Source: Bolinopsis microptera
Lineage: Eukaryota; Ctenophora; Tentaculata; Lobata; Bolinopsidae
Assembly: GCF_026151205.1 (NCBI RefSeq)
Contig: NC_087080.1
Coordinates: 3,389,096 to 3,453,095, forward strand
DNA length: 64,000 nucleotides
Reading direction: 5' to 3'
The position numbers and the translations under genes are program-made. Positions 1 through 64,000 of the stretch are shown one piece after another (the stretch's first letter is position 1; each line of letters starts with the position of its first letter). The notes under the pieces are model-generated. The model had not been told where the DNA came from. It made no database searches and worked only from the letters and a program-made list of their open reading frames with translations.

Positions 1-2190
1 TAATTTTGCATATAATAGAAACTTGAAATATTATTATATACTGCATTGGTTAGTTGATAAATATAAAGTTAAACAGGGTTTCTACTTGTGACAATGTAAA
101 TATAATATTTAAAATATCCCTTGGCAATTAGTAACTATAACAATGTTGAAGTTAAACAAAGTTTAGGGTTTCAGTGCAGTGGTTGATATGATTAAACTGA
201 GGAGCTTAATACCAACTTGGTTTCTTAGTGACAAATGAGAAAACCTTTATAATGACGTCGGGCCTCTTAGTGGCTTAATTATTAATGGAAAATTCATGGT
301 TTTGGTACCTTGCACGATCTTCAGTTCTGAGGTGTATGTTTAATGTTAACTAACATTTATCAGATCATCTGTCATGTTTAAATCATTTTAAAAGGTTTTG
401 GCACATTTAACTCGATACGCAAGTGATCTGTCAAGATTCAAGAAAGCAGTACATTTTGTCGTGTTTCTTGAAGCCGTGACGTGCAGTGCCATCATGTAAC
501 ACTAAAGGGAACTTTTCTCTGATCCGTACGTCGTGTCAACCTTCAACACGTTTCTCGGGATGATGATAAAAGGAAACGATTAAATTGTGGGTGTAAGAAT
601 AATGTGATCCAACAATTTGCCTACTCTTAAGACAGAGTGGAATTTACACTACCCTGCTAATAAGGTTATTATCAAATAAGGTATAAGTCATGTGCCGGAA
701 CTTGATGAGACGATTTACACCCGGTCTTATCATCAACTGTATGGAAATTGGAGTTTAAAATGTATCAGAATTTGAAGAATTTGAAAAATGTCAAGAATTT
801 GAAACACTTAGATTGCTGAAAGTTGTGTTTACTTGTTTTGCTTATTAGAGCTGTTTGCGTGGGTAATTTAGAAACACTAAACAGAAAAATGTTATGCAGT
901 GATCCTATCTTGTTGACAGTACTATTAAAATTGTTTACTTATTTGTTTTTATCCTATGTTTTATTTGCGTTTTACTCTGACCATTATTCAAGCTATGGAT
1001 ACCAGCGTAAAATTAATAAAATACTGATATACGTAGTTGAAACTCGAAAATGCATTAAATTATACCAAAAACTAAAACATATAGTGTACACTTCATAAAG
1101 TTACATTAGCAGTAATAATACAACAAATGTATAACTATATGTGTATCGTATTACATTATTAGTAGACAGTTGTAAAGTACATTATCACATAATCTGCACG
1201 TGTGGGCATTACCCGCCATGAATATCTGCATAGTTCCCTAATCCTTACTTTAATAATGTTAGGTTTCCATATTATTCTGCTACAGATAACACCACTGTTA
1301 CACCACATTTAAAATTAGTAGTACAGATCCTAGTGTTAAATGATATATAATGTGTTATTATATAATAGATAATATCTTGCTGAGGTCCACTATTATATAT
1401 CTGATATTATAGAAAGTATATGATATGGGTAAACGACCTGCATAAGCCAGGGAACGGCCCATAGCAGGGTAACCAGGATGGCCCGGTACCCAAAAACCTG
1501 ATTAATTATAGAAAGTGTTATGATGTTTAATTAAATGATGTTAATCGGGCAAATCAAAATCCTCTCCCACTAATCAAATCTCGTATAAATAGCACCAGAT
1601 AGCACTTCACCACGGATGTATAGTATCGATCTCAAATACTATTTTGAGTAATTTGTTGAATTGAGTCAGCCCTATCGGCTATTGCGCACTAAAACACACC
1701 TACTCACTGTTAATGTATATTGTATATTGTATACTGTATGATGTATGAGGAAGGCACTAGGCAGCTAAGTGCTATAAAGAACACTCTATATCCCACTCTG
1801 TTGCAGTAACATTACGTTAATTACCACACGTACAGGATACAACACACATACTGCATACTATTTCAGATATTCACACACCACTACTGCACATTCTATAGTT
1901 GCAATTTCAGATATTCACCATTCCAACCACACACACATCTCAAATCTACACGTGGATGCTTCAGAAACACTCATGATACCCATTATTAATCACAATGTAC
2001 TACATAGCTAGAACGTTTAGTGTGTAATGTGAATATAACCGATTAAAATTGATGGAAGAACAATAACCGGACACATAACACAATTATTGATACAATGATG
2101 ATGATAGATGGCTAATTTAGTCGACACTGTGTTGTATTGTGTTTATTGCAGTCAATGTGGCAGAATGTGGATACCATTCAGCTCTAGTAT
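1..2190. other. AT-rich non-coding stretch
   Basis: I see no gene with codon structure, domain or splice context here. The one longer open frame (823-1098) has no recognisable motif and lies in AT-rich sequence where chance frames are common. Confidence 0.5.
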
Positions 2191-2195
2191 GATGC

Positions 2196-2342
2196 AATGT
2201 GGTAAATGTGGTAAATGTGGTAAATGTGGTAAATAATGAGGTCTGATCATCATCTTCTTACAGCGTTCGATGTCTGTGTGAAGGTAAAATGGTGATATCC
2301 TCTGGATTAATGTGGTAAATGTGGTAAATGTGGTAAATGTGG
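2196..2342. repeat. two short arrays of a 9-bp repeat
   Basis: The 9-mer GTGGTAAAT is tandemly repeated about four times near 2200-2235 and again near 2310-2342. About 75 bp of unrelated sequence separates the arrays. Two separate blooms of the same unit suggest that one array was split, or that a dispersed seed expanded twice. Confidence 0.8.
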
Positions 2343-3085
2343 TTACGTTTTTCTGTCCACTACTTAGTTACCCACCTTAACACTGTCCCGCTCCAAATCT
2401 TTAACAGTATCCCATCAAGTAACGGTGATACAAGACCACGGTCACCGTGTGTACAAGGTTAAATTGTTAAAATTCCTTAATATGGTGGGAGGCATCAAGC
2501 CGCATCATTGACACCCTCAACACGTGATGCCCATATAAAGAGTGCACTCAAAACATTCCAATGACCTCCCGCTCCTGGCCTTTAACCTTCCGGAATGATC
2601 TGTGACGTGTCAGCTTGTGTTAGCCGTTAAGGAGGCCTGGTTGTTCTCCCATTTGCTGTATATAAAACTATTAACATGTATTCTGGGCTAGCAAACGATT
2701 GACTGAGTACTGGTTTACTTGCTGTAATACATTATATAATATGATCGATAGCCTAATATTACTCGATATCTTATATTCTTCATCAAATTAAAAAAACCGC
2801 ACTATGTAATGAAACAACACATTCGCGTATGTAAGCTGTACTGTACATAAGCTCAACACTTGTTTCCCAAGCGTCACGTGGTACCCACGCTTCTTAAGAG
2901 TTGTTTTTAAAACAATAAGTACAACAGTTTGTCTGCTACTATGTGACACAGTCTCCATCCTGATGGTGTGATCTCATCGCCAACAATCCGAGGTCATGAT
3001 TAACGATCATACACTGGATGTTACCCAAATTTTAAATTGAGTGAGTCTTGATTCTTGTCACTATTTAAGAATGTTAGAATTCGCC
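2343..3085. other. non-coding stretch
   Basis: No open frame of interest, no repeat and no RNA gene is recognised in this interval. Confidence 0.45.
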
Positions 3086-3222
3086 GGTTACCGGACAACT
3101 GAACCCAATTTAGATAATTTACACTAACCCTAACTCTAACCCTAACTCTAACCCTAACCCTAACCAACTAAGCTGATTGGTTAGTGGAAACTAGGTTCAA
3201 TCGGGTTCAGTTGTCGGTCACC
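3086..3222. mobile_element. small inverted-repeat element carrying telomere-like repeats
   Basis: The ends form an imperfect terminal inverted repeat: GGTTACCGGACAACTGAACC at 3086-3105 pairs with the reverse complement of 3203-3222, with one mismatch and one indel. The interior at about 3123-3166 is a tract of CCCTAA units with CTCTAA variants. No target-site duplication is evident. It could be a MITE with a simple-repeat core. Confidence 0.6.
3123..3166 (+). repeat. interstitial telomere-like (CCCTAA)n tract
   Basis: About seven units of CCCTAA, with CTCTAA variants, read on the + strand (TTAGGG on the - strand). TTAGGG is the common metazoan telomere repeat. The tract is internal, short and impure, so it is not a chromosome end. 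Confidence 0.8.
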
Positions 3223-4040
3223 CACACCACCTTATATAACTAAATATTTGCCTACAAATTATGCATTGTCTTAAAACACATTACACAGTGTAATACACCC
3301 TGTAAAACCACACCCTTCCCAGTTGGAGACTCTTACTTACTTTGCTTATATTATCCTTTGTAAATACAACTCGTCTGTTCGCTCTCAAATTACACCGTTA
3401 TTTCATAGGAGCTTACATTGAACACAGGAACACACAGCCAATTAATGCGTATTTCACAAAATTACGCGACATTTATGCGGGAAGAATGCAACTGAGGATC
3501 CTGGTTTAGACCGGAACTGTGTGAAACATTTAGGGTATTTATATACTTTTGAATAAAATTAAATCCTGGTATGTATCCTCGTAGTGAGTCCTTACTCCTA
3601 GTGTTCCTAAAGGAAGACTCTCCGGATCTCAGCTTACATATTATGGAGCGTCACAGTGTTGACTTGTTGAGTGATCTTAACTAATAGTTAAGATTTAGTG
3701 TGTTAATTTAGTGTTATTTAGTGTTAATTTAGTGTTAATTTGGTGTTAATGTAGAGAGTATAAATTGCACCCGTACAAATGAGTTACTACCGATATGTAA
3801 ATATATTGAGGACTACAAACCGAGGGGACTTGAACTCGTTAGTAGACTGATGTTCTGTGTATTATACACAAAGTGTTTCTAATGTTCACCAGCGCAGGCT
3901 AGCGTGACACTTTCTCAGCTGAGAGTGTGTATTTAGTTGATACTTTCAGCAAAATAACTGTATATATATATGTAATACTAGAAGTACTAACCTGTAATGT
4001 GCACACAGTGTACGCCCTGTATAATATGGTATCATGATTT

Positions 4041-4151
4041 CCTGATGAAGTAGCAAGCTAATGTATAGTACGGAATATGTATCTCTATAATTGTACCTGA
4101 TGAAGTAGCAAGCTAATGTATAGTACGGAATATGTATCTCTATAATTGTAC
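4041..4151. repeat. 55-bp tandem duplication
   Basis: A 55-bp segment starting CCTGATGAAGTAGCAAGC is repeated once, essentially identical, at 4041-4095 and 4096-4150. The lack of divergence points to a recent duplication. No coding role is seen. Confidence 0.9.
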
Positions 4152-7100
4152 CACAAACCGCGCCTGCACCACCAATTAAAACCAAGTCAGTGTCAGCTAC
4201 TTTTTCACAGAGTCTCTTGCGGTTTTTACTTGCTGTATTAAAGACTGGCGTGTAATATCTGTTGGATAATATCTCATGAAACGTCATACTGCGGTGTGAT
4301 GAGTATAGTAGATACTGCTTTACTATCTATCGTATTATATAATATACTTAAATGTGTATTTTATGGTATTACTATTAATCAATCTAACGAAACAAACGTG
4401 TTACTATTTAAAGCTCTAGTGTCACACGAGGGTGTGCACAGTTAAAGTGTCAAACTTAGCAACGAGGAGGTTACACATAAGCTCTACAAGTATCCTATTT
4501 TTAGCGCAATTAGTGTTAAACTCGAAGTTTTGTGTGTAGAATTTTAAAGAATCGACATCATATGTATCTGGTAATGCGTTATGTTTGTCAGCTAACTTTC
4601 CAGATGTTTAAAAATTATAAACTGTAATATGAAACGTATTCCTATACTTCCTAACAAACATGAAATAACCATTGAATCCGAAAAATACATAGTTTAAGTT
4701 TATGCTTTAATCACAATAACGAACACGGCCGCGAAAAGACGGCTACTGAAATCTCAAAATTTTTATTACACTATTTTTAGTAAGTGATTCACAAAATTAA
4801 CCGAATTTTCATATCTGAACAAATCACTCTGGACAATTAAAATGTTCGTTAATACGACAATAGTAAGTACAAACCTGCGTAATCTATCTCCAGGTGCACA
4901 CATCCTCATTACTCTCTACGTCAAATGGGCGTGGTTGTGGATATTTGTTAGGGCTGCGCTCACTGTACAATAAGTGCACTATTTAAAGTGTACTATCTAA
5001 ATTAATTAAGGTTTTACCACGTGAGTTTAATTAAGATGTACTTCTCAAGTCTCAAGTCAGTAAAAAGAGCTGAACAACATATTTGTGGTTGCTGTAAAAT
5101 GTTTGATCAGCAAAATCTCAACAAACTGCCATAAACTACAGCCAGATTGAAACCAGATTAGTGAATGTGTAGTATTAGGCAGTGCACCAGTAATAAGTTC
5201 TTAATAACCAGAATTAAATGAAGTAACTTTTTACTTTTACACTATTTTGCATTCGAACTTATAGGGTGATATTACCTTACTATCGCCTTCAGGAACACCT
5301 ACTTTTTACAACATAACAGTAAGGCGCTTATTCTTGGCTATGTTAAAAGAGCGATTTTCCAGAATTGCACACGCACGTACGTTCGCACTAGCTAGCTCTA
5401 GCTTAGCTCTAGCTTAGCTTGCGTCGCGCGCGTACTTTAATCGAAGCGCATGCGCGCATTAGGCATAAAGCATTTTAATGGCAGGAAGGCATTATTATAT
5501 CTCGATATCATCTGCTACAATACAGTATACACTGTCATCTACTTCCAGATTGTTTTGAACAAAGAACAATTAAGGTAGTCGGTCCTATGTTTAGCTTCTT
5601 GAATAACTGTGTTCCTAGCAACAATTGAGACGATCAACTTCTGCTGACTTTGGCTACACGTTGTATTGGTGACAGCCCTACTTGCTAATAAGAAATTAGA
5701 GACAGTTAAACTGAAAGTGAGCACCACGACCCTTTTTCTGATTATCGCTTGATATACCGATCCTGCAAGAGTTACAGTTTGTGAAACGAACAAAGATTTT
5801 GTATTATCATCTTTACCATTCCCTGGCCCTGTGGCTACTGAAATTCCACTAAGTCTAAAGATCCGTGCCTCTGCTAATAATATTACATATATTCACAACC
5901 TTTGCCTTAAATTAAGGGTAGAAAAAACCTGATATGAATCCTATCTACACTAGACTGTATGTTGTCTGTACACATTCTTAAGGCATGCCTAAAGCGACCA
6001 AAACCTGTCTTACGTATTTTTGGAACAATCCCCTGGGTAATATTACTATTAGTCGTTTAAGTCAAATAATTCGGGTATTTACTAGACTAATTGAAGGTAC
6101 TAGATATGTAAGTTAGCTGTATGTACAGGTCAATTATCTATAGCTTATTATAACGGCACGGCCGCTATACAACAGCTTAAGTGGCTTGCACAAAAGCTTA
6201 AATTGATGTAATGGCACATGTCATTGTATCGCATTTCTAATAGCAATGAACAATTCTCAAACTGAGCTTGACTGACCGCAGTTCCTATGACAATGTAATA
6301 TTATGATGCATTGTTGTCGACAATTATAACTTGCATTGTACAATTTAAACTTTTATATCAAATAGTTGGAGAAATGTTTCCAAACACGTCTCAAATTTTT
6401 CAACCTTGGACTATAGAAGCGCCGTACATTTTAAGAAAATTAGGTAACAACAGCTATTCGCATGGTCGGTTGATGTTGCTACCTTAACTTCTATTATTGC
6501 AACAATATGCCGACTCCACCATAATACTGAGATGTATTTAATACTGTATTACATAAAACAAATGCACAAAAATGTAATATCCTCATTCCTATTATAAGGA
6601 CAAATTAAATGGGACATTAGCATTAAATACTGACGACTTGATGGCATGCCTAATGCCGCATGAAGCCTGCCGTGCCAAGCTTAAGCAGTACAGTTTAAAA
6701 CCGTGTAAGATACAATTGGCGATAAAACCTGTTATAACTGTCCTTTGTCAGTTTAATTCGATGATAAACATTATCCCTATTCCCTAGAAGTAGAAGTAGG
6801 ATGATGTTAGTGGAGATTGGAGATGAGGACAATAAGAAAAATTTCAAATTGTGCAGTCAGATGTACATGTGGTTACGCCTGTTCGGCGGATAGTCAAATG
6901 GGTGAGTTCATTGTTACAACAATTCGCAATTACCGTTTCATTATTATTTAACAAAAGTCTTTAGTTTAACTCTGATGGTTGCTCATTTGTCATGTCATGC
7001 CGAACTACTCTTCGAATAATTGGCCGAATAATTGGTCGAATAACTTGTTTAAACCTGAGATTGTTAAATTTCAAAATGAACTACACCTAAAAGTAATAAA

Positions 7101-7270
7101 CGACATGATCTTTGGAAACCTTAACCTCTTGTTAAACTAATCCAGTTTACAAAATTCAACCAGTTATTCAACTAGTCGGGCGGCATTAGCCATTGTGCAT
7201 TGTGATCGTGATATGATAAGATATTTTACATTGTCTAGTCCATAGTTCCTCCTTGTGCAGCGCATGCGTG
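4152..7270. other. non-coding stretch with a CTAGCTTAG-rich spot
   Basis: No gene is recognised. Around 5385-5460 there is a locally GC-rich patch with CTAGCT/TAGCTCTAGCT repeats followed by alternating GCGC runs. The rest is ordinary AT-rich sequence. Confidence 0.45.
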
Positions 7271-7282
7271 AATGCGTGATGC

Positions 7283-7387
7283 CTGCACAAGGCACAGGAG
7301 GGCCAAAGTGCAAAGAAACTGCTGCTTACTGCTGCTCTCTGCTGCTAACTTCTTTGCACTTTGGCCCTCCTGTGCCTTGTGCTGCAG
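7283..7387. mobile_element. snap-back MITE with 9-bp target duplication
   Basis: This 105-bp fold-back has arms of about 35 bp (7283-7316 against 7350-7387). The right arm carries a 3-bp insertion, and the loop is rich in CTGCTG. It is flanked by the perfect 9-bp direct repeat GCGTGATGC (7274-7282 and 7388-7396), as expected of a target-site duplication. The arm sequence AAAGTGCAAAGAAACTG recurs in the fold-back at 19607. The superfamily is uncertain; a 9-bp duplication would suit a MULE. Confidence 0.8.
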
Positions 7388-7752
7388 GCGTGATGCCGTG
7401 ATAAGCCCGGCTCTTGAATGAGACAAATTTTTGCTCCGTTTTCTCAAAATGTTCATTTGCTCCAGTGCTCAAAGTTAACTATTCTATCCTAGCAATCTGA
7501 ATTTATCTGCAACCTTTGTTTAATAATGCTGCATAAAATTCTATAATAATCATTATTAATATGTCCAAGTGTCGACTGCTCGCTGCTTCTTATTGAATGT
7601 CAATTATGTCTAACAGTAAATACGAAGTCAATTCTAGACGGCATACGACACGTACGAATGAATTAATCCAAGAATTTGCGCATTGTTTGATCAATTTGTG
7701 GCCTGGGATAAAATTATTTCCACCGGAATCTGGTAGAACACTGTTTTACAAT

Positions 7753-7922
7753 GTTTTACACTACACTTTTGCCTTTTTTTATGTATGGTGTAGTAAATAG
7801 CCTTTTACACTTTTTAACGCCTTTTAGGCTATTTTAGGCTACTTTACACTACACTTTTTTACACTTTTTTACACTACACACTTCCCTTTTCTCATGTATG
7901 GTGTAAAAAAAGTGTAGTGTAC
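7753..7922. repeat. fold-back repeat with TACACTACAC arms
   Basis: TTTTACACTACACTTTT near 7754-7770 is the inverse of AAAAAAGTGTAGTGTA near 7906-7921. The interior repeats the same words (ATGTATGGTGTA, TTTTTACAC). It resembles a decayed MITE. No clear target duplication is seen. Confidence 0.6.
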
Positions 7923-8726
7923 CACCCCCGGCCCCCCATCGTGATTTCGCTCAACTCTCAATTTGAAATCGAAACGGAAATCGAAATGAAAAACTTGACT
8001 TTCTCCCCAAATTGGGGCAGCTATTAACTAGGTTATTGTAATCTGGTGGATTCGTGTAGTGTTATAGAGTCTCATGATTTGATAGTTCAGAATTAATTTC
8101 AGAATATGAGTATGACGTAGAAATGTCGATACGTTATTCAGCTATTTATTTCCATTACAATCTGTCTTCACTGAGTATATTCAGAAACAATCAGAAATTT
8201 GAATGAAAGAACTAGGTTATTGTAATTGATGCAGGGCTCTGACATTTTTGACTAGGCATTTTAAAGTGATGAAGATGAGTTACACTTGGTATTACAATGT
8301 TACAGTATTACAATGAGAGGTATGATCTGTCATTATTTGAATCAATAGGTCATGGCATTTTGATGTCATGCTAAATGTTTCAATTTAATTGACGCTTTGA
8401 TGTTAATTTAATTTCTGAATTGATAGCTTGATTCGAGATTGATTGCTAAATATGCAATGTCTTTGCACGTGATACTGATGGTCAAATATCCAGGTCGAGT
8501 GTTAGAGTATACTTATTATCATTGGTCATTGGTCACATTTTATTATGTCGGTAATTACATTGTACGAGAAATAGAATTCTTGTTTTGTCGAAGCTGGTTT
8601 TTTTTGCTGATTAACGTACAGACCGTAGTTTCTATAGTGTCACATATTGGGAGTTGTGGCATGATGTTATAAATATTTTGATTTCGCGTTATTTAATTGT
8701 TATTTTCACTAACCAAATTATTTCTA
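7923..8726. other. upstream region of the TRP-like channel, probable 5' UTR intron
   Basis: Non-coding AT-rich sequence precedes the channel gene. It ends in a plausible 3' splice site, TTATTTCTAG at 8717-8726, 20 bases before the start codon. A 5' UTR intron is therefore likely. No TATA-type promoter is assigned. Confidence 0.45.
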
Positions 8727-8745
8727 GCTTTATTTTAAGGTTGAA

Positions 8746-10914
8746 ATGAATTTTGTTGCGGTTCACTCTGCACACAAGAAAGTATCGACGAACGGGGGTC
8801 CGAAACGCAATTTAGAGTTGGTGAGTGCCACTCCCCAGTTTAACTCAAAAGTGCGACTTAGATATCCATCTGACGAAAATGATGAAAACGATGATCATTT
8901 TACCAAGCATATGATAAGTTTTGCTAAAAAAGCTGAACATGATCATGAAGTTTTGAATAAACTTCTAGGTTCTAAGCCTAATTTGCAGCTTTTGATCGAG
9001 GGGAAGGGAGTTAGATTGGATTTTTTAAAGGACCCAATAGGATGGATAAACAATTACAATGCTCACACGAAAAGGTTCTCTGAGGATTCCCACTATCTAG
9101 GATATGTGGTGGGCTTGCTGGAGATAATCGTCAATAGTTCTCCATACGGAGAAGACAGAAATAACATCTACTCCCCCATACTCCTGCTCCAGAAGATGGT
9201 CTCAGTGAAGGCCCTGAAAGCGCGTAGAGATCCCATGAGGACTGCACTGAAACTGCAATATCACCTTCTAGAATACGCTCAGATGGAGAACGATAAAAAC
9301 TGTCTTTACGACAGGAAAATGGAAATGCTGGAGCAAATACCCAGGGACTTTGCTATAAAGCTCATCGAAGTCTGTGTAACACCCCTAGAGGTTTCCAAAC
9401 TGATGAGCTTAAACGACGAAACCATGTTCATTGATGTGTTGAAATCAAAGAACAAGGGACTCGTTGCTTCTAAAATGTACCAGAAAGTTGTCTGGCAAAG
9501 ATTCTGGAGGTCAGAAGTTTGGTCAGAAAAAACAGGAGGAAAATTCACCAAGACATTTAACGGCTTAGGAAGAGCGATGGAGTTTTTCTTTTGGAACATT
9601 TTTTATCTGCCACTAGTTCTCTTCTCAAAATTCTCCAGCTGGGCAGAAAAAAGAATAAAAACAGTGGAAATTGTTTTCTTTTCTCCCTTCAGTTCCTACC
9701 TAGCAGATATACTCAACTACACGATCCTCTTCGGTCTGTTGCTAACCGTTATCGTTACCACAATCCCTGACCCTAAACCAGTGCACCTTCTTATCTTCCA
9801 GCTGCAATCAGGAAACATTACAGCTTCTAACAGCTCCCATTTCAAAGTGGAAGATGATGGAAGTATCCTGGTGAAACTGCCGTCCCCATCCACACCCGGG
9901 TCCGAGTGGTGCTTGTGGGTATGCATTGTTGCCAGGATCCTCACAGAGTGGTACCAAGCATATCATAAAAAGGGTACCATGGCTAAATCCAAGCTGAAAC
10001 AATACTTTAACAGTTTCTCAAACCTGAACGATATAGTTTTGACATTACTGCTCCTAACGGGGATGATCTGCAAGCTTCAAGCATCCATCTCTTCTAAAGT
10101 ATCTGGTCTTTATCATCGTATTGACCACGACCGGATGGTTGCACGAGGGTTGATGCTTACGATTTACTTCTACTGCACTGCAGCTGTGGTTTCCTTGGTT
10201 CACCTCCTGCAGTTCTCCACAATCCATGTTCCTGGTCTTGGGCCCTTGCTTCGAGCCATAAGGGAAATGTTTGCGGAAATCTCACGAGTCATGTTCCTAT
10301 TTGGGTTCTTTTTGATCGGATTCACAGTTCCGATGCTAAGCATCTCGTCTTGTTACCGGATAGTTAATGAGATTGACGGAAGTGATGATAAAGATGGTTT
10401 CTTCTCTTTTCAATCTTTCAGCAGCACAGTAATCTCCCTTGTATGGAACTTGTTTGGAGGCTTATACAATATCCGGAAAGAGAACCTCTACAACTCTCTA
10501 GATAGCGCCATGTCCGTATGTGTGGGCTTTCTCCTCGTTATTTACGAGGTTCTGCTGGGGATAATGTGCATGAACCTGCTCATTGCTATCATGTGTGGTG
10601 CTTACTCCAGAGTAAACGAGGGCAAGTTCGCAAGCTGGAGGTACTCTCAGTTTGAGTCCATCATGGAGTATAATTCCGTCACCAACGTGGAGGGGCACGG
10701 CATGCCCTTCCTGTTTCCATTCAACATTCCGTATATTGTTTTCAATCTTATCACTAAACCCTGCAAGAATCCATTGCTGCTTAGGAACAAAACCCTGAAG
10801 AAGGGAAAGGATAACCTGTTCGCGAGATATCTCTGTCAAACCAGACACATAGACTTTGATGACGAGAAAAGTATGGGAACGGATGATCTTATGACACATA
10901 TGGCGGGCCATTAA
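8746..10914 (+). CDS. TRP-superfamily cation channel, single coding exon
   Basis: This 722-residue protein is most likely a six-helix cation channel subunit of the TRP superfamily, acting in a membrane as a tetramer. The N-terminal ~300 residues are cytosolic and helical, without recognisable ankyrin repeats. Hydrophobic segments follow: S1 about 318-341, S2 about 388-403 (ending in TEWYQ), S3 about 426-443 (NLNDIVLTLLLL), S4 about 468-490, S5 about 514-532, a pore-loop stretch near 561-575 (VWNLFGGLY), and S6 about 590-616, which contains the TRP-typical NLLIAIM. After S6, residues about 627-640 (FASWRYSQFES) sit where a TRP box lies. The order and the S2-S3 and S6 wording best fit TRPC or TRPM-like members, but I cannot assign a subfamily. 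The reading frame is uninterrupted, an AG splice acceptor lies just upstream, and AATAAA occurs at 10992. A 2.2-kb intronless coding region could mean a retrocopy or an intron-poor family. Confidence 0.85.
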   Translation: MNFVAVHSAHKKVSTNGGPKRNLELVSATPQFNSKVRLRYPSDENDENDDHFTKHMISFAKKAEHDHEVLNKLLGSKPNLQLLIEGKGVRLDFLKDPIGWINNYNAHTKRFSEDSHYLGYVVGLLEIIVNSSPYGEDRNNIYSPILLLQKMVSVKALKARRDPMRTALKLQYHLLEYAQMENDKNCLYDRKMEMLEQIPRDFAIKLIEVCVTPLEVSKLMSLNDETMFIDVLKSKNKGLVASKMYQKVVWQRFWRSEVWSEKTGGKFTKTFNGLGRAMEFFFWNIFYLPLVLFSKFSSWAEKRIKTVEIVFFSPFSSYLADILNYTILFGLLLTVIVTTIPDPKPVHLLIFQLQSGNITASNSSHFKVEDDGSILVKLPSPSTPGSEWCLWVCIVARILTEWYQAYHKKGTMAKSKLKQYFNSFSNLNDIVLTLLLLTGMICKLQASISSKVSGLYHRIDHDRMVARGLMLTIYFYCTAAVVSLVHLLQFSTIHVPGLGPLLRAIREMFAEISRVMFLFGFFLIGFTVPMLSISSCYRIVNEIDGSDDKDGFFSFQSFSSTVISLVWNLFGGLYNIRKENLYNSLDSAMSVCVGFLLVIYEVLLGIMCMNLLIAIMCGAYSRVNEGKFASWRYSQFESIMEYNSVTNVEGHGMPFLFPFNIPYIVFNLITKPCKNPLLLRNKTLKKGKDNLFARYLCQTRHIDFDDEKSMGTDDLMTHMAGH

Positions 10915-10991
10915 CGATCCCGTGGACCTACCGTGATCCAATATATATGACAGATAAGCGTTTGTGGTGAAATTAAATTTTTAGAATGATT

Positions 10992-11001
10992 AATAAATAA
11001 A
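10992..11001 (+). promoter_or_regulatory. polyadenylation signal of the TRP-like gene
   Basis: Two overlapping AATAAA hexamers (10992-10997 and 10996-11001) lie about 80 bases after the channel stop codon, a plausible distance for 3' end formation. Confidence 0.6.
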
Positions 11002-11009
11002 TGATTTAC

Positions 11010-12588
11010 TTTCCTGTTAATTTACGTTACTTGTGTCAACTTCTCTTGGAAACCCTTTTCCTATTTTATATAATTTTATTGATCTTCATGCTGTACACCG
11101 CGCATTTTACACCGTGTCACTTTTGCTCCGGGTGTATGTTATTGTTAGTGTTAAAAACTATACATTTTGTCAGTATCTCATTTATGTTCATTCATAAAGT
11201 TTGCTTCTGCTGCCACTATGCTTGTTTTTATTTAAAGATGTAATTTTGTTTACTAAAAATGTATGTCAATAATATCATTTTCGAGAAGCACGATGAATTC
11301 TTTTTCTATAGTATCAGTTATGACAGGATTTATTGGTTTACCTTTTAAGTTTCCCCTCAAATAATGATCTCTATTTTTTTGGTCAATCAATATTCAATTC
11401 CTATCTTAAAATTAAGATTGAAAAAGATTTTATACTGAACCCCCACCAGAATTATCCAAAATTGTGGGTTAAATCAAACAAAATCTTTAAGTGAAAATAA
11501 TAAGTTTAGAAGTTTTAAATAGAATCAACAATAACCAGTCGATTTAACGCCTAGAAGCATTAGAATTTGATCCTCAATCCACTATCCACTATCCAGCACT
11601 CTAACATACGTATCCGTATCCGACCCAGCTGAGTTTCCAAAATCCCTCGTTCGCTTCCTTGGCTTCAACCCCCTCGTCAGTATACACTGTAAACTGAACG
11701 TGTTAATGATTTAATTGATTTAATACTATAATAGCAGGCGACAAGTCTGACTGCACTGAGAATTATGCCGTCCTGAGAACAAAAGTTTTCAAGAAATTGT
11801 AATTATCTGGCGTGGATCACGAGAGAGTTAAGATTATTCTAGTCGGCCGGGGAGGGATTCTAAATTACAATAGTGATTTAAAGTGAGTTTGGAGTAGACG
11901 GAACGAATATTCAATCGTGCAGTTGCCCTAAATTAATATCATAATATGTGCCTGGCACATGCCATCGTCAGTAGGGTGTCTTCAAACAAATTTAACTCGA
12001 ATAATTAAATTCTTAGTTGAGCGAGACTCGCATTTGTACCCTGATTAATCGCAATTCAAATATTTTAAAGGTGGTGAAATTAATTCGTTTCAACCAAGTA
12101 CCTATGTCAATTATTGCCATTGTATAAAATTTGTTGTTTTGTTTTAAAAACACAATTGAATTTGATGGGCTTATCAGTTTGAATGACCAAAAATTTTAAA
12201 ATATTTGATCATGTCACCGTTGTCACGGAAGCCGACAAGATCTTTTGCCAGGTATTGTTTTTAAAAGTATTAAACGGTTCAAAAGTCAAATTACAATGGT
12301 TATGTCCGACCTAATTTAAAAAGTATTTCTACTCAAAGTCAAAAAGGATTTTTACAAGAAAATTATAATAAAATTAAAAACACCATACGTAATGAACAAA
12401 GAAATATCTACAAAAAACCGTTTGATTGAGATGTAAAATACATTAAACAACTAAATTCCTCTAAAAGTGTAGCGAGTGCTTATAGTTATGCTATGCAACA
12501 CTGACATTCATAGGAGTTCGTTTAGAGGATGCTTCATGGAAAATTTGGATTTTTATGGGCTTTAAATTCTGATAAATTTAGGTGCATT
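11010..12588. other. non-coding stretch
   Basis: AT-rich sequence with no recognised gene or element. A short frame at 11001-11243 is hydrophobic but lies in the 3' flank of the channel gene and shows no other coding sign. Confidence 0.45.
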
Positions 12589-12725
12589 GGGGGGTACCAA
12601 TGGCATAAATGGCATAATGGAGAATTGGCCAATAAAAATTTCCATTTATGCCATAAAACGTATACCATTTATGCCATTTTATGACATTCTATGCCATTGG
12701 TAACCCCCCCCCCCCCCCCCCCCCC
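12589..12725. mobile_element. ATGGCATAAATGG MITE with poly(C) end, copy 1
   Basis: The left end GGGGGGTACCAATGGCATAA is mirrored by the right end ATGCCATTGGTAACCCCC, giving a terminal inverted repeat of about 17 bp. The interior contains GGAGAATTGGCCAA and further ATGCCATTTATG palindromic words. The right end runs into a homopolymer of 22 C (12704-12725). Three related copies occur in the window, at 12726, 15307 and 17947. Confidence 0.75.
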
Positions 12726-12989
12726 GTTTGATATAATACATTTCTATTTTCTTTATTTGTCATATGAATCTTTAACGATCATTCCAAGCGTTATAAAGCA
12801 TGAAAAATGTCTCTTATTCAAGTACTAATAATAATTTGCGAATTTAAAGTCATCCTAAAGGTCAAATATGAAGACCTAAATTCATGGCATAAATGGAGAA
12901 TTGGCCAATAAAAATGTCCATTTATGCCATAAAACGTATGCCATTTATGCTATTTTATGCCATTGGTACCCCCCCCCCCCCCCCCCCCC
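12726..12989. mobile_element. ATGGCATAAATGG element, copy 2, with shared 155-bp flank and poly(C) end
   Basis: The first ~155 bp (from GTTTGATATAATACATTTC) match 17947-18100 nearly base for base. The same ATGGCATAAATGG / ATGCCATTGGTACCCC block then follows. So the repeated unit is longer than the inverted repeat alone. The copy ends in 21 C (12969-12989). Confidence 0.75.
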
Positions 12990-13364
12990 GTTAGGGGCCA
13001 TCTACTTATCCACATAAAATGGCAACGTAATATTATTACGTTAGCCATTTTATACTCCCTCCGTTACCCACTCTTCACAAAGCTGTTCTGTAGAAATAAC
13101 AAACCACCTCCCGCTAGGCGCCAGTTCTATTTTTCTTGTATTGTACTGAATAATGTGTATGTTATGAGTATTGAGTATCCTCTAAGTATGTAATGAGTAT
13201 TAAATACCTTTAAAATATGTACCTTGGTCTCCGGATTTCTGATCAATCCTAGATGGATGTGATTGCAAAGGAACTACTTTTGTAATGTCTCTTCCTTATC
13301 ATTTGTGCTACGAGTTTCGAGGGGTCCATTGCACGGGATGTAATACTGATAACATAATTCCACT

Positions 13365-14069
13365 TTGAAGTGTCCAATTCCACAATCCTACATCAAGCGT
13401 CAAATCGACAACAAAGTCAACAGACTGAATCAGGAAACTTGGTTAACTGACGGTCCCAGACACACCAAACTGACACTCGGCCACAAGCATGCCAAAATCA
13501 TCAAAAACCTCAACACTACACTCAGCAACAACAAACAAGATTACAGAACTACAGTTCACCTCATCACGGGTCACTGCGGCTTAAACAAACACCTTCAAAC
13601 CATTTGCAAATCAAACACCAGTGCTTGTCCTATGTGCGGCGACGGAGAGGAAACTGTCTCACACTTCCTTGGACAGTGTCCAGCTATTGCCCAAATTAGA
13701 GGTCAATATTTCCAGGACTACTACCTCTCTGTCAATGACATATTCGACAACCAACACATCACAACAATTGTCAATTTCGCAAACCGCACCAAACGCTTAA
13801 TTGTGCCGGAAGAGCTGGATCAGACCGGGGTGACTTAAAGTATTATCTCATATGCTGTCTCGTCTCGTTTTACTTTTCCAAACCCAGCTGGCATTTAAGC
13901 GTATCATTTTGACTCATATATCATCTTACACCATCCTCCACCAATCACTCTGATTTCACCGGCAACCTTCCCCAAGGTTGCCACACCCCAGAGGTAGGCA
14001 GAGCATCTCAATGCTATCCTCTCGTGGGCTATCTTGGCCCAGCCTCTCTTAAAAAAATAAAAATAATAA
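13365..14069 (+). mobile_element. 5'-truncated LINE retrotransposon fragment (C-terminal coding end and 3' UTR)
   Basis: The open frame 13365-13838 encodes 157 residues resembling the C-terminal end of a non-LTR retrotransposon polyprotein. A HLITGHCGLNKHL segment at 65-77, typical of the RNase H/tether end, is followed by a zinc-knuckle-like CX2CX8HX4C motif (C88, C91, H100, C105). A ~200-bp 3' UTR ends near 14069 in an A-rich tail, AAAAAAATAAAAATAATAAT. Reverse transcriptase and endonuclease are absent, so this is a dead 5'-truncated insertion. The clade is not assigned. Confidence 0.75.
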
Positions 14070-14263
14070 TTCAACTTCTTGTAGGAATAACACTAGCGTA
14101 ATATTTTCCAAACCACCTTTGTATTCTCTATCATAAGATCTTCTCCTAAAATCTTGTGATTGAGAACAGCAGTTTAAGTTTTTTTAAACGTAAAATCTTA
14201 TCATTATGATAAAGTAAAGTATTTTTTGTACGAATATGATAACGATCGTCACTATCACAGATT

Positions 14264-14656
14264 ATGAGTCAGCAAGTAATACTTGTTACTTCCGAGGGTG
14301 GAAATCAATGGAACAACGAATGGAGTCACGGCCTATTTGGATGTTTTGACGACTGTGGAGAGTGTCTGCTCGCTTGGTGTTGTCCGTGTATCACCTTCGG
14401 TTTGAATGCCCGAGATTCTGGGTGCTGCTGTGATGGTTGTTGTGGAGCGTTCTGTGGCTGCCTATTCTTCTTCTGTCCATTTTCGCTGTGTGCCTGGTGT
14501 TGTTGTATTAGACCGAATATTCGGAGGAACCACAAGATCCCAACTAATTGCTGTGCAGATTGGCTGGCGATAATGTGTTGTCCGTGTTGTGCTCTCATCC
14601 AAGAACGACAACAGTGCAAGACATCTACAACTCAAGTTGTAGAAGTAGTGGTGTAA
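14264..14656 (+). CDS. PLAC8-family cysteine-rich protein
   Basis: The 130-residue frame has the PLAC8/cornifelin layout. An N-terminal tryptophan-bearing lead-in (WSHGLFGCFDDCGECLLAW) is followed by a CCPC block, a cysteine-dense hydrophobic middle (residues about 45-85), and a second CCPCCALIQERQQ block at about 106-118. Family members are small membrane-associated proteins linked to metal handling, cell size or epidermal functions. The role here is unknown. The gene looks single-exon, and the ATG at 14264 is well placed. In the same frame after TAA (14654-14656) the sequence still reads as a proline/tyrosine-rich tail, so the stop may be premature (see the next feature). Confidence 0.85.
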   Translation: MSQQVILVTSEGGNQWNNEWSHGLFGCFDDCGECLLAWCCPCITFGLNARDSGCCCDGCCGAFCGCLFFFCPFSLCAWCCCIRPNIRRNHKIPTNCCADWLAIMCCPCCALIQERQQCKTSTTQVVEVVV

Positions 14657-14972
14657 AACCCAGTCACTCAAGCTCCTTCATCCTACATTCCTCCACAACA
14701 GTACGACACAGGACCCCCTCAACAGTACTCCGCTGACCTCCCTCAACTGTACCCGCCTGGACCCCCATCAACAATACGTTGCTGACCTCCCTCAACAGTA
14801 CGCCCCTCAACCCCTTCAACTGTACCCGCCTGGACCCCCTCAAATGTACGTCAGTGATAGTGAACAGTTTGCCCCTGACGCCGCTGGGCCCCCTCAACAG
14901 TACGCCCCTAACGCTCAACAGTACGCACCTGAAGCACCCCCGCCGTACGCTTCAAGTGCTCCTGCTGTGTAA
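14657..14972 (+). pseudogene. disrupted Pro/Gln/Tyr-rich tail of the PLAC8 gene
   Basis: Directly after the PLAC8 stop, the same frame continues with PSSYIPPQQYDTGPPQQY and reaches a TGA at 14783-14785. From about 14769 the +1 frame carries on in the same style (DLPQQYAPQ, GPPQMYVSD, AGPPQQYAP, APPPYASSAPAV) to a stop at 14970-14972. An extra base near 14767 explains the shift. Repeated PPQQY-type units are a common C-terminal tail for cysteine-rich membrane proteins. So the ancestral protein was probably about 235 residues, and this copy has one nonsense codon and one frameshift. Sequencing error, readthrough or an allelic null are alternatives. Confidence 0.75.
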
Positions 14973-15306
14973 CCTGATAATCTATGCTACTAACTATCAT
15001 ATTAATCTCTGTTTTGATATGCTACGTCTGGATAGAGAAGCGCTCCTCTATACAAGAACTTCTTGTTAAGAAGTGTCGAGTGTATCTGTTATATTTTTAT
15101 AGTTTAGCTGTCAAATCAAGAAGTCCCTTCACGAACCGCTTTGATTTATTAATAACGTTTTGAAAAATAATCAGACAGAATGTTGTATCAAACAATTCAT
15201 TATCTTTAGCTGTTTAATTACTATTTTAATGGATTAATTATTTGATTTTTTTTGCCATATTGTGCATTTTAAAAATGTAAACACACTGTTATTTGGATAC
15301 TATACA

Positions 15307-15437
15307 GGGGGGGGGGGGGGGTGCCAATGGCATAAATGGCATAATGGAGAATTGGCCAAACAAAATTTCCATTTATGCCATGAAATTTCTATGCCATTTG
15401 ATGAATTTTATGCCATTTTTCTCCATTCTATGCCATT
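15307..15437. mobile_element. ATGGCATAAATGG MITE, copy 3, with poly(G) end
   Basis: It starts with 15 G (15307-15321), then TGCCAATGGCATAAATGG, GGAGAATTGGCCAA, and ends TTCTCCATTCTATGCCATT at 15437. The right end lacks the GGTACCCC of the other copies and is probably truncated. Confidence 0.7.
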
Positions 15438-16140
15438 CGAAATATGAAATTTTAAAACTTTGAACTGAGAATTTAATTTAACGAATTTTCTGCACCCCAC
15501 TAGTACTGTCCACCTTTATCTCTATTTATTGTACTACAACATCTATTTTCACCCATTAAATTCCTCAAAATATCCCTAGCAATGGGCATTATTGATTATA
15601 ATTACGTTCAATGTATATCAATATGATATGATGATTTGGTTGATTGTGGACAAGTGACCGGGCAGTATGGCATAGTACACGCTACACACCGTATAACAGA
15701 GAGGACAGTCGACTGAATGCTCCCAGTCAATCGGATATCCAAATTAACAGTGGAAAACTGTAACATTACCAACTCGATTAAAATATTATTTGTTAATGAT
15801 GTGTACAGATGTATCGTGTCGGGACCGTGTTCATGTAGAATGTTTTGAAATTTAAACATTTTCACAAGATTGATAATGATCTGTGTTTCGAATGGGTAGC
15901 CTCTTAAAAATAATATTCATTGATATCTCGATGAACCTGTATATTAGTATTACATAACAGTTCACCAAATGACCTGAAATACTTGCTTCCTATTATACAA
16001 AATTATGATGACATAATATATTGCTTAAATTTCTTCATATTCACTGCTGCATGGCAACATAGCACTCCTTAATTAGTTTTCTATAATAACGTTAATCTAG
16101 TATAATCATTGTAGGATTTTGAACATCTCACAATTTGGGC
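15438..16140. other. non-coding stretch
   Basis: No gene, RNA or repeat recognised. A minus-strand open frame at 15608-15865 shows no motif. Confidence 0.4.
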
Positions 16141-17912
16141 TGTAGGACTGTAGAGCGGGGGACTGTATGGCGTACTTGGTCAAAAGTAGGACCCTAGAGC
16201 GGAGTCAAATCGCCAGGGTAGGAATCTAGAGCGGAACCCCCTCACCGGAACCATACTATAAGGACCCTAGAGTGGAGTCAAATCGCCAGGATAGGACTCT
16301 AGAGCGGAACTCCCTTACCGAAACCATACTATGAGGACTCTAGAGCGGTACCCACATGTAAATTTTGGAGCGATTAGAAATTTGAGATCAGACTGTAGAG
16401 TGGACTTGGTCGGAAGATTGAAATCAGATTAGATACAACTCGTGATTGATTATTATAATAGTGAGATTAGAATAATTCATGGAGTTGTTGAAGCAGAAAA
16501 TTGTCCTAGATTATTTATATTATACATCATATCATATTGTAATTTTTAGATACGTTAGACAATTGTTCGGTATAAACTTCTTCCATTTGACTGAAATATC
16601 CTGATGCTACTCTAAAATGCAAAAAGATTCTTTGATAAAGAGGTATAATTATGAACTGGTCGATGTGATTTCGCTAAGCGAAATACCGACCAAGTACGTG
16701 CACTCAAGCAGATCATTTAGTGTGACACTTTAGCACCTACTAAGGGTATCTCATGTTCAGTCTAGTGACAGGGTATGTTCCAGATCAGATCCCATCGCAT
16801 AGCGGTTCTTGTTAGTGATTTCGATAGTGCAGTATAAATGTCACAGAGAATTTAGTTTAGTATATCACATTCGATTCCTACTCCTCTTTACAACTATCTA
16901 CAATATGCTGAGTAACAGTTATTACTTAACTCTTCCTGAGAAGGCCGTTTTCAGACTTCATCCGGGGACGAACAGCTGAGATGGGTACGGGAGAACGGAC
17001 TGAAGAAGGACTACAACGAAGGAATTAACGACCCCCTTACTAATTCCTGGACTTCAGGTCCTGTTCAAGTGTGGATACGTAGACTTATGCACTATGCAGC
17101 TTGCCTTTCTCCCAGTGGACGATGTTCTCCCTTCTTTCATGGAGCTCCTAGATCTTATACCCTCCCACCTTGGCCTCGACGACTTCCTTAACTACTTCAT
17201 GACGAATTGGGTACAGGGAGTTTCCACCGCTCGTAGCACCAAACCTGCCCGCTTTCCTCCGCAATCCTGGAACCTCGTCGACCGGACTACCTGCAACTTC
17301 AACTACGCAGAGGCCTTTAACAGAAAGTTTGCAGCAATGTTGGGACACTCTTACCCAACTATCTGGACCTTTCTTCAAGCTGTCTATATAGAACAGTCCA
17401 CTACAGATGAGATGATGCTCAAGGAGAGTTACGGGGATGCTCCTCCTGCAAAACGAGCCCGTCAGCGTACCAAGGACAGCCGACTGGCACATTTAGTAAA
17501 AGTCTACTACGATCATGACATTGTCTCACTCTCCCACCTTGACATGTTGAGGAACGTGATGGTCGAGGAACTGAGTGAACTATTTCAAGATATTTGATTC
17601 GCAGTATTAATGTATAATAAGTTGTATCAATTCTATCATCATTATGTGACGACTATTATTAATCATTGATTAAAAAACATAGCTCAATCTTCAAAACTAA
17701 CTTTACTCTCAAATTTCTAACCGCTCTAAAATTTGCATGTGGGTACCGCTCTAGAGTCTTCATAGTATGGGTCCGGTAAGGGAGTTCCGCTCTAGAATCC
17801 TACCTTGGCGATTTGACTCCGCTCTAGGGTCCTCATAGTATGGGTCCGTTAAGGGGGTTCCGCTCTAGAGTCCTACCCTGGCGATTCGACTCCGCTCTAG
17901 GGTCCTACTTTC
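16141..17912. mobile_element. MULE-type DNA transposon remnant with long composite inverted repeats
   Basis: Long inverted repeats of about 200 bp flank a transposase fragment. The left repeat (16183-16380) and right repeat (about 17700-17911) share words such as AAAGTAGGACCCTAGAGCGG, GGAGTCAAATCGCCAGG and ACCATACTATGAGGACTC. Each arm is itself internally duplicated, with several TAGGACTCTAGAGCGGA units. One extra unit lies just outside the left arm at 16141. Outer boundaries and target duplication could not be fixed. The MULE assignment rests on the encoded transposase piece. Confidence 0.8.
16960..17597 (+). pseudogene. MULE transposase C-terminal fragment
   Basis: The 167-residue frame from 17094 matches the C-terminal end I associate with MULE-type (FLYWCH-linked) transposases: a FLNYF..NWV block (31-40), SWNLVD, then NFNYAEAFNRKFAAMLGHSYPTIW-like wording (68-92), and a basic PPAKRARQRTK stretch at 117-127. 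Upstream, 16960-17090 in another frame still reads as the preceding part (EQLRWVRENGLKKDYN). The two are separated by an apparent 7-bp duplication ATGCACT/ATGCAG near 17088. The DDE catalytic core is absent, so the copy cannot transpose itself. Confidence 0.75.
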
Positions 17913-17946
17913 GAATTTGCTTTTCTTGAATAGTCAAATGTTTGAA

Positions 17947-18227
17947 TGTTTGGTATAATACATTTCTATTTTCTTTATTTGTCATATGAATCTTTAAAGA
18001 TCATTTCAAGCGTTATAAAGCATGAAACATGTCTCTTATTCAAGTACTAATAATATTTGCGAATTTAAAGTCATCCTAAAGGTCAAATATGAAGACCTAA
18101 ATTCATGGCATAAATTGGCATGAATGGAGAATTGGCCAAACAAAATTTCCATTTATGCCATGAAATTTCTATGCCATTTGATGAATTTTATGCCATTTTT
18201 CTCCATTCTATGCCATTGGTACCCCCC
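17947..18227. mobile_element. ATGGCATAAATGG element, copy 4, with shared flank
   Basis: It has the same ~155-bp lead and terminal block as 12726-12989, with ATGGCATAAATTGGCATGAATGG at its start and GGTACCCCCC (six C) at its end. The short C run here against 21-22 C in copies 1 and 2 shows that the homopolymer varies between copies. Confidence 0.75.
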
Positions 18228-18732
18228 GGTGCATTTTAAAGAATTGTTTTTGGAAAGCCTCAATCTCCCCCTTCATGGCGCCTGTCTCTTTTTTCCTTTA
18301 GATAAACAGTTACACCCCTTACTATCCCACTTTGTCCTCATTTATTCACAGCAATGATCTTATCCCACAGATCTGACAAAAGAACACTGGTGAAAATGAA
18401 TACCCCACCTCTCGAAGGGCGACAGCAGCCGCACATTTCTATATCAGTGTTTCTCTCGAACAATTGACAGAACGACTGACTAAAGGCTCCTGACGACGTG
18501 GATACTATCGAGTATTGAGTATAGGGTACGTGCTTAGTTTATTATAATACTACAATTGGGGTTGTTATGGATACTTGTTAAGTTCTTTTGTTTGAGGACA
18601 ATGGAATGACTTGATCACGTGTTCATAGTTAACCATGACTGTTTTCCCCATTTTGAGGTCTGTTATTTTGCGTAAGTTTGCTGTTTTTTGTTCTGTGACT
18701 GTAAAGTGTAAAGTACTCAACGCTTATGAGAC

Positions 18733-18786
18733 ATGTCTTTGGTGATTGCAAATAGCAATGCAGAGAATTTTCAGGATGAATTTGAG
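18733..18786 (+). CDS. possible short first coding exon
   Basis: ATG at 18733 opens 18 codons (MSLVIANSNAENFQDEFE) that end exactly at a consensus donor, GTGAGT, at 18787. The polar, acidic composition is protein-like. No downstream partner exon was identified, and the function is unknown. Confidence 0.4.
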
Positions 18787-18789
18787 GTG

Positions 18790-19572
18790 AGTTTACTTTA
18801 TTCCTTGTTAAGTAAAATTTATACTGATATCTGATATTTATACTTAAATGACTTATTAAGTATATTAAAAGGTTGATGGTTTTTCGCTGTACAAAATCGG
18901 GCAAAAAAGCCACCTTTCCCTATGTGCGGCACTCTTTTCGAGCTTCTTGCACAGTAAAGGGAACTGAGCGAAAGACTAACAAGTTAGGTAACGTCATATT
19001 CCGAAATAACAATATAAATTAGCTTGATTTGCAGAAGTTAAAATAGTGTTTGGCCAAATACTCAGAAAAGTATCAGTACAGGGAGCTTCATATAATTAAT
19101 TATAATTATATCATATGTAAATGTGCCTGTTGCGATCATTGTGTATCTATCTGGAAGACTTTATAGATGTGTTCAAAGGTTAGCAAAATTTAGCTTCGGA
19201 GACTGGTGTTTAGTGATGATGTTAAAAACCTTAATATCTCGTTGTTATCAGTAGTCAAAGACTAGACAGGGTTATTGAAAATTACAAAGAATAAAATGGC
19301 GTCTGGACTTGGGACCAGCTCATAGTACATTTCATTAATGCCCTCTGAAAACCATTCTGCTAGCTAAAAAAATGATAATGTTAGGTAAAAAGTACTGAAA
19401 ATTAAAATTAAGATAAAAAATATGACAGTTGGTTAATAACCCTATCTTCTGATGGTTTTCGGTGTGATATACACTGTACAGCTAGAATCATGACAGTTGC
19501 AGTCGAACTATACTTATTTTAACAGTAAGCATGAAAAGTAAGTTAAGTGCGATTTAAATGATTATATATCTG
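18790..19572. other. non-coding stretch, possible intron
   Basis: AT-rich with no recognised feature. It would be intronic if the exon ending at 18786 is real. Confidence 0.4.
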
Positions 19573-19588
19573 CTACCAATATACAGCT

Positions 19589-19712
19589 GCCCCATGCTGC
19601 GGGCCACAGGAGCAGCAAAGTGCAAAGAAACTGTCACTAACTGCCACTAGCAGTTAGTGACAGTTAGTGACATTGTCTTTGCACTTTGCTCCTCCTACAT
19701 CACAAGTAGCTA
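19589..19712. mobile_element. snap-back repeat related to the 7283 MITE, flanked by 16-bp direct repeats
   Basis: Arms CACAGGAGCAGCAAAGTGCA... (about 19606-19628) and TCTTTGCACTTTGCTCCTCC (19676 onward) fold back around a CACTAACTG-rich loop. The segment is bracketed by the 16-bp direct repeat CTACCAATATACAGCT (19573-19588 and 19713-19728). The arm word AAAGTGCAAAGAAACTG is shared with the element at 7283. Confidence 0.7.
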
Positions 19713-20024
19713 CTACCAATATACAGCTCGGTGGCTGAGTGGCGACGTAATACGGAAACAACGCGAACGTGGTCACAATCTAGAACACCAAGTTTATTGA
19801 AATACATATTACAGTTTACCAAAACATTTAGCATTTATATTATTGCGCGATCACGCATAAAGTTTATTAGAACATTATGTTAGTAACGTATGGGACCCAG
19901 GCCCCAGCTTGTTTTTCTTGATTAATATCGGATGCGTTCATGCAGTCGGTCCTTCTTCAATTGTATTACACAAATCTTGTATGAACTGGAGTACTTGTTC
20001 GCTGGAGATCTTCTTCATTTAAAT

Positions 20025-20092
20025 CTTTCATTTAATTCGTTCATTTAATTCGTTCATTTAATTCGTTCATTTAATTCGTTCATTTAATTTGT
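20025..20092. repeat. 13-bp minisatellite TCATTTAATTCGT
   Basis: About five tandem copies of a 13-bp AT-rich unit, with minor variants at the edges. Confidence 0.8.
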
Positions 20093-20818
20093 GTGTTTTG
20101 AGTTCCTGGTAAGCGGTTACAGAAGATCCTCGCTGTTATGGTAAGTAAACCGTTATTAGAGTATCTAAGTTACAGTACTTAGTATTAATTAAGTAATTAG
20201 GATTAATTAATCAGTAATTGTGATAATATTAAAACTTTAGCGAAGTTAGGGACCCTTCACATACTACGTAATCAATTTTTGGACAATTTTTAACCCCCAC
20301 TCCATAATCAGTTTTACACACAGCTATTGTGTCGAAATTACACTAGCGTAATCATTTAGAAACCCCCTTCCCCCCTCAGTCAGTACGTAATATGTGAATG
20401 TCAACTTTTTATCTAATGTGATCTCAGCTCAGAAAATTCATCCAACAAGTCAGAAACCTGGAAACAAACCTGGAAATTTATAATCGTACCACCTCTTCAA
20501 AAATATAAGAAAGTGCTTGTTAATTTAAATCTTTGTATTATGATTTTATATAATACATATTATAATTTAATAAACTAAGGTGTGATTAAACATTAAAAAT
20601 CGTGCGTGCTTGCCAGTCCAGTGATCTATGTACATGAACATAATTTTGACTGATTAAAGCGTTTAATTTCACCGTGTTTTCTGCCGTTTGATAGCCGTCA
20701 GCCGGTGGGTTTGTCGTATTTAATGATTAACCGATTCACTGCCTTACCATGAATTGGGATTATCTCAGCTCATTTTCGTAAGTGTTCGTATAAAGTGGAA
20801 TATTCTTATCATTGGCAG

Positions 20819-20972
20819 CCGTACCCGTAGGGGTTAAGTTTAACCCTTCCAGATCGTTTCTCTGCGAATTAACAGAGCAACGATCTCGATCAAGAATGAT
20901 AGTTTGTGCGGCGCTTTGAAGCGGCGAAGTCCTCCAATGGCCGTATCCGTAGGGGTTAAGTTTAACGCTTTC
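20819..20972. repeat. hairpin between direct repeats
   Basis: GCCGTACCCGTAGGGGTTAAG at 20819 recurs with one change at about 20940 (GCCGTATCCGTAGGGGTTAAG). Between them AGATCGTTTCTCTG (20851-20864) pairs with CAGAGCAACGATCT (20873-20886), a 14-bp stem with one mismatch. Origin unknown; it could be an old element with short direct repeats. Confidence 0.55.
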
Positions 20973-21789
20973 ATAAAGTTTGAACCATCATGAAGGAGTA
21001 CTGGGCGTTGCTAAGGAGTACTGGGCGTTGCAGTTAATCCATCTGTTACTCTCCTCTGTTATATTTATGCGTGGAGTTTCACGAGTAAGAAGATGCAGTT
21101 GAACTTGAAGGTATGCTTTGTGCGTGTGGCGTGGTCAGTTTTTTGTTTTTATATTAAGGCTAGGCATGGAGTTGAACGCTGATACTGCATTATCTACCCA
21201 AATAGTCTGTAGAATCCGTAAAACGTCATCCAAAGTTTAAACATTATAACTCTAAATGGAAAGATGGACGTTTAGAACTGAATATTTTTGAGATTTGGTT
21301 TTGTGGGTGAGATCTTTTCTTATCATTTATTCAGAAAGGGCAGACCCAGATTTGAGTGTACATTTTATGTTTAATGTTTCATGGAACACTTTCGTTGTTA
21401 AAGGGGGTGCGAACTTCACAGTAACCACCTTTGAAACTTCATACATATCCAATATCCATCCCTCCCTCCATTTATGGAGCACTTTCGTTATTAAGATAAA
21501 CAACAACATTGCAACAATTCGTGTGATCCGTTCGTTTCGAACGAACAACAGATCAAAGTAAACCCTGACATTAAAAAACAACCAGTCACCTACATATAGA
21601 TCGAACACATTTAATTTTGAGATGCAATATACAATGAAATTGTCTGCAACATATAACTCATGTTCTTGTATTGATTCGCATCGCGCCAATCAAATCATGA
21701 TATGGAGTGGTGTAGCACCGACTGTTATTAAACGTTTATGTGTTTGTCAGCTCTGCAGTTGGGTAGGTGTAACGTAAAACTGAGTGTGT

Positions 21790-22001
21790 TGGTGATCATG
21801 GGTCGTGCCAGCTTCAAGCAGGTGAGAAAATAAATGTTCTGATTTCAAGAAACAGAATGTTTTCTTCCTGAAAATCCACTCAATTACTGTCACAGTGTGA
21901 TCATGGGTCGTGCCAGCTTCAAGCAGGTGAGAAAATAATTGTTCTGATTTCAAGAAACAAAATTTTTTCTTCCTGAAAATCCACTCAATTACTGTCACAG
22001 T
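21790..22001. repeat. 106-bp tandem duplication
   Basis: The segment beginning TGATCATGGGTCGTGCCAGC is present twice in tandem (about 21790-21895 and 21896-22001) with only a few differences. Open frames through it repeat accordingly and are not taken as genes. Confidence 0.85.
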
Positions 22002-23178
22002 GTGACAGATCTTTATTGCAATATGACAAGAATTGGTCCGAGACAATACATTATAATATAATTATAGGTTTTGAAAATTTCGTCTCTCAATTTCGTCTGA
22101 CAGTACAGTGTCCGCTGCATGTTTCACTTTGTCGGCTCGTAATACAGATACGCTGGATAGCTGTTTGCTCAAACTACGGAATGTGTTTGTTGTTCCACTC
22201 CGTTGTGATCACATGTAATCAGAATGCTAGTGAGTTGTAACAGATCACTAGTATAATATGGTGAATGCAGCGAACCAGATACCATGATGCACGGGCAAAC
22301 TGCCATGTCGCTTACTACTTACTAGGGTTTATGTTGTCCTCTCAGAGTTACTATGCTACTTAATCACTTAAACTATGCGAACCAAGTTTAAAAGGTATCC
22401 CAAATTTTACCTGATTTGCAAAGTATAATTAGATTTAACCCTCAAGTTAACCCTCGAACCTATCCAGCCTGACAGCACTATAAACTCTAACTCTAAAAAT
22501 GTTGCCGAAATATCCACGTCCATAGTGAACATTGGGTAACATTAGGCAACTGTTGAAAATTCTTTGGTATATATCGAATGTCTAAATTGTATGTGATTCG
22601 AAGAAATTGAATGTGATCGGAGAAATTGTTGTATAACTTCCGCGTTCCCGCGTGCGAAAGTTTGCAGGTCTTTACGTTTTATACTGTCGTAATTTTCTAC
22701 CCATAAAACTATAAAACTCGGGCCTTTGTCCATTATAATGAACTTCTTCTGCTTCCATACATTAAAGGAATCTAGATATCACCAATTATGTACCCACTTT
22801 TAAAATCTAAAACCGTGACCTTCAAAAGAACAGGGATTGCATGGTACTGCTTACTTTCACAGACTCGTCAAACTTACCCAAATATTGAGAGGCAAGAGTA
22901 ATACACTAAACAATTTGCTCTCAGTTGAACTAAAATTTTCCGGAATTTAATTTGTTTTAACAATAAAAGCTTGACAGCTCACCCTATACTCAGCTAACAG
23001 TTGATATTCTGACAGTTACTTTCCTTGGATTGGCTCTGACAATTCTGTCTCTGTTTTCACACTGTTAGTGATTCACTGCCATAAATAATTTTCCTTGTTC
23101 ATGCTTAGGAATACCGAATAACTCGTTTCCGTTCAAAGTTTTAAGCTCTAGTTTATCTGCACATTTTTTGTAATATAA
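22002..23178. other. non-coding stretch
   Basis: No recognised gene, RNA or repeat. Several A/T-rich open frames show no motif. Confidence 0.4.
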
Positions 23179-23493
23179 ATGGCGCATAGTTTGGTTACCA
23201 TGGCGCATAGTTTGGTTACCATGGCGCATAGTTTGGCTACCATGGCGCATAGTTTGGTTACCATGGCGCATAGTTTGGTTACCATGGCGCATAGTTTGGT
23301 TACCATGGCGCATAGTTTGGTTACCATGGCGCATAGTTTGGTTACCATGGCGCATAGTTTGGTTACCATGGCGCATAGTTTGGTTACCATGGCGCATAGT
23401 TTGGTTACCATGGCGCATAGTTTGGTTACCATGGCGCATAGTTTGGTTACCATGGCGCATAGTTTGGTTACCATGGCGCATAGTTTGGTTACC
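23179..23493. repeat. 21-bp minisatellite ATGGCGCATAGTTTGGTTACC
   Basis: Fifteen near-perfect 21-bp units. Because the unit is a multiple of three and lacks stops, it opens long frames on both strands (MAHSLVT on +, HGNQTMR and MVTKLCA on -). These are by-products of the repeat, not supported proteins. One unit differs by a single base (GGCTACC). Confidence 0.95.
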
Positions 23494-23851
23494 ATTTCCC
23501 TCCCCCTTCAGTTCCCGATATTTCTTTTGGACTACCAAACCCCCTCCTAGGTAAAAGACTCTTAGTTTTCAAGACTTGTGGTCTGCTATGGGGTCTGCTA
23601 TCGATTATTTTACTTCTTCAAAGTTAGTCCAATTTTCATTACCTGGACTTCAGTGGATTCTTCTTTTGGTAATGTGCCTATTTCAAAGAGTTTTTGTAAG
23701 GTATTTACCTTCAAGTGGACTCAGTTACAATCAGTTATTTTCAGTTACAATCAGTTATTCTAGCATTTGCAACAATTTTAATTGCTCTCTTATCAGTTGT
23801 TTTATCTTTACATCGACACGCCAGCTACTCAGCTTGCCTTTGCTTTGTACA

Positions 23852-24693
23852 ATGGAATTCACTGTGGAAAATTTGAACAGACTCGAAAAAGAGTTATCAG
23901 TGGCGTTGTATGACATTTTGAAACTCTCGAAAACTCAAACCGTTACAGAGCTGAATCATTCGAGATTAATGGCCATTACAAAAGACCCCTTGGCTAATGC
24001 TGTTGAAAAACTTTCTAAATTGATGACAGGCAATATTGAACTATGTAAATCTGCGGCCAGTACGATAGACAGACTGAAATCAGAGCAGCTTAATTATCAG
24101 AAGGATCTTATCAAACAGCAACAGAAAGAGCTCGACTCTGTCCAGCAAACTGTACAAACTGAGATGAAAAAAACATGGTGCGACATCGTGAAGGAGAACT
24201 GTGAAACAACTACCAGTGCTCCGTCGATTGACAGTATAAAGACAGCTGTGAAAACTGTAGTTGAAGATGACGTCCGCAGTAAGAATTTCATTGTTTACGG
24301 TGTGCCAGAGAATTACGGCAGTGATCCACATATAGTGGCAGAAGAAGTGATTACCGAAATTTGGGAATCATCGGGGTGTGATCCTCAAGTGGTGGCAGCA
24401 AGTTTGATCGGGATTAAAAAACCTGCAGATAGTGGTAAACCAAGACCGTTAAAAGTGACATTGGCTTGCACGGAATCAGTCAAAATGGTTCTTGCTCGAG
24501 CAAGAAATCTGAAGAAATCTAATTATGTAGCGTACCACACATGTGGTACATCACACCTGACAGAAATAGGGAGGAGAAAGCAGCTCACCAGAAACTTGTT
24601 GTAAAAATGAAGGAAATGATTGCTGCTCAGCCAACAAAGTATCATTATATCAGAGACGGCAAGATTTTAAGTGTAGATAAGGTCAAGATGTAA
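23852..24693 (+). pseudogene. LINE ORF1-like protein, frameshifted
   Basis: From ATG 23852 the protein reads as a LINE-type ORF1 product, an RNA-binding chaperone of retrotransposition particles. There is an N-terminal helical, coiled-coil-prone part (residues ~1-110, rich in Leu/Lys/Gln). An RRM-like domain follows, beginning RSKNFIVYGVPENYG at 142-156 and continuing through IGIKKPADSGKPRPLKVTL and ARARNLKKS. The frame is lost near residue 230, but the next frame gives the expected end (NREERKAAHQKLVVKMKEM) to a stop at 24691-24693. No reverse transcriptase follows, so this is an orphan, inactive ORF1. The frame is open upstream to 23576, but nothing there looks like ORF1. Confidence 0.75.
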
Positions 24694-25950
24694 CATATAG
24701 TGTTTTTGATATCCATATTTCTTCGATTTAAATGTACTATAAGGCTCTTATCTATGGCTGTTGCGTGTATTTGTTGATTTCGGCGTGTATTTGTTGATTT
24801 CGGCCGATAACGAGGAACTTTTAATTGTGAGTTATAAAACTGCAACCGTGATTGTAACTCAGGTATGTGATGACTTGTAGAGCACACATCGCTGAATAGC
24901 AATCGCAATGCAGGTCTCACCCAGGCCAGGTTTATCTATAGGGCTCTTTTCTGAGGATACACTGCCAGTTGTTTATGTATTGTGTTGTGTGCTAAGGTGC
25001 ATCGTTTCATTTTTGGATATTTTGGTACGTCCTAAGCAAAGGGAATTTATATTTATCTAATTTTATGTAATTGTAATACTTTAATATTATAGTAAACATT
25101 AACCAGTGTACCAAAAGCTGGTCCCCAATCAAATCGACTCTGGGGAGTGGTGATCTCCGTCTCCTGCAATTACCTACACTTTTTTGCTTCAGCAGAATCC
25201 TGTGCTATTTTAGAATTTGAGAACAAAGACCTGCCGTGATCTTACAAAAGATCTTGAACGAAATTTCAAAGTATACCCGGGAATTATGAAACCCCTTTAA
25301 GTAACACTGTTTTGTGTTGTTTGTGATAATTTCGATGACCTATTCTGATTCACCGCCAAAAACCACCACAACCACAATAATATGTGTCTAAAAGCACTTT
25401 TTCCTGTAGAATTTGTCAGTTTAGACTTGCTTTAAAACGTATGTGACCTCACCAAACGAACCTCCGGAAGCTTACAAAAAGTTATAATGATATTAGATAC
25501 GGCATTAATAGGCCGACAGTGCCTCCAAAACAATTTCAAAATTGAAAAAAGTCGATAAAGTCCGGCCCTCTTTGTGGGAGCAGGGCAGCAACCAAACATG
25601 AATTGAAGATTCTGACCGAGTTTCTGTTTGATAATATTAAATCCGTGGTACTTGTGGTAATGCGGGAGGTTTCTTGTCAGAATCTGCATGGGTTGACGTC
25701 CAATGTTTGTGGCTTCATTTTCGCTGTAAGGTGGGTTGTACCACTTGCGACGTCATCCCCTTTATGTGCTAGCCTTGTGCCCTCTATTGTACGGCTAGAG
25801 TTGTGCTTTGTGAATTGCAAGCTGCCTATCCTTTTTAGGGCTTTTTCGTTTTCCTTTATTTGTTTGATACTGTATAAACTCTAGCCTTTCTGTTTTCCCG
25901 ACTTCGCAACCGCAAAACGAAGCCTGGTCTTTTTGTGAACTGTATAATCC
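24694..25950. other. flank of the LINE ORF1, no recognised gene
   Basis: Contains a 20-bp duplication GCGTGTATTTGTTGATTTCG near 24775-24805. I find no RT domain here although a complete LINE would place ORF2 in this interval. Confidence 0.45.
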
Positions 25951-25956
25951 TGAACC

Positions 25957-26046
25957 AGCTGAAAATAACTGCCCAGAAATGAGCAACTATTACACTCAAC
26001 AGGCTGAAAATAACTGCCCAGAATTGAGCAACTATTTTACTCAACA
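25957..26046. repeat. 44-bp tandem duplication
   Basis: Two copies of GCTGAAAATAACTGCCCAGA...ACTCAACAG lie in tandem with a few substitutions, directly upstream of a possible first exon. Confidence 0.8.
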
Positions 26047-26060
26047 GGCGGCAAAACGTC

Positions 26061-26096
26061 ATGGCCCCAGAAAATACACAGCAGCATGAGACAAAG
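26061..26096 (+). CDS. possible short first coding exon
   Basis: ATG at 26061 opens MAPENTQQHETK and ends at a strong donor, GTGAGT (26097). The polar residues and exact donor placement suggest a first exon. No downstream exon was recognised. Confidence 0.35.
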
Positions 26097-26099
26097 GTG

Positions 26100-27798
26100 A
26101 GTTGGAGAAAACTTGAAGGGGGAAGATTTGAAGCAGGATATAAGTTTTAAAATCATTTCCTGTTTTGCTTCTATTATTTAGCATTCGCCTTACATCAGTG
26201 ATAAGATGAATTAGGTTATAAATGTGTCCCTCTTGTTAACATGATCTTATTTCTCGCATTTAGTGTGCAAATAGCGAGAGCAAAAAAGGGTGTGGTCACA
26301 AAACAATTGCACAAAACTGCACCATAACCAACATTTCTACCCAAGCCAAATTTGTTTCTGATGGGTCCCTTGAGCTATTCCAAGTCTCAAACCCCGGGGC
26401 GGAAGTTATATAGACGGGAATGTCTTCAGATCCTTGACTATTCGCCTTACATCAGTGATCATATGAATTAGGTTATATTGTTAACAAGATCTTCTTTGTG
26501 ATTTTCCCTTATGGTTTGGCATAAGAAACATTGGCCCAGGTTTCACTATCGATCACGCCATATAATTCTATTAAAAGGATCGTTAAAAAGATCAAAAAAT
26601 CAATTATCTGCCAAATCATCCCTTTAATAGATTGTTGATAACTTATTATGGAATAACTAAGTTGGTAAACATTCATTACAGTCTATCGCATCCGATAACG
26701 TTAGTTAATCATCAAATTTGATGTCTGTCAGAATGTTCGGGTTCGATAGATAATCCCGCTTCGGTCGTTTCTTAGTTTTGATTCCGTTTGCAATTAGCAC
26801 ATTTTAGTTTGGAAATGAAGTGTACACTTAAATATGTTGCATCATTTTGCACTGACAGCTGTTTTTATAGCAGTGCGATGAATTCAACCATCACACAATA
26901 TATTTTGAGACTCTTTTGGGTAAAATATGAAGCCTTATATGGATTAAAATGGTCGATAATTTACTTATCACACTGCTGATCACCAATTACTCAGTCAAAA
27001 TTCTGTAGTTGTAAGAAAGCTTTGAAAGTCCAATAAACTGAACAACGTGTTAGAAATGAAAGCAACAGTTTTTAGAAAGGGTGGCCGTAGTAAAACTGTT
27101 ATAAAAAGGTTGGTAATAGCAATGAAATTACAAAAACACTCTTCTTTGATCTAACAATTGGAGTCAATGTTAAGGAAGCAGCTAGAGTTTATCAAAGATT
27201 TATCGAAATTTGCCCTCCTCGACACGTGCTAAAACGCTTGTTTCTGCAGTGGTCGCAGTACGGTTCCCGCACTGGCCGCCTGGCTGTTTTCAATTTATTT
27301 GCCGACTATCCCGTCTGGGAGAACCATTATATGAGGAAGCGTCGTAAATTTGTTGTGATCTGTGCCACGTCACAGCGATTAATGGATTTGTCGCTATTTC
27401 AAGCCGAATGGTTGATCGCTCTCACGTATGAAATGATATTTTCCGTGGCGGTCCTCCTTCTGAAGTTGGTACTTTGAATTTTCAAGTTCTTTATAATCTA
27501 GTCCAGTACAGTTGAGCAGAATAACTGTTTTAAAAGCAATACGCTGTAACGTGACGACTAGCTATTCAATCTACCGATTTACTGATAATGGAGGTCCCAC
27601 TTTTTGATATTCTGCAATTGTGTATAAACATATAATATAATAACATCACTTCCTTGTAGTGTGATTCGTACATACAATCAAACTCGTAAGCTCGTTAGAT
27701 TATTGCTATGGTATTAGGGCCCTCTTAGCCTCAGGATTTTCTGCAGTAATATTACCAAATGTGATTTTATTTTGAAGAATATCAGCACAACTCACAAG
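26100..27798. other. non-coding stretch
   Basis: No gene or repeat recognised, apart from a reuse of the phrase CGCCTTACATCAGTGAT at about 26187 and 26443. Confidence 0.4.
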
Positions 27799-28344
27799 TC
27801 AGGTGAACTTTTGTTGATGAAGGAGTAGGAATAGGAGACTATGAATAGAGTAGATTCTGGAGTTGCTTTTTTGTTTAGTGTTAAGTGCTAAATGTGTGCT
27901 CTGCTCAGTGAACAGCGGTTTTGTGTTTTCAAGACAGTAGTTCTTGCTAGCCATATGTTCATTATAAGTTCTTGAACGTGCACAGGTTAAGTAGTATTCT
28001 TTATGATCATAATTGGGAATGTTACCAAATAGCAGTCTTATACATCGTTTTTGAATTGCAAAGATTTTATTCAGCTTATGTTTAGGGATCCCACCCCAGC
28101 AACTTATACAATAGCTAAGATGTGACATAAAAAGAGCATTGTATAGTTTCAAATATTCAGATTTGGGAATGAATTTGCAAATTCTCTTAATCGATATAAC
28201 ACTGGAGTTCAGCTTTAAAGATAAATGATTAAGATGTGGTTCCCAACTTAGCTGTTCGCCTATTATTACCCCTTTTGCTTTTTCGTTTACTGAAGTGCTA
28301 AATGTGTGGCCAGTAGTAAGAAGGGGGACTCCGATGTCAATCAT
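27799..28344 (-). mobile_element. 5'-truncated LINE reverse transcriptase fragment
   Basis: The 181-residue minus-strand frame matches the C-terminal end of CR1/L2/jockey-type LINE reverse transcriptases. KGVIIGEQLSWEPHLNHL corresponds to the 'LGV..D..L.W..H' thumb motif, followed by ALFMSHLSYCISCWGG and IFAIQKRCIRLLFG. The catalytic palm (YxDD) and the endonuclease are missing, so the copy is truncated at about 28345. No clear 3' tail repeat was identified. Confidence 0.8.
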
Positions 28345-28345
28345 T

Positions 28346-29313
28346 TGTCAATCGATCAACTTTTGTTAACTCACATGTTTAATATGGAAATCTGAAAATT
28401 AAGAAGAAGTTAACTCTGATTAGATAACTCAGAATGACTTTAATCACCTAAACGCAATCTGGAATGTTTCCAATCATCTTGGTTAATCATGTGCTGACTC
28501 ATGCTTCTAAAGAAACAAAACGACAGCAATTACCATATATATACACTTAGTATAGATATAGTATAGATATATAGGAGATATAACAGAATTAGATTGGATC
28601 GGAATAGAGTTTTAGCCCTTTAAAGCATTGAAGAGGTTCGTGCACTAAGCCATGACATCTGTCACTCTATATCGACCACACCAGAGTTAACACTGTAAAT
28701 CAACATGTTATTTTTACTTGAAGTGTAGACCAGGAATAGGGTTAGTTTAAAAAGTACCTGGCAGTGCGAGGAACAGCTGGAAATATGCAAGTCGTAAGTC
28801 GCAGAATTGGTAATTTCAATCAAGTCGATCATGTGTTACACTTTTGCAAGTTTGATTGTGACTTGTAAATTGGTAACTAGTACTAAACTGGATAAACTAG
28901 CGCTTCATTGCATCTAGGTGGCTCATGACCGATTTTTAAGACGCTCGTTTACTGATACTCCCATATATGGGACAAGGGAAACGCGAGGAGAACGGGACTT
29001 CTCGTGCTACATTAAATTAATTCCTTTCTTCTGTAACATCATCATAATTAAAACGAATCTTGTATGTCATGTATCCTGGGTTTGGACAGGATATGCCCGC
29101 TTAAAATACTTCTGCATCGCGTTACATTACATAATTCTCAATAAATGTACTATATTTGTAGTGTTGTTATTAGTTTTAAACTAAACCATAGTATTATCTG
29201 CTGCTTGACGACGATTTTAATGCCTATAATAGTAATTTGAAAAAGTTGTTAATTTTCTTGCATAAAACACGAATTTTGAACTAATTTGATTTACAACGAA
29301 AGAGGGGTATAGG
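28346..29313. other. non-coding stretch
   Basis: AT-rich, with a small TATAGATATAGTATAGATATA cluster near 28552-28575. Nothing else recognised. Confidence 0.4.
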
Positions 29314-29445
29314 ATGCCTCGAGGAGCATCAGGAATGCCAATTCTTGGGCGGTCATTGTCGAGTCGACAATTGATGGGAGTAATGCCAAGAGCAGTTCCT
29401 GTACTCAAGCGACAGTACAGTGTAATTGAGGAAACTCTTTGCCCG
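29314..29445 (+). CDS. possible first coding exon, unknown protein
   Basis: ATG at 29314 opens 44 codons (MPRGASGMPILGRSLSSRQL...) that stop precisely at the consensus donor GTAAGT at 29446, in phase 0. The basic, serine-rich start could be a targeting or disordered N-terminus. The codons look coding compared with the flanks. The family is not recognised. Confidence 0.45.
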
Positions 29446-29451
29446 GTAAGT

Positions 29452-30582
29452 AGAGTTTTTGTCCTCGCCATCGTTTTACTTTTTAGCATGACTTGTCAAA
29501 TACTGAGGATATCATAGACTATAAAAGTGATCAAAACAGCTAAAACCTTGTCAGATTTAATCGAAGCCCCAACATTATGCAAAGTGGGAATGCGAGGACC
29601 GTTGTACTTGTATAGAATTAAATTTATAAATTATAAATTTCAAACTTTTGCTTTCTATTGGATATGCAAAATTTAACTGTCATTCAAGAGAAACCAAATA
29701 TTATGGCCACATTTTGAATCTTGTCTTGAACTAAAAAGATCTGCTCATCACAGAAATGATAGTGTTTCCGTGTTATTCGTATAGCGCGGCTCCAACTAGA
29801 TTTAATAGGACATCTGAGATTACAAACTAACGTACTTTCCATATTGGATATTAGGTGTGACTTTGACTGTTCAATGTAGACTGAACAGTGGATAGTGGAT
29901 ATAAACATGATAAAGTAATTTCACCTATACCACAATTTGAAAGTATTAATAAGAATCATTCTTTATAAGCTCAATCTTCATTGCAACTGTCAGCTTAATG
30001 ATCATTCCTGGAGGGGGATTATTTAAAACATAAAAGTGATACGAAAAGTTTGTTTTTAGCAGGAGCTTTCAAAATAAATGTGTAAATCGTCTTCAGACGA
30101 TTCATTAATCGTCTTAATGATCATTGGATTCACTGGCTCACTGACTGTGACATCGACTGTTTGTTGCTAAAACCCTGAAAATATAGTGTTTGCCTGTTAA
30201 CACCAACTATCCAATAATTAGCCTTTATTCTGAGCGATCACGTGGGTTGTTGTTGGACTGTTGGGCTGGATCTAATCGGGTATTAACAAGGGGATTACAT
30301 GTAAATCTAGTGCTGGTTATCACTTTATGTGCAAGTAAATGCTGTGTATTTGCTTTACAGCTTTGACGGTAACTAGTATTTACTAGCGTTTAGAGGAACA
30401 TCCTATCGAGTTTTAACATCAGTCAATATAATACCCTGTTTTACCTGAGCTCCTTAACAAAATCAATCTAGTTTGTTTTATTTTGCTTGTTGAAATTAAT
30501 TAAAAAAAAGCAGGTTATGTATTGTTACTAATACTATCCAGTATTCACTGCACCAGAATGCAGATTGCAGTCCTTATGATTC
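29452..30582. other. non-coding stretch, possible intron
   Basis: No recognised element. If the exon at 29314 is real, this would be intronic. Confidence 0.4.
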
Positions 30583-30590
30583 GATCTTGA

Positions 30591-30670
30591 CAGGGGCGTG
30601 CGCAGGATTAGGGCCGCCTGCATCGCCCCCCCCCCCCCCCCCCTGTGCCTGCATCGCCTCCCTCCTGCTG
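30591..30670. mobile_element. hAT-type MITE with 8-bp target duplication and poly(C) core
   Basis: The 80-bp segment starts CAGGGGCGTGCGCAGGATT, wording common at hAT non-autonomous ends, and ends CTCCTGCTG. It is flanked by the perfect 8-bp repeat GATCTTGA (30583-30590 and 30671-30678). The core holds 18 consecutive C (30626-30643). The right end matches the left only loosely, so the element is probably internally collapsed. Confidence 0.65.
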
Positions 30671-31069
30671 GATCTTGACACACATTTTACCAAATCTGGC
30701 ATGATTAGCCTCCCGTTCGAACTCGCCTTTGTCCTTTTCAGAGCCTGCTTTTTTGTAGTCAATACGTGAGCTCGAAATGTTTGGAACAATCTGCGTTTCA
30801 ATGGGCGTCTGCGATCATGGGCACTTCTCAGTGGTGCTGTTTTTAATCTTATGTTCTATCTCAACAATACTGCTTCATTCGAAAACTTCCATCTCATAGT
30901 GGATATTTGTTACAACTGAAAAGTTTTGTTGTGGCAATTTTTATCTCCTTTATGCGTTTCCATTGTTCATGTATGGTTTCACTTGTAAACGGTGTTTCAC
31001 TTGTAAACGGCGTTTACCCTTGAGACGGTTTAGTGCGTGACAGCTGAGTTGTTGATCTGGATCATTTAG

Positions 31070-31252
31070 TGTTTTGACGATGCTAAAAGAGCCAAGGGGT
31101 CAGTTTCGATCGTTACTGGAATACCTCATCAAGAAATGATTGATGATTTAACTCGTCGCAGTCTTACTAAGCTTTCAGTCGCAAAAAACTGGCCAGATGT
31201 TAAATACATTAAGATTATGACGATATTGATTAAAGACCATTATGGCGCCTAA
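31070..31252 (+). other. short open stretch of coding-like sequence, unidentified
   Basis: Between a TAG at 31067 and a TAA at 31250 lies a 60-codon frame whose composition looks protein-like (DAKRAKGSVSIVTGIPHQE, then RRSLTKLSVAKNWPDVKY). There is no early start codon and no clear splice site. It may be a terminal exon or a retroelement scrap. I do not recognise a family. Confidence 0.25.
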
Positions 31253-31365
31253 ACCAACCCAAACGAGTTTAAATTGTGATTTTATTGTACAGGGAAAAGG
31301 TAGTTAGAACGCTTACCTAATTTCACGGCTCGTTTCTGAGTTCCCATTTCACATTTCACGGGAGC

Positions 31366-31426
31366 AGTTTTATGGGATAATACCCCCGGGCCTCACTTTA
31401 TGGGATAATACCCCCGGGCCTGACTT
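31366..31426. repeat. 31-bp tandem duplication
   Basis: TTATGGGATAATACCCCCGG followed by GCCT(C/G)ACTT is repeated twice. The word TTATGGGATAATACCCC occurs in both copies. Confidence 0.8.
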
Positions 31427-31595
31427 TAGACCAATGAATCTCAGGACAGTCGGCTATTTACGTACGGTAAACTGGCCTAATACATCTGGCCTACGCTTAA
31501 CATCGTGCTATTAATCCGTACGTTATCATTTAGCAATCTTGTAATGAACCCAAACTAGTGACGGAAGACAGCACGAATATCTGGTACCTGCTTCA

Positions 31596-31680
31596 CGTGC
31601 AGAGCGCGCATCACACACGTGCAGAGCGCGCATCACACACGTGCAGAGCGCGCATCACACACGTGCAGTCTACGCATCAC
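31596..31680. repeat. 22-bp tandem array containing CACGTG
   Basis: About four units of CGTGCAGAGCGCGCATCACACA. The junctions create CACGTG E-boxes and the body a GCGCGC core. It is small but far more GC-rich than its surroundings. Confidence 0.85.
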
Positions 31681-32541
31681 GTACACGGCTTCAGCTCCAG
31701 CTATAGTACTACTGCAGTCAGATCTCCCTGACTTTATCGTTTATATAAGTTGCAATTTCGTTATGGTGTTGAATGTTAAATACGTAAGTATATGGTGGAG
31801 TGTTAGGCGATCTGTCCCATGCTGTTTTCTGTGAAACTGTTTTGCTAGGATGTTTTGCTAGGATATGTTTTGGCAGTCTTGTCAGATGTTTGTCTGTATG
31901 TTCAATTACTGACCATTGTGATTGATGAGTTGATATTAAATGGATGCACATGACACATCATCATTCATCATCAATAAACTGAAACACGTGTGGTTGTTAT
32001 TTTATGAATATTAGTGGCGGCGAGTGTTCGCCTAGGTAATTAATTACGTGAAATAGCCATGGCAACCAAAAATAAACACAAACATAGGTTTGTTCACATT
32101 TAAGTCATCGTTATAGTGCTGCTTTTCCAAATGCAAATTATTGTGGAATATAATGGGCCTTATATTGTGGAATATGTGGAATATGGGCCTATTATTTCAA
32201 TTCCTCTTGTTTCGTCAGCGGTAAGAGACAATGCATGATTTTTACTTTCAGTACTAGAAGAGTAGTAGATTGGAAAGTTAATCGCAGTGTGCTGTATTAA
32301 AATGGATTTGTTTTATTTTATTTTATATTTTAATGGATTTAACGTTTATTTATCTGTGATTTGTCTAATCTCAATAAGTCAATATCGTAAATACGTGTAC
32401 TCTTCTAAACTTTAAAATTCATCTTATCTCCATAACCGATTCCAGTGTCCAATAACACAGAGTAACTAGTAGTAACCCTGAATAACCCCTTGTTGTCATG
32501 GTAACACGTACGTGACCAACGTTACATTGTCATTGTTTCAG

Positions 32542-32631
32542 GCGTGGAAGAAGCTCTCCTCTTTTGGAACTATTGGCAGTCAGGACCCCTCAGGACTACT
32601 CATTGGAACCGACTGTTTCTTATTCTACAAG
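32542..32631 (+). CDS. probable internal coding exon, unknown protein
   Basis: A 90-bp segment is bounded by a good acceptor (CATTGTTTCAG, ending 32541) and a GTTTGT donor at 32632. It is open in one frame through 30 codons (AWKKLSSFGTIGSQDPSGLL, IGTDCFLFYK). The length, a multiple of three, and phase-0 ends fit a cassette-type exon. I could not place it in a family or link it confidently to the exon at 29314. Confidence 0.5.
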
Positions 32632-32681
32632 GTTTGTTTAGGATGTTTTTATTTTAAGTTGGCGCTATGCCGCCATAGTGT

Positions 32682-32742
32682 GACGACAGTGTCGCCAGAG
32701 TGCCGCCAGAGTGCCGTGAGAGTGCCGCGAGAGTGCCGTCGG
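32682..32742. repeat. short GAGTGCCG-type tandem repeat
   Basis: Five to six degenerate ~11-bp units of (C/G)AGAGTGCCG(C/T) in the downstream flank of the preceding exon. Confidence 0.65.
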
Positions 32743-33069
32743 GATCCGGATGTATGACCTAATAATGATATCATCATAACTTTATCGGTTTGTCACGAAT
32801 TTATCTACAATCCAGGTCATTATTTGTGATCAAGGTAATTTCTTTTATATAGATATGTCTTTGAAACTATTTTGCGTGATGTAACATTTTGGAAAATGGG
32901 GCTGTTCAGACCATCTAAATTTAAATAAATGTCACCTACTTGCCGTTGTGTATTTCAATATATTTTTATAAGAATTCAACCCATACTTTTATGGTATTTT
33001 ATAAAATTTTGACTATTTACTGCTAATCGATGGTGGTAAAATTTACTGCCAAAATAACTTATTCAAGCA

Positions 33070-33290
33070 TCTAAAGTTACTATATAACGCTGTATAATAT
33101 TTGATTACACCTACGTTATACTGCGTATATAATATATATCGTAAGTCACTTTTGTTTACCCTGTAACCGTACGTTCGTGTCCAGTGCAACTAAAAGAATG
33201 TTTGTAGAAACTAATTCCATGTTTATTATCTATCATGCGCATACTCGTCATATTCTAATTGACATCTTAAGTACAGTTACAAACCATATA
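33070..33290 (+). repeat. diverged ~220-bp direct repeat, copy 1
   Basis: Shares long words with 34140-34350, for example GTTTACCCTGTAACC, ACGTTCGTGTCCAGTGCAA, TAAAAGAATGT, TGTAGAAACT and CTTAAGTACAGTTA. The two copies lie about 1.06 kb apart in the same orientation. They could be old copies of one element or a duplicated 3' UTR. Confidence 0.65.
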
Positions 33291-33494
33291 TTGACAATCG
33301 CACCTACTCTGTACGTAGATAATATACAACTTCTGGTCTCTGGATCGCTTTGTATATAATATATCTTCTTGCACTCTACGACGTAGTACATTTGAGAACT
33401 GAAGCCAGCTATAATCACCGTCTGGATTTTCCTGCACTTGAAGGTGACGCTAGATATATCCCAGTATCAATCTTCTTGAAGGTGACACATTGAG

Positions 33495-33527
33495 ATGGCT
33501 GGGGATGGCTTGGGGGACTACTGCATG
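33495..33527 (+). CDS. possible short first coding exon
   Basis: ATG opens MAGDGLGDYCM and ends at the donor GTAAGC (33528). Eleven codons is too little to judge; the support is the start and the splice context. Confidence 0.3.
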
Positions 33528-34139
33528 GTAAGCATTTTAGATTTAAGTTCAGAGATTGATCGAAATTGGAATTTAAGATCTCCGCGCGATTTTAGGATGA
33601 GTAAAACAGCTAAACTTTGATCTGGAAAGTGGGGTTGTTAAAAAATAAGGAGATAATTTCCGATCAGCGAAATCATTTTAAAATATAGTTTTTTACAATC
33701 ATAATTTATAAGGTTTACATAATATTCTGCAGTTGTGTTAGCAGCAGTACCATTATTTCATTATAATTTTATTACACCCTTGGGTTTCTAGTTTAAGGTA
33801 TGATAGTACAATAATGTCACTCGCTTGTAGTACGATTATGAAAATAATCAAACCTGCTCGTTCGATTATTCTATTATTAAACAACTACTACCTTCAGTGT
33901 TATTAGTCATCGTTAGAACAGTTCTGTTCAACACATACTTTTGTGCTATTTTAGAAAATTAGTTGAGGACGAAATGAGAGTACCCACTCAGTGTTTAAAA
34001 CAAATAGTTGTCAACTTCTTGGCACACGCGTTTGTCATGGACAAGACGTTACAATAACTTCTTACATAGCTGAAATTTACAATGTTAAAATAATCTGTTA
34101 TATAACTATCAATAGCGTGAAATACCTACAAAATTTAAT

Positions 34140-34350
34140 GATACTAAAGTATTTAAAGTTACAATATAACGCTATATATTGATTAGTAACGCATACTGAG
34201 TATATATTGATCGTTAATTTTGTTTACCCTGTTACCACACGTTCGTGTCCAGTGCAAATAAAAGAATGTCTGTAGAAACTTGTTTTTTATTCAGTATTCA
34301 TTCGCATATTTGTAATATCTTAATTGAAATCTTAAGTACAGTTAGTGTTA
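34140..34350 (+). repeat. diverged ~220-bp direct repeat, copy 2
   Basis: Partner of 33070-33290. It contains AATAAAAGAATG where copy 1 has ACTAAAAGAATG, so a polyadenylation-like signal is present only here. Confidence 0.65.
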
Positions 34351-35036
34351 CAACCTTCGATTTTTTTTCTTAGGTTGCTCAGCTTGTAATTTTTATAATA
34401 ATTTTCAATTTTCTATCATTTGTAAGAATTACTGTTGTTTCTAACCATGTTCCTTTTTTGTAGGCTAGAGATGTAATTTTATTTACGAAGATATCACCTA
34501 CTTGATGCCGTTTCATTGCTTATTAAGCAAATTAATAAGTTAAAGTAGTGTGTTAGATTAATAGTCCCGCGAAGTTCACGATTTGATTAAAACTCTTATC
34601 TAAAATTAAACAGCAAAAAACGTCTTATTTTAGGTGCCCATATAGTACGCTAAAAATAGAGATGAAACATGCATTTCATACAAATTATGTTTTTGTTTCA
34701 TTTTCTTTAAAAAATCCCATTTGTATGGTTGTGCACGCAATCTGAGGAACACAAAGCCATCTTTTAAATGTATCACTAAATTCACCATCTTTCACCCGTT
34801 AATCAGTGGTCAACCACATACAATTTTGATACGACATTTATATACGGTATAATGATATCATGATCACAATTTAACAGTTATCGCTAATTATAATTATATA
34901 AACTTCAGCTGTTGCTCGACCAAAGTGCAACAATTTGTAGACAGTTAACAAGGTCATATTTACGCGATTTAGACACGTTCTGGACAAGTTTTACAGATAT
35001 GTTTACTAGGATCGCCAGGTTTCCCGCCATAATGGG

Positions 35037-35102
35037 GTGACCAGAGTGGCAATACCCTGGTAACCAGAGTGGCAATACCCTGGTAACCATGGCAATACCC
35101 TG
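35037..35102. repeat. 23-bp tandem repeat
   Basis: About three units of AACCAGAGTGGCAATACCC(TGGT), the last one shortened. Confidence 0.85.
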
Positions 35103-35109
35103 GTCATAC

Positions 35110-36067
35110 TCCTCCAGGAGGCAAACATCGGGCTTGTTCCTTGGTCTTACTAAGTCACACCTCCATTAGTCCTTTCGATTTCAATTAGACCAGTCTACCG
35201 AGATAGCAGGAGGATAGCTATCACAAATTTACCGTTCATATTAAGATATAGTTATACCCATTGCAACTGCTTTTGAAAATTACAGATAAATTTAGGCCGA
35301 GTTTGAGATAAACCTCTTTAATTTCTCCAGCTAGGCGCCGACCCGTGTAATATAGGAGCTGGATTTTAGCGTTTAGCAGTTTCATCGTATTTCACTAAAA
35401 TTATTTAATAATAATCGTACAATTAATGCGTCGTATTTAAGACACGGATGGATACCAGGCATATGCGACTCTGATATCCCAAGATCAAGAGGCTGTTGCA
35501 GAATGGTTGCCGTTACTTTACCAGCGGATTATACTAAAAATAAGGAAAATTGTTCTGAGTTTAAACCTGGTGAACGGCGGTATCGTCTTTTCCACTGCTG
35601 CTCCTCTTTAATGTCTGGTCTCGGCAACGTCGCTTCTGACTTCTACCATGTACCACTCCACGTACGAAATACTAAATTTTGACACATTTCTGATTTTCCC
35701 AAAACATCACAATCTGAGGGTCACCTCATAATTGGTCTTCTTGCAATCGAAAGCTTAGATCTTTAGTCCAATCAAATATTTATTGTTGACATAAAACCGA
35801 TCTTAAATGCCCGTTGGGGTAAAACAATTCGTTTTTCTGATCGTTTGACCATTATCCTCAACTCCGTCTCTACGTCTTTTATTATGATGTTTTCTGTTTA
35901 CTGAAATACTGGAAACCAGGTCTTACACAATTAATATCAAATAAAACCAGATATTCTAAAGAATCAATTATTATAGGCTTAAAACAGGTCAGGACCAATT
36001 ATCATCCGTAGTTAAGATGAGATAGTAATAAAACAAGTTGCAGTTATAGTTTCTGTATAGCTGCTTC
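35110..36067. other. non-coding stretch
   Basis: No gene, RNA or repeat recognised before the minisatellite that follows. Confidence 0.4.
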
Positions 36068-36077
36068 AATGCCCCCC

Positions 36078-36912
36078 GAGGGAGCTAGGGGTATGCGTAT
36101 CGAGGGAGCTAGGGGTATGCGTGTCGAGGGAGCTAGAGGTATGCGTGTCGAGGGAGCTAGGGGTATGCGTATCGAGGGAGCTAGGGGTATGCGTATCGAG
36201 GGAGCTAGGGGTATGCGTATCGAGGGAGCTAGGGGTATGCGTGTCGAGGGAGCTAGGGGTATGTGTGTCGAGGGAGCTAGGGGTATGCGTGTCGAGGGAC
36301 TTAGGGGTATGCGTGTCGAGGGATCTAGGGGTATGCGTGTCGAGGGAGATAGGGGTATGCGTGTCGAGGGAGCTAGGGATATGCGTGTGTAGGGAGCTAG
36401 GGGTATGCGTGTGTAGTGACTTAGTGAGCTAGGGGTATGCGTGTGTAGGGAGCTAGGGGTATGCGTGTCGAGGGAGCTAGGGGTATGCGTGTCGAGGGAG
36501 CTAGGGGTATGCGTATCGAGGGAGCTAGGGGTATACTTATCGAGGGAGCTAGGGGTATGCGTATCGAGGGAGCTAGGGGTATACGTATCGAGGGAGCTAG
36601 GGGTATGCGTGTGTAGGGAGCTAGGGGTATACGTATCGAGGGAGCTAGGGGTATGCGTGTCGAGGGAGCTAGGGGTATACGTATCGAGGGAGCTAGGGGT
36701 ATGCGTGTCGAGGGAGCTAAGGGTATGCGTGTCGAGGGAGCTAGGGGTATGCGTGTCGAGGGAGCTAGGGGTATGCGTGACGAGGGAGCTAGGATATGCG
36801 TGTCGAGGGAGCTAGAGGTATGCGTGTCGAGGGAGCTAGGGGTATGCGTGTCGCGGGAGCTAGGGGTATGCGTGTGTAGGGAGCTAGGGGTATATGCGTG
36901 TCGAGGGAGCTT
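36078..36912. repeat. 24-bp G-rich minisatellite
   Basis: About 35 units of a 24-bp repeat (CGAGGGAGCTAGGGGTATGC followed by GTGT/GTAT). The unit is a multiple of three and opens long frames reading GARGMRVE or SRELGVCV; I treat these as repeat artefacts. Sub-variants (GTGTAGGGAGC, ATACGTATCG) are interspersed, which suggests repeated internal exchange. Confidence 0.95.
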
Positions 36913-37838
36913 TAATTTCTGACGTTCCCTAAGAAAGAACTCCGTAGTAGCCCAGATTAACGAACCTCAGACCTGACTACGGCTGGCCAAGGAGAGCAAC
37001 ATCCGGTCATTTTTCCGGTTGGTTTCATTCAGTTTCCTGGACAGCTGATCTATCGGATTTGCTTTTACAACAAAGGAATTTAAAGTATTCCTCGCGGGTT
37101 CTTTGATCAGTCGTTTGTATGGAAGCTTATAGTTTATGTAATCGACGTCATTTATGAAAAAATGAACATAACCCGACTATTTTTGATCACATGACCCCAT
37201 TTACTGTATTTATCGAATAAAACGGTCACATGATTTTAGAAAGTCACAAATGAAAGAGCCATGTGATACTATAACGCTCCACATCTTAAACATGTGATTG
37301 TCTGTCACAGCGAATTACTGTCTCTTTAAATTTTGTTACTTTGTCTCTATTTGTAACTTTGAAGAGATCTTCGATGGTTTGTTCATATTTAAAGAGACAA
37401 TAAGTAACAAATTAAGATGTGGTCTTTAAAACTTGTCGAGCTATTTTCCCCATGCCTCACTGCTCACGCGTGTCTCCGTTTGTCTACTTATACTTATAGT
37501 TTAGTTTGACCGTTGAAGTTTATTTCGTTATGCTGAGGATTTTTTAAATCGTACATTTTGAAGGAGCCCAAATCGTCCGAAATTTAAACAATAATTTAAT
37601 TAATAATACTTGACCACTAATTGATCCTTGATATTCTGCTGTATTTAAATATGGTGTTTGACAACGCTTATTAAGGCTTATAAAGGTACGTATGTAAACA
37701 ATCTCATAGTGGCTGTCGCACACACTCTGATACCATTCTTGTTCATTCCCAATGAAGTTTAAACATCCTAGTGGTTACGTACTCTACACACCTAGAAACC
37801 CAGACTGAAAACAAAGAGCATCTGTCGGAGAACTTCTT
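36913..37838. other. non-coding stretch
   Basis: No gene recognised. Near 37320-37415 the phrase TGTCTCTTTAAATTTTGTTAC is echoed in inverse by AAAGAGACAATAAGTAACAAATT, a weak inverted repeat. Confidence 0.4.
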
Positions 37839-37841
37839 CTA

Positions 37842-37932
37842 AAGTGCCCTCTGCACAGGGGGACTATAGTGCAAACAAACTGCTGCTGACTGCTGCTGAC
37901 TGCACTATAGTCCCCCTGTGTCTGCTTTGGCA
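37842..37932. mobile_element. snap-back MITE with CACAGGGGGACTATAGTGCA arms
   Basis: Left arm (37842-37872, including GCACAGGGGGACTATAGTGC) and right arm (37900-37932, TGCACTATAGTCCCCCTGTG then CTTTGGCACT) fold back around a CTGCTGACTGCTGCTGAC loop. The layout, the CACAGG word and the CTGCTG loop resemble the elements at 7283 and 19589. No target duplication could be assigned. Confidence 0.65.
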
Positions 37933-37939
37933 CTCTGAA

Positions 37940-39344
37940 TCAGGGCTTTTCCCTACAACATTAACTCTTCATAAATATAAGTCTACTCTTGCCTCTTGGT
38001 GAACCATACGCTTTCGTTCAGTCAGGACTGGGATAAGACGTAAAAGCTCCTGAACAGTCCCTTAACCGCACCAGGAACATTAACACAGAAGCCTTAGCTT
38101 AGACAAGTGACGCAGGCCACCTTCTCTGCGCTTGGGTTAACTTTAATGGGCTCCATGACACTGCTCATTTGGGAGTTTAGGAGGGAGTGCTGCGGCGACC
38201 CTGAGTTTGCTAAGACATCTCGGCTTAGGGTTCGTCCACCGATTGTACAAATCTACGTTTGTTATCAAGCTTTCTGTGATTACTCCTTAAGGATAGTGTT
38301 AAATTAAACTCTACCCTAATGAAATTGACGTCACCACTAAAATCTGTTAACCATGTTGTCTGCACAAGAAAGATTTTATGTGAATATTCACTTTTCAATG
38401 AGATCAGTTGCACAGCGCAATCCTTTTTTTTATAGAATCATTTGAAAACTTATAAAGATATTTCTCAGCCAACAAATCTCTTGTGCAGTGAGTCTTTTTG
38501 CAAATATGTTATCTCAATCTGCAATGTGAATGCAGTGAAAGGACATGAAGCTAAGTTATCTGCATTTATAACCGCTTTATTTAAATCGTTTAGGAAACTA
38601 GGTACAGCTGTACGTGAAACTGTTGTGGAATTTAGCTTGAGGTTGTAGGTCTTTCACGCCTACAAAATCCAGAAAAATGTTTTGTCAGGCCTCAGCTTTC
38701 CACCCCTTTCCATAAGAATACAATTTTTAACAGACATATTTTTCATGGAAATATTCCGCCGTTCCTGTCTGCACAAAATTGTATGTTGTCTGCACATTAA
38801 ACATTTCTCAAGTCATGGACGTCACTTTTATATTCGAATTTAATTGTAATTTTAATTGGAAGTTAATGAAGTGTACCTTGATAATAGCCGATAATTGTTC
38901 TGAATTTCTTGTTCGCACGTTGTTGCTACGAAGGAGAAACTGCTCTTTGTAGCAAAGATACATTTCAATCCAGTTATATACAATGAATGTGAAAATCTAA
39001 TCAGGATATTAGTAAGTTAGTAGCATCTGATTTGACACGTCGAAAAGCTCTGCAGTCTGCACTGGTCATTCTCATAAAAGTTGTGTGAGCTGTACATGAG
39101 CCTTCATCTTCATCTTCATAGTTAGGAAGATACTCGTTATTACTTTCGTCTGTTAACTGTTTGCACTGACTACTGGATTAATGATACTTACAGTAAGTAT
39201 TTAAATCAATCTTAAATTATTGTGGTAAATCGCTGACAACGAATTACCATCAACCATTAATGATAAATTATCATCGCTTGCCAAATAACATAACGTAACT
39301 TTTCCCCCACCTTTCTAATTTCCTCAACCCTGCCAACTCATATC
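37940..39344. other. non-coding stretch
   Basis: Short open frames at 38107-38307 and 38442-38648 carry no motif, and their splice contexts are weak. Nothing else is recognised. Confidence 0.4.
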
Positions 39345-39566
39345 CTACATAATGTCATTATAATGCTTGGAAGTCAACCAGCATACAATGCTCTTATGCT
39401 GATTAGTCAAGACAGGAATCCGGCTTGCAGTCAGCCATTTCCTTCTGTTGACACTTGGTGACAGTTCCCAACTGGAACACTTGCCAGGATTCACGTAACC
39501 TTCACGCATAATTAATGTTGATTCTGAGTGGAGTTGGGTTAAAAACATATAAGAGATACGATGATT

Positions 39567-39610
39567 TAACTTGTAGAAGCTTTCAATAAACATGTGTTAA
39601 TCGTCGTCAG
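39567..39610 (-). ncRNA. degenerate hammerhead-ribozyme-like motif of the Penelope element
   Basis: On the minus strand CTGACGA (39610-39604) fits the CUGANGA core box. It is followed by a 19-nt arm, then GAAA (39584-39581). Stem III is good: AGCTT, loop CTAC, AAGTT, leading to a UA cleavage-type site at 39568-39567. Stem II (GATTAAC, loop ACAT, GTTTATT) has one G-U, one U-U mismatch and an extra C next to the core. Stem I pairing is not convincing. The location just after a Penelope reading frame supports the call; activity is doubtful. Confidence 0.4.
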
Positions 39611-39723
39611 CTGAATGTGATGTGGTGGACAATGCTTATATGTGATTGAGTGGTGTCAGGGATGGAGGGTGGGGGAGGTGTGGGTGGGAAAGTGAAAAAT
39701 TACAGTACAATGTCAATAAAAAT

Positions 39724-41202
39724 TTAGTCTTCTGTTGAGGTTGAGAAGGAAATGCCAGATGGTCTGGACTTTAAGGATTTGGCAATTTTAGGAAGAATGG
39801 GGTCCCAGAGGGAACTACATTTGGGTGCGCGGTCTGTTCTGTTCATAGCTGGTTGTCGTATTTGTATAGCTGCGTGTTCTGTGAGGTCAAGTTGGGAGCG
39901 TGAGGTGAGGGATTTGAGGACTTCGATGTTGTTCCAGGAGATGGTGTGGCCGGTGGTCAGGGCATGATGTGCAGGAGCTGATTTGATTCTGTCTGTGGAT
40001 TCGTCGATGGCGTTGTTGAGTCTGTAACATCGTTCGTGTTCTTTCATGCGGTGGACCAAGGGTCTGTAGGTCTGTCCGGCGTATTTGGAGGGGCACTGTG
40101 AGCAGGAAATTTCGTAGATGGTGTTGGGAGTGAGGTGAGTAGGGGGTGTGGTCTTCGTTTTGGTGAGGAGGTTGCGGAGGGTGGTAGCAGAGGAGTGGGT
40201 GACTTTGATGTCGTGTTGTCCGAGTATCTTGGAGATGGGTTTGGATAGGGAGGGATGGAAAGGAAGAGAAACACTAAGGGCATGTTCACGGGTCTGTCGG
40301 TTGAATGAGGCTAGGGATTGGTGGCGAGAGGGGTTGGTGAATTTCCGTTGTACTTCGTGCATGATGGTGGTGATGCGGTGAGGAGGGAAGCCGTTCTGGA
40401 GGCAAACGTGTCGTACTGTCTGGAGTTCGTCGTCAAGGTGTTGGGGTGAGCAGATGTTGTGGGCTCTTCTGGTCAGTGATCGGATGACTGCGTTCTTAGA
40501 TGAGTTGGTGGTGCAGGAGGAGTACTTGGTGTAGAGGTTGGTGTGGGTGGGTTTTCTGTAGACTGATGTGGATTTGTCAGGGTGGATGAGAACGTCAAGG
40601 AAGGGTATAGTTCCGTCTGTAGAGGGATGTTCTTGGGTAAAGTTGAGGTCTTCAGTAAGGGAGTTAAGGAATGTAAGGAAGGATTCTGCGTGGTTTCTGT
40701 CTCTGAAAGATCCAAGGCCGTCGTCAACGAAATGGGAGTAAGTGTTCGGAGGGTCAGGACATGAGGATAAAGCTAAGGTCTCGATTTCAGCAAGGCGGAT
40801 TTCAGCTAGTTCAACAATGAGGGGGGATCCCATTGTACCACCTTCGTCTTGGGAGTAGAAGGAGCCGTTGAATTCAAGGTATGAGTTGTCAAGGCAAAAG
40901 TTGATAAGGGAGCCTATGGTGGTGGTGGTGACATTGGAGGGAAGACGAGAGGGGTTCTGTTCAAAGGAGGAGATGACAGTTTTGAGGGCTAGGCGCATGT
41001 CACAGGAGGTGTACAAGGATTGGACGTCTAAGGAGGCGTGGTAGTGGAAGGAGGGATTGAGAGAGGAGTCGAATAATGTTGATTGTTTGCAGAAGGTTAT
41101 TTGATAATGGGTGTCGCTAATGTGAATATTTGTCGAGCTTATGTGAATATTGCATTGATAATATCCGGATTTCGGACCAGCTTTGTCTTGGCTATTTAGC
41201 AT
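39724..41202 (-). pseudogene. Penelope-like reverse transcriptase with GIY-YIG endonuclease, truncated
   Basis: This 492-residue open frame has RT motif A as SLDVQSLYT (57-65), a GGTMGSPL motif at 121-128, and the catalytic motif as HFVDDGLG (157-164, FVDD instead of the usual YxDD). The GIY-YIG nuclease lies at the C-terminal end: IYEISC (362-367), YAGQT (374-378), HRMKEH (384-389) and a later Glu/Asn tract (EHAAIQIRQPAMN, about 442-454). The first ~50 residues do not resemble RT, and the N-terminal RT fingers are absent. Full-length relatives are several hundred residues longer. No stop or frameshift interrupts the remaining part, so the insertion looks fairly recent. Confidence 0.85.
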
Positions 41203-41694
41203 TTGTTCTGTAAGAAAACCATTAAACCATATCTGCTCCTGTTCACGTTCATTAGTTTATTATTTTGAGACAAGTCACGTCCTATTTTTTAAACAAGCCT
41301 GTCTAATTCTCTGGTCTTATTACTGGGACTTCGTTTGCATTTCATCTGGCTGAGAGCGATCTGGCATTAAAAGAAAGTTTCAGTTTAGACTAAGAACATT
41401 TAATTTGGATTTACTCGGGAAATTTGTATTTGATTGTGATACCTTTGCGGTTAATTATCAAAGATTATTGTATAATCTGCGTGATTGGCTAATTATGTGC
41501 TAATTTCACATAGCTTTTCCAGTAATTGCCAAGGAATATTAGCGCTAGTAACTACGTTCTAACAGTCAGCGTTGTAACTATTAGTAATAGTAATTATTAT
41601 TAACTATATTAGTAACCACACCAGTACACCTATATACCATAGCAGGTATAATAAATAATAAATATAAAGGCTACATAGTAGCTTACGTTTTCAG

Positions 41695-41767
41695 AGAGAT
41701 GTCTTTCGACCAAGATAGCATTAGCACAGCGATGATGCTACCTTTCTTCTGGCAGTTCAAACTTATT
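41695..41767 (+). CDS. possible coding exon, unknown protein
   Basis: An acceptor (TTACGTTTTCAG, ending 41694) precedes AGAG and an ATG at 41699 that opens MSFDQDSISTAMMLPFFWQF, KLI. The frame ends exactly at the donor GTGAGT (41768). Both splice sites are good. No family is recognised. Confidence 0.45.
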
Positions 41768-41774
41768 GTGAGTA

Positions 41775-42615
41775 TATCCTTCTATATCAAAAAAGTGTGC
41801 CATACCCAATAAATAGTTCTGTCATTATTGAATAAAAGTTCTAAACAAGGGATAGTTAAAAACAACACCCAGGTTTAATCTTTTCCTGAAACAAATAACT
41901 AGATACCAAAAACTTCATTGCAATTTCTGCCAATATCTCTTGCCATAAGCTAAATTATGGAGATAATACAGATCAAAAATAGTATTCATATAATAGTCAT
42001 AGCAACCTATAATTGTTATCACAGCTACGAAATACTTGTTTAATAGCACTCAAATTAATTATCAAAGCGACTAAATACTTGTTTGAAAAAGCGTTTAACG
42101 TTATTGCATGCAGTGGATGGTCTTTATAAAACTTCTCATGTAAATTTATGTTCATTCATTTCTTGGTTCTTATTTACCTTTGCAGTGTTCATGAGTCAGT
42201 TCAGATGGCTTGAACTTGATCTTTAGATTTTTGTTTTTTTTTTCGGTTATAAAACAACGAAATTATGCTAATTATTGTTATTATTATACTCAATACTCAA
42301 ACTTTTAATAAACATAACCCCAAAATAACGTAACCATTTATTAAACACAAATCTTACCCCCACCACTAAACCCTAAATTAACCACAGTAAGTAGTAACAG
42401 TTAACTTAATTGATTAATATAATACAGATTATTGATTCTTTAGTGTAGATTAATTTTACTTTTTTATATTTACTTAGAGTGAAGGATCAACCATAATTCA
42501 TTGATATTGTTGAATTATAATATGATTAATATAATGTTAATTGATGTATTTGTAATATGCTATTGATGCACATGCCACGGGCCACCCCATCGGGGGTTTA
42601 CTACTACCCACTCAC
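41775..42615. other. non-coding stretch, possible intron
   Basis: AT-rich, nothing recognised. Confidence 0.4.
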
Positions 42616-42779
42616 CAACGGTGACGTTATCTTCGCAGTAACCACAACAACGGTGACGTTATCTTCGCAGTAACCACAGCAACGGTGACGTTATCTTCGC
42701 AGTAACCACAGCAACGGTGACGTTATCTTCGCAGTAACCACAGCAACGGTGACGTTATCTTCGCAGTAACCACATCAAC
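42616..42779. repeat. 32-bp tandem array with TGACGTTA and AACCACA words
   Basis: Five nearly identical 32-bp units (CAACGGTGACGTTATCTTCG then CAGTAACCACAG), starting at 42616, 42648, 42680, 42712 and 42744. Each unit carries a CRE-like TGACGTTA and a Runx-like AACCACA word. A regulatory role is speculation. Confidence 0.9.
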
Positions 42780-42784
42780 GTAAT

Positions 42785-45700
42785 AACACATCGTGACAGC
42801 ACGTGTTACTAGGCCGTGTCCGCCGATTTATAGCATTAACGCCAGGTGGTAGGGGGTGTACTAGTAACCTTTAACATAGAGAGAGAGAGGAGCAGCTTTC
42901 AGGTGCCACAAAACGGGGTTTTGTCTCGTAATAAGGGGGACAATATCGGCTGATTATTGGGGTCTGGGAGGGTACGAGGGGGTCGTTCTGATCCAGGGTT
43001 ATCAAGCCCTCCCATACGTATTGAGAAATCTCCGTTTATTTCCCCTGCCGGGTACAGGGCCCTTCACTTAGTCCTACTAACGCTTACTACAAGGTTTAGT
43101 TATGGGGCCACAATGCACCTTGTGTCGAGTCAAGTTTCGCACTGGATTGCATGAGGAATGTAAATGTCCATGTAGTCCATGTTCTCGTATATCTTTATAT
43201 ATTTCTTAAATTTCAATCTTGCTTAGTTTCAGTTTTTACTAGTTTAACAGAGCCACCTCATCTATATTTCTATATTCTATTACTCCGCTCCACGCGGACC
43301 CTTGTCTACTAGGCTAGCACCTTACTCGTTATACGACATTAATGTGACAGATAAAAGGGAGATGGCGTATCAAATACCTAACCGGGGTCAGTAACAACTC
43401 TTACCACTTCCATCCCACTAACGACGTAACGTCTAAAAGAGTCGTAAAGTCACTTCCATTAAAAACAGTCATTAGTTCATAGGACCACTCCGACTAGGAC
43501 AGCTTTCGTTTCAAACTCCACCTCTTTTTCCTTCTCGGCATTAGTTTCTACCGGCTGGCGTGGTGGTGGTTGTGTCAATAATAAAGCTGCAACTCTCATC
43601 ATGGTGTAGGAGCACTGTCTGACAATTCAATAATTTATTGTAATTTAACAAAGTCTCGTTAGTATTTGTTGTCGGTCCCAATGAAATCGCCTTAGTGTCG
43701 TTTGACCGGGATATGAGCTAATAGACAAGAGGCTTGCATTAATTTAGACTTTTGGTCGATACTCGATATTAATTAATTAGACTCGTGCTGATTATCAATA
43801 ATTAAGTAAGATCGCAGGTCAGGCCTAGTATCAAGTATTAGTTAGGGATATTTGCGTTGCAAATTCTGTGCTACTGTAACAATCAAGACGTTTGCAGGAG
43901 CTATACGACTATCATATTTGATAATTACAAAAATATTACGAGTATATAAATATGATTAACTTTATTGTAGGTTGAAAATTTCCATAGTTCGACAAATACG
44001 ATACGGTCATTAGATTTTGTCGGTATGAAAAATTCGGTTTTTCAATTTTGTATACAATTTGGCCAATCATGAGCAATATTATAAATTGCATTAAAAATTA
44101 ATATCTGACCTTAATTCTGAATATTCAAGTTTAAGAAATTTTGAGGATCTCTTGAAACTTTAAACTTAGAGATTTAGCCATTAAAAGGAAGAAGTGGTAA
44201 GAACTTTAATTAACAGACAGGATTCGTTTTGATTTAATTGCACTTCCTAAAAGTTAGCGCAGAGCTGGCTTTTCTACGTTAGTTTTCTGTCTAATAATAA
44301 TGCATGAAATATATAGTAAGATAGTAATACATGAAATAAAATTTAAAATAGCATTTTATATCCCACTCATTATATCAACCACAAATACTAATACACAAAC
44401 AAAATCGGATTTTCTAAGAAAAATAGGCATAATTTTACAAAGGGATACCTTATATCGATCGTCTGCTGTTCACATTTTTTACATTAGTAACGTATTCATG
44501 TCTAACTTGATTAAATTTAATATGAAAAATCACAACTAGCGCTTAATGCTTATAGTCGAACTATGAAAATTCCCCTGATTTTGCACTGGGTTACTATTTT
44601 TAACCGGAAACTAGTTATCTGCACTTGTTACAAATAGCGACCGTTGCCGCTAGAAGCCGTCAGTCGTATCTATTGACAACCGTTTCCATGACTACGTCGG
44701 GTCATAATCAGTACACTTTTCCTACCGTACCTGCATGATCACTTCAAATAAGCTTCTTATTGCGCTTAATGATAATCGCGGCGATAAAGATTATTCCGTA
44801 ATTTGAAGATAACTGCTTTTAGTTTTACAAGTTTACAATCTTCTCACTCCAGCTCCTATCACAGCATTAAGCAGCTGTTATTACGATTGCTTCCAACAAG
44901 CAGTTTACATTGTTCTAAGTTAATTACGACTCAGAAGTAAAAACTATTGTCAACATTAACGATTGGCGACGGTTGACAAGTAAATAAGTACTAAAGTACT
45001 AACAGTTCGACCGGATAAAACTGAACACGATCGTTGCTGCAACCAGTTGTTGCTTAACTTGTCGAATAAAAGTTAACGATGACCTAGCACGCAGTATTTA
45101 ACGACTGACGGTTTTGCTATTTTTTGGGGTTAAATAATGATGTTCTGTACAATTGGGTTTACCGATGGATTTCGTCTGAAATGTCTTTGTAGGCAATTTA
45201 ATAGTTTTATGTAATTTCCACGACTGTTCATTACCACTGTTTATCCCGATCTGTCACTATTCCGATTCGTGCCTGTCGGCGAGTTGAGCCAATTTGCCGA
45301 GTTTCGTTGACTCCACGAACGTAACAAATAAACATTACAAAGCTTATTCTTTATGATGGCGTTTAGGAGAGGTGTGAGTTCTTCCACTCCTCGGTTGTTG
45401 TGTTCAATTAGGTTATCATTTATTATAGCATTTAACATTCTTTCCTATCATTTAATATGATCACTCAGCACTACTGAATCATACCTATACATTTTCTAAA
45501 TACATACTATCGTAACATACAATAAAAGTTTCAAGTTGCGTGCATTTAGCTATCTTGACATATTTATCAACCACCCGACAATGTATCTCTCTTGTCAGCT
45601 CATTAATTATAATGCAAATTGTTTATTTACCGTGTTGAGTATAATATATTCACCTTTATTTTACCTAGATTTGTTTTCGTTCGGGGCAAACCAATGCACC

Positions 45701-46070
45701 ATTCAGCATGCAGCCCACATGCCACTAACCTAATTCATCACTTTCACGTCATGTGGTTACGCGCGTGATGGTGCACGTGCCAATTTTGTATAAACAAACA
45801 CAGATGTCGCTAGATTAGTTCAGTAGCATTAAATAACCTTTTGTTTATACTTGTAGTTTAACGAATCATTGTGTGGACTCAGTTTTGTGAACTTTGAGAG
45901 CAACAAATTGTGTGCTTCTGAAAAGTTCAAATTGAAGGAGATACCCTTGGGGACCTCAAACTCGAAACCTGCAGCAGCAAAAAAGGACTAATTCTCTTGT
46001 GCGGTGTAGCAAAAGAACACTTCTGCCCTGATATTGAAAAGATCTTGAGAAAAGCAGGAGGATCTGCAAG
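42785..46070. other. non-coding stretch and presumed 5' region of the next gene
   Basis: No element or gene recognised in 3.3 kb. The last ~200 bases before 46073 are less AT-rich and could be 5' UTR of the exon that follows. Confidence 0.4.
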
Positions 46071-46072
46071 CG

Positions 46073-46381
46073 ATGGTAAACAAGGCGGAGTACAAAGTCC
46101 TGGTATCTGAGGACGATGATTCAGCAGGGGAAGAGGAAGTGAACCCTAGATACAGCAGAGAGTTATCCCACCCATTATCCGACTGTAGCAGTGACAGTGA
46201 GCACGATCACAGTGCAGACGACAGACACACTTCTCCTGCAAACAATGGCAACAACTCCTTGAGAACTCCTGATTATAGATCTCCTGAGAGGGCTGTGAGC
46301 AGGCAGGACGCGGACATCTTAATTTGTGGGGGTAGTTTCGCGGGGAGAGAGGCTGACTTCGAGCACAACCATGTTCTAGGT
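46073..46381 (+). CDS. probable first coding exon, acidic Ser-rich N-terminus of unknown protein
   Basis: ATG at 46073 opens 103 codons ending in phase 0 at the donor GTAAGT (46382). The sequence is highly polar and acidic: SEDDDSAGEEEV, then DCSSDSEHDHSADD, then TPDYRSPERAVSRQDADI, then a less polar end (LICGGSFAGREADF). This looks like a disordered cytosolic or nuclear N-terminus ahead of a folded domain in later exons. It is the best exon candidate in the window. I do not recognise a family. Confidence 0.6.
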
Positions 46382-46589
46382 GTAAGTATTATCTTTATTC
46401 TTAGTTATTGTTGTAATAATATGAAGTTTCGTGCTTCATCACAAAATGTATGTTGACGCACATATTAGAGAATTAAAAATGGTAATTAACAGTGGATTGA
46501 TCATGTTAGTAGTGATTGAATTGCCTTGATTAACAGCTCAGGTACGGAACATGGCGTCAACATTAATCAACTCTTCAATGGTAAAATTA

Positions 46590-46632
46590 TGGCACATAAC
46601 TCATCATAATGGCACATAACTCATCATAATGG
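46590..46632. repeat. 20-bp tandem duplication
   Basis: GGCACATAACTCATCATAAT occurs twice in tandem inside the presumed intron. Confidence 0.85.
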
Positions 46633-46858
46633 CTTAATATAATGTTATCACAGCTTTTGTATTTATGCAGATGGTGTCGATCATATATTTCCTGAATTGA
46701 TTTGTTATAGAACATTCCTATTTTCCTCAATGCCTCACTTCTGCACTCGTTATTGATAACTTTATGTGATAGTAATTAGTATAATTAGTAATTAGTGCTT
46801 TAGTGTACATGGTTTTTCTTTATGTAGACTTACAGAACGAACCTTTACTTGTTAAATA

Positions 46859-47245
46859 CCTTACGAGACAAATTTAGAAGGTACCAAAGTCGGTGGTTTT
46901 CCGAACAAAAACACAATATTTTCGGACTACCAAAATTTAGGTCAACATCATTATTTTCCCCAAATTATTTTTCACGTATTTTCTTTAATTATTAATATAG
47001 TAAGTTATAAATATGATTCATGACGGTTGGACACGTTCCATTAGAAGTCAGCAAGCTTTATTTTATTGATTTTCTCAAATATTGGGTTTTATTTTTGTAA
47101 CATGAAGAAATGAAAAAAATCCCAAAGTACAATGATTTAATTTGGGGTACGAAATGCGGTGGTTTTCGGCAGAAAATCCCATATTTTCGTTCCCAAATCA
47201 TTTAGGTCACCGGAATTATGTCGAATATAAATATGTCTCGTAAGG
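46859..47245. mobile_element. terminal-inverted-repeat element with 6-bp flanking repeat
   Basis: CCTTACGAGACAAATTTA at 46859 is mirrored by TAAATATGTCTCGTAAGG ending 47245, and both are flanked by TAAATA (46853-46858 and 47246-47251). Interior halves also echo each other in inverse (GGTGGTTTTCCG..., TTTCGGACTACC). No coding capacity, so it is a non-autonomous element. The flanking repeat is AT-rich and may be partly chance. Confidence 0.65.
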
Positions 47246-47512
47246 TAAATAATAAAATGCCAGAAACTTTTTTGTCGGCTGACACAAAGGCAAATTTAGT
47301 AACTTTATACAGGGAAGAAAAGGATACCTATTGAGTATTTAAGATCATTCGCTAGGATTACAATTTACGATTACAAACTTTCAAAATTTGTCTCGACGAT
47401 CGTGCAGCAAAATTGAATCCTGATACTGATACTGATAAATGTATGCTGAATAGACACACCTGTCGCTAACAAGTAAAGCATCACTTAAAAATGCTATCAG
47501 TTATTCAGTTTG

Positions 47513-48248
47513 GGTAGTTCGAGTGGGTACCGCTGTCGGTAGGGCGCCGGGCAGCGGCATCTGGTGCCCGACCAGCACCCTACCGGCACCAGACCGGCAC
47601 CCAACCGGCACCCTACTGGCAACCTACTGGCACTCTACTGGCACCCTACCGGAACCCGACCGGCACCCGACCGGCACCCTACTGGCACCCTACCGGCACC
47701 CTACTGGCACCCTACTGGCACCCTACCGGCACTCTACCGGCACCCTACAGGCACTCTACTGGCACCCTACTGGCACCCTACTGGCACCCTACCGGCACCC
47801 TACTGGCACCCTAATGGCACCCTACCGGCACCCAACCGGCACCCTACTGGCACCCTACTGGCAACCTACTGGCACCCTACTGGCACCCGACCGGCACCCT
47901 ACTGGCACCCTACTGGCACCCTACCGGCACCCAACCGGCACCCTACTGGCAACCTACTGGCAACCTACTGGCACCCTACTGGCACCCGACCGGCACCCTA
48001 CTGGCACCCTACTGGCACCCTACCGGCACCCTACTGGCACCCTACTGGCACCCTACCGGCACCCTTCTGGCACCCTACTGGCACCCTACCGGCACCATAC
48101 TGGCACCCTACTAGCACCCTACCGGCACCCTACTGGCACCCTACCGGCACCCTAGACTGACACCCTACCGGCACCCTTCTGGCACCCTACCGGCACCCGA
48201 CCGGCGTCCGACCAGCGTCCTAACGACAGCGGTATCCGCTCGAACTAG
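47513..48248. mobile_element. TIR element whose interior is a 12-bp minisatellite
   Basis: The ends are inverted repeats: TAGTTCGAGTGGGTACCGCT plus GTCGGTAG at 47515, and CTAACGACAGCGGTATCCGC plus TCGAACTA ending 48247, with about four mismatches in 28. A perfect 9-bp duplication, TTCAGTTTG, lies at 47504-47512 and 48249-48257. Nearly all of the interior is a 12-bp tandem array. The TIR plus a 9-bp target duplication suggest a MULE-like MITE in which a short interior motif expanded. Confidence 0.8.
47560..48210. repeat. 12-bp minisatellite CTACTGGCACCC
   Basis: About 54 units of CTAC(C/T)GGCACCC with CGAC and CAAC variants. The unit is a multiple of three, so long frames (PTGT, LLAPYRHP-type) appear in two phases; these are not supported as genes. 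The C/T alternation gives blocks that recur with longer periods. Confidence 0.95.
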
Positions 48249-48384
48249 TTCAGTTTGTTTTGCCTAGTAGTAGAGCCATTGTTCCTAGTTGATAGTTTCT
48301 AAGTACCACACCACATATTATTATGATAGTTCCGAAATTTCCGATTCATCACTACAAACTGTGTTAGTTATCTGACTTTCACAG

Positions 48385-48646
48385 CGTGTATCATGATGAA
48401 CCCTCAGTTAACCAGCCCTTTGTTGTGATTGTGTTTCTTGTTCACGCTGTGATGAGCTACACACGCCTTTATTCTCCTGGAGCCGTCTCCCTGCCTCAAG
48501 TGACAATTTATGACCACGAACAAGCTGCAACGGTAACAAGCTTGTTCTACGAACAAATTTTAAAAGCGGCTGAAGTGAATGTGCTTTTTAGCGGAACAAG
48601 ATTTAGAGTGCCTCAGGGTTACTCCGTGGTGGACTCCTTTTTAGGC
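48385..48646 (+). CDS. probable internal coding exon, unknown protein
   Basis: An acceptor (TCTGACTTTCACAG, ending 48384) opens a frame of 87 codons that ends at the donor GTAAGT (48647). It contains a hydrophobic run (FVVIVFLVHAVMSY), then LPQVTIYDHEQAATVTSLFY and NVLFSGTRFRVPQGYSVVDS. Codon use and boundaries look real. Its entry phase does not match the exit phase of the exon at 46073, so at least one more exon would be needed to join them. Family not recognised. Confidence 0.55.
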
Positions 48647-48649
48647 GTA

Positions 48650-49550
48650 AGTCTTGTGATTAAGGTCAGTTTCATGACTTGATTTAGTGGAATTTGTCTG
48701 CTATCTTTTTGCCGAAGATAAAGCGATAGAATTGCTCAACGTTTGTATTTTCCTTAGAAGGAGTAAAATGTTAATACTTCGGCCGAGGCCGCGGGTTTGC
48801 GATTTTTCTAGCAACTATTCGTGCGCATTGTTGATATAATTAATTAATAATCAATAATAATTGTTATAATTAATAATTATTAATGTCGATAGTTGCTGGT
48901 TTATCCACACACCCTATCCTGAAATGTGCCAATTCAACCAGGAAAAAGTGCATAAAATGAGCATAAAAACAATTCTAGATTAAGAAATAATTATAAATTT
49001 TTGTCTGCGTCATAATTTCAGCTCACTTCAATCATTTCTAAATCTAGGAATCAATGATAGAATTAGTTCATCCAGTTGTGTGGTCGATTTCGGTTATTTG
49101 GTAGCGTTTTGCAAATTTAGTCGGTACGCCTTGACGAATGATTTTTATTTCGAATATGAAAGCTCAATATAAAAGTTTGCATGGAAATTTGCGTTTGTAC
49201 TCCAGTAATTTCAAGTTGCTCATTGTTCAAAGTACCCTAGCGTCTGAAAATTCTATCATTCAAAGTCATAAAAACAACAGTAGGCTGATTTGTCCCTAAT
49301 TTGATATAAGTAAGGAGAAAGGAACTTTCAGTATAGCCAGCTTCAATAGTTACTTTCTGTGGAAAGTTAGATATCTAATTATCTTTACTACAGCTAAGAT
49401 CTCCGTTATATAAAACATATACCAATATAAAAAGACTAACTTTAAAGTACCAAAGCCTGTTAGTGTTATCTAAGCAAATTAAAAACCAGCTGGCAACACA
49501 ACCTTATAACGGTGAGGAGCCGGTATGGTTGTGCGTACTGCGTGGTTAGA
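48650..49550. other. non-coding stretch, possible intron
   Basis: AT-rich; a TTAATTAATAATCAATAATAA cluster near 48838-48885 is the only visible structure. Confidence 0.4.
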
Positions 49551-49552
49551 GC

Positions 49553-50077
49553 AACAGGTTGCTAAGCGGCTAACAGGTTGCTGAGCGGCTAACAGGTTCC
49601 TAAGCGGCTAACAGGTTGCTAAGTGGCTAACAGGTTGCTAAGCGGCTAACAGGTTGCTAAGCGGCTAACAGGTTGCTAAGCGACTAATAGGTTGCTAAGC
49701 GGCTAACAGGTTGCTAAGCGGCTAACAGGTTGCTAAGTGGCTAACAGGTTGCTAAGCGGCTAACAGGTTGCTAAGCGGCTAACAGGTTGCTAAGCGGCTA
49801 ACAGGTTGCTAAGCGGCTAACAGGTTGCTAAGCGGCTAACAGGTTGCTAAGTGGCTAACAGGTTGCTAAGCGGCTAACAGGTTGCTAAGCGGCTAACAGG
49901 TTGCTAAGCGGCTAACAGGTTGCTAAGTGGCTAACAGGTTGCTAAGCGGCTAACAGGTTGCTAAGCGGCTAACAGGTTGCTAAGCGGCTAACAGGTTGCT
50001 AAGTGGCTAACAGGTTGCTAAGCGGCTAACAGGTTGCTAAGCGACTAACAGGTTGCTAAGCGGCTAACAGGTTGCTA
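49553..50077. repeat. 19-bp minisatellite AACAGGTTGCTAAGCGGCT
   Basis: About 27 units of a 19-bp repeat with a GCGG/GTGG/GCGA variant position. The spacing of GTGG variants is partly regular, about four to five units apart, hinting at a higher-order period. Flanking words GCCGGTATGGTTGTG and CTACAACCGG are loosely inverse, which may be the vestige of a host element. Confidence 0.95.
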
Positions 50078-50869
50078 CCGGCTACCGCTACAACCGGACT
50101 GTCTGGGAATTAAGTATGAAAATGTCTAAAACTGAGGTCAAGGAGTCCGCTCTTAGCTTGTGTGCGTCGAGCTTTCACCGCATTAAACGCAAATACGGCA
50201 AAATAGGGCAAAATGGCGTGAGCGTAGTGTTAAACGGTGGCGGCTGCTTCTCAGAGACTTATTTCCAATTTCAATGTGATTTGGAGTAATTCTCGAGGAG
50301 AAGTGAGGCTACCATATCAATTATAGATATATTCTTTTATATTGGCAGACGCACATCGCAATTGCTAATGCGAGTATTTTTCTGAAGTTTTGTTCCGTTT
50401 GATTTCGTCAGGAGGCAGGGGATTCTTTGGGAGATCATGGCTTCAAAGCTGCGAATTCTTCTTTATGTTATACACATTCGAGTAAGCCGCCCAGTTTGAG
50501 AATTAGGTCGGATTTTCTAGCCATTTCTAGACTATGATATTTTGAATTACAAACAGATGATTTTTTTAAATTAATGCTTTTAATTCATGAAATTGTGTTT
50601 AGATAATCGCGACACTAACCTAATCAAAATATTTGTTCTATAATTTTCACAAATTAGTGAGATTAGCTGGTTTGTACCAATTTGTCTTGGTTTAGAAAAT
50701 ATGTATCATTTGATAATATTTTTATATCCTCGATTTACAGTAATATATCACTGTACCGAACCATATGAATATGATAAGATAATATAATAATGATGATAAA
50801 ACTGAATAAAATTAGAAAATTAGTTTCCTGCAACGTGTTTCTGATAACTGACGATGATATTTTTTTCAG

Positions 50870-50900
50870 AAGTTGCGAGAGTTAGCGAAACAAAGTGAAC
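50870..50900 (+). CDS. possible 31-bp microexon
   Basis: A strong acceptor (ATATTTTTTTCAG, ending 50869) and a strong donor (GTAAGT at 50901) frame 31 bp that reads KLRELAKQSE in one phase. Short and unconfirmed; listed because both splice signals are near consensus. Confidence 0.35.
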
Positions 50901-50904
50901 GTAA

Positions 50905-51870
50905 GTATTCTCAGCACATTCTACTAATTAAATTATTACATTTTTTGTCATAGATATAACTTGCTAATACATTTGACTGACTGACACTAATAACAGGGCT
51001 AATCCTCTCTAAAATGACTGATCCCTGTTCACTTAATTCTGTGAATATTAAACAAAGGTTTATAATCCACTGTTCATATTATCTTATCTTAACATAATAT
51101 CATGAAGCTATAACTGAGGTTCGCCCGTTTGTCGCAATTTAATAAAGTAACTATAAAGATTAAAGTTCTATTAAGTTCCATAGAGATATTGCGTTAAAAT
51201 TGCTGGTTGTTATGATTCATAACTCTGTGGTAAGCACATTACAGATAAGACCAGCATTTACAAGGTTTTAATTTCGTGGACCAATATCAAACACGTTTTA
51301 CCTCGATATATCACCAAGCTAAAAAGCCGTTACTACGCATCTAATATCCGATTTAATCGTATATTAAACAGTAAACACGTTGACGTAACCTCTCGGGAGT
51401 TTAAGCTTGTTAAGGTTAAAAGGATCATTAATATCCAAACAAGGTGCAACTACAACAAGGTGCAGTGAGGGTGTTTCATAAAGTGCAGCCCCAAACTGTA
51501 AGGCGACTATAACTACTATAAACTTTAAAGCAGCGCAGCCGAGCTTATTAATATGAGCAGTGGCGGGGGGCTATACTAGTCAGAGTTGTCATTACAAGTA
51601 CTGCTCCCTCTCTGCTGTATTTGTATCGAGTAGTGCAGGACTAATTGCTTATCTTGCTATTATTAACAGATAACTTCCCTTATCTTGCTATTATTAACAG
51701 ATAACTTCCCAAGAACTGTGTTGTTTTGGTTAGTTTTGTATTTAAGTAGTTCCGTGGTTCACCAATCACCAGGCTTCTTCCGCGGAGAGAGAAACATTGA
51801 ACTTGTCGAGCACAAATAATCGGTTACCCCAAAACTGATTTAGCCTTTTGCTAGTTGTTGCGTTATAGGC
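50905..51870. other. non-coding stretch with a 31-bp tandem duplication
   Basis: TTATCTTGCTATTATTAACA followed by GATAACTTCCC is repeated in tandem near 51648-51710. Otherwise nothing is recognised. Confidence 0.5.
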
Positions 51871-51876
51871 TTATTT

Positions 51877-51979
51877 ATGTCAGAGATTTGCCCCGTTGGT
51901 CCAGTTCACCGGCTTTATAGTAGCATGAATTTGTTCCGCGGGAGGAGGGATGCCTTCTGCAAGAAAAACTATAAATACA
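51877..51979 (+). CDS. possible first coding exon, unknown protein
   Basis: ATG at 51877 opens 34 codons (MSEICPVGPVHRLYSSMNLF, then RGRRDAFCKKNYKY) and one base before the donor GTGAGT at 51980. The following sequence turns strongly AT-rich as an intron would. Basic and cysteine-containing; no family assigned. Confidence 0.45.
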
Positions 51980-51984
51980 GTGAG

Positions 51985-52900
51985 TTGTATTTTATCATTT
52001 TTTTAATTTATTTTTTATTAATAAAAAAAAATTTTTATTATTATTTTATCATTTTAATACATGTTCTGATTTGTGTTTGTTAAGGTGAATTCGAACAAAT
52101 TTCGTTGTTGCGCACATAATATGATTCAGAGTTAAATAAAATATAATGTTATTTGAAAGGTAGGCAAATGGGCGTGTTGCGTTTAATTCTCTTTAAGAAC
52201 AAGCTATTTTAATACTCTAACAACAGTTATCATAGTTATGCGAATATTTAAGTAATTATGCGAATAATTATGATAAAACTGATAACTTAATTAAGCTAAT
52301 AAAACGATCGCCTTGGGAATAATTGGTAATCAGATAGATTAATTGGATCGTTTAATATATACCGTGACTCTTTATGCTGCTAAGTTGCCAATTGGTTATT
52401 TTTCGGAAAACTAATTTGCAACTTACAACGAACAATTGTTAAACTCAATTGTTTTGTCGAACTTCTTATCCTTCGATAAGCTGACAATATGTTCGACCCC
52501 TCCAGCTCCCCCTGCTCAACAAAATTTGTGTTTAAAATTTAGCTTTTAAGGTTTAGGTTTTGTGAAGGTAAGATCCTACCTCACAGACCTCACAGACCAC
52601 ACAGATAGACCTCACAGACCTCATAGAGGATCACAGTTCTGATAGAGTTAATAGTTAATTGTACTATGTTTACAGTATGCATTGAAGGGGTATCCTAGGA
52701 AGTTTCTTGAACTTTTAACAGGTACCCCTCCTCATTTAACCCTCAATTAAGTTTCTTATCATTCGGCTGAGTCACCGAGGAGATCGCATAGATCCAATGG
52801 ATCCTTAGCTACTCCCTAGACAGTAGACTATGTGACACTGGGATGATCTGAGTAGGGTCTCATTTTAAGTCGAGGTGGTAGATTACTATTCTCGCAGGTT
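51985..52900. other. non-coding stretch, possible intron
   Basis: AT-rich sequence, with a few repeats of the phrase CTCACAGACC near 52580-52625. Confidence 0.4.
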
Positions 52901-52906
52901 ACTTTA

Positions 52907-52979
52907 CTTTGGTTACTTTGGTTACTTTGGTTACTTTGGTTACTTTGGTTACTTTGGTTACTTTGGTTACTTTGGTGTG
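52907..52979 (-). repeat. 9-bp microsatellite, likely the 3' tail of a LINE fragment
   Basis: About eight units of GGTTACTTT on the + strand (ACCAAAGTA on -). It directly follows the stop and short 3' UTR of the minus-strand LINE fragment at 52994. CR1/L2-type LINEs commonly end in a short tandem repeat instead of poly(A), which suits this array. Confidence 0.75.
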
Positions 52980-52993
52980 CTTCATAGAATCCT

Positions 52994-53293
52994 CTATAGG
53001 GTCGTCGAAGTTGCTGACCACCCGGACAGTGAGATCGCTGCCTTTATTCCACTCCAGTCCAGTAACGAGTTTCCATTTCGACGGCTGTATCCTGCCACTA
53101 GAGGCTCATCCGGGAATGATTTCAATTTCACAAACGTTGTAAGCATTTCTTTAAAGTGCAGGGGATCTTCGATAGTATGTATGTTTGGTGGGATTAAGTT
53201 CCGCAATCGAGGTCCAATTACTGCAAACGAATTATCGTAGAGCGTTTGGTTGCGCTGACTGCTAGATTTATTCAGAGTGGGAATAACTCCCAC
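52994..53293 (-). mobile_element. 5'-truncated LINE, C-terminal end of reverse transcriptase ORF
   Basis: The 99-residue minus-strand frame carries the usual C-terminal signature of CR1/L2/jockey-type LINE polyproteins: TLYDNSFAVIGPRLRNLIPP, then a FKEMLTTF segment and NGNSLLDW near the end. Only this last piece of ORF2 is present. It is followed at once by the 9-bp tail repeat. The word CACACCAAAGTAAC at 53291-53304 is the exact inverse of GTTACTTTGGTGTG at 52966-52979, so the fragment sits between short inverted repeats. Confidence 0.75.
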
Positions 53294-54217
53294 ACCAAAG
53301 TAACTTGGATACTAATGGGGAGGCCGTGAGTCACGTTTAATTGACAGACAGCCATTAACAAATTAGCTCCCAGTAAACCAAACAAATCCCCGGTTCTCTT
53401 TCCGTGTCACAATAAATATGGCTTAAAGTTATCGTCAATCTCTAGAAACAACTCAATTGCTTACTTATGCTATTCAGTTTACTAAGGTATGTATTTTGGA
53501 ACCAGTTCCCCACTACTACCAGTCCCATTATTATCCATCTCTATTTGCTGTTGTGATGGAGTGAATTTGTAGAGAAAACTTTGACAGAATAAAGCGCCTG
53601 AAACTGGGAACAGTAAGGAAGTAAATGGCAAAATTTGCCATTATGTTGAGCATCGGGAGATACCACGCCACTCTGTTAAAATCAGCAGATATGAGCTCGG
53701 GATGGTGTTGACTTGATTGAAACTGAATATGGTACATTAGAAAAGCAGAATACGGTTGAAGTAATGACCACTGTGGGAATACCTCGCATACGTAATTCAC
53801 CAGGTGACCGTTTGGCAGCGTTTGGTAGCGTTTCTTCCATGGTCGGGATGTTTGTTAGGATCACAATAACGCAAGGGAGTAGAGTATTCATTACAGCATG
53901 ATCAAACGAGTAAAACCAATAGCCTACTTTCTCTTTGTATGTAATCGGATTATTTTGGCAATCGTAGAAGTTCATGTCTTTGACAAGGTTCAAGTTATCA
54001 CCCTCCAACACCCAAAATGTTAACGGCACCCAGATCCACACCAGCCATAATGCTGCACAAAAGCCGTGTGCCACTTCCTTTTTTCAGTATTTAAGACTTC
54101 AGAGGAAATTGCAAGATCGTTTATAATTTAGTGGCCGACAATGCACTCACAAGATGCAAACTAACACTAAAATATAATACGTCAAATAATATCTCAGTTC
54201 AGTCGCTGTACCGGATG

Positions 54218-56867
54218 GACTGAGCACCCACTGATCCCACCCTGCTATCATATTCACACTAGTCTCCGGTAGCACCCACTGATCCCACCCTACTATCATA
54301 TTCACACTAGTCTCCGGTAGCACCCACTGATCCCACCCTGCTATCATATTCACACTAGACTCCGGTAGCACCCACTGATCCCACCCTGCTATCATATTCA
54401 CACTAGTCTCCGGTAGCACACACTGATCCCACCCTGCTATCATATTCACACTAGTCTCCGGTAGCACCCACTGATCCCACCCTGCTATCATATTCACACT
54501 AGTCTCCGGTAGCACCCACTGATCCCACCCTGCTATCATATTCAAAGTCTCCGGTAGCACCCACTGATCCCACCCTGCTATCATATTCACACTAGTCTCC
54601 GGTAGTACCCACTGATTCCACACTGCTATCATATTCACAGTCTCCGGTAGCACCCACTGATCCCACCCTGCTATCATATTCACAGTCTCCGGTAGCACCC
54701 ACTGATCCCACCCTACTATCATATTCACAGTCTCCGGTAGCACCCACTGATCCCACCCTGCTATCATATTCACAGTCTCCGGTAGCACCCACTGATCCCA
54801 CCCTGCTATCATATTCACACTAGTCTCCGGTAGCACCCACTGATCCCACCCTGCTATCATATTCACAGTCTCCGGTAGCACCCACTGATTCCACCCTGCT
54901 ATCATATTCACACTAGTCTCCGGTAGCACCCACCGATTCCACCCTGCCATTATATTCAAAGTCTCCGGTAGCACCCACTGATCCCACCCTGCTATCATAT
55001 TCACAGTCTCCGGTAGCACCCACTGATCCCACCCTGCTATCATATTCACACTAGTCTCCGGTAGCACCCACTGATCCCACCCTGCTATCATATTCACACT
55101 AGACTCCGGTAGCACCCACTGATCCCACCCTGCTATCATATTCACACTAGTCTCCGGTAGCACACACTGATCCCACCCTGCTATCATATTCACACTAGTC
55201 TCCGGTAGCACCCACTGATCCCACCCTGCTATCATATTCACAGTCTCCGGTAGCACCCACTGATCCCACCCTGCTTTCATATTCAAAGTCTCCGGTAACA
55301 CCCACTGATCCCACCCTGCTATCATATTCACACTAGTCTCCGGTAGTACCCACTGATTCCACCCTGCTATCATATTCACAGTCTCCGGTAGCACCCACTG
55401 ATCCCACCCTGCTATCATATTCACAGTCTCCGGTAGCACCCACTGATCCCACCCTGCTATCATATTCACAGTCTCCGGTAGCACCCACTGATCCCACCCT
55501 GCTATCATATTCACAGTCTCCGGTAGCACCCACTGATCCCACCCTGCTATCATATTCACAGTCTCCGGTAGCACCCACTGATCCCACCCTGCTATCATAT
55601 TCACACTAGTCTCCGGTAGCACCCACTGATCCCACCCTGCTATCATATTCACAGTCTCCGGTAGCACCCACTGATTCCACCCTGCTATCATATTCACACT
55701 AGTCTCCGGTAGCACCCACTGATCCCACCCTGCTATCATATTTACAGTCTCCGGTAGCACCCACTGATCCCACCCTGCCATCATATTCAAAGTCTTCGGT
55801 AGCACCCACTGATCCCACCCTGCTATCATATTCACACTAGTCTCCGGTAGCACCCACAAATCCCACCCTGCTATCATATTCACAGTCTCCGGTAGCACCC
55901 ACTGATCCCACCCAGCTATCATATTCACAGTCTCCGGTAGCACCCACTGATTTCACCCTGCTATCATGATCATATTCACACTAGTCTCCGGTAGCACCCT
56001 CTGATCCCACCCTGCTATCATATTCACAGTCTCCGGTAGCACCCACTGATCCCACCCTGCTATCATATTCACAGTCTCCGGTAGCACCCACTGATCCCAC
56101 CCTGCTATCATATTCACAGTAGTCTCCGGTAGCACCCACTGATTCCACCCTGCCATCATATTCAAAGTCTCCGGTAGCACCCACTGATCCCACCCTGTTA
56201 TCATATTCACACTAGTCTCCGGTAGCACCCACTGATTCCACCCTGCCATCATATTCAAAGTCTCCGGTAGCACCCACTGATCCCACCCTGCTATCATATT
56301 CACAGTCTCCGGTAGCACCCACTGATCCCACCCTGCCATCATATTCACAGTCTCCGGTAGCACCCACTGATCCCACCCTGCTATCATATTCACAGTCTCC
56401 GGTAGCACCCACTGATCCCACCCTGCTATCATATTCACAGTCTCCGGTAGCACCCACTGATTCCACCCTGCTACCATATTCACACTAGTCTCCGGTAGCA
56501 CCCACTGATCCCACCCTGCTATCATATTCACAGTCTCCGGTAGCACCCACTGATCCCACCCTGCTTTCATATTCACACTAGTCTCCGGTAGCACCCACTG
56601 ATTCCACCCTGCCATCATATTCAAAGTCTCCGGTAGCACCCACTGATCCCACCCTGCTATCATATTCACAGTCTCCGGTAGCACCCACTGATCCCACCCT
56701 GCTATCATATCCACAGTCTCCGGTAGCACCCACTGATCCCACCCTGCTATCATATTCACAGTCTCCGGTAGCACCCACTGATCCCACCCTGCTATCATAT
56801 TCACAGTCTCCAGTAGCACCCACTGATCCCAACCTGCTATCATATTCACAGTCTCCGGTAGCACCCA
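54218..56867 (-). repeat. 45/48-bp minisatellite derived from GPCR extracellular loop 1
   Basis: Roughly 57 units of 45 bp (GTCTCCGGTAGCACCCACTG and following) or 48 bp (with an added CTA). Read on the minus strand, the unit encodes VLPETVNMIAGWDQW or VLPETSVNMIAGWDQW. The first unit continues directly from the receptor's TM2 end (LALSLSW) and the last runs into its TM3 (WVLSPSG...TYY), so the unit is the loop between TM2 and TM3. Both lengths are multiples of three and the frame stays open for 303 and then 598 codons. A distinctive variant order recurs about 744 bp apart. Confidence 0.9.
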
Positions 56868-56998
56868 GGCCCCAGCTCAAAGACAACGCCAAGTCATTGA
56901 CAGCCATGTGTTGGATAACCGCGATTATGAGCTTGTTAAGTCTGAAGGAATTGTCAGTCATGGTGGCAATCAGAATGATAGTACATATCTCCAAGGAG

Positions 56999-57147
56999 CA
57001 GGGACAAAAGGAAATCGGGGCATGTGCAGGATCGCGATTTTTCCCATTATTTGCGACAAATTTTATGTATAGTTTAATGTATAGTCTGTTAAAAATCGCG
57101 GTATCGCGAATTTTGGCCAAAATAATCGCGATCTCCTTTTGTCCCTG
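56999..57147. mobile_element. hAT-type MITE inserted in TM1 of the GPCR
   Basis: This 149-bp element has terminal inverted repeats CAGGGACAAAAGGAAATCG (left) and the reverse complement of CGATCTCCTTTTGTCCCTG (right), one mismatch in 19. The interior is full of TCGCGAT words. It is flanked by the perfect 8-bp duplication CCAAGGAG (56991-56998 and 57148-57155). CAGGG-type ends and an 8-bp duplication are hAT hallmarks. Removing the element and one duplication rejoins the receptor's TM1 coding sequence. Confidence 0.9.
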
Positions 57148-57259
57148 CCAAGGAGAGTTGAGAGAACGACTATAACATTGTATCCGATCAGGAAAGAAGT
57201 TTCCACACCACAATTGGTCGCATGTTTGCGTTTGTGTCAGAAGCATTGGTAGGTTCCAT

Positions 57260-57815
57260 GTCCCTAAAACAACGAATTGGCGAGTAAAAAAGTAAAAAAA
57301 GAAGGTTTTTCAGACGCAATATAATGTAGTTCTTTTAATAAAAGCAAACATTTTATTGGTTATATTAAAGTCAACAGCACCGAATAATGTCATGATTTCA
57401 AAGCTAAGAACTTAAATAATTAATACTTTAGTTATTTAGTCATTACGGCATCGTCTGGTTTCTCCGCTAATCTCTAGACACTCCCTAATGATTTGCGTCA
57501 GTGCGGGAAACAAATGAGCTGGGATATTTTTAATTAAATATTCAGAACTTAATTACACCAGCAGGCCCACACCCAGAAAAAAAAACCCAGAAAGACGGCA
57601 GATTGGCAGATAATCTGCGAGGATATTTGAAACTTTCTGAATGTGGGACAGCAAGGCAGTCGTAGCTGTGGTAGGTTATATATAGTGGCATTTACCTAAT
57701 ATTTTAGTGGTATTGCTACAAAATAGCAACTTGAACTACGCTTGACATCAATCTATTATTATAGAGTTATATAACAGCGTATTGTCTACTGTTCTGTGGG
57801 GCAGCTGGAACTTAT
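57260..57815. other. upstream flank of the GPCR remnant, nothing recognised
   Basis: Non-coding AT-rich sequence that would hold the receptor's promoter. No motif is assigned. Confidence 0.4.
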
Positions 57816-57821
57816 AAACCA

Positions 57822-58471
57822 CATACTCCAGATGCAACACTCTTCTTTACTCATTCCCCTATCTCTCTACTCTACCGGCTGCCTCTGACATACTCCAGAT
57901 GCAACACTGTTCTTTACTTCTTCCCCTATATCTACTCTACTGGCTGCCTCTGACATACTCCAGATGCAACACTCTTCTTTACTCCTTCCCCTATCTCTAC
58001 TCTACCGGCTGCCTCTGACATACTCCAGATGCAACACTCTTCTTTACTCCTTCCCCTATCTCTACTCTACTGGCTGCCTCTGACATACTCCAGATGCAAC
58101 ACTCTTCTTTACTCCTTCCCCTATCTCTACTCTACTGGCTGCCTCTGAAATACTCCAGATGCAACACTGTTCTTTACTCCTTCCCCTACCTCTACTCTAC
58201 CAGCTGCCTCTGACATACTCCAGATGCAACACTGTTCTTTACTTCTTCTCCTATATCTACTCTACTGGCTGCCTCTGACATACTCCAGATGCAACACTGT
58301 TCTTTACTTCTTCTCCTATATCTACTCTACCGGCTGCCTCTGACATACTCCAGATGCAACACTGTTCTTTACTTCTTCTCCTATATCTACTCTACTGGCT
58401 GCCTCTGACATACTCCAGATGCAACACTGTTCTTTACTTCTTCCCCTATATCTACTCTACCGGCTGCCTCT
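57822..58471. repeat. 65-bp minisatellite
   Basis: About ten tandem units of a 65-bp repeat starting GACATACTCCAGATGCAACA and ending CTGGCTGCCTCT. The period is confirmed by successive TACTCC starts at 57891, 57956 and 58021. Variants at TTCC/TTCT and CCGG/CTGG recur in alternation. Confidence 0.95.
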
Positions 58472-58474
58472 CAC

Positions 58475-59090
58475 TTATGTTCTCGTCATCTCGAGAATGT
58501 TGTAATTCATGAAAACAGCTGATATTATTATGAATCCCTCGGGAAATATAATGTTGTCATGCCAACCACAAACTTCTTAGCATACTTGAAAAAAACTTGA
58601 ATCGGCAGTGCATTCTGAATCCTAACTGAATGATTCTACGGGAAGATGAAGATATGATATCACAATTCACATGTGAACTGTGAAGATTAGATCGCTCTGT
58701 TTAATATTGCCGGGCTATATCCATTCTTTTGACTGTTACTAAATGAGTGAGTGATGATCAAACTATCCCTATAATTATTAAAGACGGCCCTAATTAAAAA
58801 CAAAAAAGGGCTTATTGGATGAATTATTGGTCAGTTTTAATTTGTCAATTTGTAGAATTCGTCAAGAATTCCAAATACTCGGAAGTCGGATACAAATTGT
58901 ATGGCAATTTGCTGTAATTATAATCTTTATTGGCTGAATCAAAACTTGCCAAGCATTTCTGCCTTCAAACAACAATTTAAACTGTCAAAAAAATTCTTTA
59001 CAGATTAAACAACATAATCACCACAAGACGGTTTTACAAACCCCGTGATGGTCGTGATCACAGACTGATCGTGAGTCCACAACGAAGAAC
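58475..59090. other. non-coding stretch
   Basis: No gene or repeat recognised. Confidence 0.4.
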
Positions 59091-59093
59091 CAC

Positions 59094-59213
59094 AACACGT
59101 GGCAATTACAGATGCGCGCAGCAACACGTGGTAATTACAGATGCGCGCAGCAACACGTGGTAATTACAGATGCGCGTAGCAACACGTGGTAATTACAGAT
59201 GCGCGCAGCAGAA
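59094..59213. repeat. 29-bp tandem array with CACGTG and TAATTA words
   Basis: Four units of AACACGTGGTAATTACAGAT followed by GCGCGCAGC. Each carries a CACGTG E-box, a TAATTA homeodomain-type core and a GCGCGC run at fixed spacing. GC-rich against an AT-rich flank. Regulatory function is speculative. Confidence 0.9.
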
Positions 59214-59511
59214 GAACCACAACGCAACACTCAGAGTATGTAACGGTCTCATTCGCTATTGGACTACACACTCGGGGACCCCTCACAATTTTTTTATTAA
59301 ATACTTTTCAAACTTAACTGAGTACAGCAATTATAACGTATAAAATAAACTCGTATAAATTATTGCCTCCGTCTGTAAAATCTGACGGGAGACCAAACAC
59401 GGTATTGCACAGTAAAATGTGCCCGCAATGACATGGCATAATTATTCATATGTTTGAATATTTATTTATTATTATCATTACAGACAGTGACACTTATCAT
59501 TATGAACAGAG

Positions 59512-59804
59512 CAGTGGCGTAACGAAGGGCCCTGCTGACCCCGCTGTGCAGGGGGGCGCCGTCTTAGGGGGGCGCCAAATCGTCGTTTGAATGTGGGAAA
59601 ATTTCGAAAACTTAACTAAAGTACTAGCAAAACTGAGCTGCGCGTTTTGCTCTAGATACACACTTTTTTAGAGATTTTACCGGCGTATCCTCTTAAATCG
59701 CCTAATCTGTTCAATTTTAGGGAGGGGCACCAAAAGGAGAGGGGGCGCCAACAGTGGGGCGCCTTTTCGGCAGGGGGGCGCCAACAGGCAATGTTACGCC
59801 ACTG
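59512..59804. mobile_element. hAT-type MITE with 8-bp target duplication
   Basis: This 293-bp element has inverted ends CAGTGGCGTAAC (left) and GTTACGCCACTG (right) and the perfect 8-bp target duplication GAACAGAG (59504-59511 and 59805-59812). Both subterminal regions contain GGGGGGCGCCAA-type runs in opposite orientation. CAGTGGCGTA ends with 8-bp duplications are typical of non-autonomous hAT elements. No transposase is encoded. Confidence 0.9.
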
Positions 59805-59814
59805 GAACAGAGCC

Positions 59815-61168
59815 GTTTCGACAGTTATAACTTATAAGCCGCTTATAAATGTACGTGAATATCTGCCCTTAGACCTGCTATACTTGCTATAGAATAGTGA
59901 ATACTGAATATAAGCGTCCAGAGGGTGATTATAACTAAACAGGTTATTATGTTTAATGTTTATCCTCACTTTTCTATTTAGTTTTGATATATTTTCTAGT
60001 AGTTATGTTTTCAGGAGTGCCCACTGGGGTTTTTATTTTAAACTGATAATGATGTAGATAATAAATTAGTCCATTAGAGACAATCCCCTCACGAGGGGCT
60101 TTCAATCATGACACCTTGTCTAACTTGATCCATTTAATTAATTACTCAGGTCAACAATGAGCGGTATTCATTTACTTAATAGTGAAATATTAATAATAGC
60201 CCAGTTCCTGGGCACAACTGGGAATCGCAGTTAAACCAGGAAATCCTCTATTTTAACATGTTATAATACAGTCCAATAGGCAATAGCTAAACATTGTATT
60301 TGTAGCTTTAGAACTAAGTTGAGCATGGCAACTCTGTATGTCCCAACTGGTATTGGTCACATTATGATTAAACTTGGTTATACAGCAATTTACACCTACT
60401 ACGAAATACTATACAGAGTAGACAACAGCAACGCTGCAATAATTCACTACGAACCCTAAGCACACCGTGAATTAGATCATGAGTCCGCTTCCTTGAAAAT
60501 CTCAACGAATCCCTCGACAACTTTTCTGTTCGTCTTGCTAGAAAATATAGCTTATCTTATATCTAGCAACAACTTTCTGGATAGGAAAACAGAAATGGCA
60601 CTGGTTTTTTGAGATATGTTTTTATGAGATTGCCTCCATCTAACGTCGTATCTTGATGTAGCAACTTCAAACTTTGTGCACCACCTTCTAAGCGTTTTAG
60701 CGTCTTCCTAGCTCGACTTTCAAAAGAATGTTCATCTTCCCTCATTGCCGGGGAGCTGTTGATGGTGTTTTTCAGGTTTCACAGCTGTGAAAGTGGTACG
60801 ATATCAACACTTCTAAACAGTCTGCAAGGTGGACGAAGAAAATGATATTTTATCAAAAATTCGCTTCATTATCAATTGATTGCAGCTGGATCGTATAAAA
60901 AGATTACAAGATTCTTAGCTTAGATGAAGAATATTATGCGTGAATCAGATATGGTAAAACTACAGTAAAATAGTTTTTGTGGGTTCATAGACCATCTCCA
61001 ATCAACTTTCTGTTAAATTTGGAGTCTGGTAGTCCGACAAAACTGGGGAACAATTAACTTTTCCACCAGAAATTTTCATTCCAAAATATCCACCGTCGAT
61101 AACCTACAAATTTATATCAACCTTTCTTCGTCACCATACTAGATTGCGCCGTACAAATTCATCACCTA
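59815..61168. other. no recognised gene
   Basis: A 60-codon minus-strand frame (60745-60563, MREDEHSFESRARKTLKRLE...) looks somewhat protein-like, but it has a stop just upstream and no domain. I leave it uncalled. Confidence 0.4.
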
Positions 61169-61169
61169 A

Positions 61170-61296
61170 CTACCTTACTCGGGAATATTATGACTGGGAT
61201 AAAGTGGTGGGTTTTGGAAAATTCCGCCATATTTTTCCCGGTCATTAATTTTCCCAGTCATAAATTAACCCGCTATAATATTCCCGAGTAAGGTAG
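61170..61296. mobile_element. MITE with perfect 22-bp terminal inverted repeats
   Basis: CTACCTTACTCGGGAATATT plus AT at 61170 is the exact inverse of ATAATATTCCCGAGTAAGGTAG ending 61296. The interior also folds (GACTGGGA against TCCCAGTC). It is 127 bp long and non-coding. No convincing target duplication was found. Confidence 0.75.
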
Positions 61297-61299
61297 TCT

Positions 61300-64000
61300 A
61301 TCTATGGGATGTTGACAAGATAACTCCCTTACATAATCTAATGTATATTATATAACAGCATTTTATTTAACTACTGATTGCCCTTCTGACAGTTTAGAAG
61401 GATAAAGCAATAAAGAACAATAATAAGACGTACGCGTGATACTGATAAGAAATAAGATATTGACATGTTGGGTAATGTAGGATTATAATAGTACTGTTCA
61501 GTATTCCTTTAGTTTCTTCTGCAGTTTTCATCGCCCATTACGTAAAGTTTAGTGTCTGATATTTCATTATTCATTCATTATTTAGCTATGATACATGATT
61601 CTGGTAGAAAATGAGCATTTAGTTTCGAATCATCGGCCTTTATCTGGGCGGTTCTTATTCGATACTTCATGTGTGCGCGCGAATTGCATTGAAAAAAACT
61701 CTCTGCTCATAATTTGTCAATCGAAATGAGCTATATTTGAAACTCTGAATGACACGAAACGAAACCAAACACATTATTTACTACTCTGATCCTATGCGGC
61801 AAAGATATCGTATAACCAAATAATCTACACAATGATAACAGTACGGTCGGGTGCCCATTTCTGAGTTGCCCATTTCTGAGTTGCTCTCCTCAAAAGCTTT
61901 CTCTTCTCAAAAGCTTTCTCTTCTCATCAGAGCAAAAAGTTTGAAACAAACACGGGTCTCACACATTTGTGGTTTTTACGCTATGGAACTTACCTATATT
62001 TATTTAATTACGTTCGATTTTAAAAATTTGTACCTGTTGACGGTAATCGAGACGACAGGACGGTGAGTACTACAAAGTTCCCGTTAACTTATCTGACTCT
62101 GAGATATCTCATATCGCGACATATTCTACAGGCTTCAGCCCAATTAAAAATAGCATTTAAAAAAATGAATCGTGTCGTAAGGGTTTCTTGAAGGAATACA
62201 AATGGGTGTTGGCATACACCATACAGTTACACTGAATTACCGGCCACACAAGTCTTATGATTCACATTAGTTTCCGATTTGTCTTAGGTTTGCTATAATT
62301 GGCTCGTTCCGTCGAACAAATATCTCCGACATACTCACTTTAAGATAGTTGAGCAGGAATTGTGTCAGCAGTTTCTAGTACGTATCATAATCACTCCTGG
62401 TCTAAATCTTCTAGAATTTAAAAGGTCAAAAGAAGAATCTAGAACGAAAGCAGGGTTGCTTGATAGGGATTGCTTTTAGTTTCGGAATAATGTCACGTCA
62501 TAATTACCGGTGGGGATAAGAGTGAAAGTGGGTTGGACGTGGTCGATGGTACAGCTTATGTCATTTATAAGAGTTGATCTAAAATTAACTAATTCGTGAG
62601 AAATCATGCCATGTGATCCAAGTTTAAATATGTCTAAAATAAACTAGACGGTCGAAATTCAAACAGTTTTTGGCAAAAGTTTTAGAAAGTTTACGACGTT
62701 CACACCATTTGAAAAAGGCAGTGACATTATCAAGAAATGATAAACAATGTAAAGCAACAGTGAGGCTAGTGACCTTCTCGCTTCCGCCCTTCCAGTTACA
62801 ACCGATCCTTACTCAGGCACAACGAGCTGTTTTCTCTGCATATGACAACTCTTTATTCATGACATGCAGTTCCAAAACGCAGTTCCAAAACGAAATGAGC
62901 CTTGAAATGGCGCCTCGTCAGCGCTAATCTCGTAATGGCTTCTAATAGTAATTAGTTATCCCATGCTCAGGGTGAAACTTATTTATTTTCCATTGGTCAA
63001 TGCAACACTAATATCCTAATTCCTAACGAGCATTGAAATGAAATAGCAACTCATTATTAGAATACCAATGTTCGGTTAGACGGTATTTTTTGTCGGCGGA
63101 CGAGTTTTGTTATCTTGATTGGTTGGTTGACCGAACCCTTTGCAATACTGTATACACTATACAGTTGTTTTGAACTAACAAAGGAGACGAGTAGATATAT
63201 ATACTGAAGTGTGTCTGAAGAGGTAAAACTGACTGCAATGTTTTCCTTGGACGCGAATATTTCATCCCAGTGGTATCTTCTACAGTTGAAGCAATACTGC
63301 GCACTACGAGGTTGGACTATTTAATTTTCTATACCTTTAATTAATACTTGTAAATACTGGCAACACCCTCTTAATCATAACTGAATCTATGATATATTCT
63401 GCTATTCTGTAACTAAGGAATACCTGAATTGGATCACACCCCACAAACCTGATACCAAATTCTGATTCCTAAAATTTGTTCTAGAGAATTGTCCTTGCAA
63501 GTGACTAGGTGAGCGGGTGGGCCGCAGCACTCTTGTTGTCGGAACATCTACAGTAACAGCTATCTGTTTGGTCTACTGAGAAACCTTGTGGCAGATCCAT
63601 GAGCAAACAAACAACTATGATGACGAAGTATCTCGCTGTCCTGTCAGTCAAATAATTTATTGAATTGTCCTCTAGAAGATGTTTCTACCTTTTCCACTGA
63701 GACTATTAAACCGCCCCAGATAGGTCCACATGATCTCGTCCTTGATTGTCAGATTTTTAATTAACCACAATACAAGTATATTGAGGTGAGTATATACTAG
63801 CACTTAAGCCCTCGTATTGGGGTGATAAGTTTGTGAGCTAGCTATGTTTAACATTAGCTGGCACGATTGCCAGCACGTGATTATACTAACCTGACACCCT
63901 TGTAGAATAGATCTGTACCCGGACCTGGACTTGAAGTGTTGACATTCCTAACCAAATCTAGCAAATCCAGGTGTAAGGTACCATGTTAAAGATGTTTCTT
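61300..64000. other. no recognised gene
   Basis: The interval holds short AT-rich open frames without motifs. A run of CCCATTTCTGAGTTG and CAAAAGCTTTCTCTTCT duplications lies near 61853-61925, and a GTGAGT donor at 62062 follows an open frame that could be an exon end. Evidence is too thin to call a gene. Confidence 0.4.

Follow-up and report, generated by a model that had tools for sequence, protein, structure and literature searches.

A minisatellite apparently derived from the TM2-top and ECL1 segment of a class A-like receptor pseudogene in the ctenophore Bolinopsis microptera

The stretch of DNA analyzed here, a 64-kb window of Bolinopsis microptera (C9:3389096-3453095 of the 264.65-Mb assembly that was searched), carries on its minus strand a receptor gene interrupted by a long tandem array. 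TRF run on the window places the array at 54223-56867, with 57.2 copies of a 45-bp period and 92% matches. When split at the word TGGGTGCT, it resolves into 57 full head-to-tail units on the minus strand (54231-56867), followed at the array end by an 8-bp partial unit (54223-54230, minus strand) with the same letters as the 8 bp that open the first unit. The unit consensus is TGGGTGCTACCGGAGACT[AGT]GTGAATATGATAGCAGGGTGGGATCAG, coding WVLPET[S]VNMIAGWDQ, and the unit as translated from the minus strand reads WVLPETVNMIAGWDQ. The 57 units comprise 27 distinct sequences. An earlier note on this DNA had given unit sizes of 45 and 48 bp, both multiples of three. The length of every unit (57 of 57) is indeed a multiple of three, with 35 units of 45 bp and 21 of 48 bp, to which a single unit of 54 bp must be added. 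The 48-bp type corresponds to the 45-bp type with an extra AGT. In the following, L labels designate receptor loci of the same genome (29 loci) and P labels homologous proteins (56). Because the closest relatives L002, P0001, P0002 and P0003 read P-x-T-V-N, we regard the 45-bp type as the older of the two. The 54-bp unit, unit 20 (55947-56000, minus strand), is an NMIMIAG variant that holds the only in-frame stop of the array, a TGA at 55953-55955. The frame, previously described as open for hundreds of codons, does include an open stretch of 601 aa, but is not free of stops. As a side observation, the length of NMIMIAG equals that of NMISMAG in relatives. Unit 20 could possibly be a relic of this longer ancestral form, although a local 6-bp duplication with one additional change is the simpler explanation. 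Minisatellite units range from about 10 to 100 bp. With 57 head-to-tail units of 45-54 bp spread over 2.6 kb, the array is a minisatellite, and array lengths of 0.5 kb to several kb are given for this class in PMC2820488.

The receptor gene around the array is a pseudogene, with frameshifts, stops and a transposon insert. Homology to receptors extends over TM1-TM2 upstream of the array, down to 56878, and over TM3-TM7 downstream of it, from 54222 to about 53570, all features lying on the minus strand. The start codon candidate (57259), the N-terminus and the first part of TM1 occupy 57156-57259, with a frameshift near 57207-57211 in the L002 and P0001 alignments. TM1 is then interrupted by a MITE-like insert of 149 bp (56999-57147) with inverted ends CAGGGACAAAAGGA / TCCTTTTGTCCCTG, flanked by the first (57148-57155) and second (56991-56998) copies of the 8-bp target-site duplication CTCCTTGG. 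A further frameshift is found next to this element, the alignment insert of 161 nt being 4 nt longer than element plus duplication. Duplications of 8 bp and CAGGG ends are typical of hAT-type elements. A genome search with this element gave 1002 first-look candidates; besides the insert itself, the 40 that were scored include 39 copies of full or nearly full length that are 94–95% identical to it, and a 41st row of the search is a partial match. The end of TM1, ICL1 and TM2 (TIILIATMTDNSFRLNKLIIAVIQHMAVNDLALSL) are recognizable at 56878-56990 by frame-aware alignment to L002, P0001, P0002 and P0003. Seven extra nucleotides, AGCTGGG (56871-56877, placed from the P0002 and P0003 alignments), follow between TM2 and the first unit and shift the frame. 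P0002, P0007, P0008 and P0011 run straight through this join as CLAW(V/I)LP. Beyond the array, the alignments place the end of ECL1, TM3 and ICL2 at 54084-54222, a remnant damaged by a frameshift between 54166 and 54188, a TAA at 54121-54123, a frameshift near 54093-54099 and a TGA at 54084-54086. TM4 to TM6 remain as a 133-aa open stretch (53682-54083; alignments and genome match), and TM7 with the C-tail is found at 53531-53710, past a frameshift that the alignment locates between 53711 and 53723. The frame before TM4 was also considered as a DRY region, a reading that was rejected because the frame-aware alignments put the receptor in another frame.

L002 is a paralogue with an open frame of 359 aa, located on C9 like the window and 2.5 Mb away from it. 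In a search of the whole genome with the TM4-TM6 piece, L002 (41%, E 5.8e-25) is outscored by the window only, and the match below it reaches 32% (E 9.1e-11). P0003, searched against the own genome, also finds the L002 gene as best match (53%, next 41%), and the pieces of the window are absent from the 113 rows of that search (cut-off 1e-25). Another homologue search with the TM4-TM6 piece yielded no homologue, with only a single candidate. A frame-aware alignment of the minus strand from 57330 to 53520 with five homologues recovers the receptor parts in order around the array. Four homologues begin to align in TM1 or at the N-terminus and continue to TM7, and P0005 (246 aa, starting inside ECL1) aligns from ECL1 onward; identical codons amount to 160 of 305 aligned for L002, 153/294 for P0001, 151/284 for P0002, 142/292 for P0003 and 113/233 for P0005. 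By these alignments, the array flanks are the two sides of one decayed class A-like receptor gene.

The relationship with class A receptors is detected with a profile (A1) built from L002 and 32 of the 56 homologues. This profile matches 429 distinct PDB sequences with E <= 0.001 (the best 60 being shown), the best match being the kappa-opioid receptor (9.2e-16, positions 20-295 of 325). Pfam 7tm_1 is recognized in L007 (45.1 bits), and a search of L002 gave no 7tm_1 match. In class A GPCRs, TM3 ends with the motif DRY and TM7 contains NPxxY. Both are missing from the family consensus, which has TTxKLxxLKxP and SNFYIY in their place, and the family is therefore called class A-like, a divergent branch. 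A tree of 26 rows, comprising the pseudogene, 18 of the 56 homologous proteins and 7 of the 29 paralogue loci, places the pseudogene within a set of 12 rows (99/99) and, with less certainty (82/92), within an 8-row set together with L002, P0001, P0004, P0002, P0005, P0003 and P0012, at an open fork. No other row of this 8-row subclade has an end branch as long as that of the pseudogene (0.61). Two loci of the family have repeats of their own: arrays beginning about 80 bp upstream of the start codon candidate are present at L002 (L002:2375-2529 and 2699-3277), and L023 is a receptor with a DYA repeat (DDYADYADYADY...) ahead of the first helix.

Sequence comparison confirms that the receptor itself is the source of the repeat unit: its TM2-top and ECL1 segment has been reiterated about 57 times in tandem within the gene. 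The same segment is present in single copy and at the same position in L002, where the frame is open, and in homologues from other sources (WLLPVTVNMISMAGWDYWIL against WVLPETVNMIAGWDQWVL). Across it the L002 protein reads ...DLAISFVWLLPVTVNMISMAGWDYWILNPSSLASVLRY..., and the window translates as ...DLALSL[7 nt](A)WVLPETVNMIAGWDQ(WVLPET...)nWVLSPSGTATELRY.... Alignment of the doubled unit with ten receptors gave scores of 41-74. For nine of them (L002, L007, L016, P0001, P0002, P0003, P0006, P0008 and P0022) the unit matches at TM2-ECL1 and only 0 to 4 of 2000 shuffles were as good; for P0005, which starts within the segment, 29 of 2000 shuffled units were as good. The WVLPET frame scores 72-81 against four proteins, the other five frames 13-31. 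A chance resemblance of the unit to ECL1 was rejected on the basis of these shuffles and reading frames. At the DNA level, the unit is identical to L002 at 35 of 45 positions when two L002 codons are left out, and the mismatches are distributed as 3, 1 and 6 over codon positions 1, 2 and 3, a pattern expected of a stretch that had coded for protein before being copied.

In the profile alignment, the last W of the unit is paired with the W of the kappa-opioid receptor stretch NSWPFGDVLC, and WVLP with the preceding residues, positions which we take to be ECL1 and the outer end of TM2. This placement indicates that the unit represents the top of TM2 plus ECL1, slightly more than the loop alone, and its mapping to TM2-ECL1 is in this sense an assignment by alignment. 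Class A receptors have a tryptophan in ECL1, at the end of the TM2-ECL1 segment; the segment studied here also ends on such a tryptophan, and W90 of the family is nearly invariant. The earlier note had proposed that the unit grew from a GPCR's own loop in about 57 copies, which is borne out by the L002 and homologue alignments and by the 57 units counted. The accompanying prediction that the ECL1 of intact relatives should resemble the unit also holds, at the same position, in L002 and the homologues. Two details need correction: besides ECL1, the top of TM2 is part of the unit, and the array, although flanked by TM1-TM2 and TM3-TM7 homology as described, does not join TM2 without a gap, since the 7 extra nucleotides put this join out of frame.

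The array appears to be confined to this locus. All 55 genome matches of a 27-base core of the unit (3 mismatches or fewer) lie within the array, against 0 for the reversed control, and the 25 matches of a 93-base DNA query, in a genome search that skips very common words, likewise all fall in it. A satellite dispersed in the genome, which would have spoken against the earlier note, is rejected on these 55 core and 25 DNA matches. The same data bear on the idea that an unrelated satellite, resembling ECL1 by chance, was inserted in the gene. Minisatellites are abundant in this region (they occupy 9 places in the window, one of which is the TM2-ECL1 array), and an insertion is conceivable on that ground, but such an origin is extremely improbable: the unit resembles the loop precisely where the array sits and does so in a single frame, the alignments leave no second, free-standing copy of the segment next to the array, and the unit matches nowhere else in the genome.

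To what extent the array was shaped by coding constraint can be judged from the differences between units, scored against the unit consensus with the change in the extra AGT codon omitted and unit 20 taken without its extra 6 bp. The 24 distinct base changes fall 10, 6 and 8 times on codon positions 1, 2 and 3 (8.0 expected for the third), and 5 of them are synonymous, versus 5.6 expected when the same changes are placed randomly. Two changes would singly give a stop (2.4 expected), one of which co-occurs with a second change so that no stop results. Of the 135 single-base changes that the unit can undergo, only 6 create a stop. Since the changes are neutral in pattern and so few of them lead to a stop, the open frame of the array needs no selection and may be explained by the copying of stop-free units. 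Selection for the open frame was rejected, given the 5 synonymous changes of 24 against 5.6 expected. The array has most likely diversified without coding constraint. The earlier note had considered expansion while the gene was still translated or chance copying of stop-free units, and the evidence leans to the latter. A short earlier life in a working gene, with few copies, may nevertheless have occurred. The rare variants S, U and V, found at units 34, 38 and 39 and again at units 50, 54 and 55, a spacing of 16 units, show that a block of several units was recopied.

The possibility that expansion began in an expressed receptor deserves consideration. The array would then have been an in-frame VNTR adding 15–16 residues per copy to TM2/ECL1, as the DRD4 VNTR does in ICL3, and the gene would have died later. 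The multiple-of-three lengths of all 57 units are in line with this, as is the frame of the array, which continues on the 3′ side through WVLSPSGTATELRY, as far as LRY. However, the unit lengths weigh little because only two independent length changes are seen. Moreover, the 24 distinct changes bear no trace of constraint, each added unit would put another TM2 end between TM2 and TM3, and 7 extra nt throw the 5′ side out of frame. We regard this scenario as unlikely, even though the sequence as such does not fix the order of expansion and gene death. The DRD4 VNTR sits in a working receptor. For the human gene, PMC3164202 describes an exon 3 VNTR of 48-bp units, located in ICL3 and present in 2 to 11 copies. 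An open receptor frame, as a functional coding VNTR of the DRD4 type would have, was not found at the Bolinopsis locus, which contains frameshifts, stops and the MITE insert. Judged on this, the Bolinopsis array is not a functional coding VNTR. The two systems are alike in having a 48-bp tandem unit in class A GPCR coding sequence; they differ in that the Bolinopsis array lies in TM2-ECL1 rather than ICL3, has 57 copies rather than 2 to 11, and resides in a dead gene instead of a working one.

The 601-aa open stretch also raises the question whether the array is translated as a new repetitive protein, secreted or of beta-roll type. Pfam reports a likeness to an ice-binding beta roll (E 2.3e-5, 24.8 bits, below the cut-off of 30) and another to Imm45 (18.1 bits, cut-off 25). 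Tandem repeats often yield weak Pfam matches of this kind. No homologue was found at E <= 10 among 8000 candidates scored, the array contains an in-frame stop, and the unit changes are free of constraint. This reading was rejected, on the missing homologues and on Pfam matches under the cut-off, and is very improbable.

How the array was born may be read from its boundaries. At the array start, ...GGGGCC leads into the first unit, which opens with TGGGTGCTACC; behind the last unit the sequence continues as TGGGTGCTCAGTCC. The same short word, TGGGTGCT, is thus found at the array start and right after the last full unit, as expected for birth from a direct repeat. The match is exact over 8 bp, without further extension on the left, and, under equal base use, the probability that 8 bp agree at a given place is 1.5e-5. 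The word codes for the receptor's own W-V-L, which is present at both ends of the segment. W-(V/I/L)-L is found at both segment ends in P0002 (WVLP...WVLK), P0001 (WVLP...WILN) and L002 (WLLP...WILN), and a W-x-L pair occurs also in P0008, so that the protein motif could have supplied the direct repeat. The first W is missing in P0003 (SVLP...WILN) and in most of the remoter family. In L002 the boundary words are TGGCTATTA and TGGATTCTA in DNA, similar but non-identical. Because they differ, and because the identical pair is seen in no single-copy gene, the identity of the 8-bp words is a feature we infer for the ancestor.

Slippage or recombination between short direct repeats is a standing model of minisatellite origin according to PMC2820488, which cites Taylor and Breden 2000 among the sources for it. 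The birth of the Bolinopsis array probably used the 8-bp direct repeat TGGGTGCT by this known route. An ancestral class A-like GPCR gene would have carried W-(V/I/L)-L at the TM2 top and in ECL1, encoded by similar words about 45–51 bp apart. Slippage or unequal repair between two TGGGTGCT words would then have duplicated the intervening segment, an event suggested by the array structure, the boundary word and the single copy in relatives. Unequal exchange and conversion could subsequently have enlarged the array to 57 units, with a 3-bp insertion giving the 48-bp unit type and a multi-unit block being recopied. Growth most likely took place when coding constraint was already weak or gone, as the neutral pattern of changes suggests. 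We give a probability of about 85% to the whole of this reading, i.e. birth from a short direct repeat in a receptor gene, growth once coding constraint was weak or gone, and a neutral minisatellite whose product has no function. As in the short-direct-repeat minisatellites covered by PMC2820488, the array has the form (R X)n R, the word R, here 8 bp long, standing at both ends of the founding segment. It differs from them in that its founding segment is a conserved receptor segment and that R stems from the repeated W-V-L of the protein itself.

A second receptor of the same family, L015, also has an array that starts in coding sequence (L015:2107-3330 and L060, C11:1308086-1310002). Its open frame of 355 aa ends ...PVVTRTRPGKLDKET*, and its C-terminal codons (VVTRTRPGKLDKET) are the first unit of a 43-bp array with 43 detected copies. 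The first step of this array, 55 bp, brings a TAG stop into frame, and the remainder lies after the stop codon. All 20 genome matches of its unit fall at the L015 locus. The L015 array thus resembles the TM2-ECL1 array in that its first unit comes from receptor coding sequence and that it occupies one locus, whereas its receptor frame is open and its 43-bp unit is not a multiple of three. Arrays with periods of 10 bp or more and 5 or more copies were detected at 9 places (12 rows) in the window, the TM2-ECL1 array included, and at 8 places (14 rows) in the 29 receptor-like loci (96,945 bases). As arrays are this common in the regions scanned, one lying within a gene is expected now and then. 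In our view the two cases reflect minisatellites born more than once, and by chance, in receptor genes and surviving where the gene is dead or where the tail is hit, as in L015; we claim no excess. Among the other repeats of the window, a minisatellite of 10 copies of 65 bp (57821-58471) lies about 560 bp upstream of the start codon candidate of the pseudogene, and further minisatellites are located at 36077-36911 (24 bp), 47575-48198 (11 bp), 49553-50077 (19 bp) and 23179-23495 (21 bp). Inverted arms of 208 nt, 92% complementary and with two 73-bp tandem units in each, are present at 16180-16387 and 17707-17914. They are flanked by a perfect direct repeat of 95 nt (15343-15437 and 18123-18217), which gives this structure the look of a mobile element.

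In the open-licence literature, judged by titles and abstract beginnings, we found no GPCR-derived or pseudogene-born minisatellite and no work on ctenophore minisatellites, although general work on repeat origin exists. To our knowledge, the founding segment is not known for many minisatellites. In the present case one can see the unit, the position where it was founded, relatives with a single copy and the likely founding word, which allows the short-direct-repeat model to be checked base by base. In a broader and decidedly speculative interpretation, minisatellites would arise repeatedly from receptor coding sequence, this receptor branch would be predisposed to them because W-(V/I/L)-L at both TM2-ECL1 ends of several receptors constitutes a ready-made direct repeat, and the TM2-ECL1 array may have passed through a translated stage with a duplicated TM2 end and ECL1. 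A constrained protein motif, in this case W-V-L occurring twice 15–17 residues apart, can seed a repeat expansion, and the second receptor case in the same genome, L015, makes this a testable pattern rather than a lone curiosity.
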